Shown: positions 1-64,000 of the stretch, piece after piece | How positions within the stretch are numbered: the first letter of the stretch is position 1 | How the letters are laid out: the number at the start of each line of letters is the position of its first letter | Source: Polyangiaceae bacterium | Lineage (GTDB): Bacteria > Myxococcota_A > Polyangia > Polyangiales > Polyangiaceae | DNA: 64,000 bases | NCBI GenBank assembly: GCA_025936045.1 | Contig: JAICUB010000032.1 | Span: 1 to 64,000, forward strand | Direction: 5' to 3' | Notes under the pieces: generated by a model | What the model saw: the letters and a program-made list of their open reading frames with translations, nothing else | Databases searched by the model: none | What the model was told of the DNA's origin: nothing | Program-made: the position numbers and the translations under genes

Positions 1-6
1 AGCGAA

Positions 7-1926
7 TCAGGGCTGCGAGTCCTCATCGAGGGCTCGGCGGACACGGCGTAGCAGCTCTTCCGCGCGAAATGGTTTTTCGAGCAGCACCGCGCCCGGCGGC
101 AAGAGCTGCCGGTAACGATCGTCAGCGTAGCCGCTCGAGAATAGGACGCGCAGACCCGGGCGCAGGCCACGCAGTTGCTCCCATGTCTCGGGTCCGCCCA
201 GGCCCGGCATCACGACGTCCAAGAGCACGAGGTGGACCGGTTCCGTTCCGGCGCGCAACAGCGCAATCGCATCGAGCCCGGTGGCGGCCGAGATCGTGCG
301 ATAGCCGGCGCGTTGAAGAATTTGTACGACCGCGCTGCGAACCTGATCTTCGTCCTCGGCGAGTAAGATGGTTTCCTGGCCCCGCGGCGGCAGCGGCTCC
401 AGCTTATTGGCGGCAGTCTGCGCCGGTCCCGTGTGGACAGGCCAATAGACCTTGAAGGTCGTGCCTGCGCCGGGCTCGCTGTACAGGTGAACCATGCCGT
501 CGTGCTGTTGGACGATGCCGTACACGGTCGAAAGCCCCAGGCCGGTGCCTTGGTGCGGCCCCTTGGTCGTAAAAAACGGCTCGAACGCTCGCTCCCGCAC
601 TTGCTCGGTCATGCCGAGGCCCGTGTCGGTGACGCTCAAGAGGACGTAGCGTCCGGGCTTGGCCCAGGGGTGTGATTCGCAATACTGGGAGTTGATCAGG
701 ACGTTTTCAGTCTCGAGCGAGAGCTTACCGCCGCGCTCCATCGCGTCTCGAGCGTTGACGCACAGGTTGACGATGACCTGCTCCAACTGACCCGCGTCCG
801 CGCTGATGGACTGCAGGTTGTGACCCGGAATCAAATCGATGCTGATGTTCTCCGGCAGCAGGCGCCGTAGCATCTTCATCAATCCTCGAACTCGTTCGTT
901 CAGATCGACGGGTACGGGGCGCAGCGGTTGGCGCCTGCTGAAGGCGAGCAGCTGCTTGGTCAAATCTGCGGCGCGCTGCGCAGCGGCTGCTATCTCGGCT
1001 AGGTACTCGGCGAGCTCGGGGGCTCCCGACGCGAAGTCCTGCGCCAAATCAGTGTTGCCCATGATAGCGAGGAGCAAATTGTTGAAGTCGTGGGCGATAC
1101 CCCCGGCGAGTTGACCGACTGCCTCCATCTTCTGTGCGTGGCGCAGCTGTGCTTCGGTCGCGCGGTGGTCGGTCATGTCGCGCGCGACGGCGTAAACGTC
1201 TAAGGTGATGGGATCGACGATGGCGCGCCACGAAAACACACGATATTCGCCGTCTTTTCGCCGGTAGCGGTTCTCGAAGTTGCTGACCGGCGTGCCGCTC
1301 AGAACTACGGCGTATGCTTCGACGGTCGCGGCGCGATCATCGGGGTGGACGAGGTCGATGAACGGCGTGCCAATCAGCTCGGCTACGGGGCAGCCTAGCG
1401 TCTCGCCAAAAGCAGGGTTCGCGCGCTTGAAGAGGCCTTCGGGCGTCATGACGGCTAGCAAGTCGAGCGACAACGAGAAGAAGCGATCGCGGTCGGCGTG
1501 CGCGCGCCGCTGCTCGGTGACGTCGCTCGAGATCGCGATCAAGCCGATGATCTGGTCGCCGGTACGAATCGGTGCGACGCGCACGTCCCAGAACAGAACG
1601 TTTTCGTCGTTTCGGAACAGCATCTCGAGACGAGTGCCGATGCCCGTCGCCAGGACCTCCTCGTAGGTCTCGCGAGCCTTCTCGCGGAAGTCAGGGGGAG
1701 ATAGATCGAGAACGCTCGTACCTATGACGCCTTCGCGCGTGAGCCCCGGCGCGGTCCAGTTGAGGTAGCGCACCGTCAAGGTGCGATCGATGACGCCGAT
1801 CACGTCGAGCGCGCTGCCAGCGATTCCGTCCAGGGCCGCTAGCCCTGCGCCAGCCAGCCAGCGCGACAACGCGTCGCCGCCTCCGACTCCGTCCTCTGTC
1901 ATTGCCGCGAGCATGTACGGGAGCAC
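7..1926 (-). CDS. Hybrid sensor histidine kinase (PAS-PAS-HisKA-HATPase-REC)
   Basis: A 639-residue soluble sensor kinase with no membrane segment or signal peptide, so it should sense a cytoplasmic cue. Two PAS domains (about residues 35-140 and 145-255) precede a HisKA domain with the phospho-acceptor in AHDFNNLL (His279). The ATPase part shows the N box (NLCVNARDAM), DTGLGM and the TGLGLSTVYG G box. A receiver domain fills residues 518-635 with Asp570 in LLDVVMP and the conserved Lys in EKPF, so phosphate probably passes on to a separate Hpt protein or regulator. The AHDFNNLL subtype is common in Myxococcota. No partner regulator is adjacent. The start is ATG; upstream Met codons are absent after the preceding intergenic region. 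Confidence 0.93.
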   Translation of the reverse strand: MLPYMLAAMTEDGVGGGDALSRWLAGAGLAALDGIAGSALDVIGVIDRTLTVRYLNWTAPGLTREGVIGTSVLDLSPPDFREKARETYEEVLATGIGTRLEMLFRNDENVLFWDVRVAPIRTGDQIIGLIAISSDVTEQRRAHADRDRFFSLSLDLLAVMTPEGLFKRANPAFGETLGCPVAELIGTPFIDLVHPDDRAATVEAYAVVLSGTPVSNFENRYRRKDGEYRVFSWRAIVDPITLDVYAVARDMTDHRATEAQLRHAQKMEAVGQLAGGIAHDFNNLLLAIMGNTDLAQDFASGAPELAEYLAEIAAAAQRAADLTKQLLAFSRRQPLRPVPVDLNERVRGLMKMLRRLLPENISIDLIPGHNLQSISADAGQLEQVIVNLCVNARDAMERGGKLSLETENVLINSQYCESHPWAKPGRYVLLSVTDTGLGMTEQVRERAFEPFFTTKGPHQGTGLGLSTVYGIVQQHDGMVHLYSEPGAGTTFKVYWPVHTGPAQTAANKLEPLPPRGQETILLAEDEDQVRSAVVQILQRAGYRTISAATGLDAIALLRAGTEPVHLVLLDVVMPGLGGPETWEQLRGLRPGLRVLFSSGYADDRYRQLLPPGAVLLEKPFRAEELLRRVRRALDEDSQP

Positions 1927-1988
1927 CAGGAAATGAAAGTCCGGCGTGCAAAACCGGAGAGGAACCCCGGTGTTGGCTCAGCTAGGAA

Positions 1989-3695
1989 TCAATATGGTGG
2001 CGGGCCATAGAGGGACTTGCGGAATTCCGTGTAGCCGAAGCCGGCGGACGGCCCGCGATCGATCGTCATCACCACGCTGCCGGCGGGTGTCACCTCGAAG
2101 ATTTTTCCGCTGTTCGAGGCCGTGACCAAGAAGTTGCCGTTTGGCAGGTGCTGAACGTCACCGAACTGCGCGCTGGGCGGTACCGGGAAAGAGGCCGAGC
2201 GTGTGGCCTGCATGCTGCCCGCGTCGAGCTGATAGACGAGCACGTTCGACGAGTCGGGCGAGTGGGCGTTGTTGAAAAAGGCGAAGGTGCCGTCGGCGGA
2301 GAGGTGATGTCCGTGGTTGACTTCCCACGGGGTGACGCCGGCGAAGAATTTGGTCGGGTCTTTGGGGTTCGCTCCGCCGAATTGCCAGACGAGCTCTCCG
2401 TCGCGGGTGATCTTGACGTAGGCGTTCGCGAGCGGGTCGCCGATCGTGTAGCTGTGGTCGGCGTCGTAGTAGTGGACGGAGTTGGCGTGGCCGCCGGAGT
2501 CGTAGAGCGTCGATAGGTCGGCGACGACGGTCTTCGTTTCGCCCGAGTCGAGGAACTCGATCAGGGAGCTAGGGCCCGCGGGCAGAGTATCGGTGGACGG
2601 AGCCCACGCGAGCGCGGCGACTCCACCGGGGATAGCCGTGAGGTCGTGATGAACGGCGGAAGCGCCGTCGAGCGTCTTCGAGTCGCTGCCATCCATGGTG
2701 ATGGACGTGATGACGCCAAAACCGTCCTTGGGGTAGTTCACGTCGATGGCAACGAGGCGCTTTGCGTCCCAGCTCAGGTGCGCTCGCGCCGTCGTGCCGC
2801 TGAGCGGGGTTCCTGCCGGTGGGAGCCAGACCACGGTGCCGTCGGGGTCGATGATGCTGACGCGGACGCTCGAGGTAGCTAAGCCGTTGGTGAGGATCAA
2901 GAAGCCTGGATCGTGGTGGGGCGGATCCGTGATGGTGACGGTCAGCTCGGGCACGGTCTGGAGCTCGCCCGTGGTGAGCGAGTAGTCGTCGCTCAGGCAG
3001 GTGCCGGCGCTCGACGTGACTCTGATGCGGTATGCGTAGCTGGTCTTCGGCTTCATGCCGACGAGAACCGTCGCGTAGGTCGGTTCGGCGAGGTCGACGG
3101 GTGCGACCATCCTGGTCGTGCCCAGAGCGGGGCCGAATTCGATCTCGGCGCTCGTGAGTTCGCCGAGCGAGGTGGTGAAGGTTACCGTCGCGACGGTCGG
3201 AATCGCCGTGCTTGGTGTGAGCGTCGGCGTGATGGTGCATGCAACTGCGCCTACGCCACCGCTGCCCATTCCGCCGCCGCCAGTGCCGCCACCCGTGCCG
3301 CTCTGCGCGTCGCCACTCCCGCTCTCGCCTACGTCGTCCCGGCCGCGGCCGGCGCCGCCGCGGCCGCTGCCTTCGCCTCCCGTGACCATCGCGCTCGCGC
3401 CGGCAGCAGGAGTCCCGCCAACGCCGCCAATTGCAGCTCCGCTTACGCCCGCCGCTCCAACGCTTCCAGCGCCGGCAATCGCGCTGAGTTCGCCGGCGGC
3501 GCCGAATCCGCCGAAGCCTGCCGTTCCGTCGGGCGAGCCACCCCTAGCGCCGAGCGCGCCCCCGCTGCCGCCGCTCGACGTGCCTCGCGATTGCCCGCAA
3601 CCAGCTGCCCCGAAGACGAGCAGGCACACCGCGGGGATCCGGCCATAACGCCTTCGAATGGAGCGAGACGACGAGCGAGGAGGGCGTTTCTGCAC
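1989..3695 (-). CDS. Arylsulfotransferase (ASST)-like beta-propeller lipoprotein
   Basis: A 568-residue predicted lipoprotein. I chose a GTG start that gives a basic n-region, a hydrophobic stretch and the lipobox AAGC with Cys33; the reading frame stays open further upstream but would run into the divergent gene. A Gly/Ser/Ala-rich linker of about 100 residues follows, then a fibronectin-like region with paired Cys (near ACTITP and AGTCLS), then a propeller-type domain with HHDLTAIPGG, VWQFGG and NHGHHLSADGTF. Those repeats resemble the bacterial arylsulfotransferase/ASST-like family, in which a His serves in sulfuryl transfer. I cannot confirm the catalytic His, so ASST fold is likely and enzyme activity is inference. 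A decayed relative lies at about 9.1-9.7 kb. Confidence 0.8.
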   Translation of the reverse strand: MQKRPPRSSSRSIRRRYGRIPAVCLLVFGAAGCGQSRGTSSGGSGGALGARGGSPDGTAGFGGFGAAGELSAIAGAGSVGAAGVSGAAIGGVGGTPAAGASAMVTGGEGSGRGGAGRGRDDVGESGSGDAQSGTGGGTGGGGMGSGGVGAVACTITPTLTPSTAIPTVATVTFTTSLGELTSAEIEFGPALGTTRMVAPVDLAEPTYATVLVGMKPKTSYAYRIRVTSSAGTCLSDDYSLTTGELQTVPELTVTITDPPHHDPGFLILTNGLATSSVRVSIIDPDGTVVWLPPAGTPLSGTTARAHLSWDAKRLVAIDVNYPKDGFGVITSITMDGSDSKTLDGASAVHHDLTAIPGGVAALAWAPSTDTLPAGPSSLIEFLDSGETKTVVADLSTLYDSGGHANSVHYYDADHSYTIGDPLANAYVKITRDGELVWQFGGANPKDPTKFFAGVTPWEVNHGHHLSADGTFAFFNNAHSPDSSNVLVYQLDAGSMQATRSASFPVPPSAQFGDVQHLPNGNFLVTASNSGKIFEVTPAGSVVMTIDRGPSAGFGYTEFRKSLYGPPPY

Positions 3696-3817
3696 CGAGG
3701 GGCGCCGGGTCGTGTCGGTGTCAGCAGACCTGGCTGAGCGTAATGCCCGTCCAGCGCTCGCTGTGCTCCCAGAGTGGCTCGATGCCGTTTCAGCACGCAA
3801 TTTGCACGGGAGCAGGT

Positions 3818-4363
3818 GTGGCGCGCCGAAGCAGCTGGAAACGACATCTCGTCTACACGATCGGTCACTCGACTCGCAGCTTCGAAGAGCTGGTGGCGAT
3901 GCTGCGAGCGTTCTCGGTCGACGTGCTCGTCGATATTCGCACGGTGCCGCGTTCGCGCCATAATCCACAGTTCAACGCCGACACGCTTCGCACGCGACTT
4001 CGCGCCCGCCGCATCCGATACGTGCAGCTACCGGAGCTCGGCGGACTGCGTCGCGCGCGGCCAGAGTCGCCGAATATGGCGTGGCGCAACGCCAGCTTTC
4101 GCGGCTATGCCGACCACCTCTCGACCGAGGAGTTCGAGCAGGGCGTGGCGAAGCTGCACGCACTTTCGAACGACGGCACCCTGGCTCTCATGTGCGCCGA
4201 AGCGGTTCCCTGGCGTTGTCATCGCTCACTCGTGGCCGACCTGCTCGTCGCGCGTGGAGCGCGGGTCGAACACATCATGAGTCTCGGGCGCGCGTCTCCC
4301 CACCGGCTCACGCCCTTTGCAGAGGTGCGCGGCCAGCAGGTGACTTATCCCGCCGCAGAATGA
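3818..4363 (+). CDS. DUF488 family protein
   Basis: A 181-residue protein with the DUF488 signature: YTIGHSTRS at the N-terminus, DVLVDIRTVPRSR, a central YVQLPELGG, and the C-terminal CAEAVPWRCHRSLVADLL where Cys and His are conserved in the family. The biochemical role of DUF488 is not settled. I chose the GTG at 3818 because GGGAG lies five bases upstream and because the homologous region begins soon after; the frame is open back to 3743, with an in-frame ATG at 3782 as an alternative. It is transcribed divergently from the ASST-like lipoprotein. Confidence 0.85.
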   Translation: MARRSSWKRHLVYTIGHSTRSFEELVAMLRAFSVDVLVDIRTVPRSRHNPQFNADTLRTRLRARRIRYVQLPELGGLRRARPESPNMAWRNASFRGYADHLSTEEFEQGVAKLHALSNDGTLALMCAEAVPWRCHRSLVADLLVARGARVEHIMSLGRASPHRLTPFAEVRGQQVTYPAAE

Positions 4364-4446
4364 TGGTCGCGGGTCGACGCGCTCTTCTGAGTTCCGCAGC
4401 TCGCCAACCGGCGACGTTCGGACCGTGTCAGCATCAGCAGATGCGT

Positions 4447-5340
4447 GATCATCTCGACGCCGTCGTTGATGAAGAGGGGTTCTTTTTTGGTCGCCTTCGT
4501 GTTTTTTTGTATGGCGGAGAACGAACATGCAGGGATCGCTCGGAGAGAAGATTGGTCAGGGTGTTTTCGCGGAGATCCATGCCTGGGCGCCTGGTCAGGT
4601 CGTCAAGCTGTCCAAGCCTGGTATCCCGCCTTCGGTTCTCCAGCATGAAGCGCGGATGACCCGCGCGGTGTTCGCCGCCGGGGGCCCGGCGCCCGAGGTG
4701 CTCGGCGAAGTCACGCTAGACGGGCGCTTCGGCTTCGTGTTGCCGCGTTTCGATGGACCGACCCTGCACGAGGCCACGCGCACCGGCGCCGTCACGCGTG
4801 AACAAGCCGGCGCAATCCTAGCGACGCTCTGCCTTGCCGTTCACGAGACGCCACCGCCGCCGGTCGCACTCTCGCTGCGCCAGGCGATGGACGCCAGATT
4901 GCAGTTCGCCGGCAACGTACTCCCGGAGCGCATGATCGCCGGCGTCTTCGCGCTGATCGAGCGCCTCGCGCCCGATGACGTGCTCTGCCATTCCGATCTT
5001 CACGCCCGCAACGTGATCATGACGGCGCAGGGGCCGAGACTGATTGACTGGCTCGGCGCGGCTCGCGCGCCCGCCGCCTACGAGCTTGCACAGTGCCACG
5101 TCCTGATGTGCGAGCTCGACCCGGAGCACGACGTCGATCCGGAGGGAGCCCCGATCAATTCGGCTCTCCAGGCGGAGTACGCGCGGCTCGCCAGCATGGC
5201 GCCTGCCGCGCTGACGGCGGCGATGCAGCCCTATTTGCCGATCGTCCGCGTCTTCCTCCTGCTCGCCGGGGCCCGGCTTGAGGTGCGATCGCGGCTGCTC
5301 CAGCGTGTCGAGGCAGCCCTGGGCGCGAAAGACTGAATTT
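4447..5340 (+). repeat. Duplicated segment, copy 1 (leader plus phosphotransferase gene)
   Basis: This segment aligns by eye with 10970-11864 over the whole APH-like gene and about 80 bases of its leader, including the unusual T-runs and the shared gene start ATGCAGGGATCG. The match fades quickly upstream and just after the stop codon, so the duplicated unit seems to be one gene with its promoter region. Confidence 0.8.
4527..5336 (+). CDS. APH/choline-kinase-fold phosphotransferase, paralogue 1
   Basis: A 269-residue kinase-fold protein of the aminoglycoside phosphotransferase (PF01636) type. A short N-terminal lobe holds a Gly-rich start (GEKIGQGVFAEIH) and a candidate nucleotide-binding Lys in QVVKLSKPG. 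The catalytic loop reads CHSDLHARNVIM and the metal-binding Asp follows in LIDWLGAARAP. The substrate cannot be told from sequence; such proteins phosphorylate small molecules or sugars and need not give antibiotic resistance. The loop has HARN where its sister at 11051 has the more usual HPGN. The leader contains two T-runs, unusual for this GC-rich DNA. Confidence 0.86.
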   Translation: MQGSLGEKIGQGVFAEIHAWAPGQVVKLSKPGIPPSVLQHEARMTRAVFAAGGPAPEVLGEVTLDGRFGFVLPRFDGPTLHEATRTGAVTREQAGAILATLCLAVHETPPPPVALSLRQAMDARLQFAGNVLPERMIAGVFALIERLAPDDVLCHSDLHARNVIMTAQGPRLIDWLGAARAPAAYELAQCHVLMCELDPEHDVDPEGAPINSALQAEYARLASMAPAALTAAMQPYLPIVRVFLLLAGARLEVRSRLLQRVEAALGAKD

Positions 5341-5375
5341 AGCCGCAAGCCGAATAGGGTCAGCAATCGCATTCA

Positions 5376-5756
5376 CTAATCCTTGCTGAAGGCGCGTGAG
5401 GCGGCGAGTGTGTCGAGGGACTCGCGCAAGAGCGCGATCTTGCCGTTCTTCGCGACCAGCCGCCCAGCGTAGCTTTGCTTGTAAAGCTTGCCGGTCTCGG
5501 TGACCACTGCCTCCACTTCGTACTCACCGAAGACTTGGTCGGGTGTCTCGATCCAGATACGGATGTTTTTGAACCGGAAGTCCGGCACTTTCGCGAGGAG
5601 TCCCGCGATGAACTTCTCGATTTCGGCTGGGCCTTCCACGTGGGCGGGCACGGTGGGTAGTTCGATCACGCCGTCGTCGGCGAAGAGCGCCGCGGCCGCG
5701 GCCGGGTTTTGGATCTCGGAGAGGTAAGCCAGCAGCAATTCCTTCGCGTTCTTCAT
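5376..5756 (-). CDS. SnoaL-like / NTF2-fold protein
   Basis: A 126-residue single-domain protein with the layout of the SnoaL-like NTF2 fold: an N-terminal helix (LLLAYLSEIQ), the pattern ALFADDGVIELP, a GPAEIEKFIAGLL helix and alternating beta strands to the C-terminus. The family includes isomerases, hydratases and ligand-binding proteins, so no reaction is assigned. It is convergent with the phosphotransferase gene, only 39 bases away, and lies 41 bases downstream of the Cys-rich lipoprotein on the same strand. Confidence 0.82.
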   Translation of the reverse strand: MKNAKELLLAYLSEIQNPAAAAALFADDGVIELPTVPAHVEGPAEIEKFIAGLLAKVPDFRFKNIRIWIETPDQVFGEYEVEAVVTETGKLYKQSYAGRLVAKNGKIALLRESLDTLAASRAFSKD

Positions 5757-5797
5757 GCTCGTTCTCCTTCTGATTTTTCAGGCTTGGGCCCTGACGC

Positions 5798-6796
5798 TCA
5801 GGGGCACGTTGCTTGCGGCGCCGGCGTCTGCGCGAGCACGCACGTGTCGTTGCTGCCGCAATAGAAACCATCGGCACACTGCTCGAAGCTCGACACGGCG
5901 TGGCAGCTTTCGCCGGCGCCCGGCAACCTGATGCACGTGCCTTGAACGCCAGTCGAGTCGTTCGGCATGCACATGCCCCGGCAGAAGACGTACTCGTCCG
6001 CGAAGCCGCCGCACGGCTTGCCGGGGACGTCGTACCGGATGGGGACACAGGTGGTGTTCAAGAACGAACAGATGAGCCCCGCGTTGCAGTAGTACGCGCC
6101 CTGGCCGTCCGTATAACAAGCGTCACCGCGCCCGGCGACGACGAGCTTGCAGGCGCCGTTGATGCAGCTCAAAAGGCCTTCCTTGCCGGGAATGTTCGGC
6201 GCGCAGGTGCGCTCGCCTCCGCAAGCTCCACCCTCTTCACGGACCGGCTCACTGCACACTCCGCCGACACAATCGAGTACGCCCAAGCAGTCCATGGAAA
6301 ACGTGCAGGTGCCGCCCACCGGGTGCCGCCCATCGAGGGCGCAGCTGCCGCAAGTGTCCGGGCTCGCCTGATAGCAAAGGTTCGTCGTGCACCCGAGATC
6401 GCTCGCGCACGCAGCGCCGGGGGCGTTCGCTCCCGCCGGGAACGAGCAGGCGATCGGGGGGCCGCAGGCGCCGGCGTCGTATTTGGTGGCGCAGGCTCGA
6501 AACTCGGTGGGTCCCACAGTGACGCCCGGCAACTCGTACCAAGCGCAGGTTCCGGCGTTCGCTTGCAGACACGCGTCGAGCTTCAGCGTGCCGGTCGTGT
6601 CGCAGCGCACCTGCCACGCGCACTTCGAGCGGACCATCGCTTCGCAGGTGGCTCCTGGCTCGGCAGCGTCATCGTCACCGCCCGTCCCGTCGCGACCCGC
6701 CTTGTCGCTGCTCCCGCAAGCGGCCGCGAACAGCACGCCGCAGGCGACGCTCGTTCGGAGGCACCGCGCCGCAATCTTCGACCTTCTCTCCCACAT
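5798..6796 (-). CDS. Cysteine-rich lipoprotein (Dickkopf-like repeats)
   Basis: A 332-residue predicted surface lipoprotein. The signal ends in the lipobox AAAC. An acidic Gly/Asp linker follows, then roughly 30 Cys residues arranged in repeated units such as GGTCTFSMDCLG and PCGGFADEYVFC, with many CxxGxxC spacings. This disulfide-rich pattern is common in Myxococcota outer-surface proteins and resembles Dickkopf N-terminal Cys-rich repeats. Function is unknown. It is divergent from the DUF1415-DbpA gene with a 132-base gap. Confidence 0.8.
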   Translation of the reverse strand: MWERRSKIAARCLRTSVACGVLFAAACGSSDKAGRDGTGGDDDAAEPGATCEAMVRSKCAWQVRCDTTGTLKLDACLQANAGTCAWYELPGVTVGPTEFRACATKYDAGACGPPIACSFPAGANAPGAACASDLGCTTNLCYQASPDTCGSCALDGRHPVGGTCTFSMDCLGVLDCVGGVCSEPVREEGGACGGERTCAPNIPGKEGLLSCINGACKLVVAGRGDACYTDGQGAYYCNAGLICSFLNTTCVPIRYDVPGKPCGGFADEYVFCRGMCMPNDSTGVQGTCIRLPGAGESCHAVSSFEQCADGFYCGSNDTCVLAQTPAPQATCP

Positions 6797-6928
6797 GAAC
6801 GGGGAGCCTAACCCAGACTCCGTCCCGAAACGCCCGGCCGCGATCTCCTCAACCGCCGGAGTTGCCTCGGATCCGAGCCACCGCGCGCCGATCCTGGCGC
6901 GGATGCCGGTTCGCGGCTAGCGGGGTGC

Positions 6929-8926
6929 ATGCCTGAAGGCTCGTTTCCCACGGATGACGCCGTGCTGGTCGCTACACGGAACTGGCTCGAGCGCGCCGTG
7001 ATCGGGCTCGGGCTCTGTCCCTTTGCGAAGGGCGTGCACATGAAGGACCAGATCCGCTACGCAGTGAGCACGGCGGAAACACCGGGCGCGCTGCTCGTCG
7101 ATCTCCGGCGCGAGCTTCAGGCGCTGGCCGTGGCGGACGCCGAGCGGGTCGATACGGTGCTCCTCATCGCGCCGCGCGTGCTCGGCAATTTTCTCGACTA
7201 CAACGACTTTCTGCGGTCCGCGAACGGCGAGCTCGAGGCATTGGGCCTTTCCGGGGTGCTCCAGATCGCGAGTTTTCATCCGGACTACGAGTTCGGCGAC
7301 AGCGAGCCGAACGACGTGGCTCATCTCGCCGGTCGCTCGCCCTACCCCATGCTGCACCTTTTGCGCGAGGAGAGCGTGTCGCGGGCAGTCGCCGCGTTCC
7401 CCGACGCCGCGCGGATCTACGAGAAGAACGTCGCCACGCTCCGCGTCCTCGGTCACGACGGCTGGCGGCGTGTTCTCGCGGGCAGCGAAGACGCGCCCGC
7501 GGCTCCGGACGCCCTGCCCACTGCCGGCGGCTTTGCGGCGCTGCTGCCGGGCTCGCCGGCGCTCGGTGTGCTCGCCCAGCTTGGCTTCGACACGCCGACG
7601 GAGATCCAAGAAGGCAGCATTCCCGCCCTTCTTTCGGGGAACGATCTGGTCGGGCAATCGCAAACGGGCAGCGGAAAAACGGCCGCCTTCGCGCTGCCGC
7701 TGCTCGAGCGGGTGAACCTCCTAGCGCGCGAGCTCCAGGGTCTCGTGCTTTGCCCCACGCGCGAGCTCAGCGCGCAGGTCGCCCGCGAGCTCAGAAAGCT
7801 CGGGCGCGGACGCGCTGGACTTTCGGTCGTCGTGCTTTCGGGGGGAGAGTCCGTGCGCGATCAAACACGGACACTCGAGAAGGGCGTGCACCTTGCCGTC
7901 GGCACTCCCGGCCGCGTCATCGACCACCTGCAGCGCCGGACACTCCGGGTGCATCGTGTCGGCGTGGTCGTGCTCGACGAAGCCGACCGCATGCTGGACA
8001 TGGGCTTTCAGGCCGACATCGAGAAGATCCTGAAAGCGCTGCCGGCGACGCGCCAGACCGCTTTCTTCTCCGCCACATTCCCTGCCTCCATCCGCGAGCT
8101 CAGCGCCAAATATCAGCGCGACCCGCGCTGGGTCTCCGTGCGCGAGGACGTGCAGGAAGCCCCGGACATTCGCGAGCTCGTCGTGAGCAGCAGCGAAGAG
8201 GACAAGCTCGGGGCCCTGCGTGCGGCACTCGCTCGTCACGCGCACGAATCGGCGCTCGTCTTCGCGAACCAGAAACTTACCGTAAAAAAGCTCGAAGAAA
8301 GCCTGCACGTGTCCGGCGCGAGCGTCGCGGCCCTGCACGGCGATCTCGAGCAGCGCGATCGAGATCGCGTGCTCGCGAAGTTCCGTAACGGCAGCGTGCG
8401 CGTGCTCATTGCCACGGATGTCGTCGCCCGCGGCATCGACCTCGACGACCTCGATCTGGTCATCAACTTCGACCTCCCGAGCCAGCCCGAGATCTACGTG
8501 CATCGCATCGGTCGCACCGGCCGGGCCGGCAAAGCGGGCCTCGCGCTCTCCCTATGCACTCCCCGCGATCAGCCGAAACTCGAAGCGATCGAGGCGTACA
8601 CCGGTCGTCCGTTGGAGCTTTCGGGGCAGTCCTCGCCGGCCACGGCATCGGCCGCAAAAACCTGCAGCACGACGGTTCCGCTCGACGCAAAGATGGACAC
8701 TCTGCGTCTCTCCGGTGGCCGTAAGGACAAGCTGCGCCCGGGCGACATTCTCGGTGCGCTCACCGGCGAGGCTGGCGCGCTCCGCGGTGATCAGATCGGC
8801 AAGATCGAAATCCACGACCGTTTCTCGTTCGTCGCGCTCGCCCGCAGCGTGAGCGAGCGGGCGCTCACGAGCCTGCGGGCGGGGCGCATCAAAGGACGCC
8901 GCTTTCGCGTCGAGCGGGTCGAGTAG
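6929..8926 (+). CDS. DUF1415 - DEAD-box RNA helicase DbpA fusion
   Basis: A 665-residue protein in one open frame. Residues 1-188 match DUF1415 (NWLERAVIGLGLCPFAKG, the SFHPDYEF stretch, NRSPYPMLHLLRE-like ending), a domain of unknown function usually found alone. Residues 200-570 are a DEAD-box helicase: Walker A QTGSGKT (245-251), PTREL, GTPGR, DEAD (350-353), SAT, and HRIGRTGRAG. Residues 587-665 match the DbpA RNA-binding domain, which in Escherichia coli recognises hairpin 92 of 23S rRNA and acts in 50S assembly. The helicase part is therefore probably a ribosome-assembly factor; the role of the fused DUF1415 is unknown. The linker has no stop or frameshift. Confidence 0.92.
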   Translation: MPEGSFPTDDAVLVATRNWLERAVIGLGLCPFAKGVHMKDQIRYAVSTAETPGALLVDLRRELQALAVADAERVDTVLLIAPRVLGNFLDYNDFLRSANGELEALGLSGVLQIASFHPDYEFGDSEPNDVAHLAGRSPYPMLHLLREESVSRAVAAFPDAARIYEKNVATLRVLGHDGWRRVLAGSEDAPAAPDALPTAGGFAALLPGSPALGVLAQLGFDTPTEIQEGSIPALLSGNDLVGQSQTGSGKTAAFALPLLERVNLLARELQGLVLCPTRELSAQVARELRKLGRGRAGLSVVVLSGGESVRDQTRTLEKGVHLAVGTPGRVIDHLQRRTLRVHRVGVVVLDEADRMLDMGFQADIEKILKALPATRQTAFFSATFPASIRELSAKYQRDPRWVSVREDVQEAPDIRELVVSSSEEDKLGALRAALARHAHESALVFANQKLTVKKLEESLHVSGASVAALHGDLEQRDRDRVLAKFRNGSVRVLIATDVVARGIDLDDLDLVINFDLPSQPEIYVHRIGRTGRAGKAGLALSLCTPRDQPKLEAIEAYTGRPLELSGQSSPATASAAKTCSTTVPLDAKMDTLRLSGGRKDKLRPGDILGALTGEAGALRGDQIGKIEIHDRFSFVALARSVSERALTSLRAGRIKGRRFRVERVE

Positions 8927-9054
8927 GTCGAAGTCGCAGCGGACGACCAACTCCGGAGCACCTTGGGGGTGTGACGAGCAACGCCTCCGCGTGTATTTCT
9001 TGGGGGGCACTGCGGACTCTGGCCCGCGTCCGTGGGGTGTGTTGGAGTGAGTCA

Positions 9055-9690
9055 TTACGCTCGCTCTTACACGCTGGCTGCTTCCGACGTCGCTGCTCGC
9101 CGCGGCGATAGGTTGCGGTAGCAAGGGTGGTGCGCCGGCTTCGGGCGCAAACGAGCTCGGCGGCGCGAGCGCGCAGGGCTCAGCCGGCGCATCTTCGGGA
9201 GCCGGAGGCGGCATGCGCGGTGGCGGAGAAGGAGCCGCCGCGGGAATGGACGGCTCGGCACGCCCGACATTTGCTCTTTTCGAATCAGCGCTACGGGAGC
9301 GTCAATCTCCACGGTCGGCGTGGTCGATTGGTCGACAGACCTCGTGGGGCTCAGCGCAGCAAGCATCGAATTTACGCTGAACGACCCGAAAGACGGCGAG
9401 CTCAACCTGGGCAGTGGCGGACCCGTTTCCGCGAGCGACCCGCATGCTCTGCTGCTCGGGCTCAAGTCCGGTCGCCGTTATACTTTTCGTATCATCGCCA
9501 GTGCAGGGTCGACGGATTGCGTCAGCGCCGACCAGTCGTTCGAAACTCCGGTCGCGGCCGATCTCCCCGTGATCACTCGAGACGCAGGGACGCTCGCGGC
9601 TTCGCGCGCCGACGGTTTCATCCTGGCGTGCTCCTACAGCGGCGGCAGCGCGGCGTACCCCTTCACCGATTGGAAACCGCGTCAGTGCGG
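9055..9690 (+). pseudogene. Decayed ASST-like Gly-rich lipoprotein
   Basis: Frame 9055 upward reads a lipoprotein signal (LLAAAIGCGSKGG) and a Gly/Ala-rich linker but has no ATG or GTG start, only ATT. Between about 9240 and 9272 the reading frame shifts; the new frame (9272-9690) reads CSFRISATGAS, then AASIEF, LLLGLKSGRRYTFRI and SAGSTDC, which follows the pattern of the intact lipoprotein at 1989-3695 (SAEIEF, LVGMKPKTSYAYRI, SAGTC). The propeller half is missing: similarity stops where the oppositely oriented EEP gene ends. I read it as a remnant that lost its start, suffered an indel and was truncated. Confidence 0.75.
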
Positions 9691-10875
9691 CGGTGGGGAC
9701 TCGAGCTCGTGCGCGACGAGGCGAAGCGCTTTGGCGCGCGCCGGGTAGTAGATGGAGCCTAGGTACGCCGTCCAAACGAAGCCCGTCGCGAGTAGGGCGA
9801 GACTCAGGCGGCGAAAGGTCGTGAGCCGCAGCGAGCGGCCGCGCAGCGCGTGCGTCCGGCGACGAAAAGCGATAGCGGCCGCGAGGAAGCTCGCGGCGCT
9901 CGAGAGTGCGAGGGTGACGCGCCCAGGCGTGATCGCGGCGGCCGACAGCAACGCGGCGCGAGTCGTGGCGCGCCTGCTCGGGTCGACCGCCACCGGGCCG
10001 CAGGCCGTGCATGCAGATAGCTCGAGGTCGACGATGACGGCCGGGTGATCCGACAGCACGGTAGTCACGCCATTCCGCAGCAGCACGGGCTCGGTGAACG
10101 CGTGCCGTGTCCCCATGATCCGAACGGCGATTGTCCCGCCGTTGCGTACGAAAACCGTGTCCGGCTCCGGGGACGGCGTCGTATCTCGGAGCCCACCGAG
10201 ATCGAGCAAGGTTTGCCGCGCGAACTCCTCGGAGCCTGTGTTGAAGTCGCCCCCCAGCACCAACGGACGCTGCGGTTGGTGCGTATCGGTCACCAGGATC
10301 TCACTGACTTGCGAGAGCCGTTCCGCGGCGTATCCGTCCGTGTCGTACTGCGCTTGTAGGTGCGTGTTCCGCACTTCGAGCGGGCCGAGCGGCGTCTGCA
10401 CCTCGTAGCTGCCGATGCCCTTGGATGCGATCCACTCGAGGTGCCAGAACGAATGCCCGACGCGCCCGCTCGTGTATGGGTAAAATCCGATGTCCTTGAG
10501 CGGCAGCTTCGACGCCGTGAAAAGTCCCGTCATCCCGTATTCGGTATGGGCCAGGTGACTCACGTGCGCGTAGCCGCGCTGCTTGAGCGCCAGCGCGAGG
10601 CGATCGCCGTCCAGCTCGGCCCACATCTCCTGAAGAAGCACGATATCGGGATCGAGCTTCGCAATCGCGTCGGGCAGCGCGGCCATGCGCGCTTCGAGGT
10701 TCGTCGAAACCGCCGGCAGCCCCCAAACGTTCCACGTGAGGACCCTCAGCTCGAGCGGCGCCTCGGCACGCGCTCTCGACGTAAGGCCCATCACAGCAGC
10801 GAACGCGAGACCAGCAGCAAGAGCGTGGGCCGTTTTGCGTTCGTGGTGGCGCGTCGCCGACGTATGGCTATGCAC
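9682..10875 (-). CDS. Secreted endonuclease/exonuclease/phosphatase (sphingomyelinase-like) with C-terminal membrane part
   Basis: A 397-residue protein with a signal peptide ending near SRARAEA. Residues 40-290 carry the EEP fold: LTWNVWGLP, LLQEMW (metal-binding Glu), RNTHLQAQY, GGDFNT and LSDHPAVIVD (catalytic Asp-His). The layout fits neutral sphingomyelinase-like phosphodiesterases, though nuclease activity is possible. After residue 300 come two likely membrane segments, around AITPGRVTLALSS and LALLATGFVWTAYL, so the enzyme may be anchored facing outward. It begins with GTG. Its 3' end overlaps the lipoprotein remnant, suggesting that insertion or deletion here truncated that gene. Confidence 0.85.
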   Translation of the reverse strand: MHSHTSATRHHERKTAHALAAGLAFAAVMGLTSRARAEAPLELRVLTWNVWGLPAVSTNLEARMAALPDAIAKLDPDIVLLQEMWAELDGDRLALALKQRGYAHVSHLAHTEYGMTGLFTASKLPLKDIGFYPYTSGRVGHSFWHLEWIASKGIGSYEVQTPLGPLEVRNTHLQAQYDTDGYAAERLSQVSEILVTDTHQPQRPLVLGGDFNTGSEEFARQTLLDLGGLRDTTPSPEPDTVFVRNGGTIAVRIMGTRHAFTEPVLLRNGVTTVLSDHPAVIVDLELSACTACGPVAVDPSRRATTRAALLSAAAITPGRVTLALSSAASFLAAAIAFRRRTHALRGRSLRLTTFRRLSLALLATGFVWTAYLGSIYYPARAKALRLVAHELESPPPH

Positions 10876-10969
10876 CGTCGAGAGCCTTCGCGTCCGCGAT
10901 GTCTTGCGGTCGCGCGGCGGCTCGCTCTTCCAGAATCACGGAGGCAGTTTACCACTTCTCGCGCGGTCC

Positions 10970-11864
10970 GCTCGCAATGATCGCGTCGCTGACGAACAGG
11001 GGTTCCTTTTTGCTGCCGCCGGTGCTTCTTTTGTAGCGCGGAGAACGGACATGCAGGGATCGTTGGGAGAGAAGATCGGTGGGGGTGTTTTCGCGGATGT
11101 CCACGCCTGGGCGCCCGGTCAGGTCGTCAAGCTGTCCAAGCCAGGTATTCCGGATTGGGTCCTCCAGCATGAAGCGCGGATGACCCGCGCGGTCTTCGCC
11201 GCCGGCGGCCCGGCGCCGGAGGTGCTCGGCGAAGTCACGCTGGACGGGCGCTTCGGCATGGTGTTGCCGCGGTTCGATGGACCGACCCTGAGGGAGGCTA
11301 CGCGCACCGGCGCCGTCACGCGTGAACGAGCGGGCGCAATCCTAGCGACGCTCTGCCTTGCCGTTCACGAGACGCCACCGCCGCCGGACGCGCTCTCGCT
11401 GCGCCAGGCGATGGACGCCAGATTGCAGTTCGCGGGCAACGTGCTTCCGGAGCGCATCATCACCGGCGTCTTTGCGCTGATCGAGCCCCTCGCGGCCGAT
11501 GACGTGTTGTGCCATTCCGATCTTCACCCCGGCAACGTGATCATGACGGCGCAGGGGCCGAGACTGATCGACTGGCTCGGCGCAGCTCGTGCACCCGCCG
11601 CCTACGAGATTGCGCAGTGCCATGTCCTGATGTCCGAGCTCGACCCGGCACACGACGAGGATCTGGAGGGAGCCCCGGTCAAGTCCGCTCTGCAGGCGGA
11701 GTATGCGCGGCTGGCTGGCGTGACGCCTGCCGCGCTGACGGCGGCGATGCAGCCGTACTTGCCGATCGTCCGCGTCTTCCTCCTGCTCGCCGGGGCCATG
11801 CCTGACGTGCGAGAGCGGCTGATCCAGCGTGTCGAGGCGGCCCTCTGCTCGGAAGCCTGAATAG
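10970..11864 (+). repeat. Duplicated segment, copy 2 (leader plus phosphotransferase gene)
   Basis: Partner of 4447-5340. The leader shares the GGGGTTC block, the T-run and the GCGGAGAACG block before the gene start, so regulation may be shared by both copies. Confidence 0.8.
11051..11860 (+). CDS. APH/choline-kinase-fold phosphotransferase, paralogue 2
   Basis: Same length (269 residues) as the gene at 4527 and, by eye, close to 90% identical. The catalytic loop reads CHSDLHPGNVIM, the family-typical form, and LIDWLGAARAP supplies the metal-binding Asp. Differences concentrate in the last third (acidic stretch near SELDPAHDED) and in the extreme C-terminus, which could alter substrate preference. 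The frame is open far upstream, but the conserved leader and the paralogue fix the start at ATG 11051. Substrate unknown. Confidence 0.86.
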   Translation: MQGSLGEKIGGGVFADVHAWAPGQVVKLSKPGIPDWVLQHEARMTRAVFAAGGPAPEVLGEVTLDGRFGMVLPRFDGPTLREATRTGAVTRERAGAILATLCLAVHETPPPPDALSLRQAMDARLQFAGNVLPERIITGVFALIEPLAADDVLCHSDLHPGNVIMTAQGPRLIDWLGAARAPAAYEIAQCHVLMSELDPAHDEDLEGAPVKSALQAEYARLAGVTPAALTAAMQPYLPIVRVFLLLAGAMPDVRERLIQRVEAALCSEA

Positions 11865-11882
11865 AATGGTCGTGGGGGCGCG

Positions 11883-12017
11883 CTAGGTCTTCTTCGCTCG
11901 GACCAGGCGCTCGAGCGCGTCGACGTCCGCCCAATCCCGTGGTCGTCCGGAGGCAACGCCGCTGACCTTCGTGAGCACGTCGATGCCGTCGCGCGGGCGC
12001 TGCTTTTCGGGCAGCGC
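11883..12017 (-). pseudogene. Possible remnant of a nucleotidyltransferase-like gene (C-terminal end)
   Basis: The minus frame ending at 11883 reads GIDVLTKVSGV followed directly by SGRPRDWADVDALERL. In nucleotidyltransferase-fold proteins of the AbiEii/DUF6036 kind, an IDLLT-type strand and a GRPKDLADV-type C-terminal helix both occur but are separated by tens of residues. Here they are fused and the N-terminal domain is absent, which suggests an internally deleted fragment. The assignment rests on two short motifs. Confidence 0.42.
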
Positions 12018-12031
12018 GCCGCGCGTGGATG

Positions 12032-12286
12032 TCAGGTGGAAGCTCGACGCTGGACGGCGTGATACGCGACGAGCAGGACGATTGCTCCAACGACCGAGAG
12101 CAGAAAGCCTGCCGGCTTCTCGCCCGTCGAGAAACCAAGCGCTCGCGACAAGAACCCCCCGACGAAAGAGCCGAGAACGCCGACGATGAGCGACGTGCCC
12201 CATCCGCCCGGCTCGCGCCCTGGGACGAGCAAACGTGAAACAGCGCCGACGATGAGTCCGAACAATAGAAACATTAATAGATGCAT
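12032..12286 (-). CDS. GlsB/YeaQ/YmgE family stress-response membrane protein
   Basis: An 84-residue membrane protein with three hydrophobic segments and the family pattern FGLIVGAVSRLLVPG, GWGTSLIVGVLGSFVGGFLSRAL and FLLSVVGAIVLLVAYHA. The family (also called transglycosylase-associated protein) is induced by stress in several bacteria, mechanism unclear. I chose the ATG at 12286 because the homologous region starts there; the open frame continues upstream to 12367 without a plausible start. It is downstream of the ice-binding lipoprotein, same strand, separated by a hairpin. Confidence 0.87.
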   Translation of the reverse strand: MHLLMFLLFGLIVGAVSRLLVPGREPGGWGTSLIVGVLGSFVGGFLSRALGFSTGEKPAGFLLSVVGAIVLLVAYHAVQRRAST

Positions 12287-12357
12287 GAGAGGCCTGACCT
12301 TTGAGCGCGGCAGTGTTTCGCATTGCCAATCGAATTTACGAGCACCTGGAGAAAGTC

Positions 12358-12374
12358 GGAGGTTCAAAGCCTCC
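12358..12374 (-). terminator. Weak hairpin after the ice-binding lipoprotein gene
   Basis: GGAGG and CCTCC form a five-pair stem around a seven-base loop, 16 bases past the stop of the lipoprotein gene on the minus strand. No U-tract follows, so terminator function is uncertain. Confidence 0.3.
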
Positions 12375-12389
12375 CGCGCGAACCAGCAC

Positions 12390-13427
12390 TCACGGTGTCG
12401 GTTCGACGACGGTGTTCGCGTCGAGGTTGACCGCCGTTTGCGCCAGGATCCTGCCGTTGATCGAAGCGCCCGTCCCGAGCGTCACTGCCGTCTGACTCAA
12501 GACGATGCCTTCGAAGTGCGCAGTCGTGCCGAGCTGCACCTGACCCGCCACCTGCCAGAAGACGTTCTTCGCGAGAGCACCCCCGGCGAGCACGACCTCG
12601 GTGTCGCTGCTCACGGTCAAATCTTGTGCAATCTGGAAGATCCAGACGCCGGTGGCGCTTCCTTTCAAGGTAAGGTTGGTCGGAATCAAAAGCCCCGTAC
12701 CCCATTGGTAGACGCCCGGATTCAGGGTCATGCCGCCGATGTCTCCGGCGCCGAGCTCCGTCACGTTCGGGGCGCGCCCCGCGGCGTCCGTGAACGCGAG
12801 CTCCATGTCGCTCACGGCCGTGGTCATGTCGGACGGCGTCGGTGCGGCGTAGTTAGCCGCATAAATCCGGCCGGTCACCTGTGGGGACGTCGCAAACGTG
12901 TTGGTCGAGTCCGCCGAAAGAGAGAAGCCGGTAATGTAGCTTGCCGCCGCCGGACTGACTCCGATGTTACCCGTGATGTCCGAGGCCGGCACGGTCGAGA
13001 TGGCGCTCTTCGCGAGGATCGCGAAGCCCTGCGCCGAACCGAGCTCTATACCGACTCCGGAGTTTTCTCCAGCATCGCCCGCGGCATTCCCCGCGTCGCC
13101 GCCGTCGACTGCCGTGCCTCCGACGCCGCCGTCCGAGTGCCCCCCTGCGGCGTCGCCCCCGGACGTTGCGCCGTCACCTCCGGTCGCGGCGTCACTGCCG
13201 CCCTTCGCTCCGCTGCCCGCTTGGGAGTCGCCGGCCCCTCCCGTCTTCGAACCACCCGCCCCTCCCTTGGCGCTTTTTCCAGCAGCGCCCCCTTGCGAGC
13301 CGCCGGTTCCGGCTCCGCTCGCGTCCGTGCCCGGCCCGACATCGTCGTCACCGCCGCAGGCAGTGGCGAACGAGCTTAGCACTGCCAACGCGACGCCGGC
13401 TTTCGAAAAATTGGATAGTAAGTACAT
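12390..13427 (-). CDS. Ice-binding-like (DUF3494) lipoprotein
   Basis: A 345-residue predicted lipoprotein: hydrophobic signal, lipobox ATAC (Cys24), a Gly/Ala/Asp-rich linker of about 100 residues, then a DUF3494 domain from about 125 to the end. Typical features include GFAILAKSAIS, ITGNIGVSPAA, PGVYQWGTGLLI, GVWIFQIAQDL, VFWQVAGQVQLGTTAHFEGIVLSQTAV and the repeated TGASINGRILAQTAV. DUF3494 proteins form a beta-solenoid; some bind ice, many in non-polar bacteria may be adhesins. AGGAG lies about ten bases before the ATG. Confidence 0.9.
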   Translation of the reverse strand: MYLLSNFSKAGVALAVLSSFATACGGDDDVGPGTDASGAGTGGSQGGAAGKSAKGGAGGSKTGGAGDSQAGSGAKGGSDAATGGDGATSGGDAAGGHSDGGVGGTAVDGGDAGNAAGDAGENSGVGIELGSAQGFAILAKSAISTVPASDITGNIGVSPAAASYITGFSLSADSTNTFATSPQVTGRIYAANYAAPTPSDMTTAVSDMELAFTDAAGRAPNVTELGAGDIGGMTLNPGVYQWGTGLLIPTNLTLKGSATGVWIFQIAQDLTVSSDTEVVLAGGALAKNVFWQVAGQVQLGTTAHFEGIVLSQTAVTLGTGASINGRILAQTAVNLDANTVVEPTP

Positions 13428-13492
13428 GATCTATTGTTCTCCTAAGTAGACAGGGCCTGGCTCTTTCGGCGCGGTGCCCGTTCGTTTCATCA

Positions 13493-13509
13493 CCGCAGCC
13501 AAGCTGCGG
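13493..13509 (-). terminator. Hairpin downstream of the ompA-like gene
   Basis: CCGCAGC and GCTGCGG form a perfect seven-pair stem with a three-base loop, starting eight bases beyond the OmpA-family stop codon on the minus strand. There is no strong U-tract. It sits between this operon and the next gene on the same strand, where a terminator would be expected. Confidence 0.45.
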
Positions 13510-13516
13510 TTGCCAT

Positions 13517-14404
13517 TCACTGAGCGGCTGGTTGGACGACGATCTCGACGCGCCGGTTATTGGCGCGACCTTCCGGCGACGCATTGTCCGCGACCGAGCG
13601 CGAGGAACCGAGGCCTTGCGCGCTGATGCGATCGCTCGCGATGCCGCGCGTCACGAGGTAATCCCGCACCGCTTGAGCCCGGTGTTGCGACAGATCCTGA
13701 TTGTACGCAGCCGCCCCCTGAGAATCCGTGTGGCCCTCGACGACCATCTTCGACACCGGATCCTCCTTCGTGAGAGCATTGGCGACGTCGTTCAACTTGA
13801 GCTGCGCGGCGGGGGATAGATCCCATTTGGCCGAGGTGAAAAGGACGCTGCCGGAGAGAGTGATCACCATCCCGCGAGCTTCTTGCTTCACGGTGGCAAA
13901 CCTTGCGAGGTCGGCGGCCGCCTGGGCGGCGCGCTTCTCGGCTTCCTCGCGGCGCGCCTTCTCATCGTTGAGTGCGGCACCCTGGGCGACGAGCGCGACG
14001 TTCTGAACGTTCAGCTGGGTCTTGGCCCGGCCGAGCTCGGCGGAGGTGTGCGCGACCGCCCGCGCCTGATCGGCGTGCATCGCATCCACGATGCCCGCCT
14101 CACCCTGCTGCGCTTGCAGCGTCCGCGCAACGACTACCGCGAGCTCGGTCTTGCGGGTTGCCACGTACGCCTGATCCCTCGTGTGCTGGGTATCGCCGTC
14201 GGCGGCAAAGGAGCTCTCCGCGAGATCGAGCTGTTCTTTGGCGGTGTGCATACCTGCAGGGTTCAGTTTCGCGGCGGCGCCCCGGCTTGCGTCCTCGAAC
14301 CGAGCGCGCGCCGTCACGAGATCCGCGGGCGGCCTCGCGGTCGCGCACGCGCTGCTCATCGCCAAGGTGAGTGCGGAAATACCGATAGTGCGAAGGTTCT
14401 TCAT
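13517..14404 (-). CDS. OmpA-family lipoprotein with DUF4398-like N-terminus
   Basis: A 295-residue outer-membrane lipoprotein. Lipobox SSAC (Cys20). Residues 25-110 are a helical DUF4398-like region, residues 110-175 a charged coiled coil, and residues 180-290 an OmpA domain with LFTSAKWDLSP, VVEGHTDSQG, NQDLSQHRAQAVRDYL and the NNRRVEIVV ending that binds peptidoglycan. It likely tethers outer membrane to cell wall. Its ATG overlaps the stop of the upstream DUF4398 gene (ATGA), so the two are translationally coupled and share the sigma-54 promoter at 14872-14887. Confidence 0.92.
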   Translation of the reverse strand: MKNLRTIGISALTLAMSSACATARPPADLVTARARFEDASRGAAAKLNPAGMHTAKEQLDLAESSFAADGDTQHTRDQAYVATRKTELAVVVARTLQAQQGEAGIVDAMHADQARAVAHTSAELGRAKTQLNVQNVALVAQGAALNDEKARREEAEKRAAQAAADLARFATVKQEARGMVITLSGSVLFTSAKWDLSPAAQLKLNDVANALTKEDPVSKMVVEGHTDSQGAAAYNQDLSQHRAQAVRDYLVTRGIASDRISAQGLGSSRSVADNASPEGRANNRRVEIVVQPAAQ

Positions 14405-14775
14405 TGGGCCGCTCCTTGGCTCGCGTTCGTCGTCTGTTGAGTGGCGGAGTCTTTGGCCGCGTCTTGCTTCGCGAGATGCGCGCTCTTCTCTCGGGCTTGC
14501 GCGACGGCGAGTTCGGCGTCGGCGTTCGCCCGGATGAGCAGCCGGTCCGCGGTGGCGTTGTCGTTAGCGGCCATGGCCGCTTTGGCCTGGTCGGTCTGCT
14601 CCTGCGCGAGCTTGAGTGACAGCTGAGCGGCCGGCTCGTCTTCCGCCCCCAGTTCTCTGGCGCTTCGTTCGGCGGATTCGGCGTCCGCCATACGCTGCGT
14701 CGGTGGCGGAACGGTCGCGACGCACGCGCCCCACACGAACGGTAGGGCAATAATTGAAATAATCGGTTTGTACAT
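14401..14775 (-). CDS. DUF4398 domain lipoprotein
   Basis: A 124-residue helical lipoprotein with lipobox WGAC, then an alpha-helical domain rich in Ala, Glu and Gln (ESAERSARELGA, LKLAQEQTDQAKAAM, DRLLIRANADAELAVAQ) typical of DUF4398. I chose the ATG at 14775 because GGAG lies five bases before it and because it creates a proper signal peptide; the frame is open to 14853. It is the first gene of the two-gene operon with the OmpA-family protein. Confidence 0.85.
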   Translation of the reverse strand: MYKPIISIIALPFVWGACVATVPPPTQRMADAESAERSARELGAEDEPAAQLSLKLAQEQTDQAKAAMAANDNATADRLLIRANADAELAVAQAREKSAHLAKQDAAKDSATQQTTNASQGAAQ

Positions 14776-14871
14776 GAGTTCTCCGTGAGCCCGTTTGATG
14801 CGGCTAAGTTCCAGCTCGGAGCCGAAGGCGTCCGGCGACCCCCTGCGCATCAACTCGGCGGGAGAGCCATA

Positions 14872-14887
14872 AGCACTTTTCGTGCCA
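14872..14887 (-). promoter_or_regulatory. Candidate sigma-54 (-24/-12) promoter for the DUF4398-ompA operon
   Basis: The minus strand reads TGGCACGAAAAGTGCT. Against the consensus TGGCACGNNNNTTGCW it differs only at the first T of the -12 block, and the invariant GG and GC are correctly spaced. Transcription would start near 14861 and leave a leader of about 85 bases. A sigma-54 activator gene is transcribed divergently from the same intergenic region, which strongly supports function. Confidence 0.7.
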
Positions 14888-15122
14888 TCGGTGCTTGCTG
14901 GCGCCTAAAGCATCATGCAGATCTCAGGGCGGGGGCTCGAAAATCAATTTGATGGAGTGGTCACCCACTTCAATACCTCTCTTCCGGCGATCCCTCCCTT
15001 TTTGTAGATAAACCGGGCTCTCGCTGCCGACTTTGAACTCGGCGGCCGGCGGCGACATCTTCCGTGCCGACTCTGACGTTGAGCCGAAAGCAAATTCGTC
15101 GTTGAAAGCAGGCGATTGCGAG

Positions 15123-15137
15123 ATCAATCAAATTGAT
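15123..15137. promoter_or_regulatory. Palindrome, candidate upstream activator site
   Basis: ATCAAT-CAA-ATTGAT is a perfect inverted repeat. A second, imperfect relative (TCAATCAATT) follows at about 15146-15155. It lies roughly 260 bases upstream of the predicted sigma-54 start site and 30 bases before the activator gene, the usual place for an enhancer that also autoregulates the activator. Confidence 0.55.
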
Positions 15138-15166
15138 GTAGCGTTCAATCAATTCGAAGTAGTTCG

Positions 15167-16810
15167 ATGCAAGCCGAAGATTTGCACCATCAGGAGCTGT
15201 TAGAGCTGGACGCGGAGGGAGGGATCATCCGCTTCGCGGGGCAGCGGGCGGTCCTCCTCGATGCGGTGGCGATGGGGCTACTCAGAAAGTACCTGGTCGA
15301 AAACTTCGGCCTCTTGGCGGCCCGCGTCGTGCTCACGCAGTTTGGTTTCGCGCACGGCTGGCGCATGGCCGAAGCCATGCAGGCCGAGTTCCAATGGAAG
15401 AGCGACGAAGAGTGGCGCCGCGCGGGGACACGTATTCACACGCTCGAGGGCCTTTTTCGCGTGGAGTTGGGTAGTTTGGATCCGCTTTCCCCGACGGGCT
15501 CGACGTTGGTCGCATCCTACGAGGCCGAGCAGCACCTCTTGCACTTCGGTCGCGCGGACGCGACCGTTTGTTGGACGCTCTCCGGCCTTACGAGCGGCTA
15601 CAGTAGTCGAATCGCGGGCAAGGACATTTACGTGCTCGAGGATCGCTGCATGGGGAAGGGCGACGCGGCTTGCCATCTCTTGGGGCGGACGCGCGAAGAA
15701 TGGGGTGACGAGCACGCCGAGGAGCTCAGATTCTTCGACGCCAAGCGGCTCGCGGAGTGCCTCGATGTCTCACTTCGGCGTGTCACGGAGACGCTGAAGG
15801 TAGCGGAGCAAAAGCTGCGCGAACACCGGCGCGCCCTCGTGCGCGTCGCGCGTGACGTGGAAGAGCCGCTCGGAATCGTGGCCAAGAGTGCACCGATGCG
15901 CACACTCGTCGATCTGGCGCGGCGTGTGGCGAAAGTCGATTCGACCACGCTCATCACCGGTGAAAGCGGTTCGGGCAAGGAGCGTATCGCGCGGCTCGTA
16001 CACGAAGAGTCGACGCGCGCGGCCGGCCCGTTCATCGCCGTCAACTGCGGAGCGATCACCGAGACGCTGCTGGAAGGCGAGCTGTTCGGGCACACTCGGG
16101 GAGCTTTCACGGGCGCAACTCAAGACCGTCCCGGCTTGTTCGAAGCGGCAAACAACGGCACGCTCCTGCTCGACGAGATCGGAGACGTCTCGACCGGCAT
16201 GCAGGTGAAACTCTTGCGCGTGCTGCAGGAACGCGAGCTTCGCCGCGTCGGAGAAAACAGGGCTCGCAAGGTCGACGTGCGAATCGTGGCCGCGACCAAC
16301 CGCGATCTGGCGCACGGCGTCGCGGCCGGGACTTTCCGACAAGACCTCTATTATCGACTCAAGGTCGTCGAGCTGCACGTGCCCCCGCTACGTGAGCGCA
16401 GGGACGATATTTTGCCGCTGGCGCGTGTGCTACTCGGCGACTCGGCCCTCAGGATGAAGCGCAAGCTCGCGGGGCTCGCGCCCGGTGCTGCCGACCTGCT
16501 CTTGAGTTACGCCTGGCCCGGTAACGTGCGCGAGCTGGAAAACGCCATGGAGCGTGCCGCGGCGCTCGCCCGCGGCAGCCGCGTCGAGGCCGAGGATCTG
16601 CCCGGAGAGATCCGGCGCGCATTTCGCGAGCCCGCCGTCGCCCCCGGCGCCGTGCGCGCGCTCGACGAGATCGAGAAGGAGTACATCCTCGCGGCCCTCG
16701 CGCTGAACGGCGGCAATCAAACCCACACCGCCGAGCAACTTCGGATCGGCTCTGCGACGCTGTACCGGAAGCTCAAGCGCTACGGGGTGATCGGCAAGCA
16801 AGCGCCATGA
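15167..16810 (+). CDS. Sigma-54 activator with XylR-N/V4R ligand-sensing domain
   Basis: A 547-residue enhancer-binding protein. Residues 1-110 resemble XylR_N and residues 115-190 a V4R domain ([38 protein letters not shown] with the Cys residues typical of V4R), which in XylR/DmpR bind aromatic effectors. A short coiled coil (195-225) links to the AAA+ domain with Walker A GESGSGKE (about 265-272), the sigma-54 contact GAFTGA, Walker B LLLDEIGD and the arginine-finger region. A Fis-type helix-turn-helix ends the protein. It most likely senses a small, perhaps aromatic or lipid, molecule and activates the divergent DUF4398-ompA promoter. Confidence 0.93.
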
Positions 16811-17092
16811 ATGCGAGCCACGCGCGAACGCTCTGACCGAATCACGGTACCCGAGTCCGCGTCGGCCCGGCACCTCCAAAGCCCCCAGATGACGGACGCG
16901 CGCGTGCCCCTGGGGCTGTTACCTTCCATGGCCGATACTTGCCCACGGAGACGGCTTACCAAGAGACGGTGGAACGCTTTGAACTCGGAATAGGCGAGTT
17001 AGCAGCGCGGCTCGCTGGCCGGGACGGCGATTCCGTGGGGATGCAGGTGGGCATGGAACCTTTTCGACGCTGGCCGGTAAGCATGAGGAACC

Positions 17093-17644
17093 ATGGACGA
17101 TGCGGTGCTGGTGCAGACCATCGTGGGGGGCGACGTGGAAGCCTTTCGCGTGGTCCTCCTCCGCTACGAGCGGCCGCTATTTCGATTCTTGGCGCGTTTC
17201 GGGTTTGAGGCTGCGGCTCGCGAGGACCTCGCGCAGGAAACGTTTCTGCGGGCATTTCGTGCCCTCTCGAGTTTCGACCCGGCGCGGGGCTCACTCGCGA
17301 GCTGGCTCTTCACGATCGCGCGAAACCTTGCGGCGGACGAGCGCACGCGGATTCGTCATCGACGCGAGATAGCTCAGTCGGACAGCACGCCGGATGCGCG
17401 CGCGCAAGTGGACGGGCCCGCCGAGCTGCACGAACGCGCCGACGCCGTCGCGCGCCTTCGACGAGCGCTCGACGGGCTTCCCGCCGCGCTCCACTCGACC
17501 TTCGTGCTCGCGGAGATCGGCGACCTCAGCTTGAAAGAGGTCGCAGAAATCGAAGGCTGCGCGCTCGGAACGGTGAAGTCACGCGTGCATCGCGCGCGCG
17601 AGCAGTTGAGAGCGGCGCTCGGCGCCAAGGAGAGGTCACCATGA
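17093..17644 (+). CDS. ECF-family RNA polymerase sigma factor
   Basis: A 183-residue sigma-70-family factor with region 2 (YERPLFRFLARFGFEAAAREDLAQETFLRAFRAL, split here only for reading) and region 4 (LPAALHSTFVLAEIGDLSLKEVAEIEGCALGTVKSRVHRAREQL) but no regions 1 or 3, as in ECF factors. GAGG stands four bases before the ATG. Its last codons overlap the anti-sigma start (ATGA), and the anti-sigma gene in turn overlaps a signal peptidase gene, giving a coupled three-gene operon. Confidence 0.92.
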   Translation: MDDAVLVQTIVGGDVEAFRVVLLRYERPLFRFLARFGFEAAAREDLAQETFLRAFRALSSFDPARGSLASWLFTIARNLAADERTRIRHRREIAQSDSTPDARAQVDGPAELHERADAVARLRRALDGLPAALHSTFVLAEIGDLSLKEVAEIEGCALGTVKSRVHRAREQLRAALGAKERSP

Positions 17645-18009
17645 CGTGCACTGAGACGCAGGAAAAGCTCACTCGCGGCGAAGCACTCTCCGAGACGGAA
17701 CGGGACCACGCGCTCTCCTGCGCGGAATGCGGCGCCCTCGCCGCCACTTGCGCGACGCTCGACGCGGCGCTCGCCGAGCTCGTACCGAACGTGCCCGAAG
17801 GTTTCGCCGATCGTGTGATGGCGAGCATCGCGCGCGAGGTCGTGGCGCGCGGCGCCGTCCACGAGCGAGCAACGCACACACGCTGGTACGAGCGGCGCTG
17901 GGCCGGCATGCTGCTTTCATCCGCGGCCGCGCTCGTTGCGATTTTGAATGTCGCAAGGTTCGTCGCCTGCGTGCTCATCCCGGCGGGTTCGTTCGGGGGT
18001 GCCCCGTGA
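17641..18009 (+). CDS. Membrane anti-sigma factor (ZAS-type)
   Basis: A 122-residue protein. The N-terminal cytoplasmic part has the zinc-binding anti-sigma pattern HALSCAEC (HxxxCxxC) and a helix around AALAELVPNVPEGFADRVM. One membrane segment follows (about residues 87-108), leaving a very short periplasmic tail ending GSFGGAP. With so small an outer domain, signal reception may need a partner. Position and overlaps indicate that it binds the sigma factor encoded just upstream. Confidence 0.85.
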   Translation: MTCTETQEKLTRGEALSETERDHALSCAECGALAATCATLDAALAELVPNVPEGFADRVMASIAREVVARGAVHERATHTRWYERRWAGMLLSSAAALVAILNVARFVACVLIPAGSFGGAP

Positions 18010-18926
18010 GCCCGCGCAGGCCGCTCTTGGCCCTCGCTGCCGCGCTGATCATGCCGGGGCTCGGCCATGTCTACCTCGGGGATTTCGTGAGCGGGGCGTC
18101 GCTCTTGCTCGCCATTGGGCTGGGTGTTCCGGTCTTTGCGCGGCTCGCGCTCTGGGCGCCTTCGAGCTGGCTTTGCTACGTGATGCTCCTCGGCATCGTC
18201 GTCGCGCTCGCGCTGTACGCGGGCTCGGCACTGCACGCGTTTCGACGCGCGAAGCACGCGCCCGACGTCACCCTGCATTCGTTTCAGCGCCCGACCGTCT
18301 ACGCCCTCTACGTAGCGGTCGGTTACGCGTTCGTGTTCGAGCCGGCCTCGGCGCGCGCTCGCGACCGTTGGCTCGAGACCTTCGTCGCGCCGAGCGCGAG
18401 CATGGTACCAGCGGTGTTGCCGGGCGATCGCTTCTTTGCCGACAAGACGGTCGGGCAGAGCGGTGGCGCGAAGCTCGAGCGCGGCACGATCGTGATCTTC
18501 ACGGACCCGAACGACCCCCGACTCACGTTCATCAAGCGGATCATCGGCCTAGCTGGCGACCGCATCGACATCACCGGGCCGAGAGTGCGCGTCAACGGTG
18601 CAGATCTCACGCTCGGCCCGGCGCACGACGCGTTTGCCGCGCGCCACGGCCTCACGGCGCTGCGCGAACGGGGCACCAATGGCCCGTACACGGTGCTTTG
18701 GCCCGGCGATTCCGGCGAAGCGAATGCACCGTATCCAACGACGACCTATTTCGTGCCGGCCGGCTCCGTCTTCGTGCTCGGCGATCAACGCGCCCACGCC
18801 GTCGATTCTCGCGCGTTCGGTCCGGTGCCGCTCGCCAACGTGAAGGGCATCGCGCGTCAGATTTGGTTTTCGCGCGGGCCGAACGAAGGCGTGCGCTGGA
18901 GTCGCATCGGGCATCTGCTCGGCTGA
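18006..18926 (+). CDS. lepB: Signal peptidase I with extra N-terminal membrane domain
   Basis: A 306-residue membrane peptidase. It starts at GTG 18006, overlapping the anti-sigma stop (GTGA). Residues 5-115 form about four membrane segments beginning MPGLGHVYLGDFVSGA, a module seen in other small membrane proteins. The peptidase domain has the catalytic Ser132 in APSASMVP and Lys177 in TFIKRIIGLAGD, plus GDQRAHAVDSRAFGPV (box E). It would cut signal peptides of secreted proteins. Being coupled to a sigma/anti-sigma pair is unusual and suggests either stress-controlled secretion or a role in processing the regulatory system. Confidence 0.88.
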   Translation: MSPRRPLLALAAALIMPGLGHVYLGDFVSGASLLLAIGLGVPVFARLALWAPSSWLCYVMLLGIVVALALYAGSALHAFRRAKHAPDVTLHSFQRPTVYALYVAVGYAFVFEPASARARDRWLETFVAPSASMVPAVLPGDRFFADKTVGQSGGAKLERGTIVIFTDPNDPRLTFIKRIIGLAGDRIDITGPRVRVNGADLTLGPAHDAFAARHGLTALRERGTNGPYTVLWPGDSGEANAPYPTTTYFVPAGSVFVLGDQRAHAVDSRAFGPVPLANVKGIARQIWFSRGPNEGVRWSRIGHLLG

Positions 18927-18993
18927 GCGCGCCGCGGCTACCGGTACAACGGATGCCGTGACGCAGGTGCGCTTTGCCGATGTCGGGTTCCGG

Positions 18994-19830
18994 TCACGCG
19001 CGGGGCAGGGCGCCCAATTGGACGTGATTGTCGCGGGACCGCGTTAGCTTCGCTCGGACGAAATCCGAGCTTGCGTGCTCGCGGGCGTAGGCGCCGGGGG
19101 TCGTTCCGACGAGACGTCGGAAGTGCCGGTTCAACTGGCTCTGATCGTAGAGACCGACTCGCTGCGCGACCTCGCTCGGCTTCACGCCTGCCGCCAGGAG
19201 CTCCTTCGCGCGCATGATACGCACCCGCGTGAGGTAGGCATGAGGTGGTAGGCCGACTTCCGCTCGGAAGGCGCGGCACAGCCGGAATTTGTCGATGCCG
19301 GCGTGGTCGGCAAGCGCGTCGAGCGTCACCTCGGCATCGAGGCGGTCGCGCAGGTGCTCGAGCGCGCGGCGCACTGCACGCGTCTGCTCGCAGCTCGCGC
19401 CCTGGATGGCTGCGAACGCCAAGGTCGCCTCGGTGACCGCGACCTCCAGTGCCAGCCGACCGGCACCGGACTTCACTGCGTCGTGCAAGCGCTGGAACGC
19501 CGCGCCGCGCGGATCCCCCGCGTCGAGATGCGAATGGACGCGAGCGTCGTCGTTGACGCCGTCCACCGCGCGCGGCGAAAGCACGACGATCTGATAAGTC
19601 GCGGTGCCATCTCGCGCGAGGTCGCGCACGACGTCGCCGGGGGCCTGGATCCGGAGCGAGCCAGGCGCGCTCGACCACACTTTACCGCGGGTCAAAAAGG
19701 AGGAACGCCCCGCTTCGACGCGGGTGATCGTGTACGACTCCTTCATTCCGACGTAGAGCTCGTCGCTCGACCAGCTGAGCGCGCGGAGGCCGGGAACGGA
19801 CACGGGGAGGACATGCTTGCAAGCCGCCAC
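18994..19830 (-). CDS. AraC-family transcriptional regulator
   Basis: A 278-residue regulator. The N-terminal 150 residues are a cupin-like sensing domain (YTITRVEAG, FLTRGKVWSSAPGSLRIQAPGDV). The C-terminal 100 residues hold two helix-turn-helix motifs: DALADHAGIDKFRLCRAFRAEVGLPPHAYL and PSEVAQRVGLYDQSQLNRHFRRLVGTTPGAY, given here as separate helices. It is divergent from an SDR oxidoreductase gene and a 17-base inverted repeat lies between them, so it probably controls that gene and itself. Confidence 0.92.
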   Translation of the reverse strand: MAACKHVLPVSVPGLRALSWSSDELYVGMKESYTITRVEAGRSSFLTRGKVWSSAPGSLRIQAPGDVVRDLARDGTATYQIVVLSPRAVDGVNDDARVHSHLDAGDPRGAAFQRLHDAVKSGAGRLALEVAVTEATLAFAAIQGASCEQTRAVRRALEHLRDRLDAEVTLDALADHAGIDKFRLCRAFRAEVGLPPHAYLTRVRIMRAKELLAAGVKPSEVAQRVGLYDQSQLNRHFRRLVGTTPGAYAREHASSDFVRAKLTRSRDNHVQLGALPRA

Positions 19831-19862
19831 CCGACCATTTTACGTGCGCGCGGGCGGCGGCG

Positions 19863-19913
19863 CTTGGACATTCTTGGCGCCGCTCGCCGAATTTCCCGCC
19901 AAGAATCGCCAAG
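19863..19913. promoter_or_regulatory. Inverted-repeat operator between araC-type and SDR genes
   Basis: Left arm CTTGGACATTCTTGGCG (19863-19879) and right arm CGCCAAGAATCGCCAAG (19897-19913) are inverted copies: the inner ten bases pair perfectly and the outer CTTGG/CCAAG pair too. Each arm contains two CTTGG half-sites about one helical turn apart, as expected for an AraC-family protein with two DNA-binding helices. Confidence 0.6.
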
Positions 19914-19945
19914 GCGGCGCCTGCCTCGCTGGTTATGTCTGAACC

Positions 19946-20659
19946 ATGCTCGAAAACAAGGTCGCGCTCGTCACCGGCGCCAACAAGGGTATCGGTCACG
20001 CCATCGCGAGCGCTCTCGCCGCACATGGTCTCACGGTGTTGGTCGGCGCACGAGACGCCACGCGTGGCGAAGCCGCCGCCCAACGCATCACCGGTGATGC
20101 TCGCGGCTGGCCGCTGGACGTTACGCGCACCGACTCGATCGCCGCCGCCGTCAGCCGTATCCAGCGTGAGCTCGGGCGCCTCGACGTGCTCGTCAACAAC
20201 GCCGGCATCGCAACGTTCGGCACCGCGAGCACGACGAGTCTCGACGACGTCCGCGCCGTGTTCGAGACCAACGTCTTCGGCGTGATCGCCGTCACTCAGG
20301 CCATGCTGCCGCTCCTGCGCGCGGCGCCCGCGGGCCGCATCGTCAACGTCTCCACCCGCCTCGGCTCGCTCACCGCCATTACGGACCCCGCCTTCCCGAT
20401 GCGCGGCATCGGCGGCGTCGCCTACGGCCCGTCGAAGAGCGCGCTGAACGCCATCACCGTGGCATTTGCGCAGGAGCTCGCTGACACGAAGATCAAGGTC
20501 AACGCAGCGTGCCCCGGACACACCGCGACAGACCTGAACGGCCACAGCGGACAGCGTACGGTTGACGAAGCAGCGAAACAGCCGGTGCGGCTCGCGTTGC
20601 TCGGCGACGACGGACCCACCGGCACGTTCTCGAACGACGCCGGCACCATTCCATGGTGA
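19946..20659 (+). CDS. Short-chain dehydrogenase/reductase
   Basis: A 237-residue classical SDR. The cofactor motif is TGANKGIG (residues 10-17), the strand motif NNAG, the catalytic Tyr-Lys pair in YGPSKSALN, and the post-catalytic PGHTATDL. The catalytic Ser is probably in VNVSTRLGSL. The set resembles plant and bacterial carbonyl reductases that use NADPH; the substrate is not evident. Controlled most likely by the divergent AraC-type regulator. Confidence 0.92.
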   Translation: MLENKVALVTGANKGIGHAIASALAAHGLTVLVGARDATRGEAAAQRITGDARGWPLDVTRTDSIAAAVSRIQRELGRLDVLVNNAGIATFGTASTTSLDDVRAVFETNVFGVIAVTQAMLPLLRAAPAGRIVNVSTRLGSLTAITDPAFPMRGIGGVAYGPSKSALNAITVAFAQELADTKIKVNAACPGHTATDLNGHSGQRTVDEAAKQPVRLALLGDDGPTGTFSNDAGTIPW

Positions 20660-20700
20660 GCTCGCGTTGTGCCTCCCGCCCGAGCAGGTGGCTGACGACA

Positions 20701-20718
20701 TCGCCTCACCCCAGGCGA
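20701..20718. terminator. Hairpin between convergent SDR and DUF4326-like genes
   Basis: TCGCCT and AGGCGA pair perfectly around a six-base loop, in an 88-base convergent intergenic region. No U-tract is present on either strand. Confidence 0.4.
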
Positions 20719-20747
20719 CCTCGCCCGCTGCGCAGCCAGGCGTCGCT

Positions 20748-21125
20748 TCACGGAAGAACGACGCGAAGCTTCGGATATTTGCGCTGCATGAATGCGAGCG
20801 CGAGCGCGGTGTGGCAGTGTTTTACGTTCGGATTGAAGCGCGTCGGGCAATTGCAGCCGAGATAGACACGCTTGTTCGTCGCGAGCGCGGCGAGCTCGTC
20901 GAACGGCTTGTGATCGCGCGCGAACCGCCCCTCCACCGTCTTACGATACGCCGCCGCGAAGCGCTTGAAGCCGGCCGCGCTCGGGTCCGAAATGAAGGCT
21001 TCGACCGCGGCCTTTTCGGGACGCAAGCAGTGGCGCGTGTGCTTGCGCGTATCGAGGCGCACTCCTTCCGGCAGCGGATTGCCGGGAGGCCGTTTGCCGC
21101 GAACGATCTGATATCGGGCGAGCAT
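20748..21125 (-). CDS. DUF4326-like small protein
   Basis: A 125-residue protein not recognised with certainty. It has a basic N-terminus with RGKRPPGNPLP, a helical middle (AGFKRFAAAYRKTVEG, FDELAALATNKR) and a C-terminal YLGCNCPTRFNPNVKHCHTALALAFM. The order GNP, then LxGCxC, then CHxxxL is that of DUF4326, where Cys and His probably bind metal or form an active site. DUF488 has a similar CAE..CHR ending, so a distant link is possible. Function unknown. Confidence 0.6.
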   Translation of the reverse strand: MLARYQIVRGKRPPGNPLPEGVRLDTRKHTRHCLRPEKAAVEAFISDPSAAGFKRFAAAYRKTVEGRFARDHKPFDELAALATNKRVYLGCNCPTRFNPNVKHCHTALALAFMQRKYPKLRVVLP

Positions 21126-21276
21126 CCGTTGATGCTAGCGCGCCGCAGAACCCGTCGGGATGTTCCAGTGGAAGTCGGTCGTCAATTTCGGAGAGGTGGG
21201 CGCGCCGAGTCTGCAACCTTCGGTGGCGCCGTGGGTGGCACGAGTCCAAGCGCCGCCAGCGCCTGCGTCCAATCGA

Positions 21277-22566
21277 TCAGGGGAATTGCCCGGGCGCGAA
21301 TAGATCCGCGAAATCGTGCTCGCTCGCCACGGAGGGCAGTACCGGTAAGCCGAGTATCTCTTCGACCGACTTGAGGAGCGAGCCGTGCGTGTATTTGACG
21401 TCGCCTGTATAGCCCGGCTTCACGCCCGGTCCGACGGCGACGAAAGGGATCTTCGTGGTGCTGTCGCCTTCGTCCCAGACGATGAAGATGACGCCCGAGT
21501 GCTCGTTCACGAAGGTGATGAGCGTGGGGACGGTCGCGGCAAGCCAGGCGTCGCCCGCGTGGACGAGGTTCGAGTCGGGGCACCCGCTCTGGCCGTGCAT
21601 GTCGTTGCAGAGGTCCGGCGTGACGAAGTCGTAGGTGGCGACGCTGCCGTTCATGAGATCGGCACCGAGCGCTTCGATCGCGCTATGGTGTTGCACACAA
21701 TAGGCGTTCGTTTTCGAAGGGGGATCGCCCGCGACATCCTGAAAAAAGACGAAAGGGTCGTGGCGCGGCACGTAGTGACCCGACGCCGCGATGGGACAGG
21801 CGCCCGTAGCGTCGGAGAGGCCTTGTTGATAGCTGCGCCAGCTCACACCGGGCGTTCCGGTCGTGATCTGCGTGACGAGGTGATCGGTATCCGCCGTGCT
21901 GTTGGAAGCGGAAGGCGCGTCGTCGTTCGTGAACGTGTGGTCCGCGAACGTATTGGTGCCGGCTTCCATCCAGACGTAGTGAGGCTCACTCGGCGTCGAG
22001 ATCGCGAATTGGTCGACGAAATTCGAGGTCGAGGCGTACGCCTGCAACAGCGTGCCGTTGATGTAGGGAGCATCCTTGGCGTTGCCGACGACCTCCCCTT
22101 CATCGTGGTTCTCCATGGGAATGACGAATACGTAATGGATGGCGCCCCGCGAGCCGCCGCCCCCACTCGCGCCAGCGGTTCCGCCGGGCGCGCCGCTGCC
22201 GCCGACCCCACTGCCTGTCCCGCTGGCGCCCATTCCCGCTCCGCCCCCGCCGGACGCCGGTGCGCCCGACGTATTTTCTCGGCCTCCGAAGGTACCGCCC
22301 ATGGAGTTACCGGCGCTGCTCGACTCGCCGCTCGTTCCGCCGGAGCTCGTGCCGCCGGCCCCTCCTTTGCCGGACGAGCCCGAGCTCGCCCCAGATCGGC
22401 CCGAAGTGCCCGCATCGGATCGCGCGCCGCTTTCGCCACCGGACGTCCCGCTGCGCCCGCCCCCGCCGTTCGCGCTACCACCGCTTGGCCCCCCGCCGCG
22501 TGAAGCCGCGCCCGGGTTACCGCATGCCATCGCCACCCAGGCGAGGGTTAGGAGTGCAAGGCGCAT
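21277..22566 (-). CDS. Phosphoesterase-family (phospholipase C / acid phosphatase-like) lipoprotein
   Basis: A 429-residue lipoprotein: lipobox AMAC, Gly/Ser linker of about 130 residues, then a PF04185-type phosphoesterase domain. Visible family motifs are FVIPMENHDEG (metal and nucleophile region), YVWMEAGTN, DFVTPDLCNDMHG, IVWDEGDS and PFVAVGPGVKPG followed by the YTHGSLLKSVEEILGLP ending. These enzymes hydrolyse phosphate esters of lipids or small molecules. I chose the ATG at 22566 because it starts a compact signal peptide; the frame is open to 22662 with another ATG at 22602. Confidence 0.87.
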   Translation of the reverse strand: MRLALLTLAWVAMACGNPGAASRGGGPSGGSANGGGGRSGTSGGESGARSDAGTSGRSGASSGSSGKGGAGGTSSGGTSGESSSAGNSMGGTFGGRENTSGAPASGGGGAGMGASGTGSGVGGSGAPGGTAGASGGGGSRGAIHYVFVIPMENHDEGEVVGNAKDAPYINGTLLQAYASTSNFVDQFAISTPSEPHYVWMEAGTNTFADHTFTNDDAPSASNSTADTDHLVTQITTGTPGVSWRSYQQGLSDATGACPIAASGHYVPRHDPFVFFQDVAGDPPSKTNAYCVQHHSAIEALGADLMNGSVATYDFVTPDLCNDMHGQSGCPDSNLVHAGDAWLAATVPTLITFVNEHSGVIFIVWDEGDSTTKIPFVAVGPGVKPGYTGDVKYTHGSLLKSVEEILGLPVLPSVASEHDFADLFAPGQFP

Positions 22567-23045
22567 CGGCTCACGTGTGCCATGACCGGGGTAGCTTAGC
22601 ATGCCGCCGTTCAGCTCGGCCCTGGTCGCGCAGAGCTCCGCGCTCGCGAAACCGCTCGTCACGCCGCGGTGAATCAGTACGACAAGTCCATCTTTCGGCG
22701 CTTCGGCGTTTGCTCGCGCGCAGCACTCGTTGCGAAGTTATTGCACAAGTGACGACTTGAAGGCGCTCGCTCGCGAGGCCGGGTCTCGACCAGGTGTCGT
22801 TCCAGGAGCCGCGGCACGGGTGTCGTGAGCCGACCTAATGCGGCGCCGCGAACGTCTCCTCGGCGCGGGCCGCTCTCAGCAAGGCTCGTGCCGCAACGCC
22901 TACGATCGTTCTCGCGTCCCGCGACCGCAGGACCGTGCGCGTCGCAATCCGAACGGGTTCGCGAACACGGTCGTGTTCAGCGCGAACATCGCTGAGGAGC
23001 CGCGGAGGGGAGCCTCCGTCCCGACCTTGGTGAGGTTTGCGGGCT
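22567..23045. other. 479-base divergent intergenic region with a palindrome
   Basis: No convincing gene. At 22963-22978, GAACACG-GT-CGTGTTC is a perfect inverted repeat flanked by TTCGC and GCGAA arms. At 23003-23018, CGGAGG-GGAG-CCTCCG can form a hairpin in the leader of the FHA-activator gene. The palindrome is a candidate operator for that operon. Confidence 0.5.
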
Positions 23046-24428
23046 GTGGTAGACGGTCAAGCGATGGCGACGGGTGCAAGGCGGGAGCGCGCAGCGCTCG
23101 AGGTAGAGACGGGCTCTACGGCAGCGACGGCGCAGGGCTGTGAGTCCGCGGCTGCGGAGCGACCACTCCCGAGTCCCGGCCTCGTCACCATTTATCCGGT
23201 GCGTGAGGACGACGTGCCGGCGACCTGGGCGCTCAAAGGGGAGGGGTTCGTCGGACGCAGCCGTGACGCGCTCATCCGGCTCGCGGACGAGCGCGTGTCA
23301 CGACTGCATGCGCGCGTAGAACCGCGACAAACCGGCTTCTTCGTGCGTGATTGCTCGAGCCGGCACGGGACATTCGCAGGCGGCATGCCCGTCTCGAGCG
23401 AAGGCGCGCTCGTGCCCTTCGGCGGCGTGCTCCGTTGCGGCGACACGTTGTTCCTCTGTGTCGCCGACGTCGAACGCTTTCGCGCCCGGCCGCGCCGGAC
23501 CGACGGCGCGCGCCTCGGTCTCTCGGAGACCATGCTCGCGGGCCCGCAACTCGCCGCCGTCTGGGACGAAGCGGCGCGCGCGGCTTCGCTCGACGAGCCC
23601 GTCTTGATTCTGGGGGAGAGCGGTAGCGGCAAAGAATGCGTCGCGCGCATGCTGCATGCGTCTCGGGCCGTGCCGGGTCCGTTCGTCGGAATCAACGTCG
23701 CGGCGGTCCCGGAGCTGCTCTTCGAATCCGAGCTCTTCGGTCACGAGCGTGGCGCCTTCACGGGCGCGGTCAGCTCGCATCCCGGCGCGTTTCGCGAGGC
23801 CGAGCGTGGCGTGCTTTTTCTGGACGAAGTCGGCGACCTCAAGCTCGAAATCCAAGCCAAGTTGCTGCGCGCGCTCGATCAGCATGAAATTCGGCCGCTC
23901 GGGGCGCGCGAGCGGGTACGCGTGCACACGCGCGTCGTGAGCGCGACGAGCCGCGATCTCAAACGCGCTCGTGAAGAGAAAGCGTTTCGCACCGATCTCT
24001 ATTATCGGCTCGCGGGCATCGTGATCCGCGTGCCTCCCTTGTGCGAGCGTCCGGGTGACGTCCTCTTGCTCGCGGAGGACGTGCTGCGCCAGCGCTCCGC
24101 CTCGCTCGGGCTCTCCGCGGACGCGGCCGAGCGCTTGAGCCTGGCGCGATGGGAGGGCAACGCTCGCCAGCTGCGCTACGCCCTCGCGCGAGCCATGAGC
24201 CGCGTCGAGCTCCGTGCCGACCGACTCATTCGAGTCGAGGACTTGCCGGAGCTCGCCCTCTCGGTCGATGAGCGAGAGCTGACGCTCGAGCGCATCCAGG
24301 GCGCGCTCGATCGCTCGGGCGGGGTCGCGAGTCACGCCGCGAGGTCGCTCGGCGTGTCGCGCACGACGTTTTACAAAACGCTCAAGCGCCTGAACGGCCA
24401 AATTGCGCAGGTCACAGCCGAGAAATGA
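23046..24428 (+). CDS. FHA-domain sigma-54 activator
   Basis: A 460-residue enhancer-binding protein. An FHA domain (about residues 45-140; FVGRSRDALIRL, VSRLHARVE, SSRHGTFAGG) recognises phosphothreonine. The AAA+ domain has Walker A GESGSGKE, the sigma-54 contact GAFTGA, Walker B LFLDEVGDL, and a Fis-type helix-turn-helix at the end. The FHA head suggests control by Ser/Thr phosphorylation, and the next gene encodes such a kinase. I chose GTG 23046 (GAGG ten bases upstream); TTG 23037 and ATG 23064 are alternatives. Its stop overlaps the kinase start (ATGA). Confidence 0.9.
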   Translation: MVDGQAMATGARRERAALEVETGSTAATAQGCESAAAERPLPSPGLVTIYPVREDDVPATWALKGEGFVGRSRDALIRLADERVSRLHARVEPRQTGFFVRDCSSRHGTFAGGMPVSSEGALVPFGGVLRCGDTLFLCVADVERFRARPRRTDGARLGLSETMLAGPQLAAVWDEAARAASLDEPVLILGESGSGKECVARMLHASRAVPGPFVGINVAAVPELLFESELFGHERGAFTGAVSSHPGAFREAERGVLFLDEVGDLKLEIQAKLLRALDQHEIRPLGARERVRVHTRVVSATSRDLKRAREEKAFRTDLYYRLAGIVIRVPPLCERPGDVLLLAEDVLRQRSASLGLSADAAERLSLARWEGNARQLRYALARAMSRVELRADRLIRVEDLPELALSVDERELTLERIQGALDRSGGVASHAARSLGVSRTTFYKTLKRLNGQIAQVTAEK

Positions 24429-25969
24429 CCGAGCCCGCAGGGGTAAAGCTCGCTGATTCGTTCGGGCTCGTCGGCGCGATCGTCGACGGTCGTTATCGAG
24501 TCGAGCGGATCGCGGGCCGCGGCGGCTTCGGCGTCGTGTACCGCGCGCATCACCTCGGGTTCGACTCGGCCATCGCGCTCAAGGTGTTGCGGCTGCCCGA
24601 GGCGGGCTCGGAGGCACGACGGCGCGCGCGCATCGCGAGCTTCCAGCGCGAAGGGCGCATGCTGTTCGAGCTCTCGCTCCTGCACCCCGCCATCGTGCGC
24701 GCGTTCGAAACCGGCACGCTCGTCGGGGCCGATGGTGCGGCGGTTCCGTACCTCGCGCTCGAGTGGCTCGAGGGGGTTTCGCTCGAGCGCGAGCTCAGTC
24801 ACCGCCGGGCGCAACGCTCGGCTCCGTTCACGCTGCCGGAGGTGCTGACGCTACTCGCTGAACCGGTGGCAGGGCTCGCGCGCGCGCACGCTCGCGGTAT
24901 CGCGCATCGGGACATCAAGCCGGCGAACCTGTTCGTGACCGAACGCGACGGCGAACAGCGGGTCAAAATCCTCGATTTTGGCATCGCCAAGCTGGTGGGA
25001 GACGCGGGGGAAGCGGGGGAGTACTCCGCGGGACCGCTCGCCGCGACCGGGGCGTTCACGCCGCTCTACGCCGCGCCCGAACAGTGGCTCACGAGTCTGG
25101 GCCCGACCGGGCCCTGGACCGACGTTCACGCGCTCGCCCTCGTTTGCGTGGAGATGCTCATCGGTCGCCCCGCTCTGTCCGAGCACGGTGCCGATCTCCA
25201 AGCCGCTTGCTTGGACGCCGCGCGGCGGCCGACTCCTGGCGCGAAAGGTCTAAACCTGCCGAGCGCCGTCGAAGCCGTGTTCGCTCGCGCGCTGTCACGT
25301 GAACCAGCGGCGCGGTTCGACACTGCGGATCGTTTCTGGCAGGCACTGTGTCAGGCCGCAGCATGGTCACCGAGCGAGCCGGACGCCTCCGTTGCCATGC
25401 GCGCTCGTCCCTTGAACGAAGAGCACGCCGGGGACGCGTCGGCGGCGCGGCGTTCCAAACCTCCGAGCCTCGACGCGCCGTTCGGCGCGAGCACCACGGC
25501 GGGCACGGCGTCAGGGACGGGCGCGCCCGTGAGCCCGCGCGTGAAGGCGCGTCGAAGTCGCTCGCTTTTTCTGCTGTCGCTCGCGGGCATCGCCGTAGCG
25601 AGCGTCACTTGGAGTTTCCATGCGGCGCGGCGTGCACCGCGGGCCCGCGCGGCCCCCGCCGTTCCCGCGGATTCGAGTCCGTGGTCGCAAGTCCTCGCTG
25701 CCCCGTCCGCGGTCGATCCCGTGCTCACGGCGGCGACGTTCGAGCGCGCGCCCGTTCGCTCGCCAGCCGTCCTCGAGGAGCGCTCGCCCCGGCCACGCCC
25801 GCCGGCGCTTGCCCGAGTTCGCGCCCCGGCGACCCCAGCCGGGTCCGCCCCCTCCACCGACTCACACCTGAAATCCGTGCCGGTCGCGAGCACGCTGCCC
25901 GACGACCTCGGCACGCTGCCGAACGCCGCCTTGAACCTCGATGACCCAGCGCTCGTCCTTCGCAAATAG
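24425..25969 (+). CDS. Eukaryotic-type Ser/Thr protein kinase, single membrane pass
   Basis: A 514-residue kinase. The catalytic domain spans about 20-310 with GRGGFGVVYRAH, the ATP-binding Lys in IALKVLRLPE, HRDIKPANL, DFGIAKL and the APEQW activation-end motif. A Pro/Ala/Arg-rich region with one membrane segment (about residues 379-397) and a disordered C-terminus follow. It is coupled on both sides: four bases with the FHA activator and 29 bases with the TPR gene. The natural reading is a kinase whose output is the FHA-type sigma-54 activator encoded before it. Confidence 0.92.
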   Translation: MTEPAGVKLADSFGLVGAIVDGRYRVERIAGRGGFGVVYRAHHLGFDSAIALKVLRLPEAGSEARRRARIASFQREGRMLFELSLLHPAIVRAFETGTLVGADGAAVPYLALEWLEGVSLERELSHRRAQRSAPFTLPEVLTLLAEPVAGLARAHARGIAHRDIKPANLFVTERDGEQRVKILDFGIAKLVGDAGEAGEYSAGPLAATGAFTPLYAAPEQWLTSLGPTGPWTDVHALALVCVEMLIGRPALSEHGADLQAACLDAARRPTPGAKGLNLPSAVEAVFARALSREPAARFDTADRFWQALCQAAAWSPSEPDASVAMRARPLNEEHAGDASAARRSKPPSLDAPFGASTTAGTASGTGAPVSPRVKARRSRSLFLLSLAGIAVASVTWSFHAARRAPRARAAPAVPADSSPWSQVLAAPSAVDPVLTAATFERAPVRSPAVLEERSPRPRPPALARVRAPATPAGSAPSTDSHLKSVPVASTLPDDLGTLPNAALNLDDPALVLRK

Positions 25970-26942
25970 CCGCGTGCACCTCCGCCGTCTCCTCACCTCG
26001 ATCGCCGTGACGGCGGTGCTGTGCGCTTTCGCGCCGCGCGCGCGCGCGGAAGGCGCGATGGAGCCTTCGAGTGAGCGTGCCGACCGACTCTTTCGCGAGG
26101 GTCGCGCCGCCTTGAAGCGCGAACAGTACGATCTCGCTTGCGCGAAGCTTGCCGAGAGCGAAGAGCTCGAATCAGCGGTCGGCACGCTGCTCAACCTGGC
26201 CGTGTGCTTCGAAAAGCGAGAGCAGCGCGCGGCCGCTTGGTCTGCCTATCGCGATGCGCTCGGGCTCGCGCGCGAGTCGGACAACACCGATGCGGAACGG
26301 TTCGCGCGGCAACAGATCGCCAAGCTCGAGGCCGATCTCGTGCGAGTCACTCTCGTGCCACCGCCCTCGCCACCCGCGAGCATGGCCGTCGCCCTCGACG
26401 GCGTCGTGCTCGCGCCCGAACGCTGGCAACGCCCGGTCGCGCTCGAGCTCGGTATTCACGTGATCGAGGCGACCGCGCCCGGACGCAAGACCTGGTCGCG
26501 CACCGTCGTCGCGCTCCAAGGTGGGACGGAGCGTGTCGTCGTCATCCAGCCACCGGCGCTCGTCTTACGACCGACGCCGCGGTCCGCCGGCGCGGAGCCT
26601 CCACCGCCGCAGCCCGTGACCGCGAGCGTTTTCCAGGCGCGCTGGGTCGTCCCCGGAGCGATCGCGCTCGTGGGCGTCGCCGCAACCGCCTATTTCGGGG
26701 CGAGCGCCGCATCGGCCTGGCAAACCCGTCGCGTGCATTGTCCGGAACATGCCTGCGATTCGACGGCCGTCCACGCCTCGGAGCGCGCCGCACGCTTCGC
26801 GCGCCTCGCGGACGTGAGCGCGGTCGTGACGGCGACCGCCGCGCTGACCTCTATTTATTTGGGGGTCGGCTGGTCGCGGCACCGCGCCCTGCCGAGCCGG
26901 GCGCAATACGCGCCCGTGGTGCAGGTCGGAGGGAGCTTCTGA
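25941..26942 (+). CDS. TPR-containing membrane protein
   Basis: A 333-residue protein with a signal peptide ending near ARAEG. Residues 40-130 are a TPR-like helical region (ADRLFREGRAALKREQYDLACAKLAESEELE, LLNLAVCFEKREQRAAAWSAYRDAL). A beta-rich, PEGA-like region (residues 135-205; VALDGVVL, GIHVIEATAPGRK) follows, then two membrane segments (about 234-258 and 292-311). This layout is common next to Ser/Thr kinases in Myxococcota. It overlaps the kinase gene by 29 bases and its TGA shares a base with the next ATG. The role is probably structural or scaffolding. Confidence 0.82.
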   Translation: MTQRSSFANSRVHLRRLLTSIAVTAVLCAFAPRARAEGAMEPSSERADRLFREGRAALKREQYDLACAKLAESEELESAVGTLLNLAVCFEKREQRAAAWSAYRDALGLARESDNTDAERFARQQIAKLEADLVRVTLVPPPSPPASMAVALDGVVLAPERWQRPVALELGIHVIEATAPGRKTWSRTVVALQGGTERVVVIQPPALVLRPTPRSAGAEPPPPQPVTASVFQARWVVPGAIALVGVAATAYFGASAASAWQTRRVHCPEHACDSTAVHASERAARFARLADVSAVVTATAALTSIYLGVGWSRHRALPSRAQYAPVVQVGGSF

Positions 26943-28252
26943 TGCGAAGTACGTCGTTACGCCTGATTGGCAAGCTGTGGCTCGTGGGGTTATCGAGCCT
27001 CGGCTGTGAATCGCTGCTTGGCCTCGCGCCGACCGAGCTCTATATGGACCCGCTGCCCGGGAGCTCGAGCGGCGCGCCCGGAAAGGCAGGTGGCCAATCC
27101 TTCGTGGACCAAAGTGGCCGCGGAGGCGACGCTTCGCTGCCGTCGGGCAGCGCAGGCCGAACCGCGCGCGGCGGCGAATCGTCAGCCGGGCGGGGCGGCG
27201 GCTCGTCGGGCTCGGGCGGTTCACGCTCGAGCGGTCAAGGCATGCAGAGCGCCGGCGTCGGGGCGGGGGCGAGCGCGAACGGCGCCGGTGGCACGTCGAA
27301 TGACGGCGGCATGCGCACGGGCAATTTCGTCGGCGCGGGTGAAGGAGGTGTGGAGGCTGGTGCAGGCGGCGCGGGTGAAGGAGGTGTGGAGGCTGGTGCG
27401 GGCGGCGCGGGCCCTCACGGGGGCGGGGGCGGGAACGAGCTCGGCGAAGGCGGCGTCGCCGGTCTCGGACAGCTCGCGAAAGGCGCGATCATGTCCCAGG
27501 ACAATCGCTGTCTCTCTATCGAGCGGACTAGCGGAACGACCGTGACGGACGCGCGGGTCGTATTGCGGCCGTGCGGCGACGACCCCAAGCAGAGCTTCAG
27601 TCGCGACGCCGAGTCTCACCTGTGGGCCACGGCGTTCGCGGACGCATTTCTAATCGCACCCGCGGACGGCACGCCCGCTGGCTTGAGCGTGGCTGCGGCT
27701 CACGAGCCCGCCCCCGCGAACGAGCTCTGGTGGTTCGACAGCGTGCAGGTGATGAACGATGGGGGTCAGTGCCTCGACGTTTGGAACGCCGACTTCGAGC
27801 AGGCGGAGGCGGAGCTCTGGGCCTGCCACGAGGGCTATCCGGAACTTTGGTCGATCACCGCCGCGGGGCAGATCCAACAGGAGACGACCACGCAGGAGCT
27901 GTATTGTCTCGATCTGCCTTACGGGAACGACGCGAACGGGAGCACGTTCCAAGTGTTTCCCTGCTACGCCGAGCTGGCGACCAATCAGCAATACGTCTTC
28001 GACGACGGCCGCATCAACCCGCTCGGTAAGATCAAGTGCCTCACCGTCGACGGTGATCCGACCGAGTCCGGCGTCGAGCTCGTGACGGACGCGTGCGATC
28101 GCTCGGTGCGGCGGCCCGTCGCCCAGTCCTTTCACCTGCGTGGTCCGATCCAAAACCAGGGCCTCTGCCTCACGATGGCGGTGGATTCCGACAGCGTGTG
28201 GCTCGCGGAGTGCGCACGGGGCGACGCGCAGACATGGGAGTGGTACTTTTAA
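26942..28252 (+). CDS. Ricin-type lectin lipoprotein
   Basis: A 436-residue lipoprotein: lipobox SLGC (Cys22), a long Gly/Ser/Ala linker (to about 175) and a C-terminal beta-trefoil of the ricin B lectin type with repeated units such as CLSIERTSG, CLDVWNADFEQAEAELWAC, LYCLDLPYG and CLTVDGDPTESGVELVTDAC, and the Q-x-W-like ending QTWEWYF. It should sit on the outer surface and bind sugars. The ATG overlaps the previous stop (TGATG), making this the fourth gene of a coupled operon with a kinase and a sigma-54 activator. Confidence 0.87.
   Translation: MRSTSLRLIGKLWLVGLSSLGCESLLGLAPTELYMDPLPGSSSGAPGKAGGQSFVDQSGRGGDASLPSGSAGRTARGGESSAGRGGGSSGSGGSRSSGQGMQSAGVGAGASANGAGGTSNDGGMRTGNFVGAGEGGVEAGAGGAGEGGVEAGAGGAGPHGGGGGNELGEGGVAGLGQLAKGAIMSQDNRCLSIERTSGTTVTDARVVLRPCGDDPKQSFSRDAESHLWATAFADAFLIAPADGTPAGLSVAAAHEPAPANELWWFDSVQVMNDGGQCLDVWNADFEQAEAELWACHEGYPELWSITAAGQIQQETTTQELYCLDLPYGNDANGSTFQVFPCYAELATNQQYVFDDGRINPLGKIKCLTVDGDPTESGVELVTDACDRSVRRPVAQSFHLRGPIQNQGLCLTMAVDSDSVWLAECARGDAQTWEWYF
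27332..27403 (+). repeat. Tandem 36-base repeat in the lectin linker
   Basis: Two copies of a 36-base unit, almost identical, encode a duplicated 12-residue Gly/Glu/Ala block (GAGEGGVEAGAG) in the linker; a partial third copy starts at 27404. The near identity suggests a recent slippage duplication. Confidence 0.8.
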
Positions 28253-28359
28253 CCCTCACGGCCGCGCGTCGCACCAAGCTCGCTCGCGAGCGGCTCAGAA
28301 CCTCTCGCAGCTGCGATGATCGCCGGCCGCGTTCGCCGCTGCCGTTCATCGCTCTGCTC

Positions 28360-28379
28360 GTGTCGCCGGCCGGTGACAC
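28360..28379. terminator. Hairpin between convergent lectin and lipoprotein genes
   Basis: GTGTCGCC and GGTGACAC pair (one G-T wobble) around a GGCC loop in the 146-base convergent region. It could serve both strands, though neither side has a clear U-tract. Confidence 0.4.
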
Positions 28380-28398
28380 TTCCGCGGGCGCACGCTGC

Positions 28399-29394
28399 TT
28401 ACTCGCAGCTCGTGTCCGACCACACGTGCAGCACATAGGGCATCGGCGTCGCGGGTGGACCGCCGAAGGTCGTTACGGCGATCTGCACGGTGCCTTCGCG
28501 AAGACCGGTCATCCGGAGCAGGCTCGGCCCGGCGACGTTGCTGCAGCCGTCGTCGGCTTGTTCGAGAAGATGCGGGCAGGCATCGTCGAGATCCAGCGGA
28601 TGATCGCTCCCGTCGCTGTCCTGGTAGGCCATCACGACCGTGTCGATCGGGTAGAAGGCTTGGCCGCTGAAGAGAAGCTCGGAGTCACACGTGTCGACGA
28701 CGAGGCGGTGCGGGCCGGGGCCGACGAGCTCGACCGCATAGACATCGACCGTGTAGGTGTAGCCTGCCGGTGGTTGACCGCAGCTGTCCGTGACGCGAAT
28801 GAAGGGCGCGTCCGTGTTGTCGAGCGTGCCGTCGAAGACGTGCTCCGCGTGAAGCTCCACCGAGCCGTCGAGTAGAGGGACCCGCACTGGAGACGCGGCG
28901 GCCGAGTAGCGCGAACTCACGTCCACGTAGGGGCCGCCCGTCGCGCCGCCCGCCCCGGCGCCACATCCCGCCTCTGGCCCGCCGCCGGCGTTCAAGCCAC
29001 CGTCGCCCGCGCCGGCCGCACCCGCAAAATCGGTGCCCGAGGCGCCCGCGTCGCCGGCGCCAGAGGCACCCGCGCTTCCACCTGGCCCGGTCCCCGCCGT
29101 CGCCGGCGCGCTGCGTCCTCCCGCGCCGGCGCGACCGGCGCCGTCCGGTGTGCCCCCTGAAGCGGTGCCGGTTGCGTTGGACGCGCCGCCGTAGCCGCCG
29201 CTGCGTCCGCCCGTCGCGTTGCCTCCCGCACCCGCGGTGCTGACCCGAGCGCCGGCCGCCTCCGTTCCGCCGCTCCCGGCCGCCGAGGAGCCGCCGCCCG
29301 GCGCGTCGTGGCCCTCCGCACTACTCGACTCGCTCGAGCCGCAGCCGAATGCGCCGCAGAGCCCCGCCGCCAAAAGAAAGCTGAGCCTGGGCAT
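28399..29394 (-). CDS. Gly-rich lipoprotein of unknown function
   Basis: A 331-residue lipoprotein with lipobox AFGC, a Gly/Ser/Ala/Thr linker to about residue 165 and a C-terminal domain of about 165 residues with four Cys (DSCGQPP, VDTCDSE, DACPHLL, DGCSNV) and alternating strands. The middle (APFIRVTDSCGQ, RLVVDTCDSELLFSG, VVMAYQDSDG, TVQIAVTTFGG) resembles the bacterial pre-peptidase/DUF4625-like beta-sandwich in which a domain binds calcium or sugar, but I cannot name it. ATG 29394 starts three bases after the stop of the WYL-like gene, so the two are coupled. Confidence 0.7.
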   Translation of the reverse strand: MPRLSFLLAAGLCGAFGCGSSESSSAEGHDAPGGGSSAAGSGGTEAAGARVSTAGAGGNATGGRSGGYGGASNATGTASGGTPDGAGRAGAGGRSAPATAGTGPGGSAGASGAGDAGASGTDFAGAAGAGDGGLNAGGGPEAGCGAGAGGATGGPYVDVSSRYSAAASPVRVPLLDGSVELHAEHVFDGTLDNTDAPFIRVTDSCGQPPAGYTYTVDVYAVELVGPGPHRLVVDTCDSELLFSGQAFYPIDTVVMAYQDSDGSDHPLDLDDACPHLLEQADDGCSNVAGPSLLRMTGLREGTVQIAVTTFGGPPATPMPYVLHVWSDTSCE

Positions 29395-29396
29395 CG

Positions 29397-29747
29397 TCAA
29401 GCTACCCCTTGGGATCCAACGCGGCAGTGGATTTTCGCCATGGCGCTATCGTTCGGGTTGTAGTGCGGATCATCGGGAACGAATGCTTCGCCGGTCGGGC
29501 GAACGTCGAGCATCTTGTCTACCGTCCATAGTTTGCCGAACCCCATGCCGCGTGAATGGCTGTCCCCTCGCACTTGGATGGCCCGCAGCACCTCGTTCTC
29601 GTCGGTGAAGCCGTGGCAGTAAGGTGCGACGACGCGGTGCAGGCCGTCGTAGTCGAACTCGAGTAGCTCACAGCGACGAATGGCGGCGCGGATAACGTCC
29701 TTATGCCCGTTCGTTCTCGGGGGCAGGGGAGACGAGAACGGAGACAT
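29397..29747 (-). CDS. Small WYL-like domain protein
   Basis: A 116-residue protein in which AAIRRCELLEFDYDGLHRVVAPYCHGFTDENEVLRA corresponds, in short pieces, to the WYL pattern (helix, F-x-Y-x-G strand, R-x-x-x-P-x-x-x-G, then a strand and GKLWTVDKM). WYL domains bind nucleic acid or nucleotide ligands, usually attached to a helix-turn-helix; here no DNA-binding domain is present. The 3' end touches the downstream lipoprotein start. Assignment is by pattern only. Confidence 0.6.
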   Translation of the reverse strand: MSPFSSPLPPRTNGHKDVIRAAIRRCELLEFDYDGLHRVVAPYCHGFTDENEVLRAIQVRGDSHSRGMGFGKLWTVDKMLDVRPTGEAFVPDDPHYNPNDSAMAKIHCRVGSQGVA

Positions 29748-29815
29748 GCCTGCCTGTTTACCATGGCGGGCGCGTAGGATCGACGCGACATCCGCTCGCC
29801 GTGGACGCGGGTCCG

Positions 29816-31073
29816 CTACTCGACTCGCAAAGCGGCCACGCGCTTCGCGTCGGACGTGGCGACGAGCACCGTATTGCGAGGTGTGACGCGTGGCTCGAAG
29901 AGCTCGGCGACGAGGACGTGCTGGCCGTGCTCTTCGAGCGCGGCCGCGCGATCGAGAACGATGGTGATCTCCACCAGCCGGGCGAGGAGATGGCGCGGCA
30001 AGGAGAGGCGGCGCATCGTCGCGTGCTCGCGCTCGGCGGCGTCGGCGTGAAAACGAAGCTCGGCCGGCGTCGGCGGCGGCAGCTTTCGCGCTGCGAGCAC
30101 CGTCCCCGCGAGCTCGGCAAAACCCGCCTGCGCGCGCCGTCGATTGACGCCCCGCATTTCTTCGCCGGCGCCGACAGGCACGCCGCGCGCCTGGAGCAGG
30201 CGCCGTAGACAGAGCCTCGCTTCACGTCCGCGCAGGTTGTCGTCGAGGCTCGCTTCCACGCCCCGCGCTCGCGCCGTCAGGTTCGCGAGGCCGAGCACCG
30301 GTTTCTTCAGGGTAAGGGTGCCTCCCGCCTGCGAGAGCATGGCGCGTGCGGGCGTCGTGATCTTTTGGAAGCAGCACGAACAGAGCAACAAGCTGGAACG
30401 AGCGGCCGCCGCCGCGAGTACCAGACGGTCCCCGAGGTCGCCGCAAGCGTGCAGACCTATCGCCAAATCGGTGTTCTCGAGCTCGAGCCGTTCCGGCCCG
30501 ACATCGGCCGCTGCGAAACGAACATCGAGCGCGCCCAGGTTCCGAGACCGCTGCTCGGCGCGCCGTCGTGCCGTCCGGAGGCGCAACGCTTCGCGCTCGA
30601 GCGCGAGCGTCGGACGCCGAAAGAGCTCGGCGGAAAGCCGCGCGAGATGCCCGCTGCCGGCGCCCACGTCTACGACGCGAGCGGCGCCTGCAGCGAACGG
30701 CGCGGCCAGGCCGAGCAGCGCGCCGAGCTGCTCCCGCTTGCGGGCGGGCACGCCGCGCAGTGCCGCCGCTGGCAGCTGCAACGCGGAAATGCCGAGCCGC
30801 GGGAGGGCCGTCACTCGACGCACCCTTTCCGCAAGCCTCACGAGATCCCGCGGCGCGCTCGCCAGCGCTCGTAGCCCAGCCTCGAGCCCGCTTTCTTCAC
30901 AGGAGCGGAGCTCGCGCTCTCCGAGCGAGAGCAGAAACTCGTCCCAGCCTCGCTGTCTGCACCACGCAGGCGGCTCCGCGTCCTCGACCGGCTCGCCGAG
31001 GATATCGAGCTCGGCGCTGAGCACGGCCGCCGCTTCCCGAAGCCGGTCACTCGCGCTCGAGGCGTCGCTCGGA

Positions 31074-31084
<11 letters not shown>
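29816..31084 (-). CDS. METTL25/RRNAD1-like SAM-dependent methyltransferase
   Basis: A 422-residue protein. After a helical N-terminus (1-100), PARKREQL and a Rossmann methyltransferase core follow: VVDVGAGSGHLARLSA (SAM site), ALEREALRLRTA, IGLHACGDLGD and SCCFQKI. This set of motifs, especially HACGDL and CCFQK, is characteristic of the METTL25/RRNAD1 group known mainly from eukaryotes. A C-terminal helical region of about 170 residues completes the protein. The substrate is unknown; an RNA or ribosomal target is possible. Confidence 0.8.
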
Positions 31085-33966
<2,882 letters not shown>

Positions 33967-33976
33967 CGTGCGCCAG

Positions 33977-33998
33977 TCGGACCTTGACGGTCCGATTT
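33977..33998 (+). terminator. Rho-independent-like terminator after groEL
   Basis: TCGGACC and GGTCCGA form a perfect seven-pair stem with a five-base loop (TTGAC), followed by TTT. It starts 11 bases after the groEL stop and sits before the convergent UbiA gene. Confidence 0.6.
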
Positions 33999-34028
33999 GC
34001 CCGCGCAAGACGGCATTTTGGCCGCATT

Positions 34029-34961
34029 TTACCCGTGCGGCCGCGTCACGGACGTGGCGAGGCCTGCCAGCTGGGCGAGGATCGCGAGAAAGAAGAGGGC
34101 GACGCTCGCGAAGGCGAGGCTCTCCCACGCAGCCTCGCGCCGGTGATCGCCGCGCTGCAGACGGATGCACAGCATCGCCGCGAGCGGCGCGAGCGCGAGC
34201 CAAAAGAGAGCGCCACGCGACGGAACGTCGAAGCACAGACCCAAGACCGCAAGCATGAATGCGATCAGGATCGAACCTTGGACGAGCCGGGCCGAGCGCT
34301 CCGGGCCGAGCAGGACGACCCAGCTCAGCTTGCCGACGCTGCGGTCACCGGCGTGATCCGGAAACTCGATCGTGACTAGCATCGCGATTTGCAGCAAAAC
34401 GAGCGGTGCGCTCAGCATCAGCGGAAACGGTTCGAAACGACCCGCCTGCACGAGAAAGCCCGCGAGCGGAGTGAGCAGTGGGACGACGAGTGCCGTCGCC
34501 GGCTCACCGAGTCCGCGGCTGTGGAGACGTAACGGAGGACCCGCGTGGGACCAGGCGAGAGCCTGCATGATCAAGAGGAGTCCGACGCTGCCGGCACGAT
34601 CCGGCGAGCGGAGCAGCAGCGTGAAAGCAGCCAGGAGCGCGAGCGAGCCCACGGCCGTCGCGGCGCGGAGAGCAACGTCGCGCGGAAGCTCCCCCTCGAC
34701 CAGAACGCGACTGCCACCCGACCAACGAGTAGGAGTCCGGTTGGCCTTGTCCGCCTCGTAGTCGTAGTAGTCGTTCGAGTAGTGAGTCATGAGCTGGATC
34801 GAGCTCACGGCGAGCTGGCCCAGCGCGAACGCTCCGAGCTCGAAGGGATATCCGCGTCGCAGCGCTGCGAGCGCGCCGAGGCCGTAGAGCGCGAAGCCTC
34901 CGAGCAGGAACACGGGGCGGCCGAGGCGCACGACGGCCGCCGCGCGCGCGATCGCGTTCAT
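34029..34961 (-). CDS. UbiA-family prenyltransferase (MenA-like)
   Basis: A 310-residue integral membrane protein with about eight or nine helices. Two Asp-rich motifs that bind prenyl diphosphate are present: NDYYDYEADK (NDxxDxxxD) and FPDHAGDRSVGK. The sequence is closest in style to 1,4-dihydroxy-2-naphthoate prenyltransferase. It is the last gene of the type III polyketide operon, separated by one base from the FAD oxidoreductase stop, and should attach an isoprenoid to the aromatic product. The ATG at 34961 is set by that junction; upstream in-frame codons belong to the neighbouring gene's region. Confidence 0.9.
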   Translation of the reverse strand: MNAIARAAAVVRLGRPVFLLGGFALYGLGALAALRRGYPFELGAFALGQLAVSSIQLMTHYSNDYYDYEADKANRTPTRWSGGSRVLVEGELPRDVALRAATAVGSLALLAAFTLLLRSPDRAGSVGLLLIMQALAWSHAGPPLRLHSRGLGEPATALVVPLLTPLAGFLVQAGRFEPFPLMLSAPLVLLQIAMLVTIEFPDHAGDRSVGKLSWVVLLGPERSARLVQGSILIAFMLAVLGLCFDVPSRGALFWLALAPLAAMLCIRLQRGDHRREAAWESLAFASVALFFLAILAQLAGLATSVTRPHG

Positions 34962-34962
34962 C

Positions 34963-36075
34963 TCAAGCGCCCCCCGCGAGCGCGACAAATGGCTGCATGG
35001 CGCCCGGGTATGCGCTGAAGCCTCGACGTGCGAGCTCGGCGAGACGCGGTCTCCCGGCGAGCGCGAGAACACCAGCGCCGAGCCAGCGATGCACGCGTAC
35101 GGCCTGGTCGCGCGCTCGTTCGAAGCGCCGGCGCGCCAACACGCTGCCTGTCAGGAGCGCGCACGCATGCTGTGCCAGAACATCGGCGCCGAGCAGAGCC
35201 AAGCTGAGACCGCCGGCTGTCACGGGATCGACACTCGCCGCGGCGTCCCCGAGCAAGATCAAACCCGGCGGCTCCGGCCCTCGACTCGAGCTCACGAGCG
35301 GTGCTCGGCCCATGAGCTCGCTCGTTTGTATCGCTCCTTCCAGCCAGTGTCGCAGCAACGGTTCGCGAGCGACCCAGCGCTCGAAACCACCGCGCAGATC
35401 GCCGCGCGCGGCGTCCTCGTGGGCGAGCGCCGCGACGAGGATCTCGTCGTTCGGCAGCGGCGTTACGTAGAGCTCATAGCCACGACACAGGAAGATCTCG
35501 ATGTCCGAGAGTGGCCGCATGTCGCGCGCGCGCCGAAAATGAGCGCGGATACCGACTCGGCGCGGACGAGCGACGTGCTCGAGGCCGAGCTTGCGCCGGA
35601 GTTTCGAACTGGAACCGTCCGCGGCAACGACGAGGCGGGCTCGGCAGGGTTGGCCGTCCACGACGACGCCCGTGACGCGGCCGCGTTCGTGGAGCAAGCC
35701 GTCCGCCCGTGCCCCGGAGGTCGCGCGCACGCCCCTCGTCCGAGCGGCGGCCGCCCACAGCGTCGCGTCGAGATGGATGCGCTTTTGGCCGAGGCCGTGC
35801 GGCGCGAGGGCGCCGTCGCCCGTGCCGAAGCCGGAGCGCACCGAACCGCCCGTCAGGTGATAACGCACGCCCGTGAGCGGTCGCCCGGCCACGGCGTCCG
35901 TGAGCTCGAGCGCGCGCAGCACGCCGACACCTGCCGGAAGCAGTCCCTCGCCGCAGGGCTTGTCGCGCGGGAAGGTGGCCTGGTCGTAGAGCTCGACTTC
36001 GAAACCACGACGTCCGAGCGCGATCGCGAGCGACGCGCCGGCGGGTCCGGCCCCGACGATGATCACGTCGGTCAT
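34963..36075 (-). CDS. FAD-dependent oxidoreductase (geranylgeranyl-reductase/monooxygenase family)
   Basis: A 370-residue flavoprotein: FAD site VIIVGAGPAGASLAIALGRRGFEVELYD, then DKPCGEGLLPAG, a second dinucleotide strand RLVVAADGSSS and the C-terminal GLILLGDAAASVDPVTAGGLSLALLGA, given here only as family landmarks. The family contains aromatic hydroxylases, halogenases and geranylgeranyl reductases. In a type III polyketide operon the likely role is ring hydroxylation of a resorcinol to a hydroquinone, as with flavin hydroxylases of phenolic-lipid operons. It overlaps the methyltransferase stop (ATGA). Confidence 0.9.
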   Translation of the reverse strand: MTDVIIVGAGPAGASLAIALGRRGFEVELYDQATFPRDKPCGEGLLPAGVGVLRALELTDAVAGRPLTGVRYHLTGGSVRSGFGTGDGALAPHGLGQKRIHLDATLWAAAARTRGVRATSGARADGLLHERGRVTGVVVDGQPCRARLVVAADGSSSKLRRKLGLEHVARPRRVGIRAHFRRARDMRPLSDIEIFLCRGYELYVTPLPNDEILVAALAHEDAARGDLRGGFERWVAREPLLRHWLEGAIQTSELMGRAPLVSSSRGPEPPGLILLGDAAASVDPVTAGGLSLALLGADVLAQHACALLTGSVLARRRFERARDQAVRVHRWLGAGVLALAGRPRLAELARRGFSAYPGAMQPFVALAGGA

Positions 36076-36650
36076 GGTCTCCCTCGCCCGACGCGTGGAA
36101 AAAACCGTGGCTTGTCACCCATGCTCGCGCAATACGCCGGATGCGCCAAGAGCACGCTCTCTTCGAGCAAGACGCGCCGCCGCAGCACCAAGACGTGCAG
36201 GGCCGAACCGACTGCGGCGGTGAACCAAGCACCTTGGACGAGTGGGAGCAGCAGAAGCTCGAGAAAGACGGCCACGTAGTTGGGATGCCGGAGGAATCGG
36301 TACGGCCCCGAGGTGACGACGCCGAGCGCGGCCGAATCGACCACACGCGCGTTCCAATGCTGACCGAGGCTACGGATGGCCGACACTCGCAGCAAGCTCG
36401 CGCCAAAGACGCCCCCGGCGGCGCTTGCGCCGAACCACCACGGGACCGTGCGCCCGCTCAGCAGCGGTTCCAGGATCGCCCCCGTGAGGACGGCGACGTG
36501 CAGGCCGACCATGCCGAGAAAGCCACGGTCGTCGACGATGCGCGCGCCGCGCTCGACGAGGCACCGGCGGTGACGCTGCGAAACGCGTAGCTCGAGCAAG
36601 CGAGTCACGGCGACCGAGCCGACGGACGCAACGAGCAGGGGCGTCAGCAC
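36072..36650 (-). CDS. Isoprenylcysteine carboxyl methyltransferase (ICMT)-family protein
   Basis: A 192-residue membrane methyltransferase with about four or five helices. The C-terminal signature GPYRFLRHPNYVAVFLE and EESVLLAHPAY holds the SAM-binding Arg-His-Pro-Asn and Glu residues of the ICMT/PEMT fold. Bacterial ICMT homologues paired with type III PKS genes methylate alkylpyrones or alkylresorcinols (BpsB type). I chose GTG 36650, which overlaps the end of the PKS gene; the open frame continues upstream inside the PKS gene. Confidence 0.88.
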   Translation of the reverse strand: MLTPLLVASVGSVAVTRLLELRVSQRHRRCLVERGARIVDDRGFLGMVGLHVAVLTGAILEPLLSGRTVPWWFGASAAGGVFGASLLRVSAIRSLGQHWNARVVDSAALGVVTSGPYRFLRHPNYVAVFLELLLLPLVQGAWFTAAVGSALHVLVLRRRVLLEESVLLAHPAYCASMGDKPRFFPRVGRGRP

Positions 36651-37693
36651 GGCTGGCCCCGCAACAGCGCAAGCTCGACGGTGATGCCCGGTCCGAACGC
36701 TGCGAGCAGGCCGTAGCCGCGCGGCCCTTGCCCGAGTGTTTCTCGCAACACGAACAGCACCGACGCGCTCGATTGATTCCCGTAGTGCGCGAGGACGTCC
36801 CACGAGGTGGCCGTCTGCGCCGGATTCAGCTCGAGCGTGCGTTCGAGCGCCTCGAGCACGCGACGGCCTCCGGGGTGCAGTACGAAGAACTCGAGATCCT
36901 TCGGCGCAAGGCCGTGGCGCCGAAGAAGCTGCCGCACGACTGCCGGGGTGCCGTCGGCGATGATGCGCGGCACGTTTTTCGAAAGGACGACGTAGAAACC
37001 GGAGTCGCGTAGGTCGAACCCCATGTCCTCGAGCGACGCCGGAAACAGTCCGGTTTGCGTCCCGACGATTTCGATGCCGGGCTGCGCGTTCCCTCCCTGC
37101 AGGAGCACGGCGGCGGCGCCGTCGCCGAAGAGTGCGCTCGCAACGATGTTTTCCGGCGACGGGTCGTCGCGTTGAAACGTGAGGCTCGGTAGCTCGACCG
37201 CCATCACCAACGCTCGGGCATGCGGGAACGCTCGCAGATGGCTATGTGCGAGCGCGAGTGCGCTTGCCCCACCCGCACACCCGAGCTCGGTCAAGGGCAG
37301 GCGACGCACGTCGTTGCGCAAGCCGAGTGGTTTCGCGAGCAGCGCCGCGAGCGACGGCAGCAAGACGCCGGTGCAAGACGAGGTGATGACCAGATCGATC
37401 TCCTCGGGAGCCAAGCGTGCTCGTGCGATGCAATCCTGCGCCGCGCGAAGCGCCAGCTCGACAGCGTGGCGACGGTAGAGCGCCATCCCCTCGGTCAGGC
37501 TGCGCGCTGCGCCCAGTCCCTCGAGCGGCACGACACTGTGCCGGCGGCGGACCCGCGTGTGGTCGAACAGAGTGCGAACCGACGCGGTTTTTTCGGCGTC
37601 GAGGCCGAGCGTCCGCGCGACTACGCCTGCCAGAGCGTGTTGCTCGATTGCATGGCGAGGGACCGCCGTACCGACGTGAGTGATGAACGCCAT
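36644..37693 (-). CDS. Type III polyketide synthase (chalcone synthase family)
   Basis: A 349-residue type III PKS. The catalytic triad is visible: Cys139 in ELGCAGGAS, His273 in VLHPGGRR and Asn306 in HYGNQSSAS; the C-terminal loop is AFGPGITVE. Length matches the family (about 350-390). The bacterial subtypes condense a fatty acyl starter with malonyl-CoA to give alkylpyrones or alkylresorcinols; the co-encoded methyltransferase, flavoprotein and prenyltransferase favour a phenolic lipid. It is the first gene of a coupled four-gene operon. Another possible start lies upstream, but ATG 37693 gives the expected MAFITHVGTAVP beginning. Confidence 0.93.
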   Translation of the reverse strand: MAFITHVGTAVPRHAIEQHALAGVVARTLGLDAEKTASVRTLFDHTRVRRRHSVVPLEGLGAARSLTEGMALYRRHAVELALRAAQDCIARARLAPEEIDLVITSSCTGVLLPSLAALLAKPLGLRNDVRRLPLTELGCAGGASALALAHSHLRAFPHARALVMAVELPSLTFQRDDPSPENIVASALFGDGAAAVLLQGGNAQPGIEIVGTQTGLFPASLEDMGFDLRDSGFYVVLSKNVPRIIADGTPAVVRQLLRRHGLAPKDLEFFVLHPGGRRVLEALERTLELNPAQTATSWDVLAHYGNQSSASVLFVLRETLGQGPRGYGLLAAFGPGITVELALLRGQPC

Positions 37694-37714
37694 GGACCCG
37701 AGGTACGCGCGACA

Positions 37715-37730
37715 AGCAGAGTCCGTGCCG
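37715..37730 (-). promoter_or_regulatory. Candidate sigma-54 promoter for the type III PKS operon
   Basis: The minus strand reads CGGCACGGACTCTGCT, which matches TGGCACGNNNNTTGCW except at the first base of each block; GG and GC have the exact -24/-12 spacing. The start site would be near 37704, leaving a leader of only about ten bases before the PKS start, which is short but possible. Confidence 0.45.
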
Positions 37731-37894
37731 ACCGCGCTGACCCGAGGCAGGGCGCGTCAGATTGTCACTTACGGCAACATGCGCGGGCATTCTGGAGGGA
37801 GGCGCCGCTCGGCCGACGACGAGGGCGGAGCACGGTGATCACGCCGGGGCGGAACACCGCGGCCCAATCGGCGCCTCGCGAGCGCTCACCTGCG

Positions 37895-39508
37895 CTACTG
37901 ACCCCAGCTGAGCTCGGTCGTCATGGTGATGACTTGCGCGTCGCCTTCGTAAACGTCGATGCGTGCGGCGCCCGCTCTTGCCGGGAAGCTCAGGTGTACG
38001 TCGCTCGGGCTACCTGGATTGATGACCGTGAAGTCTTGTACGCCCGTCGAGACGTCGAACGTCGTTACCGCCACGTTCACGAGGTCGGAGTAGTACCAGA
38101 CGCCGGCCATGCTGGGATCGCCCGTCCAAGTCATGCGGAAGCGGACCGGCTCCGTTGCCGGCGTGACGGCCGCGAGGCTGTATTCGCCGGCAACGCTGCC
38201 GGCTAGAGCCATCACGTTCGGGCCGTACGAGCCCTGCGCGGGAAAGCGGACGCGAGAAACCAACGGAAAGGCAGCCGCGTCTCGGAAATGTTGGATGTAG
38301 GTCTCGAAGGCCCCGAGATTGACGTTGAAGCCGAGCGCCGCATAGCGGTCGGTCATGTGCTGACGCACGAGCGCAGGGCTCACGAGCGAAGCCGCATTCA
38401 TCAGCTCCTGCCCCGCTTCCGTATCGCTCAACGTGCCGTCTTGCTCGAGGTCCTGCGAGATGACGGACAAGAGCTCGGAGACCTCGCTCACCGAGAGATA
38501 GCCTTGAAGCAGCGTGGAGATGGCGAGCAGCGCCGCATCCCCTTCCGAGCTTCCCGTTTCGTCGAGCTGTTCGGACGGCGGCAGGCCCGGTAACATGATG
38601 CCGAACGCAGCGAGCACCGCGGACTGGGCTTGTGCCTTGGCGTCATCGAAAGCGCTGCCGTGGGAAACCAAGTACTCGACGCGCGGCGCCTCGAGTTCGG
38701 TGAGGGCGTTGACGTTGACGATGACGCGATCACCGAGGTGGGAAAGCGCATAGAGCTGTAGCTGCGAGGTCGAATCTTCGTCCGTGACCTCGTCGTAGTA
38801 GAAGCCGTTCGCAGTGAGCTCTACGTACGAGCCCGAGGGCGCGTTCATCTCGACGATGAAGCGGCCCAGGTTGTCCGTGACTTGCGCGCTGAACGTCCGC
38901 CCCGTTTGACCGAGCGCGTCGTTCAGCTCGAGCGCGAGCAAGGACGCTCCGCGTTCGAACGCGCCCTTCTGCGCGACGCCGCCGAGCCGCACCAGGCCTG
39001 GTTCTTCGGCACCCGCTGCTCCGCCGAAGTCCGGGCTGTCGAAGTCCCCGCCGGTGCCCCCCGTCGCGGACACGCCGCCGGTCGCGCCGGATCCTCCAGC
39101 GACGCCTCCCGTGCCCAGGAAGCCCGCTGCTCCAGTTGAGCCGCCGGACGCGCCCCTGCCGGTCCTGCCGCCAGACCCGACGCGACCGCCCGCGCCAGCC
39201 CTCCCGCTCATGGTGCCACCCGTAGCAGTGCCGCGGCCGCCGGTCGTGCCGCCCGTAACGGTGGTTCCACCCGTGTTGGTGGTGGCGCCCGCGCCCGTCG
39301 CGCCGCCCGTGCCCGTAGTCGCTCCCGCGCCGACGCTGGCTCCGGCACCGGTCGTCTCCGAACTCCCACCGGTGCCAGGATTTTGGGAGCCACCGGAGTT
39401 TCCCTCGGAACCCAAGTACTGGGTCGACCGACCGCCACAACCGCCGTGAAGCGCGGCCGCGACCACGACCGGCAACCACGGGCAACGCTGCACGACACCT
39501 CGGTGCAT
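37895..39508 (-). CDS. Gly-rich lipoprotein with carboxypeptidase-regulatory-like domain
   Basis: A 537-residue lipoprotein: lipobox HGGC, a very long Gly/Thr/Ala linker (to about residue 175), then a domain starting LGGVAQKGAFERGASLLALELND with a beta-sandwich, an N-V-N-ALTELEAPRVEYLV segment, a helical middle (ALLAISTLLQGYLSVSEVSELL) and a C-terminal beta-rich part. The KGAF start and helical follow-up recur in other myxobacterial and Bacteroidota lipoproteins, where the first domain resembles a carboxypeptidase-regulatory fold. No enzyme motif is seen. It may bind polymers on the cell surface. Confidence 0.72.
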   Translation of the reverse strand: MHRGVVQRCPWLPVVVAAALHGGCGGRSTQYLGSEGNSGGSQNPGTGGSSETTGAGASVGAGATTGTGGATGAGATTNTGGTTVTGGTTGGRGTATGGTMSGRAGAGGRVGSGGRTGRGASGGSTGAAGFLGTGGVAGGSGATGGVSATGGTGGDFDSPDFGGAAGAEEPGLVRLGGVAQKGAFERGASLLALELNDALGQTGRTFSAQVTDNLGRFIVEMNAPSGSYVELTANGFYYDEVTDEDSTSQLQLYALSHLGDRVIVNVNALTELEAPRVEYLVSHGSAFDDAKAQAQSAVLAAFGIMLPGLPPSEQLDETGSSEGDAALLAISTLLQGYLSVSEVSELLSVISQDLEQDGTLSDTEAGQELMNAASLVSPALVRQHMTDRYAALGFNVNLGAFETYIQHFRDAAAFPLVSRVRFPAQGSYGPNVMALAGSVAGEYSLAAVTPATEPVRFRMTWTGDPSMAGVWYYSDLVNVAVTTFDVSTGVQDFTVINPGSPSDVHLSFPARAGAARIDVYEGDAQVITMTTELSWGQ

Positions 39509-39687
39509 CAGGCTCGCCAATTTAGCTCAATGTTCGTGAGCGGGCCCAATAGTGGGCCGAACGGCCTAATGTAACGCCGGCTCGCTCGCAGACTCGAGAA
39601 CACGTGCTCGACGGGCACGCCGTCGAGCACGACGAAGCGCCGGCTCACTGCGATCTCGACACGACGCGTCCGCGCTGCCGAGCGCAC
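39508..39687 (-). CDS. Possible small protein or gene remnant upstream of lipoprotein
   Basis: A 59-codon frame from GTG 39687 that ends exactly at the lipoprotein start (TGATG overlap). The middle codons have strong third-position GC bias (FVVLDGVPVEHVFSS). Continuing upstream in the same frame stays open for about 36 more codons without a good start. No family recognised; a decayed gene is as likely as a small one. The palindrome GTGCTCGACGG...CCGTCGAGCAC at 39604-39630 falls inside it and may simply reflect the coding sequence. Confidence 0.22.
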   Translation of the reverse strand: MRSAARTRRVEIAVSRRFVVLDGVPVEHVFSSLRASRRYIRPFGPLLGPLTNIELNWRA

Positions 39688-39845
39688 CGTCAGTAGAGTC
39701 TTCTGACGCCACTGTTGTCGGCGCGCAGTCGGCGCGCCGAGCGAAACCGCATCGCGTTCGGGGAAGCCATTCCTTCGTATCCATGCTTCACTAAGCCTTG
39801 CTCAACGTGGGACTCGTCGGTGTGCGTGGCCTCGGAATCATCGGC
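39688..39845. other. Divergent intergenic region before the DUF4215 gene
   Basis: This 158-base part of the 337-base divergent gap has no feature I can support beyond a possible leader for the 39846 gene. On the other side, GGCCC-AATAGT-GGGCC (39543-39558) forms a short hairpin. Confidence 0.4.
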
Positions 39846-41963
39846 ATGAGCGCACGGCGCTTCAGCATCCTCGCCATCGCGGCGGCGGCGCTCGCTTGCT
39901 CTTCGGTCCCGAACGACAAGGGCGACGGGGCGCTCGACGGCTCGGGCGGAGGCGACGGGGTCGTCGCCTCGGGCGGGAGCGGCACGGATGCGACCGGCGG
40001 CTCGAACGCGAGCGGTGGCTCGGCAACGAGCGGTGGCTCGAGCGGCGTCATCGTCGTCGGCGGTAGCGGGGGAACCGAGGGGGGCGGCGCTGCCGGGACG
40101 GGCGGCGACGACACTGACCCCGCGTACTGCGGTGACGGCCTCATCAATCACGCGGGCGAAGTTTGCGACGACGGCAACGCGCAGTCGGGCGACGGCTGCA
40201 CCGCGACCTGCCAAATCGAGGCAAACTTCGCTTGTCCGACGCCCGGCATGCCCTGCGTCAGCACCATCCGCTGCGGTGACGGCCGCGTCGAAGGCAACGA
40301 GACGTGCGACGACACGACGCACACGCCCGCGTCGGGTGACGGCTGCGACGAGCAGTGCCAGCTCGAGCCGGGCTACGTGTGTCCGGTACCCGGTGCCGCG
40401 TGCCGCCCCCTCTGTGGTGACGCCCTCCTTCTCGGCCGCGAGCAGTGCGACGACGGCAACACCACCACCGGTGACGGCTGCGACGACAACTGCGCGCTCG
40501 AGCCCGGCTGGGTGTGCCCGCTCGGCGAGCCTTGTCGCATGACCGTTTGCGGCGACGGGACGCAGGAAGGTTCCGAGCAGTGCGACGACGGCAATACGCA
40601 CCCTTACGACGGCTGCGCGCCTGATTGCACGAAGGAGCCGACGTGCGGCACCGACACGAGCCCCGTCGGAAAGTGCGTTTCGACGTGCGGCGACGGGATA
40701 CTGCTCGCGTCGGACGGTGAGGAATGCGACGACGGCAACGCCGTTTCCAGCGACGGGTGCAGCGCCGACTGCAAGCTCGAGGCGGGCTACCAATGCACGA
40801 CGGTCCTCGACAACCCTCCGGATTCGGTCGACCTGCCGATCGTCATTCGCGATTTCAAGAACGGCGACGACACGGACGGGCATCCGGATTTCGCCACGGA
40901 ATGCTGCGGAACACCGACGGGCGTCGTCGAGCCGCTGCTCGGGGCGGACCGCAAACCCGTCTACGCCGGTACGGACGCGACACCGATGCCCACGACCACG
41001 GGCAAAACGAACTTCGATCAGTGGTACCGCGACGTCGACACCGTGAACATGCGCTTCGATCAGACCATCACGCTCGCCCACACGGCGACGGGCGCCTACT
41101 CGATGAACAGCGCCACCGACGCGCCGTGGGCGCAGCTCACTAGCCCGGCGGGGTTCTTCCCGATCGACGACATGGGCTTCGGCAACGAAGACCTCTCCCA
41201 CAACTACTCGTTTACGAGCGAGCTTCGCTACTGGTTCGAGTTCAAAGGCAACGAGGTTTTGAACTTCAGCGGTGACGACGACGTCTGGGTCTTCCTCAAC
41301 GGCCAACTCGCCGTCGACCTCGGAGGCGTACACGCGCGTGAGTACGGCACGGTCGCGCTCGACGCGATGGGCCACGGTCAGAGCTGTACGGGCCAGAGCT
41401 GCACCCCTGCCGGCGACACCGACTTTGGCCTGGAGGTCGGCAACATCTACGAGACGGTCGTCTTTCAAGCCGAGAGGAACCCCCGCGACTCCAACTATTG
41501 GCTGACGCTGACGAACTTCCTCGCCGGCAAGAGCCAATGCACTCCTGTCTGTGGTGACGGCGTCGTCACGGCGAACGAGGCCTGCGACCTCGGCGCGGCG
41601 AACAACATGGGAGCCGAGGGCGGCTGCAATCCTGACTGCACCCTGGCCGCATACTGCGGCGACGGTCACGTGGACCCGGGGGAAGTGTGCGACGACGGTT
41701 CGAATACGAGCACCTACGGCGGCTGCGCGGCGGGCTGCGTGCTCGGACCCACCTGTGGCGACGGCGTCGTGCAAGCACCCTTCGAGGAGTGCGACGACGG
41801 CATGAACGCCGGCGGCTACGGCGGATGCGACCCCGATTGCCAATACGGTCCGCGCTGCGGCGACGGCACCGTCGACGCCGCGCACGAGCAATGCGACGAC
41901 GGCTCCCAGAACGGCAAGGACGGCGTCTGCCGCGGCGACTGTACCCCTCAGGGCGTGCGTTGA
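39846..41963 (+). CDS. DUF4215 / fibro-slime domain lipoprotein
   Basis: A 705-residue surface lipoprotein. Signal with lipobox ALAC, a Gly/Ser/Ala linker, then multiple DUF4215 (myxococcus Cys-rich) repeats of the form CGDGxxxxxExCDDGNxxxGDGC: about five before a fibro-slime domain and four after. The fibro-slime domain (about residues 335-560) has LPIVIRDFKNGDD, FAT ECCG, ELRYWFEFKGNEVLNFSGDDDVWVFLNGQLAVDLGG and GNIYETVVFQAERNP, listed only as landmarks; the PA14-like fold often binds sugar with calcium. It is probably an adhesin or extracellular matrix protein. ATG 39846 gives a proper signal; TTG 39798 is the furthest alternative. Confidence 0.88.
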   Translation: MSARRFSILAIAAAALACSSVPNDKGDGALDGSGGGDGVVASGGSGTDATGGSNASGGSATSGGSSGVIVVGGSGGTEGGGAAGTGGDDTDPAYCGDGLINHAGEVCDDGNAQSGDGCTATCQIEANFACPTPGMPCVSTIRCGDGRVEGNETCDDTTHTPASGDGCDEQCQLEPGYVCPVPGAACRPLCGDALLLGREQCDDGNTTTGDGCDDNCALEPGWVCPLGEPCRMTVCGDGTQEGSEQCDDGNTHPYDGCAPDCTKEPTCGTDTSPVGKCVSTCGDGILLASDGEECDDGNAVSSDGCSADCKLEAGYQCTTVLDNPPDSVDLPIVIRDFKNGDDTDGHPDFATECCGTPTGVVEPLLGADRKPVYAGTDATPMPTTTGKTNFDQWYRDVDTVNMRFDQTITLAHTATGAYSMNSATDAPWAQLTSPAGFFPIDDMGFGNEDLSHNYSFTSELRYWFEFKGNEVLNFSGDDDVWVFLNGQLAVDLGGVHAREYGTVALDAMGHGQSCTGQSCTPAGDTDFGLEVGNIYETVVFQAERNPRDSNYWLTLTNFLAGKSQCTPVCGDGVVTANEACDLGAANNMGAEGGCNPDCTLAAYCGDGHVDPGEVCDDGSNTSTYGGCAAGCVLGPTCGDGVVQAPFEECDDGMNAGGYGGCDPDCQYGPRCGDGTVDAAHEQCDDGSQNGKDGVCRGDCTPQGVR

Positions 41964-41987
41964 GAACCCCGCCGCCCGCGACATTTC

Positions 41988-42377
41988 ATGGCATCGATCA
42001 AAAAAGAGATCTCGACTTCCGCTAAGCTCGACGTGGTCTGGGCAGCGATCCGTGACATCGGAGCGCTGCACACTCGCCTGGTTCCAGGCTTCGTCTTGGA
42101 CACGCGGGTCGAAGGCAACGCGCGCTGGGTCACGTTTGCGAACGGCTCGGTCGTGAAGGAGGTGATCGTAACCGTCGACGATGAGCAGCACCGCTTGGTG
42201 TGGACTACCGAGGGCGGCATACTCACGCACTACAATGGTTCGGTTCAGGTGGTCGCCACGCCGGATGGCAGTCGCGTCACGTGGCTTGCCGACCTCTTGC
42301 CGGACACGGCAGAAAAAACCATCGACGGCATGATGAGCCAGGGCATGGCCGCGATGCAGACGGCGCTCGGTCGCTGA
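41988..42377 (+). CDS. SRPBCC (polyketide cyclase-like) protein
   Basis: A 129-residue START/SRPBCC fold protein: KKEISTSAKLDVVWAAIRDIGALHTRLVPGFV, then alternating strands RWVTFANGSVVKEVIVTVD, HRLVWTTEGG and the long C-terminal helix TIDGMMSQGMAAMQTAL. Members bind hydrophobic ligands or act as cyclases; no more can be said. It follows the DUF4215 lipoprotein by 24 bases. Confidence 0.85.
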   Translation: MASIKKEISTSAKLDVVWAAIRDIGALHTRLVPGFVLDTRVEGNARWVTFANGSVVKEVIVTVDDEQHRLVWTTEGGILTHYNGSVQVVATPDGSRVTWLADLLPDTAEKTIDGMMSQGMAAMQTALGR

Positions 42378-42414
42378 GCCGCCTTCCGAGTCCGGCGCCG
42401 ACCGAGGCTCACTC

Positions 42415-45400
42415 CTAGCCGCTCCGATTTCCAGCCGCGAGCTGCGAAACCACCGACACGAGCGCGCGAGGGTCGACCGGCTTTCCGAGGTGCACGTTGT
42501 AGCCGGCGGCCATGGCTTTGGCGCTGTCCTCTTCTCGCACGAAGGCGCTCAACGCGACCGCCGGAACGTTGCCGCCGTCCTTTTCCGGAAGCGCGCGGAC
42601 ACGCGCCATGAAGGAGTAGCCGTCTTCGTCGGGCATGCCGATGTCGCTCACGATGACGTGCGGGCGGAGTGTGCGCAGCGCCTCGAAGCCTTTGCGCGCC
42701 GACCTGAACGTTTCTACCGAGGCTCCGCCTTCGGTGAGTACTTCCATGATGAGCTCGAGAGCATCGGGGTCGTCGTCCACCACCAAAACGCGAAGCCCTG
42801 CAAGCAACGGCCGAGCTGGCGAGGGCGCGGCAGGCGCGGGCGGTGCGTCGGAAGGTGCGACGGCGCGGACCGGGAGCGTCAGCGTGAAGGTTGCTCCCCT
42901 GCCGACGCCTTCGCTGAATGCCTCGACTGTCCCGCGATGGAGCTCGACGATGTTCCGGACGAGCGCAAGACCGAGACCGAGCCCGCCGACGCGTCTCGTC
43001 GTCGTCGAGTCCGCCTGGCGAAACCGATCGAAGACGAAGGGGAGGAACCCCGGATCGATGCCGACGCCGTTGTCCGATACCGACAGGACGACGCGTGAGC
43101 CCTCTTGCCGGACTTTCACCACGACCTTCCCGCCCGTATCCGTGAACTTCACGGCGTTCGACAGCAGGTTCCAGATTGCCTGCTGCAAGCGCTCGGGGTC
43201 CGCCACCAGCAGACAACAGCTGCTTTCGGCGTTGAATTCGAGCTCGACGCGCTTGGCGCTCGCCGACGGGCGTACCACCTCGAGCGCATCGCGCACGACG
43301 GGGACCAAGTCGATGGGCTTCGCGTCGATGCGAAACTTGCCCGTGATCACGCGCGACACATCCAGAATGTCGTCGATGATCTTCACCTGTGCCTGCGCGT
43401 TGCGATAGATGACGTCGATCGGCTTCGTGAGGCTCGGAGCCGTCACGCGGTCCTTCAAGAGCCGCGCCCAGCCGAGGATGGCGCTCAGCGGCGTGCGAAG
43501 CTCGTGCGACACGGTCGCGAGGAACTCGTCTTTCGCCTTGCTCGCTTCCTCGGCGCGACGAGCCGCGTTTTGCGCGTCGGCGTAGAGTCGCGAGTTTTCG
43601 AGCGCTGCCCCCGTTCGTCGTCCGATTTCCTCGGCGAGCGCGACGTGCGACCAGTCGTACCGGCCGCGAGCACCCTGGGAAAAGAACACGATGACACCGA
43701 CGGTCGCTCCGCGGAGCTTGATTGGAGCGAGGAGCGAGGAGCTCGGCGCCGAGGGAGAGTCCACGGCGAAAATGCCGCCTTCTCCTGCGCGAATCACGTG
43801 CCAAGGGCCGTGCAGCTCCGCTCTCGTGGTAGCGAGGTAAGTCTGGAAATCCATTGCGGCGCGCAGCTGTTCCGAGGGCGCGCCGGCGACCGCCAAAGGA
43901 CGCAAATCCTCCTCGGACCCGAGCGCGACGCCGCACCAATCAGCGAGACCTGGAACCAGCGCATCGGCGAGCGCCTCCAGCATCTCGGCTTCATCGAGTG
44001 ACGTCCCGAGCGCTGCGGTCGCCTCGGCTAGATAGCGCGTCTGACGCTGTTGCCGCCGCTCCGCCGTGATGTCGTGCAAAATCGTAATCGTGAGCTCGGG
44101 CTCGCCGCCGCCCCCCGATACCTTGTTCGTACGCGCCGACACCCAGCGATCGCGCCGGCTGGCGCGATCCCTCAGGTGGACGACGCGGCCCGAGGTTTGG
44201 CCGGGCGAGGTGCCTCCAAACGGCGCTGGTGAGGGTTCGACGCTCCTGTCCTGTTCGTCGAGTAGCTCGATGCGCGACAGAACACCCCCCGCTGCGTTCA
44301 AAAGCTCGAGCACGCTCGCGAAGCCGAACAGCTCCGCCGCCATCGCGTTGGCAAAGACGGCCCCGCCCGCGACATCTTGCGCGATGATCGCGTCGGCGAC
44401 GCCTTCGAACATCACCTGCAACCGTTCGCTCAACGCGCGGTAGCGCTCCTCGCTCCCTCGGATGCGATGTTCGGCTTCTTCCGCCGCTGCGCGCGCGGCC
44501 TGTTCGCGCACCAGGGCTCGTTGCTTTTCCTCCGCTTCGCGCCGCACCGTGAGGTCGCGCGTGATCTTGGCGAAGCCGAGCAGCGCGCCGCGCGCGTCAT
44601 AGAGGGCCGTAACGATGGCATTGGCCCAGAAGCGCGTGCCGTCCTTGCGTACGCGCCAACCTTCGTCTTCGAAGCGTCCCCTGGTCCGCGCGGCCTCGAG
44701 CTCACGCGCCGGCTTGCCGGCGTCGACGTCCTCCTGCGGGAAGAAGAGCGCAAAATTGCGCCCGATGATCTCGGTTGCGAGATACCCTTTCATGCGTTCC
44801 GCCCCGACGTTCCAGGTCGAGACGCGACCTTCCGGATCGAGCATGTAGATGGCGTAGTCGCCGATGTTCTCGATCAGGAGCCGGAAACGTTCCTCGGACT
44901 TTCGCAGCTCCTCCTCGACGTGGCGCCGCTGCGTGAGGTCTCGCGTTACTTTCGCAAAACCGATCACTTTACCGCTCGAGTCTCGCAACGCAGTGATGAC
45001 GACGTTGGCCCAGAAGCGCGAGCCGTCCTTTTTTACGCGCCAACTCTCGTCTTCGACGCGTCCTTCTCGACGTACCGTGTCGAGGATGTGTTCGGGCTTC
45101 CCGGCGCGACGATCCTCTTCCGTGTAGAAGACGGAGAAGTGCCGTCCCAGGATGTCTTTTTCGCGGTAGCCTTTGAGGCGCTCGGCGCCCGAGTTCCAGG
45201 TCGCGATATGACCGGTCGCGTCGAGCATGAAGATGGCGTAGTCGATGACCGCATCGACCAAATGGTGGAAGCGCTGTTCGGATTGCCTGAGGGCCTCCTC
45301 ATCGAGGCGCTTGGCCGTGAGGTCGCGCGTGACCTTGCCGAACCCGCGTAGTTCGCCACTTTCGTCGCGAATAGCGGTAATGACGACGTTCGCCCAGAAC

Positions 45401-45717
45401 AGCGACCCGTCCTTCCGCACGCGCCAGCCTTCGTCTTCGACCCGGCCGAAGAGCTTTGCCGTTTCGAGCTCGCGTTGCGGCTTGCCCGCCGTGACGTCCT
45501 CCGGCGGGTAGAAGCGAGAGAAGTGCTGGCCGAGGATTTCTTCGGCCGTATAGCCTTTGATGCTTTCGGCACCGCGGTTCCACGTCGCAATGCGACCCTC
45601 GGAGTCGAGCAAGAACATCGCGTAGTCGGTGACGCTCTCTACGAACAGGCGGCAGTCGCTCGACGAGAGCGACGGCGCACGGGGGAGGCGGACCAAATTC
45701 GAGGGCGGGGGAGACAT
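42415..45717 (-). CDS. Hybrid histidine kinase with three near-identical PAS domains
   Basis: A 1100-residue soluble sensor. Three PAS domains begin at residues 31, 159 and 287, an exact 128-residue period, each with DYAxxxLDxxGxxxTWN and the WRVxKDGxxFWANxxxTA core; they resemble PAS domains of blue-light or redox type. A fourth PAS (about 425-540) and a GAF domain (about 560-715) precede HisKA (His738 in SHELRTPLSAIL), HATPase (NLLSNAVKF, DNGVGID, GLGLGLALVRN) and a C-terminal receiver with Asp1025 in SDIGMPDEDG. No membrane segment. It is divergent from another large kinase at 46260. Confidence 0.92.
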   Translation of the reverse strand: MSPPPSNLVRLPRAPSLSSSDCRLFVESVTDYAMFLLDSEGRIATWNRGAESIKGYTAEEILGQHFSRFYPPEDVTAGKPQRELETAKLFGRVEDEGWRVRKDGSLFWANVVITAIRDESGELRGFGKVTRDLTAKRLDEEALRQSEQRFHHLVDAVIDYAIFMLDATGHIATWNSGAERLKGYREKDILGRHFSVFYTEEDRRAGKPEHILDTVRREGRVEDESWRVKKDGSRFWANVVITALRDSSGKVIGFAKVTRDLTQRRHVEEELRKSEERFRLLIENIGDYAIYMLDPEGRVSTWNVGAERMKGYLATEIIGRNFALFFPQEDVDAGKPARELEAARTRGRFEDEGWRVRKDGTRFWANAIVTALYDARGALLGFAKITRDLTVRREAEEKQRALVREQAARAAAEEAEHRIRGSEERYRALSERLQVMFEGVADAIIAQDVAGGAVFANAMAAELFGFASVLELLNAAGGVLSRIELLDEQDRSVEPSPAPFGGTSPGQTSGRVVHLRDRASRRDRWVSARTNKVSGGGGEPELTITILHDITAERRQQRQTRYLAEATAALGTSLDEAEMLEALADALVPGLADWCGVALGSEEDLRPLAVAGAPSEQLRAAMDFQTYLATTRAELHGPWHVIRAGEGGIFAVDSPSAPSSSLLAPIKLRGATVGVIVFFSQGARGRYDWSHVALAEEIGRRTGAALENSRLYADAQNAARRAEEASKAKDEFLATVSHELRTPLSAILGWARLLKDRVTAPSLTKPIDVIYRNAQAQVKIIDDILDVSRVITGKFRIDAKPIDLVPVVRDALEVVRPSASAKRVELEFNAESSCCLLVADPERLQQAIWNLLSNAVKFTDTGGKVVVKVRQEGSRVVLSVSDNGVGIDPGFLPFVFDRFRQADSTTTRRVGGLGLGLALVRNIVELHRGTVEAFSEGVGRGATFTLTLPVRAVAPSDAPPAPAAPSPARPLLAGLRVLVVDDDPDALELIMEVLTEGGASVETFRSARKGFEALRTLRPHVIVSDIGMPDEDGYSFMARVRALPEKDGGNVPAVALSAFVREEDSAKAMAAGYNVHLGKPVDPRALVSVVSQLAAGNRSG

Positions 45718-46259
45718 GGCGACGAGTCCAATCTGTTAATCGCGGGCGGACGTAGCCTCCAAGGGGAGACATGCGCCACTCTTTGCAAGCGGGGCAGCTT
45801 GTCGCGCAACGAGGCCCCGGGCGTTGGGCTGTCCAAAGCGCGCCTCGTCAACACCGGCGCTTCGAGCGACGAACGACTCGCCGCGCTCGAAGCGGAATTC
45901 GCCGGCTCAGAGCTCGAACCCCGCTTCAGCGATTTCCGTGCACGTTGCGTGCCGCGCCCGACGCTTCGCCTTCGACGACCGCGGCCCGGACCTGGTACGC
46001 ATCCTGCTCACGACGGCGCGATGCCCCGGACACGCACGTTCCGCGTGCGCTTTGGACCCGTATCGAATCGCCCCAACTTTGCCTTGAAGATCCGCATGCC
46101 GTCGCGCGGCCCCTCGGCGCTCCGGGCATGGCAGAAAGCGACAGTGAGGCACAAGCGGCGGCCCCTTTACCCCCTCGTGGCGGCGCTTGCCATACCCGCT
46201 TACCCCGCTAAGTGTTGCTCTGATCGAGCGGGTTTGGCTCGACAGCGCGGTGAGAGCTC
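45718..46259. other. 542-base divergent region between two histidine kinase genes
   Basis: No gene I can support. Short stretches look coding in alternating frames (for example DERLAALEAEFAGSELEPRFSDF around 45870-45935), which could mean a frameshifted remnant, but nothing matches a family. No strong palindrome was seen. Confidence 0.45.
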
Positions 46260-49200
46260 ATGACGGACAGCGGAGAGCTAGGAAGGCCGGGCCAGCGGTC
46301 GCCCGATCTCGGCAAGGGCGACGCCGGGCCGGCGCATCTCGTTCAATTTTACGACAACGACGAGGCCCTTCTCGAACGGGTCGCGACGTTCGTGCGCGCG
46401 GGACTCGAGGGCGGTGACTTCGTCATTGCGATCGTCACCGAGGCACACGCGGCTGCGCTCGAAGACCGGCTCGGATCGGTGACGGGTTCGAAGGCGAGCG
46501 ATCAGGCGCGCGTACTTTTCTTCGATGCCGACGCGATGCTCTCGAAGTTCATGCGAAACGGCGAGCCGGACCCCCTGCTCTTCGAGGCCGAAGTCGGAGG
46601 CGTCATCGCGGAAAGGGTCAGGGCCGCTGGGGCGGCCAAGGTCCGAGCGTTCGGCGAAATGGTGAACGTTCTTTGGCAAGAAGGCCAACGGAACTCCGCG
46701 CTTCGCCTGGAAGAACTCTGGAACGATCTGCAAACTCGCCACCGCTTCACTCTGCTCTGCGCCTACGCGATTTCGAACTTCTTCAAGCAGCCCGCGGAGC
46801 TGCAAAGAGTCTGCGCCGCGCACACGCACGTTCTCGAGCGCGAGGTGACGGCTGATACGGCGCTGCCACCTCAATATGCGCGCCGTTTGGCGCGGGAAAT
46901 TGCCCACCGTGAGGAAGTGGAGGTCGCGCTGCGCGACTCTTTGCGCGAGATGCGCGCCAAGGACGAGGAGCTCCGCGACTTCCTCGAAAACGCGAGCATC
47001 GGCATGCACCGGGTCGGTGCGGACGGCAGGATCCTGTGGGCGAACCGCGCCGAGCTGGAGATGCTCGGGTACGCCGAGAACGAATACGTAGGACGGCCCA
47101 TCGCGGAGTTCCACGTCGACGAGCCCGTGATCTCGGACATCCTCGAGCGGCTCGCCTGTGGTGAGACGCTGCACGAGGTCGAAGCCCGCGTCCGCGCCAA
47201 AGACGGAACGATACGGCACGTCCTCATCAATTCGAGCGTGTATACGCGGGACGGCAAGTTCATCCACACGCGCTGCTTCACGCGCGACATCACGGAGCGA
47301 CGAAGGGCCGAAGAGGCACGGTCGCGCAGCGAGGAACAGTTCCGGATCGTGACGGACGCGCTTCCCGTTCTCGTGTCCTACGTCGACACCGACGGACGGT
47401 ACCAGTTCGTGAGCGCTGCCTACGAGCGTTGGTTCGGGCGCCCGCGCGAGGATATCCTCGGGAAACACCTGTCGGAGCTGCTCGGTTCGGAAGGCTACGC
47501 AAAGACGCAGCCGCATGTCGAACGAGCGCTGCGCGGCGAGTCAGTCGCGTTCGAGGAAGACGTCCGGTACGCCGACGGCCGCACGCGCTCGATCGAGGCG
47601 ACGTACATCCCTCAGCGGTCGCCCGGCGGCGTCGCGGGGTTCGTCGCACTCGTGAGCGACGTGAGTGAGCGGAAGCGTCTGGAACGATTTCGCGCGGCGG
47701 CCGCCGCGCGCGCGGAACGACTTTGGAAAGTCACGGCCGCCATCGCCCACGCCGTCTCGAGCGAACAGGTCTACGAGGCTCTGGTGGACCGGATCTACGA
47801 AATGCTCGGCGCGACGAGCGTCGCGCTCTGGCTCGCCGAGGAGGACGGCCTCAACGTGCGGCTCGCTCGCCAGAAGGGCTACGCCGAGGCCACTGCGGAG
47901 CGTTTCGTGCGGCTTCGTCTGAGCGACTCGCCGTCGATCCCCGCTGCCGATTGTATCCGTCTCGGAGAGCCGATCTGGGTCCGCTCGCAGGCCGAGCTCC
48001 TCGAGCAGTATCCGCATCTCGCCCCTTCGGTGACCCCCGGGGTGTCGTATCGAATCTCGTGTCTGCCGCTCGTCGTTCGCGGGCGTGTGCTCGGCGCGCT
48101 CGCGCTGACGACCGACGCCGCGCGCGAAGACGTCGACGAGGAACGAGATTTTTTGCTCCTCGCCGCACGCTACGCGAGCCAGGCCGTCGAACGGTTGCGT
48201 CTGCTCGAACTGGAGCGGCGGAGCAGAGCGGACGCCGACGACGCCGCTCGGCGCATGGGCGTTTTGAGTCATGCTACCCGTGCCTTCGTCGAGACCGGCC
48301 TCGAGCTCGATGCGCGGCTTCACGGCGTCGTGCTCGAGCTCGGAAAGACCCTGGGTAGCTCGGTGGAGATCGCGCTCCTCGAAGACGGGCTTTTGCATAC
48401 CTGTGCCGTGCATCACCCGGTACCGCAAGCGGAGGCCCGCCTGCGCCAATTGGCACAGGCGAGCCCCCTGCGCGCGGGCGAAGGGGTAAGCGGAGCGGTT
48501 GCCGTGAGCGGCGAGAGCGTGCTCATTCCTTCGATCGAGGTCACGGAGCTGATCGAACGCACGGCTCCGAGCTATCGCGCCTTTCTCGAACAATACCCGG
48601 TATATGCCATGCTGTGTGCCCCGCTTCATTCGCGCAGCGGAATCATCGGCGTGGTCACCGTCTCACGGACGAACGAGGGCGAGACCTATACGGGCGCGGA
48701 TCTGGAGCTACTCGAGGAGCTTGCTTCACGCGCCGCTGGAGCGATCGACAACAGCCGTCTCTACCACGAGGCCGAGGAAGCGCGCCGGCGCGCCGAGCAG
48801 CTCTATAACTTCGCCGAAGCGGTCGCCGTGGCGGACAACGTGAACGTCGTCTTCGACGCCGCGCTGACTGCCATTGCAGGCGCGCTCGGCACGGACCGGG
48901 TAGCGATCCTGACCCTCGACGGCCGCAAGAGCATGCGCTTCGTCGCCTGGCGTGGGCTCTCGGAGCGCTATCGCGCCGCCGTCGAAGGGCACTCGCCGTG
49001 GTCTCCGGACGCCACGTCGCCAGCGCCCGTGCTCGTTCCCGACGCGGCCGGGGATGATTCCCTCCGGTCGTACGTCGACCTTTTTCACGAAGAAAGCATC
49101 GGCGCCCTCGGGTTCCTTCCGCTGGTCAACCGTGAGCGTCTGCTCGGAAAGTTCATGGTTTACTACCCGAGCCCGCATCAATTCGCGAATCACGAGGTGG

Positions 49201-49979
49201 AGCTCGCTCTCGCAATAGCGAACCATCTCGCGTCGGTGATCGCCCGCTTCTCGGCGGTGGCAGCGCTCGAGGAGACGCTCCGAGCCAATGAGCTCTTCGC
49301 CGGAGTTTTGGCGCACGATCTCCAAAATCCACTTTCGGCCATGATGATGGCCGCGCAGGTCATGCTGATGAGGAACGAAGGCGATCCAGCCGCGAGACCG
49401 GTCAGCAAGATCCTCTCGAGCGGCAAGCGTATGGCACGGATGATCGAGCAGCTCCTCGACTTTACGCGCGCCCGTACCGGGGGAGGCATCCAGATCCAGC
49501 CGCGTGAGACCCACCTCGGCGAGCTCTCGGCACAGGCAGTCGATGAGCTCGAGCTTGCCCATCCCGAGTGGACGATTCGTTGCGACGCGTCGGGTGACCT
49601 CGGGGTGTGTTGGGATCCCGATCGCATGGTTCAAGTCATCTCCAACCTGGTGGCCAATGCGGGGCAGCACGGGGCGCAGGGCTCCCCGGTGATTGTTCGG
49701 CTGGACGGCTCGTCCGAATCCGAAGTCAAATTCGAGATTCACAACGCGGGCGCGATTCCGCCGAAGTTCCTCCCGAATATCTTCGATCCGTTCCGAAGCC
49801 ATCGCGGCGCCCACGTACGCGGGCTCGGACTCGGGCTCTTCATCGTCCGGCAGATTGTTCTTGCCCACGGGGGGACGGTGACCGTCTCGTCCTCGGAAGA
49901 GGCGGGGACGACCTTCCACGTCACCGTGCCGAGGGCGGTCAGACCGCTGGTTGACGCGCCGTCGGGCCGCATGAATTAG
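46260..49979 (+). CDS. Histidine kinase with MEDS/DcmR, PAS and GAF domains
   Basis: A 1239-residue soluble kinase. Residues 15-190 are a MEDS/DcmR sensory domain (HLVQFYDNDEALLERVATFVRAGLEGGDFVIAIVTEAH, only the opening is diagnostic), followed by two PAS domains (about 235-350 and 360-470), three GAF domains (about 490-650, 670-830, 850-1000) and a HisKA with His1019 in AHDLQNPLSAM. The ATPase part shows NLVANAGQHG, and GLGLGLFIVRQIV. There is no receiver domain, so a separate response regulator must exist. MEDS domains occur in sensors of small volatile or C1 compounds, but the ligand here is unknown. Confidence 0.9.
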   Translation: MTDSGELGRPGQRSPDLGKGDAGPAHLVQFYDNDEALLERVATFVRAGLEGGDFVIAIVTEAHAAALEDRLGSVTGSKASDQARVLFFDADAMLSKFMRNGEPDPLLFEAEVGGVIAERVRAAGAAKVRAFGEMVNVLWQEGQRNSALRLEELWNDLQTRHRFTLLCAYAISNFFKQPAELQRVCAAHTHVLEREVTADTALPPQYARRLAREIAHREEVEVALRDSLREMRAKDEELRDFLENASIGMHRVGADGRILWANRAELEMLGYAENEYVGRPIAEFHVDEPVISDILERLACGETLHEVEARVRAKDGTIRHVLINSSVYTRDGKFIHTRCFTRDITERRRAEEARSRSEEQFRIVTDALPVLVSYVDTDGRYQFVSAAYERWFGRPREDILGKHLSELLGSEGYAKTQPHVERALRGESVAFEEDVRYADGRTRSIEATYIPQRSPGGVAGFVALVSDVSERKRLERFRAAAAARAERLWKVTAAIAHAVSSEQVYEALVDRIYEMLGATSVALWLAEEDGLNVRLARQKGYAEATAERFVRLRLSDSPSIPAADCIRLGEPIWVRSQAELLEQYPHLAPSVTPGVSYRISCLPLVVRGRVLGALALTTDAAREDVDEERDFLLLAARYASQAVERLRLLELERRSRADADDAARRMGVLSHATRAFVETGLELDARLHGVVLELGKTLGSSVEIALLEDGLLHTCAVHHPVPQAEARLRQLAQASPLRAGEGVSGAVAVSGESVLIPSIEVTELIERTAPSYRAFLEQYPVYAMLCAPLHSRSGIIGVVTVSRTNEGETYTGADLELLEELASRAAGAIDNSRLYHEAEEARRRAEQLYNFAEAVAVADNVNVVFDAALTAIAGALGTDRVAILTLDGRKSMRFVAWRGLSERYRAAVEGHSPWSPDATSPAPVLVPDAAGDDSLRSYVDLFHEESIGALGFLPLVNRERLLGKFMVYYPSPHQFANHEVELALAIANHLASVIARFSAVAALEETLRANELFAGVLAHDLQNPLSAMMMAAQVMLMRNEGDPAARPVSKILSSGKRMARMIEQLLDFTRARTGGGIQIQPRETHLGELSAQAVDELELAHPEWTIRCDASGDLGVCWDPDRMVQVISNLVANAGQHGAQGSPVIVRLDGSSESEVKFEIHNAGAIPPKFLPNIFDPFRSHRGAHVRGLGLGLFIVRQIVLAHGGTVTVSSSEEAGTTFHVTVPRAVRPLVDAPSGRMN

Positions 49980-50147
49980 CAACGCCCGTTCTTCGTCGGG
50001 GCAGAGGCGAGGCAATTCGGGAGACTCGAGGCGCGACGCAGCGCGGCTGTCTGACACGAACTTCTGGGTAAAGGGCTGAGACGCCGTAAGCCGCGATTGG
50101 CGCGCATCGAGGGGCATTCCGCCCGTGGCCGGCTGTCACGAGCGCAA

Positions 50148-50163
50148 CGGCATGCGCTTTGCT
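50148..50163 (+). promoter_or_regulatory. Candidate sigma-54 promoter for the BON operon
   Basis: CGGCATGCGCTTTGCT matches TGGCACGNNNNTTGCW except at the first base and one C-to-T in the -24 block; GG and GC are spaced correctly. The start site would be near 50174, giving a 33-base leader with AAGGAGA at the right distance before ATG 50207. Confidence 0.55.
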
Positions 50164-50206
50164 CTCGAGGTGGGGCCGCAACCGTTCGGCGAGCCAAGGA
50201 GAATCG

Positions 50207-50764
50207 ATGACACGTTATCTTGCTTCATTGTTGTGCGGACTCTGTGCCGCGGCGTGCGCTACGAATAAGCCGGCCGACGCACCGCAGGAGCCCGCGCGCA
50301 ACGACTCGACGCCGGCGCTGGCGAGCACTGCCGACACGACTCCCATTTCTGACGGTGCGCTCGACCCCGTGCCCGCGCCGCAGGCCGAAGGAGATGCCCG
50401 CAGCGCGACGTCGTCCGGTGGCACGGCAGCGCCGGCCGCGACGGATTACAAGACCATGGACGCAAACGTCGCGCCCGACAACACGAAGACGAACGAGCGG
50501 GACAAGAAGGGTACGGCCCCAACTCCGCTCGATCAGGGCGAGAGCCAGTCGGATCTCGCTATCACGCAGAAGATCCGGCAAGCGGTGGTCGGCGACCACT
50601 CGCTCTCCTTCGACGCGAAGAACGTGAAGATCATCACGCGGAACGGGAAGGTCACGCTGCGCGGGCCCGTGAGCTCGAACGAAGAGCGCACCGCGATTCA
50701 GTCCGCCGCGCAAAAGGTGGCGGGCGCGGGGAACGTCGATAACCAACTCGAATTGAAGAAGTGA
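50207..50764 (+). CDS. BON-domain lipoprotein
   Basis: A 185-residue lipoprotein. Signal and lipobox AAAC, an Asp/Ala/Pro-rich linker, then one BON domain at about 115-185 (ITQKIRQAVVGDHSLSFDAKNVKIITRNGKVTLRGPVSS, split; ERTAIQSAAQKVAGAGNVDNQL). BON domains bind membranes or cell wall and are typical of envelope-stress proteins such as OsmY. AAGGAGA precedes ATG 50207, which I prefer to the upstream in-frame start at 50159. The stress-type gene follows eight bases after its stop. Confidence 0.9.
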   Translation: MTRYLASLLCGLCAAACATNKPADAPQEPARNDSTPALASTADTTPISDGALDPVPAPQAEGDARSATSSGGTAAPAATDYKTMDANVAPDNTKTNERDKKGTAPTPLDQGESQSDLAITQKIRQAVVGDHSLSFDAKNVKIITRNGKVTLRGPVSSNEERTAIQSAAQKVAGAGNVDNQLELKK

Positions 50765-50772
50765 AATATATC

Positions 50773-51324
50773 ATGAGCAAAAATACGACTGTGATTGGCA
50801 TTGTCGACAGCCAGAGCCAGGCCGAGCAAATCGTCAGTGCCCTTCAGAACGGCGGTGTCCCCGTGTCCGACATCTCCGTGCTTCTGCCCGACAAGCGGGG
50901 CACGAAGGATTTCGCCCACGAGCACCACACCAAGGCGCCCGAGGGCGCCGTAGCCGGTGTCGCCGGCGGTGGCCTCGTCGGAGGCACCATCGGACTCCTC
51001 GCGGGCATCGGCGCCCTCGCGATTCCCGGTCTTGGCCCGTTCATCGCGGCCGGGCCGCTGATGGCGGCGCTGAGCGGTGCCGCCGCGGGCGCCGCCGTGG
51101 GTGGCGTCGCCGGTGCGCTGATTGGTTTGGGCATCCCCGAGCTCGAAGCGAAGAAGTACGAGGGTAAACTGAAGGGCGGCAACATCTTGATGGCCGTTCA
51201 CGTCGACAACGGTGAGGAACGCAAACGCGCCGAGGAGATCCTCAAGCGGGGCAACGCTCACGACATCAGCACGACGAGTGAAGCGTCCGTCCCGAAGGAG
51301 AAGGCCGCCGGTCCTCGCGCTTAG
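50773..51324 (+). CDS. General-stress-type membrane protein (YflT/DUF1269-like)
   Basis: A 183-residue protein: an N-terminal mixed domain (TTVIGIVDSQSQAEQIVSALQNGGVPVSDISVLLP) resembling YflT/GsiB-type general stress proteins, then two or three Gly/Ala-rich membrane segments (AGVAGGGLVGGTIGLLAGIGALAI, LMAALSGAAAGAAVGGVAGALIGL, split) and a C-terminal ferredoxin-like tail (GGNILMAVHVDNGEER). It is most likely co-transcribed with the BON lipoprotein from the sigma-54 promoter. Function unknown. Confidence 0.8.
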   Translation: MSKNTTVIGIVDSQSQAEQIVSALQNGGVPVSDISVLLPDKRGTKDFAHEHHTKAPEGAVAGVAGGGLVGGTIGLLAGIGALAIPGLGPFIAAGPLMAALSGAAAGAAVGGVAGALIGLGIPELEAKKYEGKLKGGNILMAVHVDNGEERKRAEEILKRGNAHDISTTSEASVPKEKAAGPRA

Positions 51325-51349
51325 CGGGGCACGGCTTCCACTGTCGTGG

Positions 51350-52153
51350 TCAGGCCGTCGAAGCTGCCTCGGCCCGCAAGACGATGGGCCAGGGCAGCTT
51401 CGTCTCGAACAAGTGCTTTCGATGCGCGACGAGCGCCGGGGTGACATAGGCGCCGATTTGCTCGACCAAGTACGCGAGTGCGGGGCGCACGCGCGGTTGC
51501 AACTGGGGGCAGTCGGCGTCCGCCAACGGGACCGCGTACGTCAGGCATGTCGCCAAGTAGATGTCGAGCGCCGTGAGCTGGGCGCCGAGCAGATAGCGGT
51601 GGCCCGCAGCGTGGCTCCGCGCGAGCTCGGCGTCGAACAGCGCGAGGACTTCGCGCAGGCGCGCGAGCGCCGCCGGGATGCGTTCGGGCGCGTAGCCGTA
51701 TTTGCGGGCGAGATACTGCGCGACGGGGAGCGAGAAGGAGCGTGTGCCGCCGGAGGCGAGCCCCCCGTCGATCATGACGAGACGCGAGCACCAGCCGAAG
51801 CCCCCCTCTCCGCAGAGCTCGTGGGCGAGGCCGTGGTGCCGGATGCGCGCCTCGGGCTCGGCTGGAATCAGCGGGACGCCGCCTTGACGTTCGGCGAAGG
51901 CGAGGATTTCAGCCCAGCCGGTGCGCGGCGGTTCTTCGTCCGTGAGCAACACCGGCACGTTCAGCGCGCCCGTCCAGGTCCGCAATGCCTCGTCGACGCG
52001 CGGGTAGCCGATCACCTGAATCGGTAACTCCTTCACGTGAAAGATCCCTTTCGCCGCCTCGGACCAGGGGCTCGGAAGGTTGCCGGCGACCACCAGCCGT
52101 GGGCCGCTCGCGGAACGCGCGGTGTCGACATCGAGGAACGTCAGCGAGGTCAT
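51350..52153 (-). CDS. Glutathione S-transferase-like protein
   Basis: A 267-residue protein. The N-terminal 80 residues include PSPWSEAAKGIFHVKELP, NVPVLLTDEEPPRTGWAEILAFAE, as in the GST thioredoxin-like domain with a cis-Pro before VLL. The C-terminal helical domain includes RYLLGAQLTALDIYLAT, the family's helix signature. Catalytic residue and substrate are not evident. Convergent with the stress-protein gene. Confidence 0.82.
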   Translation of the reverse strand: MTSLTFLDVDTARSASGPRLVVAGNLPSPWSEAAKGIFHVKELPIQVIGYPRVDEALRTWTGALNVPVLLTDEEPPRTGWAEILAFAERQGGVPLIPAEPEARIRHHGLAHELCGEGGFGWCSRLVMIDGGLASGGTRSFSLPVAQYLARKYGYAPERIPAALARLREVLALFDAELARSHAAGHRYLLGAQLTALDIYLATCLTYAVPLADADCPQLQPRVRPALAYLVEQIGAYVTPALVAHRKHLFETKLPWPIVLRAEAASTA

Positions 52154-52228
52154 ACGCCGACGCTAGCACGTGCTGCGAACGGCTCCGCTCGTGCTCGCCC
52201 GAACGCGTTCGGGGCTCGCGCAGCCGCG

Positions 52229-52813
52229 TTAGCGCCCGCCCCACGGATTCATCAAGTCGAGCTGGCGTTCGTGACGCAGGAGCACGCGCAGCGCCTCGCG
52301 GCGTTCGTTCGAAAGCCCGTTCTGCGGATCGAAGCCGTACTCGCGCAGACCCTCGAGCAGCTGCTCCAGACGCTGTCGCTCCGAAGCCGGAGTCGCTGGC
52401 TGCGGCGACTCGGCGAGCGCAACCTTCGCGGCGGCCGGCGCTGCGACGGACGGTCCCGTAGCGGGCGCTCCTGCGGCCGGCGGTACTACGGCCGGCGTGG
52501 CCGGGTGAGCCTCCGCCAGGAAGTCCCCTTGCGAGCGAAGCGGATCGGTCTTCGGTCGATCGCGCGAGGTCTCGACGGCGACCGAGTGCGGCTCGGACGT
52601 CGTTTCACACCCGCGTGTCTGACTTGCCAACCTCTGTTCCATCTCGAGCAGCCGGGCCTCCAGCTGGATGAGCCGTGCGTGCTCACGCATCGCTTGGGCA
52701 CGCGTGGAGCGCGCTTGCAAATCTGCCGCTCCCTCAGCCCTCGGTGCGGCCGCCCCGCAACCGAGCAGGCTCCCGAGCAGGAGTACGACTGGAAGCGTCA
52801 GCCGGTGCCGCAT
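52229..52813 (-). CDS. Coiled-coil lipoprotein of unknown function
   Basis: A 194-residue lipoprotein: lipobox LLGC, a helical coiled coil from about 35-65 (ARSTRAQAMREHARLIQLEARLLEMEQRLASQ, split) and a disordered Pro/Ala/Val-rich part, ending in a helical region (SERQRLEQLLEGLREYGF, NERREALRVLLRHERQLDL). The C-terminal piece is reminiscent of small Myxococcota envelope proteins but I do not recognise the family. I chose ATG 52813 because it begins a standard signal; the frame is open to 52876. Confidence 0.65.
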   Translation of the reverse strand: MRHRLTLPVVLLLGSLLGCGAAAPRAEGAADLQARSTRAQAMREHARLIQLEARLLEMEQRLASQTRGCETTSEPHSVAVETSRDRPKTDPLRSQGDFLAEAHPATPAVVPPAAGAPATGPSVAAPAAAKVALAESPQPATPASERQRLEQLLEGLREYGFDPQNGLSNERREALRVLLRHERQLDLMNPWGGR

Positions 52814-52891
52814 CGCGCACTGGAAAAATAGCACCAGGCGACGGCGCGTGTGAGAAGTTCGCGGATCCAGCGACAAAAGGTGCGCGCGCGG

Positions 52892-53299
52892 CTAGCGCAG
52901 CTGCTTTCGGACCTTCTTGATGAAGGTCTGCGTGCACTTGCCGTGGCTGCCTTCGTATTCGATGATTTCACGCACGAGCCGCGTCTTCGTCTCGGCCGAT
53001 AGCCCGGAGGCGTTGACCTCGTTCGCGAGCGTCGTTCCGTCGTGCGTCGTCGGCCAGGTCGCTTTCGCGGGGACCGCCGCCTTCGATGGGGTGACGTGGT
53101 GAGACGGCTTCGTCTTCGTCACGTCTCTGAACAGCGGCTCTTCGACGCGGCGCCCGTTGCCATGGCAGGCGGGGCAGGTCTTCGAGCTCCCACCGAACGA
53201 GTTGGCGATGCGTCCGTCACCTCCGCAAACACGACAGGATTCCACGAGGCTCTCGTATCCTCGACCTGCGGCGGCCGCCAGCGCGCTGCGCGTTTCCAC
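52892..53299 (-). CDS. Small DnaJ-type zinc-finger protein
   Basis: A 135-residue protein with two CxxCxGxG motifs (CRVCGGDG and CPACHGNG), i.e. one DnaJ-like zinc-binding unit, and a basic helical C-terminus (ETKTRLVREIIEYEG, IKKVRKQL). It lacks a J domain, so it is not a full DnaJ. Such small proteins are seen in Myxococcota without known function. Confidence 0.65.
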   Translation of the reverse strand: METRSALAAAAGRGYESLVESCRVCGGDGRIANSFGGSSKTCPACHGNGRRVEEPLFRDVTKTKPSHHVTPSKAAVPAKATWPTTHDGTTLANEVNASGLSAETKTRLVREIIEYEGSHGKCTQTFIKKVRKQLR

Positions 53300-53373
53300 G
53301 GAATCCGCGGCCGTTCTTGGGCCGCGGCCGCGCGACGGAGGGAGGCCGCGGCGGTGAAGCTCGACGGCGCGCC

Positions 53374-55440
53374 TCAGCCTGCAGCGGCGCCACTCGTGGC
53401 AACGGCGGACGGCTGGGGGTCGGGGGCGTCCTGAGCGATTGAAGCAAGCAACATCTCGAGGCCGGTCATCGTGTGCGGTTTGTCCAAGAAACCGACGACG
53501 TTCGGCATCTTGAGGAGCTTCGACGCGTCTTCCGCCTGAAAGCCGCTGGTGATGAGCACGGGGATGTTACCGCGAACACTGCGGAGCTGAGCGAGCGTTT
53601 GCTCGCCGGATTGCTCGGGCATGGTCAGGTCGAGGACGACGAGATCGACCGAGTCCAGCTGCGCTTCGAGGAGCTCGACCCCGCGCCGGCCGCTGTCGGC
53701 GATGACGACCCGATGTCCGAGCTCGCTCAGCATTCTGCCCGTCACCAAGCGCACCGCCGGCTCGTCGTCGATGAGCAGGATGCTGCGGGCTCGGGGGGGC
53801 GCGTCCGACGCGGGTCGAGTTTTGGATTGGCGTGGCATGGACTCGTGCGCGATCGGCAAGAGGAGGCCGAAGCTCGTTCCTCGCGCTGACGTCGCGTCGA
53901 CGCCGAGCCAGCCGCGGTGCGCTCGAACGATGCCGGACGCGGCGGCGAGGCCCATCCCGCGTCCGGTCCCCTTCGTCGAGAAAAAAGGCTCGAACAGGTG
54001 TTCGCGTGCTTCGGGATGAATGCCCGCGCCCGTGTCGCTGACCGTCACCTTCACGTAGTCGCCCGCGCCGATTCCATACGGCTCGTTGTCCGGCGCATCG
54101 AGCCGGATCGATTCGGTCCGCAGCGTCAAGCAGCCGCGCCTTCCCTCCATCGCGTCGAGCGCGTTGAGCATCAGATTGGTGACCACCTGGCGCAGCTGAA
54201 AGCGATCCGCGCCGACCGGCGGCAACCCCGGGCCGAGCTCGAGGACCAGCTGGGCCCTGGACTCGACGGTGGCGTGCAATAGACGGAGGGCCGCGGCAAG
54301 CTCCGGATTGATCTCCAGCGCTTGAATCGCGAGGCTGCGCCGTCCCGCGTAGGCCAGCATCTGTTTGCTGAGCTGCGCGGCTTCTCCCGCGAAGGTCATG
54401 ACTTCGGTGAGACAGCGCGACAGCACGGGCGGCGCGTCGCTCGGGAGCTTGCGCAGAGCGACCTCGGCGTTGCCGACGACGCCGCAGAGCAGGTTGTTGA
54501 AGTCGTGAGCCACGCCGCCCGCCATCACGGCCAAGCTCTGCAGGGCCTGGCTGCGCTGCAGCTCGCGCTCGAGATCGCGCTGCCTGCGGTCCGTCACGAC
54601 ACGATCGGTGAGGTCGCGGACGACCCGCAGCGTCAGCTCATCGTGCGAGCCGTCCGGATCGAAGCGCGTCTCGGTGACGAGCAACAACGTGCGCGGGTTT
54701 CGCTCCAGCACGACTTCGTAGGAGTGGCGCTCGCCCAGCGTCGGCGACCTCGCGGCGAGCGTGCGGCGGCTCTCTGCCGTCAAGAGCTCGGAGAATGTCA
54801 GGCTCGAGAGCTCGTCGCGCGCGCCGCCGAGCGCCAAGGCGAGAGCCTGGTTCGCGAAGACGAAACGATCCCGTGCATCGAAGAGACCCACTCCTTCCCC
54901 GAGGCTTTCCACCAGTGCGCGTTGCATACGTTCGCTGTAGCGCAGCGATTCCTCGCTCCGCCTCCGCGCTTCCATTTCGCGGCGCAGCTCGGCATTCAGC
55001 GCGAGCGTACGCCGGCGTGAATCGACCACGAGTCCGAGGCCACCTGCGAGCACGAGCTTGACGAGTAACGCGATGAGGCCGGCGACGTTCCCGGTCTCGG
55101 CGCTCGCGCGGAGGTCGAGAGCATGGCTGCGATCGATGACCGCGATAGCGACAATCACGACCAGTGCACCGCGCACGCCGAGCCAAGCCGCCGACACGAC
55201 GCAGAGCCCCAGGCCGAATAGAAAAGCCGGGTCGCCGATGCGGCCGTACAGCGTCAAGAACGACGCGCGGTAGGCGAGTATCAGCGCCGCCAGAACGCAG
55301 CCCTGCACGACGACGCTGCGGAGCGCGCGTTGCGCCGAGGCACGGCCAATCCGTCGACGCGACGGGTAAGAGCCGGCGACCGCCTCCCCCAGTTGAACCA
55401 AGGAACCAGGGTCGCTCGAACCGAACATCAGGCCGGTCAT
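53374..55440 (-). CDS. Membrane hybrid histidine kinase (PAS-HisKA-HATPase-REC)
   Basis: A 688-residue kinase. Three to five N-terminal membrane segments (about residues 30-145; ALILAYRASFLTLYG, LFGLGLCVVSAAWLGV, LIALLVKLVLAGG) form a MASE1/DUF4118-like sensor. A PAS domain (170-290) precedes HisKA with His312 in AHDFNNLL, HATPase (NLMLNALDAME, DTGAGI, GRGMGLAAASG) and a receiver with Asp604 in VLDLTMPE and the conserved Lys in DKPH. I chose ATG 55440; the open frame reaches 55491. Divergent from the CxxCH lipoprotein gene. Confidence 0.9.
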   Translation of the reverse strand: MTGLMFGSSDPGSLVQLGEAVAGSYPSRRRIGRASAQRALRSVVVQGCVLAALILAYRASFLTLYGRIGDPAFLFGLGLCVVSAAWLGVRGALVVIVAIAVIDRSHALDLRASAETGNVAGLIALLVKLVLAGGLGLVVDSRRRTLALNAELRREMEARRRSEESLRYSERMQRALVESLGEGVGLFDARDRFVFANQALALALGGARDELSSLTFSELLTAESRRTLAARSPTLGERHSYEVVLERNPRTLLLVTETRFDPDGSHDELTLRVVRDLTDRVVTDRRQRDLERELQRSQALQSLAVMAGGVAHDFNNLLCGVVGNAEVALRKLPSDAPPVLSRCLTEVMTFAGEAAQLSKQMLAYAGRRSLAIQALEINPELAAALRLLHATVESRAQLVLELGPGLPPVGADRFQLRQVVTNLMLNALDAMEGRRGCLTLRTESIRLDAPDNEPYGIGAGDYVKVTVSDTGAGIHPEAREHLFEPFFSTKGTGRGMGLAAASGIVRAHRGWLGVDATSARGTSFGLLLPIAHESMPRQSKTRPASDAPPRARSILLIDDEPAVRLVTGRMLSELGHRVVIADSGRRGVELLEAQLDSVDLVVLDLTMPEQSGEQTLAQLRSVRGNIPVLITSGFQAEDASKLLKMPNVVGFLDKPHTMTGLEMLLASIAQDAPDPQPSAVATSGAAAG

Positions 55441-55683
55441 AGGCCGGTACCCCCCACCTATCAAGCGACGAACGGCGTGACACGCGTCCAACGTTGCGAG
55501 GACCCCTCAGCCATGCCTGGGCGGGCAATTCCGTGGCCCCCACTTAACCCGCGCTACGTGGTGCCGTTAGCTCGCCACCGCGGCAGCGCCCGCGCTTCTC
55601 CATTCGAAGCGCGAGCGGGGAAGACGCCCGAACGATCTCGGGCTCGGACAGGTGCGTTTGCCGGGCGGAGAAGGAGAACCACG

Positions 55684-57183
55684 ATGCAGCAACGACACCA
55701 GGGGACGAGGCGATCGATGAACGGCAGCACGAGGCGGCGGAGCGGCATGCTCGCGCTCGGAGTTGCGACCGCGGCGGCGCTCGGCGCGGCTTGTAGCGCG
55801 GAAGACGGAGTCGGGAGCCTCGGGACCGAGCGGCTCGCGACGCAACCGGCGCCGAACATCGACGCGCGGCGTTCACTCGCCATCACGGATCAGCCCATTC
55901 TCGTGAACTTCACGTTGAAGCGCGTGCTCGATCAGATCATCTCCACGAGCGGCGTGAGCGGGCTCACGGCGACGGCACTGTTCCAGCAATGGTGGGATAT
56001 CCAAAATCCGGGCCCTGGACTCGGGCTCGGCCCGCACTGCAACGACGTCCGCGACGGCGACAATCCAGAGCTCAACGGCTACCCCTACACCTGTCGGCCT
56101 GCGCCGGCCGAGGGCTCCCAGGCGAGCTGCGATCCGTTCGCCGCCGGCAGCGCCTGCGCGTACAGCCCCGTCGGGTTGTTCATGCGCTTCGACCTCGCGC
56201 CGGAGGACGGCCGGCACTGCGGCGAGTATCGCGTGATCTTCGCCAAGGATTCGGGTCGCACCGACGCGCAGAACCGAAACCTCGTGATCTTCGAGGCTGC
56301 GCTGCGAAACCCGCACCTCAATCAGGGCATCCGCGGCTGCGACAAGTACGTGCGCGCCTGGGCCGACCTTTCGAACGAGCCGGACCTGAACAAGCGCCGC
56401 GCGACCCTCGAAGGGTTTTACTTCAGCGGCTACCAGGAGTTCGACCCCATCATCAGCTACACGAGTTACGGCGAAAATCCGCTCGGCGCCGGCCAGGTGC
56501 GCGCCAATGCCTTCATGCAGCCGGACACGCCGCGCGTGTGGTCTTTGCGTGAGTTCAAGCTGCAGCGTCCGTGCACGCCCGCTTGCTCGCTCGCGTTCGT
56601 GCCGGTCAGCGACAAGGTGAACCCGTTCGGTCCACTCTTCGACGCCGCTTCGACCAACCCGAACGCGCCGGGCTTTCAGTCCGAATTCTTGACGCAGGTC
56701 CCGCGTTTGGCGGCCACCGATCCGAACGGTATCGCCATGAACCCGAGCGACGGCTACGACTCGGGGCAGAGCCAGGCGTCGAGCTCCGTCACCGAGACGA
56801 ACTACCCCTACAATTTCGGCAGCGGTCCGAACGCTTTCCGCACCGCAATCCAGGCCACGCTCACGAGCATCGGCAGCAGCCTCACGCCCGACGACATCGT
56901 CGCGCGAGCCCAGGTCACCGCGTGTGCGGGCTGTCACCGCTTCAGCAACAACGCAAACCTCGGAAACTCGGTGATTTGGCCGCCCTCACTCGGGTTCACG
57001 CACGTGTCCGAGCGTGACGCGGACGTCGAGAGCGTGGGCGGAGTGTCGCGTTATCTCATCTCCGACGCGCTCGTGAATTTGCTGTTGCCGCACCGCAAGC
57101 AAGTCGCCGAAGATTTCCTGAACGACGTGCCGCACCCGGCGAAGCCGCCGGGTGATCCGATCGGCGGGCGCTGGGTCCACTGA
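55684..57183 (+). CDS. Lipoprotein with one CxxCH (cytochrome c-type) motif
   Basis: A 499-residue lipoprotein. The signal peptide has the lipobox GAAC; the N-terminus is Arg-rich. The long middle part has several Cys but no recognised enzyme motif. Near the C-terminus CAGCHRFSNN is a single c-type heme site, followed by a region with HVSERDADVE. Such proteins (di-heme or mono-heme cytochrome-like lipoproteins) are frequent in Myxococcota. The start has a strong purine-rich ribosome site (GGAGAAGGAGAA). The gene is followed by a long hairpin in a convergent intergenic region. Confidence 0.75.
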   Translation: MQQRHQGTRRSMNGSTRRRSGMLALGVATAAALGAACSAEDGVGSLGTERLATQPAPNIDARRSLAITDQPILVNFTLKRVLDQIISTSGVSGLTATALFQQWWDIQNPGPGLGLGPHCNDVRDGDNPELNGYPYTCRPAPAEGSQASCDPFAAGSACAYSPVGLFMRFDLAPEDGRHCGEYRVIFAKDSGRTDAQNRNLVIFEAALRNPHLNQGIRGCDKYVRAWADLSNEPDLNKRRATLEGFYFSGYQEFDPIISYTSYGENPLGAGQVRANAFMQPDTPRVWSLREFKLQRPCTPACSLAFVPVSDKVNPFGPLFDAASTNPNAPGFQSEFLTQVPRLAATDPNGIAMNPSDGYDSGQSQASSSVTETNYPYNFGSGPNAFRTAIQATLTSIGSSLTPDDIVARAQVTACAGCHRFSNNANLGNSVIWPPSLGFTHVSERDADVESVGGVSRYLISDALVNLLLPHRKQVAEDFLNDVPHPAKPPGDPIGGRWVH

Positions 57184-57198
57184 GCCCATGAGCCACGT

Positions 57199-57237
57199 GG
57201 CGCGGCCTCGTGATCGAACGATCGCGCGGGCCGCGCC
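57199..57237. terminator. Bidirectional hairpin between convergent genes
   Basis: GGCGCGGCC (57199-57207) and GGCCGCGCC (57229-57237) form a perfect nine-pair stem. Its 21-base loop contains a further GATCG-AA-CGATC inverted repeat. It sits 15 bases after the lipoprotein stop and 19 bases before the convergent gene's stop, where a shared terminator is expected. Confidence 0.5.
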
Positions 57238-57255
57238 GCGCGCGTCGAAAATCGG

Positions 57256-57681
57256 TTACTCGTCGCGATTGCTCGGCGCGGTCGCGCCGGTTTCGCACGC
57301 GGGCCTGAAGCGCCGTACACCGTGCTCGTCCAAAGCATATGGCGGGTCGCAGGAGACGCTCGCGGCGTCGATACACTCGAGGCGCACGTGCCTGATGCCC
57401 ACGCTGTCGATGTAAACGGGGAGCTTGCAGTCCGCCGCGGCGGACGGGATCGCGGGCATCAGCGCGCGAGCGGCGCCCGTTCCCGAGGGGATCGTACGTC
57501 CGAGCTCCGCTTCGATGCGACGGATCTTCTCGTCGAGCTCGTGCGCGCGACGCTTGAGGTCCACGAGTTGCCTCCGGAGGTCGCCGCGGTCGGCGCCCGA
57601 CCGGGGTTCGGCTTTCGCACTGCCCGCGTGCCCCAGCGTTGCTCCGAAGACGACGAGCGCCAACATCGATGTCCGCCGCAC
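57256..57681 (-). CDS. Secreted hypothetical protein
   Basis: A 141-residue protein with a signal peptide (MLALVVFGATLGHAGSAKA) and a helical, charged N-terminal half (LRRQLVDLKRRAHELDEKIRRIEAEL), then a small domain with four Cys (DCKLPVYID, LECIDAASVSC, PACETGA). No family recognised; the Cys domain could form two disulfides. ATG 57681 or the internal ATG at 57666 could start it. Confidence 0.65.
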   Translation of the reverse strand: MRRTSMLALVVFGATLGHAGSAKAEPRSGADRGDLRRQLVDLKRRAHELDEKIRRIEAELGRTIPSGTGAARALMPAIPSAAADCKLPVYIDSVGIRHVRLECIDAASVSCDPPYALDEHGVRRFRPACETGATAPSNRDE

Positions 57682-57880
57682 ACCTTCAGCTTAGCGCAAA
57701 CTCGGCGCGCAGCGAGCCGTGACGGGACGCGTGGCGTGATTTCTTTCGTGTAAGGCGAGGTGTGTCGTCGCCTCCTCGGCGGTTACGTCGCCTCGACTTC
57801 GTACGAGAACGTTCGCTCGAAACTGCCGCGGGCGTGCCGAGAGCGCGAGGAGCTTACGTCGAGGGCGCGCGAGCGGCGGC

Positions 57881-59278
57881 TCAGTAGAAGAGGTCGAAGG
57901 TGCCCGACAGGTACAGCATCGAGAGCATGTAGAGCATGCCGTCGTAGTAGCGGTACTGGCCGGTGGGCGTGGCCTGGTCCCAGGCCGCTTGCAAGAAGGG
58001 CGTCCCGTCCGCGGCGGACAAGCCGAACGCGAGCATGGCGTTCACGCCCGTGAGACCGGCGCCGTGATACCGGTCCGTGGACGTGCCGCTGAGCGAGTAC
58101 ATGCCGCCGTAGGTGTCGAGTCCCTGGCTCGTCCAAAACGCGGCGTTCGTCGCCGCGTAACCGGCCTGCCACGTGCCCGCGCCGTTCACGACGTAGTCGG
58201 ACATGACGTTCAGCGGGACACGCCAAGAGTCGGCGTTGAAGGTGTTGCCGGCGCTGTAGGCGGAGCCGTCGTAGTTCGCTTGGTAGGGTGCGAGTCCGGT
58301 CGTCGTATCGATGACCTTCGGGAAGAACGTGCGCGCATAAGCGGCCGCGTCGTTCCAGAGCGTCGCGTTGGCGCTGTCGAAGCAGGCCCACTCCGCGTAA
58401 AAAAGCGGGAGCACGTACGACGGATCGCTGAAACGCGAGCCCGCGCTGAACTTGACGACGGCCGGGTTCGAGTTGAAATCCTGCTTGGCGACGGCCGCCA
58501 TCGCCTTGAGCGCTTCGGCGCCGTAGTCGATCGCGCCGCCGTCGCCCCAGCGCTTGTGCGCGAGCATGAGGGCTTCGGCAAAGTACTCGTCTCCGTCGGG
58601 CGCTTGTCCCGTCGAGATCGGCGAGCACGAGTCGACGTTCATCTGCCACGCGAACACGCCGCTCGACTGCTGCATGCATGCCTTCGCGTAGTTCCAGAGT
58701 TTGTCGAACTCGGTCTGCATGTTCAGCTCGACGGCGATGAACATGCCGTAGGATTGGCCTTCGCTTCGTACGTCGTCGTTCGCGATGTCCTCGATGTACG
58801 CCTGCGAAGGATTGGACGAGAGCTCGAAGTAAATCGGCTGATCTTGTGCGCTCCCGTGGAAGAGCTGCTCGGCGAGGCCCGTCATCTTCGCTTCCACGTC
58901 CGACGCGGATTGACCGAGCACTTCGGTGAACAGGTTTCGGTAGCGGGCTGGCGCCATGCACGCGGTACGCGGTGAGGGAACGACGGCACCACTGCCGCTG
59001 CCGCCGTTCGTCCCACCCGCGCGACCGCCCATGCCGCCGGCCGGGCTTCCGCCTCTGCCGCCCGCGGGGTCCGCACCACTCGTAGCGCCGGCGCCGCTCG
59101 CGCCGTTCGTCATCCCTGCGCCGGCGGCGCTGGCTCCGGCGCCGCCGTTCGACGTGTCGCCAGCCATGGCGCCCGTGCCGCCGGTGTTGCTCGCCGGAGG
59201 ACTACCGCCGCTCGAGCCGCACGCGAGGACGGACGACATGCTCACCAAACCGAAGAGACGAAGCAGAGGACGAAGCAA
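57881..59278 (-). CDS. Glycoside hydrolase family 8-like lipoprotein
   Basis: A 465-residue lipoprotein. The hydrophobic signal ends in VLAC; a Gly/Ser/Ala linker follows; the catalytic domain is GH8-like with RSEGQSYGMFIAV (acid Glu), APDGDEYFAEALMLA (DGD pattern), RWGDGG, and repeated helices of the (alpha/alpha)6 barrel. GH8 enzymes cut xylan, chitosan or endoglucan; here the Rex/xylanase type seems likeliest but is inference. The reading frame is open upstream to 59689 through a neighbouring gene; I chose TTG 59278, which starts right before the signal, and ATG 59230 is too short a signal. Confidence 0.82.
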   Translation of the reverse strand: MLRPLLRLFGLVSMSSVLACGSSGGSPPASNTGGTGAMAGDTSNGGAGASAAGAGMTNGASGAGATSGADPAGGRGGSPAGGMGGRAGGTNGGSGSGAVVPSPRTACMAPARYRNLFTEVLGQSASDVEAKMTGLAEQLFHGSAQDQPIYFELSSNPSQAYIEDIANDDVRSEGQSYGMFIAVELNMQTEFDKLWNYAKACMQQSSGVFAWQMNVDSCSPISTGQAPDGDEYFAEALMLAHKRWGDGGAIDYGAEALKAMAAVAKQDFNSNPAVVKFSAGSRFSDPSYVLPLFYAEWACFDSANATLWNDAAAYARTFFPKVIDTTTGLAPYQANYDGSAYSAGNTFNADSWRVPLNVMSDYVVNGAGTWQAGYAATNAAFWTSQGLDTYGGMYSLSGTSTDRYHGAGLTGVNAMLAFGLSAADGTPFLQAAWDQATPTGQYRYYDGMLYMLSMLYLSGTFDLFY

Positions 59279-59325
59279 GAATTTTACGATAGCACGAGCG
59301 ACGCGTGCGCCCGTGCGGCGACTCG

Positions 59326-59934
59326 TCAGCCCTTCTCGACGTTCTTCAGTTTGATCACGGGCTTCAACGCGAACGAGCACGCGGCAGTCTGATCGAGCGA
59401 CTCGTTCAAGTCGAAGTCGACGACGAGCGTGAGCCTCGAGCTTTCCGACACGTCGAGCGCTTTGAACGGATGATTGATCTTGATGCCCGTCGGCGGAACG
59501 TTCGAGAGGTCGAGCGAGCAGGTGGTGCCGCTCGTCAGCACCACCTCGTTTCTGGCCGCGCCGTCGATGAACAGGCGGATCTGCGTGAGCTTGCCGCTCG
59601 GCAAGTCGAGCTCGCCGAGGCTCGCGCGCACGTCGTTCTGCAAGCCGACCAGATCGAACGTCCCCGCCTTCGGGGTTACGGTGCGCCACCCGCCCGGGCC
59701 GTCTTCGGCGCCGTTCGCGTCGCCACCCGCCGACTCGGCGTCAGCGTCCGACACGGCTTCGTCGTCCCCGGCCACGTGCACCTCGACGCGCTCGAGACTC
59801 ACGAAAACATGCGCGATTGCGGCCGTATCCGGGGGAGCGTCCGTGAGCTCGAGCGTCACCTTGGTGCTCGAGCCGCAGGCCACGAGCCAAAACGCCGCCG
59901 TTACGAGCCCGATCGAAGGGAGAGCGTGCTTCAT
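59326..59934 (-). CDS. DUF4382 domain lipoprotein
   Basis: A 202-residue lipoprotein: lipobox LVAC, then the DUF4382 pattern VTLELTDAPPDTAAIAHVFVSLERVEVHVAGDDE (only the opening is needed), TVTPKAGTFDLVGLQ, LTQIRLFIDG and KALDVSESSRLTLVVDFDLNES. The domain is a beta-sandwich of unknown function. It lies upstream of the GH8 gene on the same strand with 47 bases between. Divergent from the MarR gene. Confidence 0.86.
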   Translation of the reverse strand: MKHALPSIGLVTAAFWLVACGSSTKVTLELTDAPPDTAAIAHVFVSLERVEVHVAGDDEAVSDADAESAGGDANGAEDGPGGWRTVTPKAGTFDLVGLQNDVRASLGELDLPSGKLTQIRLFIDGAARNEVVLTSGTTCSLDLSNVPPTGIKINHPFKALDVSESSRLTLVVDFDLNESLDQTAACSFALKPVIKLKNVEKG

Positions 59935-60083
59935 GCCGCGTCAGTGGCAGGTCGGAGCAGGGTTTATGACCGCCGCCGGGCCGGCATGACAAAAAAAGAG
60001 AGTGCCGGCCGCGCGGCGCCGGCGCCGCGTGTGCGCCTTGCTCAGCGCGCCGTTCGCGAGTATGTCGCGTTCCGATATAATTC

Positions 60084-60521
60084 ATGAGACGTCTCGCCGA
60101 CCTCGACGCGGCCCAGTACCGCGCTCTCGCCGAGCTTCGCTACCGGATCAGGTGCTTCCTTACGTTCAGCGAGAGCGCGGCGCGCGCAGCCAAGCTGGAG
60201 CCCCAGCAGCATCAGCTGCTGCTCGTGCTCAAGACGTTGGCCGCGGAGAAAAAGCCGACCGTTCGCGTCGTGGCCGAGCGCCTGCAAATCCGCCACAACA
60301 GCGCCGTCGACCTCGTCAAACGCACGGTCGAGCGCGGCCTGGTCGAGCATCGCCGGAGCGAGGAGGACCGCCGTGAAGCCTCGTTGCGGCTCAGCCCGGC
60401 GGGCCAGCGGCTCCTGAGGCGCTTGAGTCTCGCTCACCGCGCGGAGCTTTCGTCGGCCGCTCCGGCGCTGGTGGATGCGCTCCACATGATCGTTTCGAGG
60501 AACAAGCAATATGAAGCCTGA
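60084..60521 (+). CDS. MarR-family transcriptional regulator
   Basis: A 145-residue winged-helix regulator: PQQHQLLLVLKTLAAEKKPTVRVVAERLQIRHNSAVDLVKRTVERGLVEHRRSEEDRREASLRLSPAGQRLL, where the recognition helix is at HNSAVDLVKR and the wing at DRREASLRL (quoted only in part). It overlaps the ClC gene by 11 bases, so it probably regulates that transporter. An AT-rich TATAAT lies at 60076-60081, immediately before the ATG. Confidence 0.88.
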   Translation: MRRLADLDAAQYRALAELRYRIRCFLTFSESAARAAKLEPQQHQLLLVLKTLAAEKKPTVRVVAERLQIRHNSAVDLVKRTVERGLVEHRRSEEDRREASLRLSPAGQRLLRRLSLAHRAELSSAAPALVDALHMIVSRNKQYEA

Positions 60522-62397
60522 AGATTTGCCCCGTGAAGACGACGAAGCGCGCGCCAGCGAACGCGTGGCGACGCGGATTCCGGTCGCGCCGTCGATGCGG
60601 GTGACGCTCGAGAACGTCAACGCTCCGGTCGAGCGCGCCAACGTCGACCGCCGCGTGCTCATCGTCGCCGGCCTCGCGATTGGACTCGGCCTGGTCACCG
60701 CGCTGATCGCGCGCGTCCTGACGGCGCTCATCGGCCTCATCACGAACATCGCCTTTTACGGGCGCGTGTCGGCTTCGATCGTCGGTCCCGCGGACAACAA
60801 GCTCGGGTGGTTCGTCGTGATCGTGCCGGTGATCGGTGGCCTCATCGTCGGCGTGATGGCGCGCTACGGGTCGAAGGCGATTCGCGGTCACGGCATCCCC
60901 GAGGCGATGGAACAGGTGCTCTTCAACGAGAGCCGGATTCCGGCGCGAGTGACGTTCCTCAAGCCGCTTTCGGCCGCGTTCTCGATCGGTACGGGCGGCC
61001 CCTTCGGCGCCGAGGGTCCCATCATCGCCACCGGCGGAGCGCTCGGCTCGTTCATCGGTCAGGTGCTGCGCGTGTCGGCCGAGGAGCGCAAGGTGCTCTT
61101 GGCGGCCGGCGCCGCCGCGGGCATGTCGGCGACGTTCGCGAGTCCCGTGAGCGCCGTGCTGCTCGCGGTCGAGCTGCTGCTCTTCGAGTATCGCCTGCGT
61201 TCCATCGTGCCCGTCGCGCTCGCAAGCGTCGCGGCGTGCGGCGCGCACGAGGTCCTCGTCGGGTCCGCGCCCGCGTTCGCCATGTCCGCGGTCAGCGCGC
61301 CGACGGGGACGGCGCTCGCCATCTACGTCGGCATGGGGCTCATCGCCGGCGTCGCTTCGATGCTCGTCACGCGCGCCGTGTACGCGGTGGAGGACGCTTT
61401 CGAGAAGCTGCCTTTCCATTGGATGTGGTGGCCCGCGCTAGGCGGCATCGTTGTCGGCGTCGTCGGCGTCGTGTCGCCTCACACCATGGGCGTCGGCTAC
61501 GACAACATCGATCACCTGTTACAGGGCAATTTCGCGACCGAGGCCGTGCTCGTCTTCGGCGTGCTCAAGCTGGTCTCCTGGGCGCTGTCGCTCGGCACGG
61601 GCACGTCGGGCGGAACGCTCGCGCCGCTCTTCACGATCGGCGGCGCGCTCGGCACGGCACTCGGCGCCGCGGCGGCGTGGCTCGTTCCTTCCGCCGCGGT
61701 CGACATCCGCGTCGCGGCGCTCGTGGGCATGGCGGCGCTCTTCGCCGGCGCGTCGCGCGCGCTGCTCGCGTCCGTCGTCTTCGCCTTCGAAACCACGCGG
61801 CAGCCGATGGGACTCTTGCCGCTCCTCGGCGGCTGCACGGCGTCGTATCTGCTCTCGGCGATGCTGATGCGGCACTCGATCATGACGGAAAAGATCGCCC
61901 GCCGCGGCGTGCGAGTGGTGAGCGACTACGTGGCCGACTACCTCGATCAAGTGCGCGTGTCGGACGTCGCCATGGCTCCGGTCGTCGTCGTGCGCGCCGA
62001 CGACACGCTCGAAACGGTGCGTGCCTGGCTCGGGTCGCACGCGCCGGGCGCAACGCATCAGGGCTTCCCGGTCGTCGACGCCGACGACCGTCTCGTCGGT
62101 GTCATCACGCGCCGCGACGTGCTCGGCACCGAGGCCGGGGGCGAGCCGCTGCGGAGCGTCATCAAACGCCCGGCGGCGGTGGTGTTCGAGGATTCGTCGC
62201 TGCGCGACGCGGCCGACCACATGGCGCGCGAGCGCGTCGGGCGGCTCCCGGTGGTCGCGCGGCAGCAGCCGGATCGCGTGATCGGGATGGTTTCGCGCAG
62301 TGACGTGATCGCGGTCCACGTGAAGCGGCTCGAGGGTGAGAACCTGAGCAAGCCGCGCTATCGCTTCCGGCTGCCGAGCTTGGCGCGCGAGACCTGA
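60511..62397 (+). CDS. ClC-family chloride channel/transporter with CBS domains
   Basis: A 628-residue membrane protein. The ClC core (about 50-470) has the anion-site motifs GHGIPEA (GSGIP type), GTGGPFGAEGP with the gating Glu (GxEGP), and GTSGGTLAPLFTIGG. Two CBS domains (about 475-610) follow. At the position of the proton-Glu (the second E of IIEEM in Escherichia coli ClC), this protein reads AVELL, with Leu after the Glu, as in channel-type ClC proteins. Transport of chloride or fluoride is likely. Coupled with the MarR gene. Confidence 0.9.
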   Translation: MKPEDLPREDDEARASERVATRIPVAPSMRVTLENVNAPVERANVDRRVLIVAGLAIGLGLVTALIARVLTALIGLITNIAFYGRVSASIVGPADNKLGWFVVIVPVIGGLIVGVMARYGSKAIRGHGIPEAMEQVLFNESRIPARVTFLKPLSAAFSIGTGGPFGAEGPIIATGGALGSFIGQVLRVSAEERKVLLAAGAAAGMSATFASPVSAVLLAVELLLFEYRLRSIVPVALASVAACGAHEVLVGSAPAFAMSAVSAPTGTALAIYVGMGLIAGVASMLVTRAVYAVEDAFEKLPFHWMWWPALGGIVVGVVGVVSPHTMGVGYDNIDHLLQGNFATEAVLVFGVLKLVSWALSLGTGTSGGTLAPLFTIGGALGTALGAAAAWLVPSAAVDIRVAALVGMAALFAGASRALLASVVFAFETTRQPMGLLPLLGGCTASYLLSAMLMRHSIMTEKIARRGVRVVSDYVADYLDQVRVSDVAMAPVVVVRADDTLETVRAWLGSHAPGATHQGFPVVDADDRLVGVITRRDVLGTEAGGEPLRSVIKRPAAVVFEDSSLRDAADHMARERVGRLPVVARQQPDRVIGMVSRSDVIAVHVKRLEGENLSKPRYRFRLPSLARET

Positions 62398-62447
62398 CGC
62401 GTATTATCCTGAGCGTTCCGGACCTTTGCCGGCAACCTTGGTCAGTG

Positions 62448-63629
62448 ATGTCGGGACGCTCGTTGGCCGCGCTTTGCCTCTTGACGCTCGCATGCAGCGG
62501 CTCCGAGGACCACGCGAGCGGGAGCGGAGGGGGCCGCACGAGCGCCGCGGCGGGCAACGGCCAGGCCGGGAGCGGCGCGAGCGCCGTCGGTGCGGGAGCC
62601 GGCGGTAGCGGGACCGGGGTCGCCGGGGCCGGCATGAGCGCCGGGCGGGCGGGAGCCGGCGGAATGGGCGGGACGGCGGGCGCGCAGAGCGAGGGTGGGC
62701 GCTCCGCTTCCAGCGGCGGGGCGGCAAAAGGCGGCGCGGCAACGAGCAGCGGCGGAACGGGTTTGGGGATGGGGGGCCGGGGTTCGGCAGGTGCGGCGAA
62801 TGCTGCCAGCACCGGTGGCAGGAGCGGCGCGGGCGGCAACGGCTCCGGCGGCAAGAGCGGCGGAGCTGACGGCGGTGCGAGCGGCAGCGGCGCGACGACG
62901 AACGTCACCGTGTGGCTCGCCGGCGATTCGACGATGGCCAACGGCGAGACGCCATGTCCCGTCGGTTGGGGCAAGGTGTTCGAGCCGTATTTCAACGACC
63001 ACGTCACGATCACGAACAGCGCGGTAGGGGGGCGCAGCATTCGCACCTGGCTCTACAACGTCGAGGACACGATGGACTCCTCCGGCGAGTGCGTGCTCAT
63101 GACCGACGCCAGCGGCCAACCGACGCTGCAGGCGCACTGGACGCAGATGCTCACCGGCATGAAAGCGGGCGACTACCTGATCATCCAATTCGGCATCAAC
63201 GACGGCGATCCGAGCTGCGATCGCCACGTCGGGCTCGACGCTTTCGAGGAGTCGCTCGGAGTGATGGCGCAAGCGGCGAAGGCTCGAGGCGCCGCGCCCA
63301 TCTTCGTCACGCCCGTGAGCGCGATTGCGTGCAGCGGCAGCAAAGCGGTCGGAACACGCGGCGCCTACGTGACGGCGACGCTCGACGCCGGGACGGCGAA
63401 CGACGTGCCGGTCATCGACCTGCACGCGCTGAGCGTCGCGCTCTACGACGCGAACGGCTTCTGCCCGATCCCGGGCGGGGACGTGAGCGAAGGTACGACC
63501 GGCCCCGTCGGGGATTTCTTCTGCGACGATCACACGCACTTCGAGACGACGGGAGCGACGGCGATCGCGGGGCTCGTCGCTCGAGCGCTGCGCGACCAGA
63601 ACCTCGGGCTCGGCGCGTACCTGAAGTGA
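62448..63629 (+). CDS. SGNH-hydrolase (rhamnogalacturonan acetylesterase-like) lipoprotein
   Basis: A 393-residue lipoprotein: lipobox TLAC, a Gly/Ala/Ser linker of about 130 residues and an SGNH esterase domain with LAGDSTMA (block I, nucleophile Ser), NSAVGGRS (block II), QFGINDGD (block III) and DDHTHFETTG (block V, catalytic Asp-His). The order and spacing suit rhamnogalacturonan acetylesterases, which remove acetyl groups from pectin. ATG 62448 or the adjacent GTG 62445. Confidence 0.88.
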   Translation: MSGRSLAALCLLTLACSGSEDHASGSGGGRTSAAAGNGQAGSGASAVGAGAGGSGTGVAGAGMSAGRAGAGGMGGTAGAQSEGGRSASSGGAAKGGAATSSGGTGLGMGGRGSAGAANAASTGGRSGAGGNGSGGKSGGADGGASGSGATTNVTVWLAGDSTMANGETPCPVGWGKVFEPYFNDHVTITNSAVGGRSIRTWLYNVEDTMDSSGECVLMTDASGQPTLQAHWTQMLTGMKAGDYLIIQFGINDGDPSCDRHVGLDAFEESLGVMAQAAKARGAAPIFVTPVSAIACSGSKAVGTRGAYVTATLDAGTANDVPVIDLHALSVALYDANGFCPIPGGDVSEGTTGPVGDFFCDDHTHFETTGATAIAGLVARALRDQNLGLGAYLK

Positions 63630-63680
63630 GCGGCTCGGACGCTGAGCCGCTCCGGACCGCACGGGAAGGTCGCGAGTGGG

Positions 63681-64000
63681 TCACCGAACGACCAGCGTGC
63701 GCATGCTGATCATGAAGAGCTCGGGCGAGCCCGCGCGCTTGGCCCAGACGCTGACGGCATAGCTCCCGGGTAGCGGCTTTTTACCGAGCTCGAGCTCGAT
63801 GCTGAAGTGGCGGCCGTCGACCTTCACCGGTTTCGGCGTCTTGAAACCCGCTGGGAAGTACAAGGTGTCCGGCGCCGGGATCCGATAGGATTTGCCGTTC
63901 AGTCGCTCGCGCGGAAGGGGCTCCGGCAACGGCGTCCTGCCGAGACCGACGCCGCCGAACGTGAGCGGCTCCGCGATCGTTCCTTCGACGTCGAGCGTCG
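63681..64000 (-). CDS. Hypothetical protein, partial (C-terminal end only)
   Basis: The frame is open through the window edge, so the start lies outside. The visible 106 residues are beta-rich (LDVEGTIAEPLTFGG, HFSIELELGKKPLPGSYAVSVWAKRAGS) and end FMISMRTLVVR. Not recognised; it could be the C-terminal beta-sandwich of a secreted protein. Confidence 0.65.
   Translation of the reverse strand, partial: TLDVEGTIAEPLTFGGVGLGRTPLPEPLPRERLNGKSYRIPAPDTLYFPAGFKTPKPVKVDGRHFSIELELGKKPLPGSYAVSVWAKRAGSPELFMISMRTLVVR

Follow-up and report, generated by a model that had tools for sequence, protein, structure and literature searches.

Four adjoining genes in the 64,000-nucleotide stretch of Polyangiaceae DNA that we analysed (hereafter the window) probably specify a polyketide-derived, prenylated and methylated aromatic compound of the quinone or hydroquinone kind, a prediction from the genes to which we give a probability of about 0.6. 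In the proposed pathway, a type III polyketide synthase (PKS) would build the ring by condensing malonyl units onto a starter that is small or itself malonyl, a UbiA enzyme would attach an isoprenoid chain to it, an ICMT-type enzyme would methylate, most likely a hydroxyl, and an FAD enzyme would hydroxylate the ring to a quinol or quinone. The lipid tail would thus come from the isoprenoid and not from a fatty-acyl starter, in contrast to the SrsABC/PkQ-type operons. We infer the substrates, the order of the steps, the quinone end product and a membrane redox role. A preliminary description had suggested a methylated, oxidised and prenylated phenolic lipid or quinone. A polyketide with these three modifications is the best reading; it may be a phenol, a pyrone or a quinone, with or without an alkyl tail, and the PKS departs from the PKS11-like type at tunnel and starter positions.

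All four genes are on the minus strand and each encodes a protein with a Pfam match above the gathering score: the PKS (36644-37693, 349 aa, Chal_sti_synt_N/C), the ICMT-type membrane methyltransferase (36072-36650, 192 aa, GTG start, ICMT), the FAD-dependent oxidoreductase (34963-36075, 370 aa, FAD_binding_3) and the UbiA-superfamily prenyltransferase (34029-34961, 310 aa, UbiA). The compact block reported previously is therefore real with regard to coordinates, strand and domains. The ICMT and FAD genes overlap in ATGA, the FAD start codon overlapping the ICMT TGA, and a single base separates the FAD TGA from the UbiA ATG in TGAGATG, both as described before, whereas the GTG of the ICMT gene, earlier placed inside the PKS stop, begins four bases ahead of the PKS TGA in GTGCTGA. 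The four genes are probably co-transcribed as an operon.

The same genes occur in identical order and direction in another Polyangiaceae genome, G558 (locus L005; L167 is the same contig, JAICTZ010000001.1 or G558:C5, both of 496,131 bases, and was counted once). Protein identities between the two loci were 79-80% for the three proteins measured, the PKS, the FAD enzyme and UbiA. Essentially only the block and about 45 bp upstream of it were conserved, save for one short distant match in the adjoining DNA, and since the flanking DNA has diverged while the four genes are retained, the arrangement is not due to chance. L005 was the one close relative among the best 80 rows of a contig scan of 217 relatives, the remaining 79 rows being 22-30% identical. 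The conserved upstream stretch (37694-37738, minus strand) contains the site at 37715-37730 that had been put forward as a candidate sigma-54 promoter, with two mismatches on the minus strand. Support for this promoter is weak, since the window contained 11 such matches compared to 9.15 expected from shuffles, which is not above chance. Among 16 loci tested, a site with two mismatches was present in G559, which is of the same genus and has a different type of PKS, and L005 had one with three mismatches at the equivalent position. Four other UbiA-linked loci (L168, L174, L115 and L116) had no better than four mismatches, and L181 had five.

The association of the PKS and UbiA extends beyond these two genomes. 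With a threshold of at least 300 bits for this PKS type, every one of the 16 PKS-bearing genomes had the UbiA type (two as fragments), as did 13 of the other 301 genomes of the class (317 in all), counts that are not independent because the genomes are related. In eleven genomes the UbiA type occurred in the absence of this PKS type; 9 of the eleven belong to f12/g60 and 7 gave only weak PKS matches (50-89 bits), and UbiA therefore must have other substrates there or another partner enzyme. In an all-against-all comparison of 12 UbiA loci with no adjacent PKS, the shared frames fell into small sets, some lying on opposite strands of one DNA, and there was no common ring-making partner among the groups identified. 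No UbiA match was obtained in G331, G473 and G474, which encode the next-closest PKSs (285, 278 and 271 bits). A second PKS clade also adjoins this UbiA type (in G559). Locus L077 belongs to genome G590, and of 396 genomes sampled from the phylum of G590, 40 gave a UbiA match (best score 99.8 bits); no PKS, ICMT or FAD match was obtained at E 1e-4 at the loci checked (30 with flanks of about 1.5 kb, and 19 larger regions that are partly the same places).

A single fused protein, encoded directly after the PKS, unites ICMT and UbiA in a sister lineage (G393, G390, G389, G387 and G392; the copy in G386 is truncated). A search of 23 genomes yielded FAD matches of at least 147 bits only in the non-fused genomes of this PKS type, where they were present in 10 of 10 as opposed to 0 of 7 fused genomes. 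Instead, a gene of the U32 family is located immediately before the PKS in all six fused loci with data. It had no NCBIfam match; its cysteines are conserved in 6 of 6 sequences with the spacing CX3CX23CX3C and a C-terminal CX4CX2CX2C, to be compared with CX6CX15CX3/4C in UbiU/UbiV. One FAD-type genome, G383, contained a single 318-base match (88%) to the U32 gene, possibly indicative of contamination. The U32 oxidases described act as hydroxylases of ubiquinone rings or of RNA bases (PMC6747719, PMC11574389, in excerpt), and the exchange of FAD and U32 genes may parallel that of FAD hydroxylases and UbiU/UbiV in ubiquinone synthesis. The FAD oxidoreductase is likely an aromatic hydroxylase, a role that stays inferred because its matches reach broad families below cut-off (the geranylgeranyl reductase superfamily, MenJ, UbiH and halogenases, none above cut-off among the 25 listed). 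Specific readings as a halogenase or a geranylgeranyl reductase are less likely, the similarity being to these broad families only.

The catalytic triad of the PKS (Cys139-His273-Asn306) is intact in an alignment with PKS11, THNS and PKS18. Three further residues, Cys107, Pro169 and Phe226, lie where related enzymes have residues that line the starter tunnel or determine which starter is used: Cys aligns with THNS Cys106, Phe with THNS Tyr224 and Pro with PKS18 Cys205, all tied to starter choice and the acyl tunnel in PMC6274091. The PKS11-like, alkylpyrone type common in Myxococcota mostly has V/C/W at these positions, unlike the operon PKS, and is often accompanied by an AMP-binding ligase. 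Cys107 and Phe226 are shared with PKSs from genomes lacking UbiA (G331, G368, G292, G339 and G370); Pro169 alone is confined to this PKS group, with G553 having Cys there. Judged from these residues, the starter may be small or malonyl. AlphaFold models built from two-row alignments had pLDDT values of 33 (FAD) and 45 (PKS), too low for use.

That the prenyltransferase is a menaquinone gene which sits in the operon by chance is highly improbable. It contains both Asp-rich motifs of the UbiA domain and a TRWSGGSRVL stretch, and its best NCBIfam matches are indeed MenA models, albeit far below the cut-offs (58 bits versus 225, and 25.7 versus 102 for TIGR00751). The preliminary description had named tight clustering with MenA in a genome lacking any other MenA as grounds for abandoning its proposal, and the opposite was found: the genome, which also encodes CyoE and DPPR synthase, holds a separate MenA (L002; 329 bits, cut-off 264) adjoining menB and a menH-like fragment, which rules out the MenA reading for this genome provided that the L002 MenA is active. 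Moreover, f17 genomes carry this UbiA type beside the PKS and have the futalosine family MqnA/MqnD in 15 of 15 searched, with no MenB above cut-off in 13 searched. We assign UbiA to the polyketide pathway because of the operon, the ICMT-UbiA fusion and the co-occurrence, which holds even in G553, where the two genes are unlinked. In a UbiA tree (without the fragments from G386, G382 and G415, and without the genome's own DPPR synthase, which was unmatched), rows with and without the PKS were intermixed.

It is rather unlikely that the operon makes a long-chain phenolic lipid with no redox role by an SrsABC/Bps-type alkylpyrone or alkylresorcinol route, with UbiA adding a prenyl group to this lipid. 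PKS and ICMT genes, often with an FAD gene, are common to many Myxococcota loci, the relatives PKS11 and PKS18 accept long acyl starters (PMC6274091), alkylpyrone clusters occur widely across the phylum (PMC12224551; both sources in excerpt), and a PKS11-like PKS is paired with UbiA in G559 and on a Streptomyces plasmid. Against this stand the changed tunnel and starter residues and the AMP-binding ligase, which flanks 19 of the 29 PKS loci that have ICMT and lack UbiA versus 0 of 14 with UbiA, some of the latter ending at contig edges (the counts leave out L117, L198 and L199, which lack ICMT or are short, their UbiA lying in another place); the acyl-CoA pool could still supply starters. Plant and fungal meroterpenoid pathways combine a PKS, a UbiA enzyme and a flavoenzyme, and the same logic could apply here, with a PKS-made ring as in cannabinoid or daurichromenic acid synthesis, prenylation by UbiA, and epoxidation or oxidation of the prenyl chain by the FAD enzyme. 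An orcinol-type type III PKS has been described (PMC5037138, in excerpt) and the FAD enzyme is weakly similar to squalene epoxidase, but the operon has no cyclase gene and the fused-type genomes replace the FAD gene with a gene of the U32 family, whose described oxidases hydroxylate rings or bases, making this plan quite improbable.

In the common isoprenoid quinones, the head group originates from the shikimate/chorismate pathway. An extension of the preferred reading, the prenylated aromatic quinone or hydroquinone, is a separate route in which a type III PKS head group would be prenylated by UbiA, methylated and hydroxylated to an electron carrier beside menaquinone, with an oxygen-using form (FAD) and an oxygen-independent form (U32 family, ICMT-UbiA fusion); we consider this tentative, with the odds against it. 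The fused form is near a quinol-type nitric oxide reductase in some genomes. Because a type III PKS and UbiA form a conserved pair whose flavin or U32-family partners are swappable, the idea of an isoprenoid quinone with a polyketide head group is directly testable, and the operon would provide a bacterial enzyme set for polyketide prenylation, a kind otherwise drawn from plants or fungi.

The combination is less uncommon than had been claimed. A cluster of UbiA, type III PKS, ICMT and FAD oxygenase genes, with the same four functions together, is already published for the actinobacterium Gephyromycinifex aptenodytis, where it was assigned to alkylresorcinol by cluster similarity (PMC8779670, in excerpt; compared by description, not sequence). 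A Streptomyces plasmid locus also has the four functions, with a PKS11-like signature and a divergent UbiA-like gene of another UbiA subtype. Another type III PKS from Myxococcota, in this case compared by description, is that of the alkylpyrone cluster BGC0001831 (Hug 2019, as cited in PMC12224551). As in the SrsABC/PkQ operons that make polyketide quinones in Streptomyces and Mycobacterium, a type III PKS with an intact triad shares a predicted operon of overlapping genes with a methyltransferase and an FAD oxidoreductase. Those operons consist of three genes without a prenyltransferase (the text of the comparison paper contains neither "prenyl" nor "UbiA") and take an alkyl tail from the acyl starter, whereas the operon here adds UbiA as a fourth gene and has changed starter-site residues and no ligase in the neighbourhood. 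The ubiquinone head group derives from chorismate. Prenyltransfer, methylation and FAD- or U32-type hydroxylation are shared with the ubiquinone pathway (UbiA, methyltransferases, UbiH/I/F or UbiU-UbiV; for the U32 part see PMC6747719), while the operon UbiA is far from E. coli UbiA in the tree and the head group would be made by the type III PKS.

The claimed four-gene block was upheld; it lies on the minus strand at 37693-34029, with the order PKS (type III), ICMT, FAD enzyme and UbiA and the tight junctions of the preliminary description. All four domains were recovered by Pfam, the alignment placed a Cys-His-Asn triad in the PKS, and both Asp-rich motifs were present in UbiA. The DNA from 34046 to 37738 is conserved at 76% identity in L005, a locus of the Polyangiaceae MAG G558, and beyond this block the two sequences gave only one match, at 7898-8023. 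A GroEL-like frame recognised by eye (31225-33966, plus strand), with no GGM repeat at its C-terminus, converges on the operon, leaving 62 bases between its end and the stop of UbiA. Upstream, three long open frames (541, 846 and 564 aa; 37895-43939, minus strand) gave zero Pfam matches.

The window PKS matched 117 of 377 genomes in the phylum (1e-15) and 193 of 317 in the class (1e-10), and the window UbiA matched 124 of the same 317 (1e-12). PKS matches of at least 300 bits were found in 16 genomes of the class, all of which also carried the UbiA type (14 full matches and two fragments, in G386 and G382), an association with a Fisher value of 2e-19 when genomes are taken as independent despite their kinship. 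Both genes are present in G553, separated by 1.2 Mb. The genomes with the next-closest PKSs (G331, G473 and G474; 285, 278 and 271 bits) had no UbiA match. The UbiA type occurred without a PKS of at least 300 bits in 13 further genomes: in G559 it adjoins a PKS11-like PKS, G391 has a fused ICMT-UbiA frame and no PKS was found, and the remaining 11 are without a PKS of the window type, 7 of them having weak matches only (50-89 bits). Genomes lacking this PKS type have close relatives of the UbiA, among them loci L171, L172, L176, L177, L180, L184, L188 and L189 of family f12, beside which no shared ring-making partner was seen among the neighbour proteins that were named.

In the PKS tree, 14 UbiA-associated sequences formed one group (support 91/85, slightly below the star threshold), with the G553 PKS outside it at an open fork. 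The G559 PKS falls inside the PKS11-like group with starred support, so this UbiA type has been combined with PKSs of two kinds. In the UbiA tree, sequences that have a PKS are scattered among those that have none, a pattern in favour of the link having been gained or lost.

The possibility that the operon UbiA is itself MenA, in a genome with no other, was raised in the preliminary description and fails. The genome contains four UbiA genes, and family models assigned the other three above cut-off to heme o synthase, MenA and decaprenyl-phosphate phosphoribosyltransferase. This separate MenA has menB as a neighbour, together with a menH-like fragment with which the examined stretch ends. The operon UbiA scored far under every cut-off of the MenA models and contains a SGGSRVL stretch absent from both MenA sequences compared. 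The PKS-UbiA system co-occurs with both menaquinone routes, because MenB was over cut-off in the Polyangiaceae-group genomes G000, G558 and G553, and the MqnA/MqnD family was found in 15/15 genomes of family f17 searched (MenB over cut-off in 0/13).

All four genes run in the same direction in the window and G558, and UbiA is convergent to PKS-ICMT-FAD in G267, G381, G395, G394 and G559, as well as in G363 as judged by contig ends. A single frame matching ICMT and UbiA lies directly downstream of the PKS in G393, G390, G389, G387 and G392; in G386 the fused frame is cut short by the end of the contig, and in G391 it lies on a contig without PKS. Pfam placed ICMT at 86-184 and UbiA at 234-483 of the G393 protein. 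The fusion of two of the enzymes beside the third is strong evidence that ICMT, UbiA and PKS belong to one pathway.

NorB-like nitric oxide reductase genes lie near U32-PKS-(ICMT-UbiA) at three fused-type loci (L186:11208-13631, minus; L187:13296-14999, minus; L179:197-1714). In G387 the gene is next upstream of U32 and encodes a cytochrome-like domain in the same chain, as in enzymes of the quinol type. It is one gene further out in G392, where a cobalamin-independent methionine synthase intervenes, partial and adjacent in G393, and was not seen in the stretches examined of G390 and G386.

The FAD enzyme and U32 were searched in the same 23 genomes. At E 1e-25, all 10 genomes that have the PKS type without the fusion matched the FAD enzyme with at least 147 bits, and none of the 7 fused-type genomes did; the matches in G559 and G331 were weaker (93 and 96 bits). 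In each of the six fused-type loci for which there were data, a U32-family gene immediately precedes the PKS (L179:1752-2852, with PF01136 in its protein; L182, L183, L186, L187 and L194). Close U32 matches were restricted to the fused type, apart from 318 bases at 88% at a contig start in G383 that may be contamination. Paralogues (33-36%) were found in G331 as well as in fused-type genomes. The U32 cysteines, including a C-terminal CX4CX2CX2C, are kept in all six proteins, although their spacing departs from the U32 oxidase motif described in the literature. The U32 pair UbiU-UbiV is reported to work without O2 in ubiquinone synthesis where O2-dependent hydroxylases otherwise act (PMC6747719), and by this parallel the FAD/U32 exchange suggests that the product may be a quinone.

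An AMP-binding ligase adjoins 21 of 37 PKS loci without UbiA (L118-L154; 19/29 of those bearing ICMT) and 0 of 14 UbiA-linked loci, some of which end soon past the operon. By alignment, the window PKS differs from its PKS11-like relatives at Cys107 (THNS Cys106, PKS18 Ser143), Pro169 (PKS18 Cys205) and Phe226 (THNS Tyr224, PKS18 Leu266). Among 15 sequences of at least 300 bits (G382 not extracted) and 39 other rows, Cys107 and Phe226 were found in all 15, and also in five rows without UbiA (G331, G368, G292, G339 and G370); Pro169 was found in 14 of the 15 (Cys in G553) and in none of the 39. Published work on these enzymes states that Tyr224 favours a malonyl starter in THNS/RppA and that Ser143, Cys205, Ala209 and Leu266 line the acyl tunnel of PKS18 (PMC6274091). 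The residue and ligase pattern fits, without proving, a small starter and a tail that would come from UbiA.

The same four functions are reported in one cluster of Gephyromycinifex aptenodytis (PMC8779670). In the loseolamycin clone, losA is contiguous with genes for UbiA, a methyltransferase and an acyl-CoA dehydrogenase, and the products are named as alkylresorcinols (PMC7587189). A PKS-ICMT-FAD set with a divergent UbiA-like gene, the latter of another subtype, lies on a plasmid of Streptomyces sp. NBC_01237 (L295:6016-9603), in a region unannotated in the record. Because of these three cases, UbiA has probably joined the PKS-ICMT-FAD trio more than once, and with the four functions already reported in one cluster, the version in the window is a variant of a known set.
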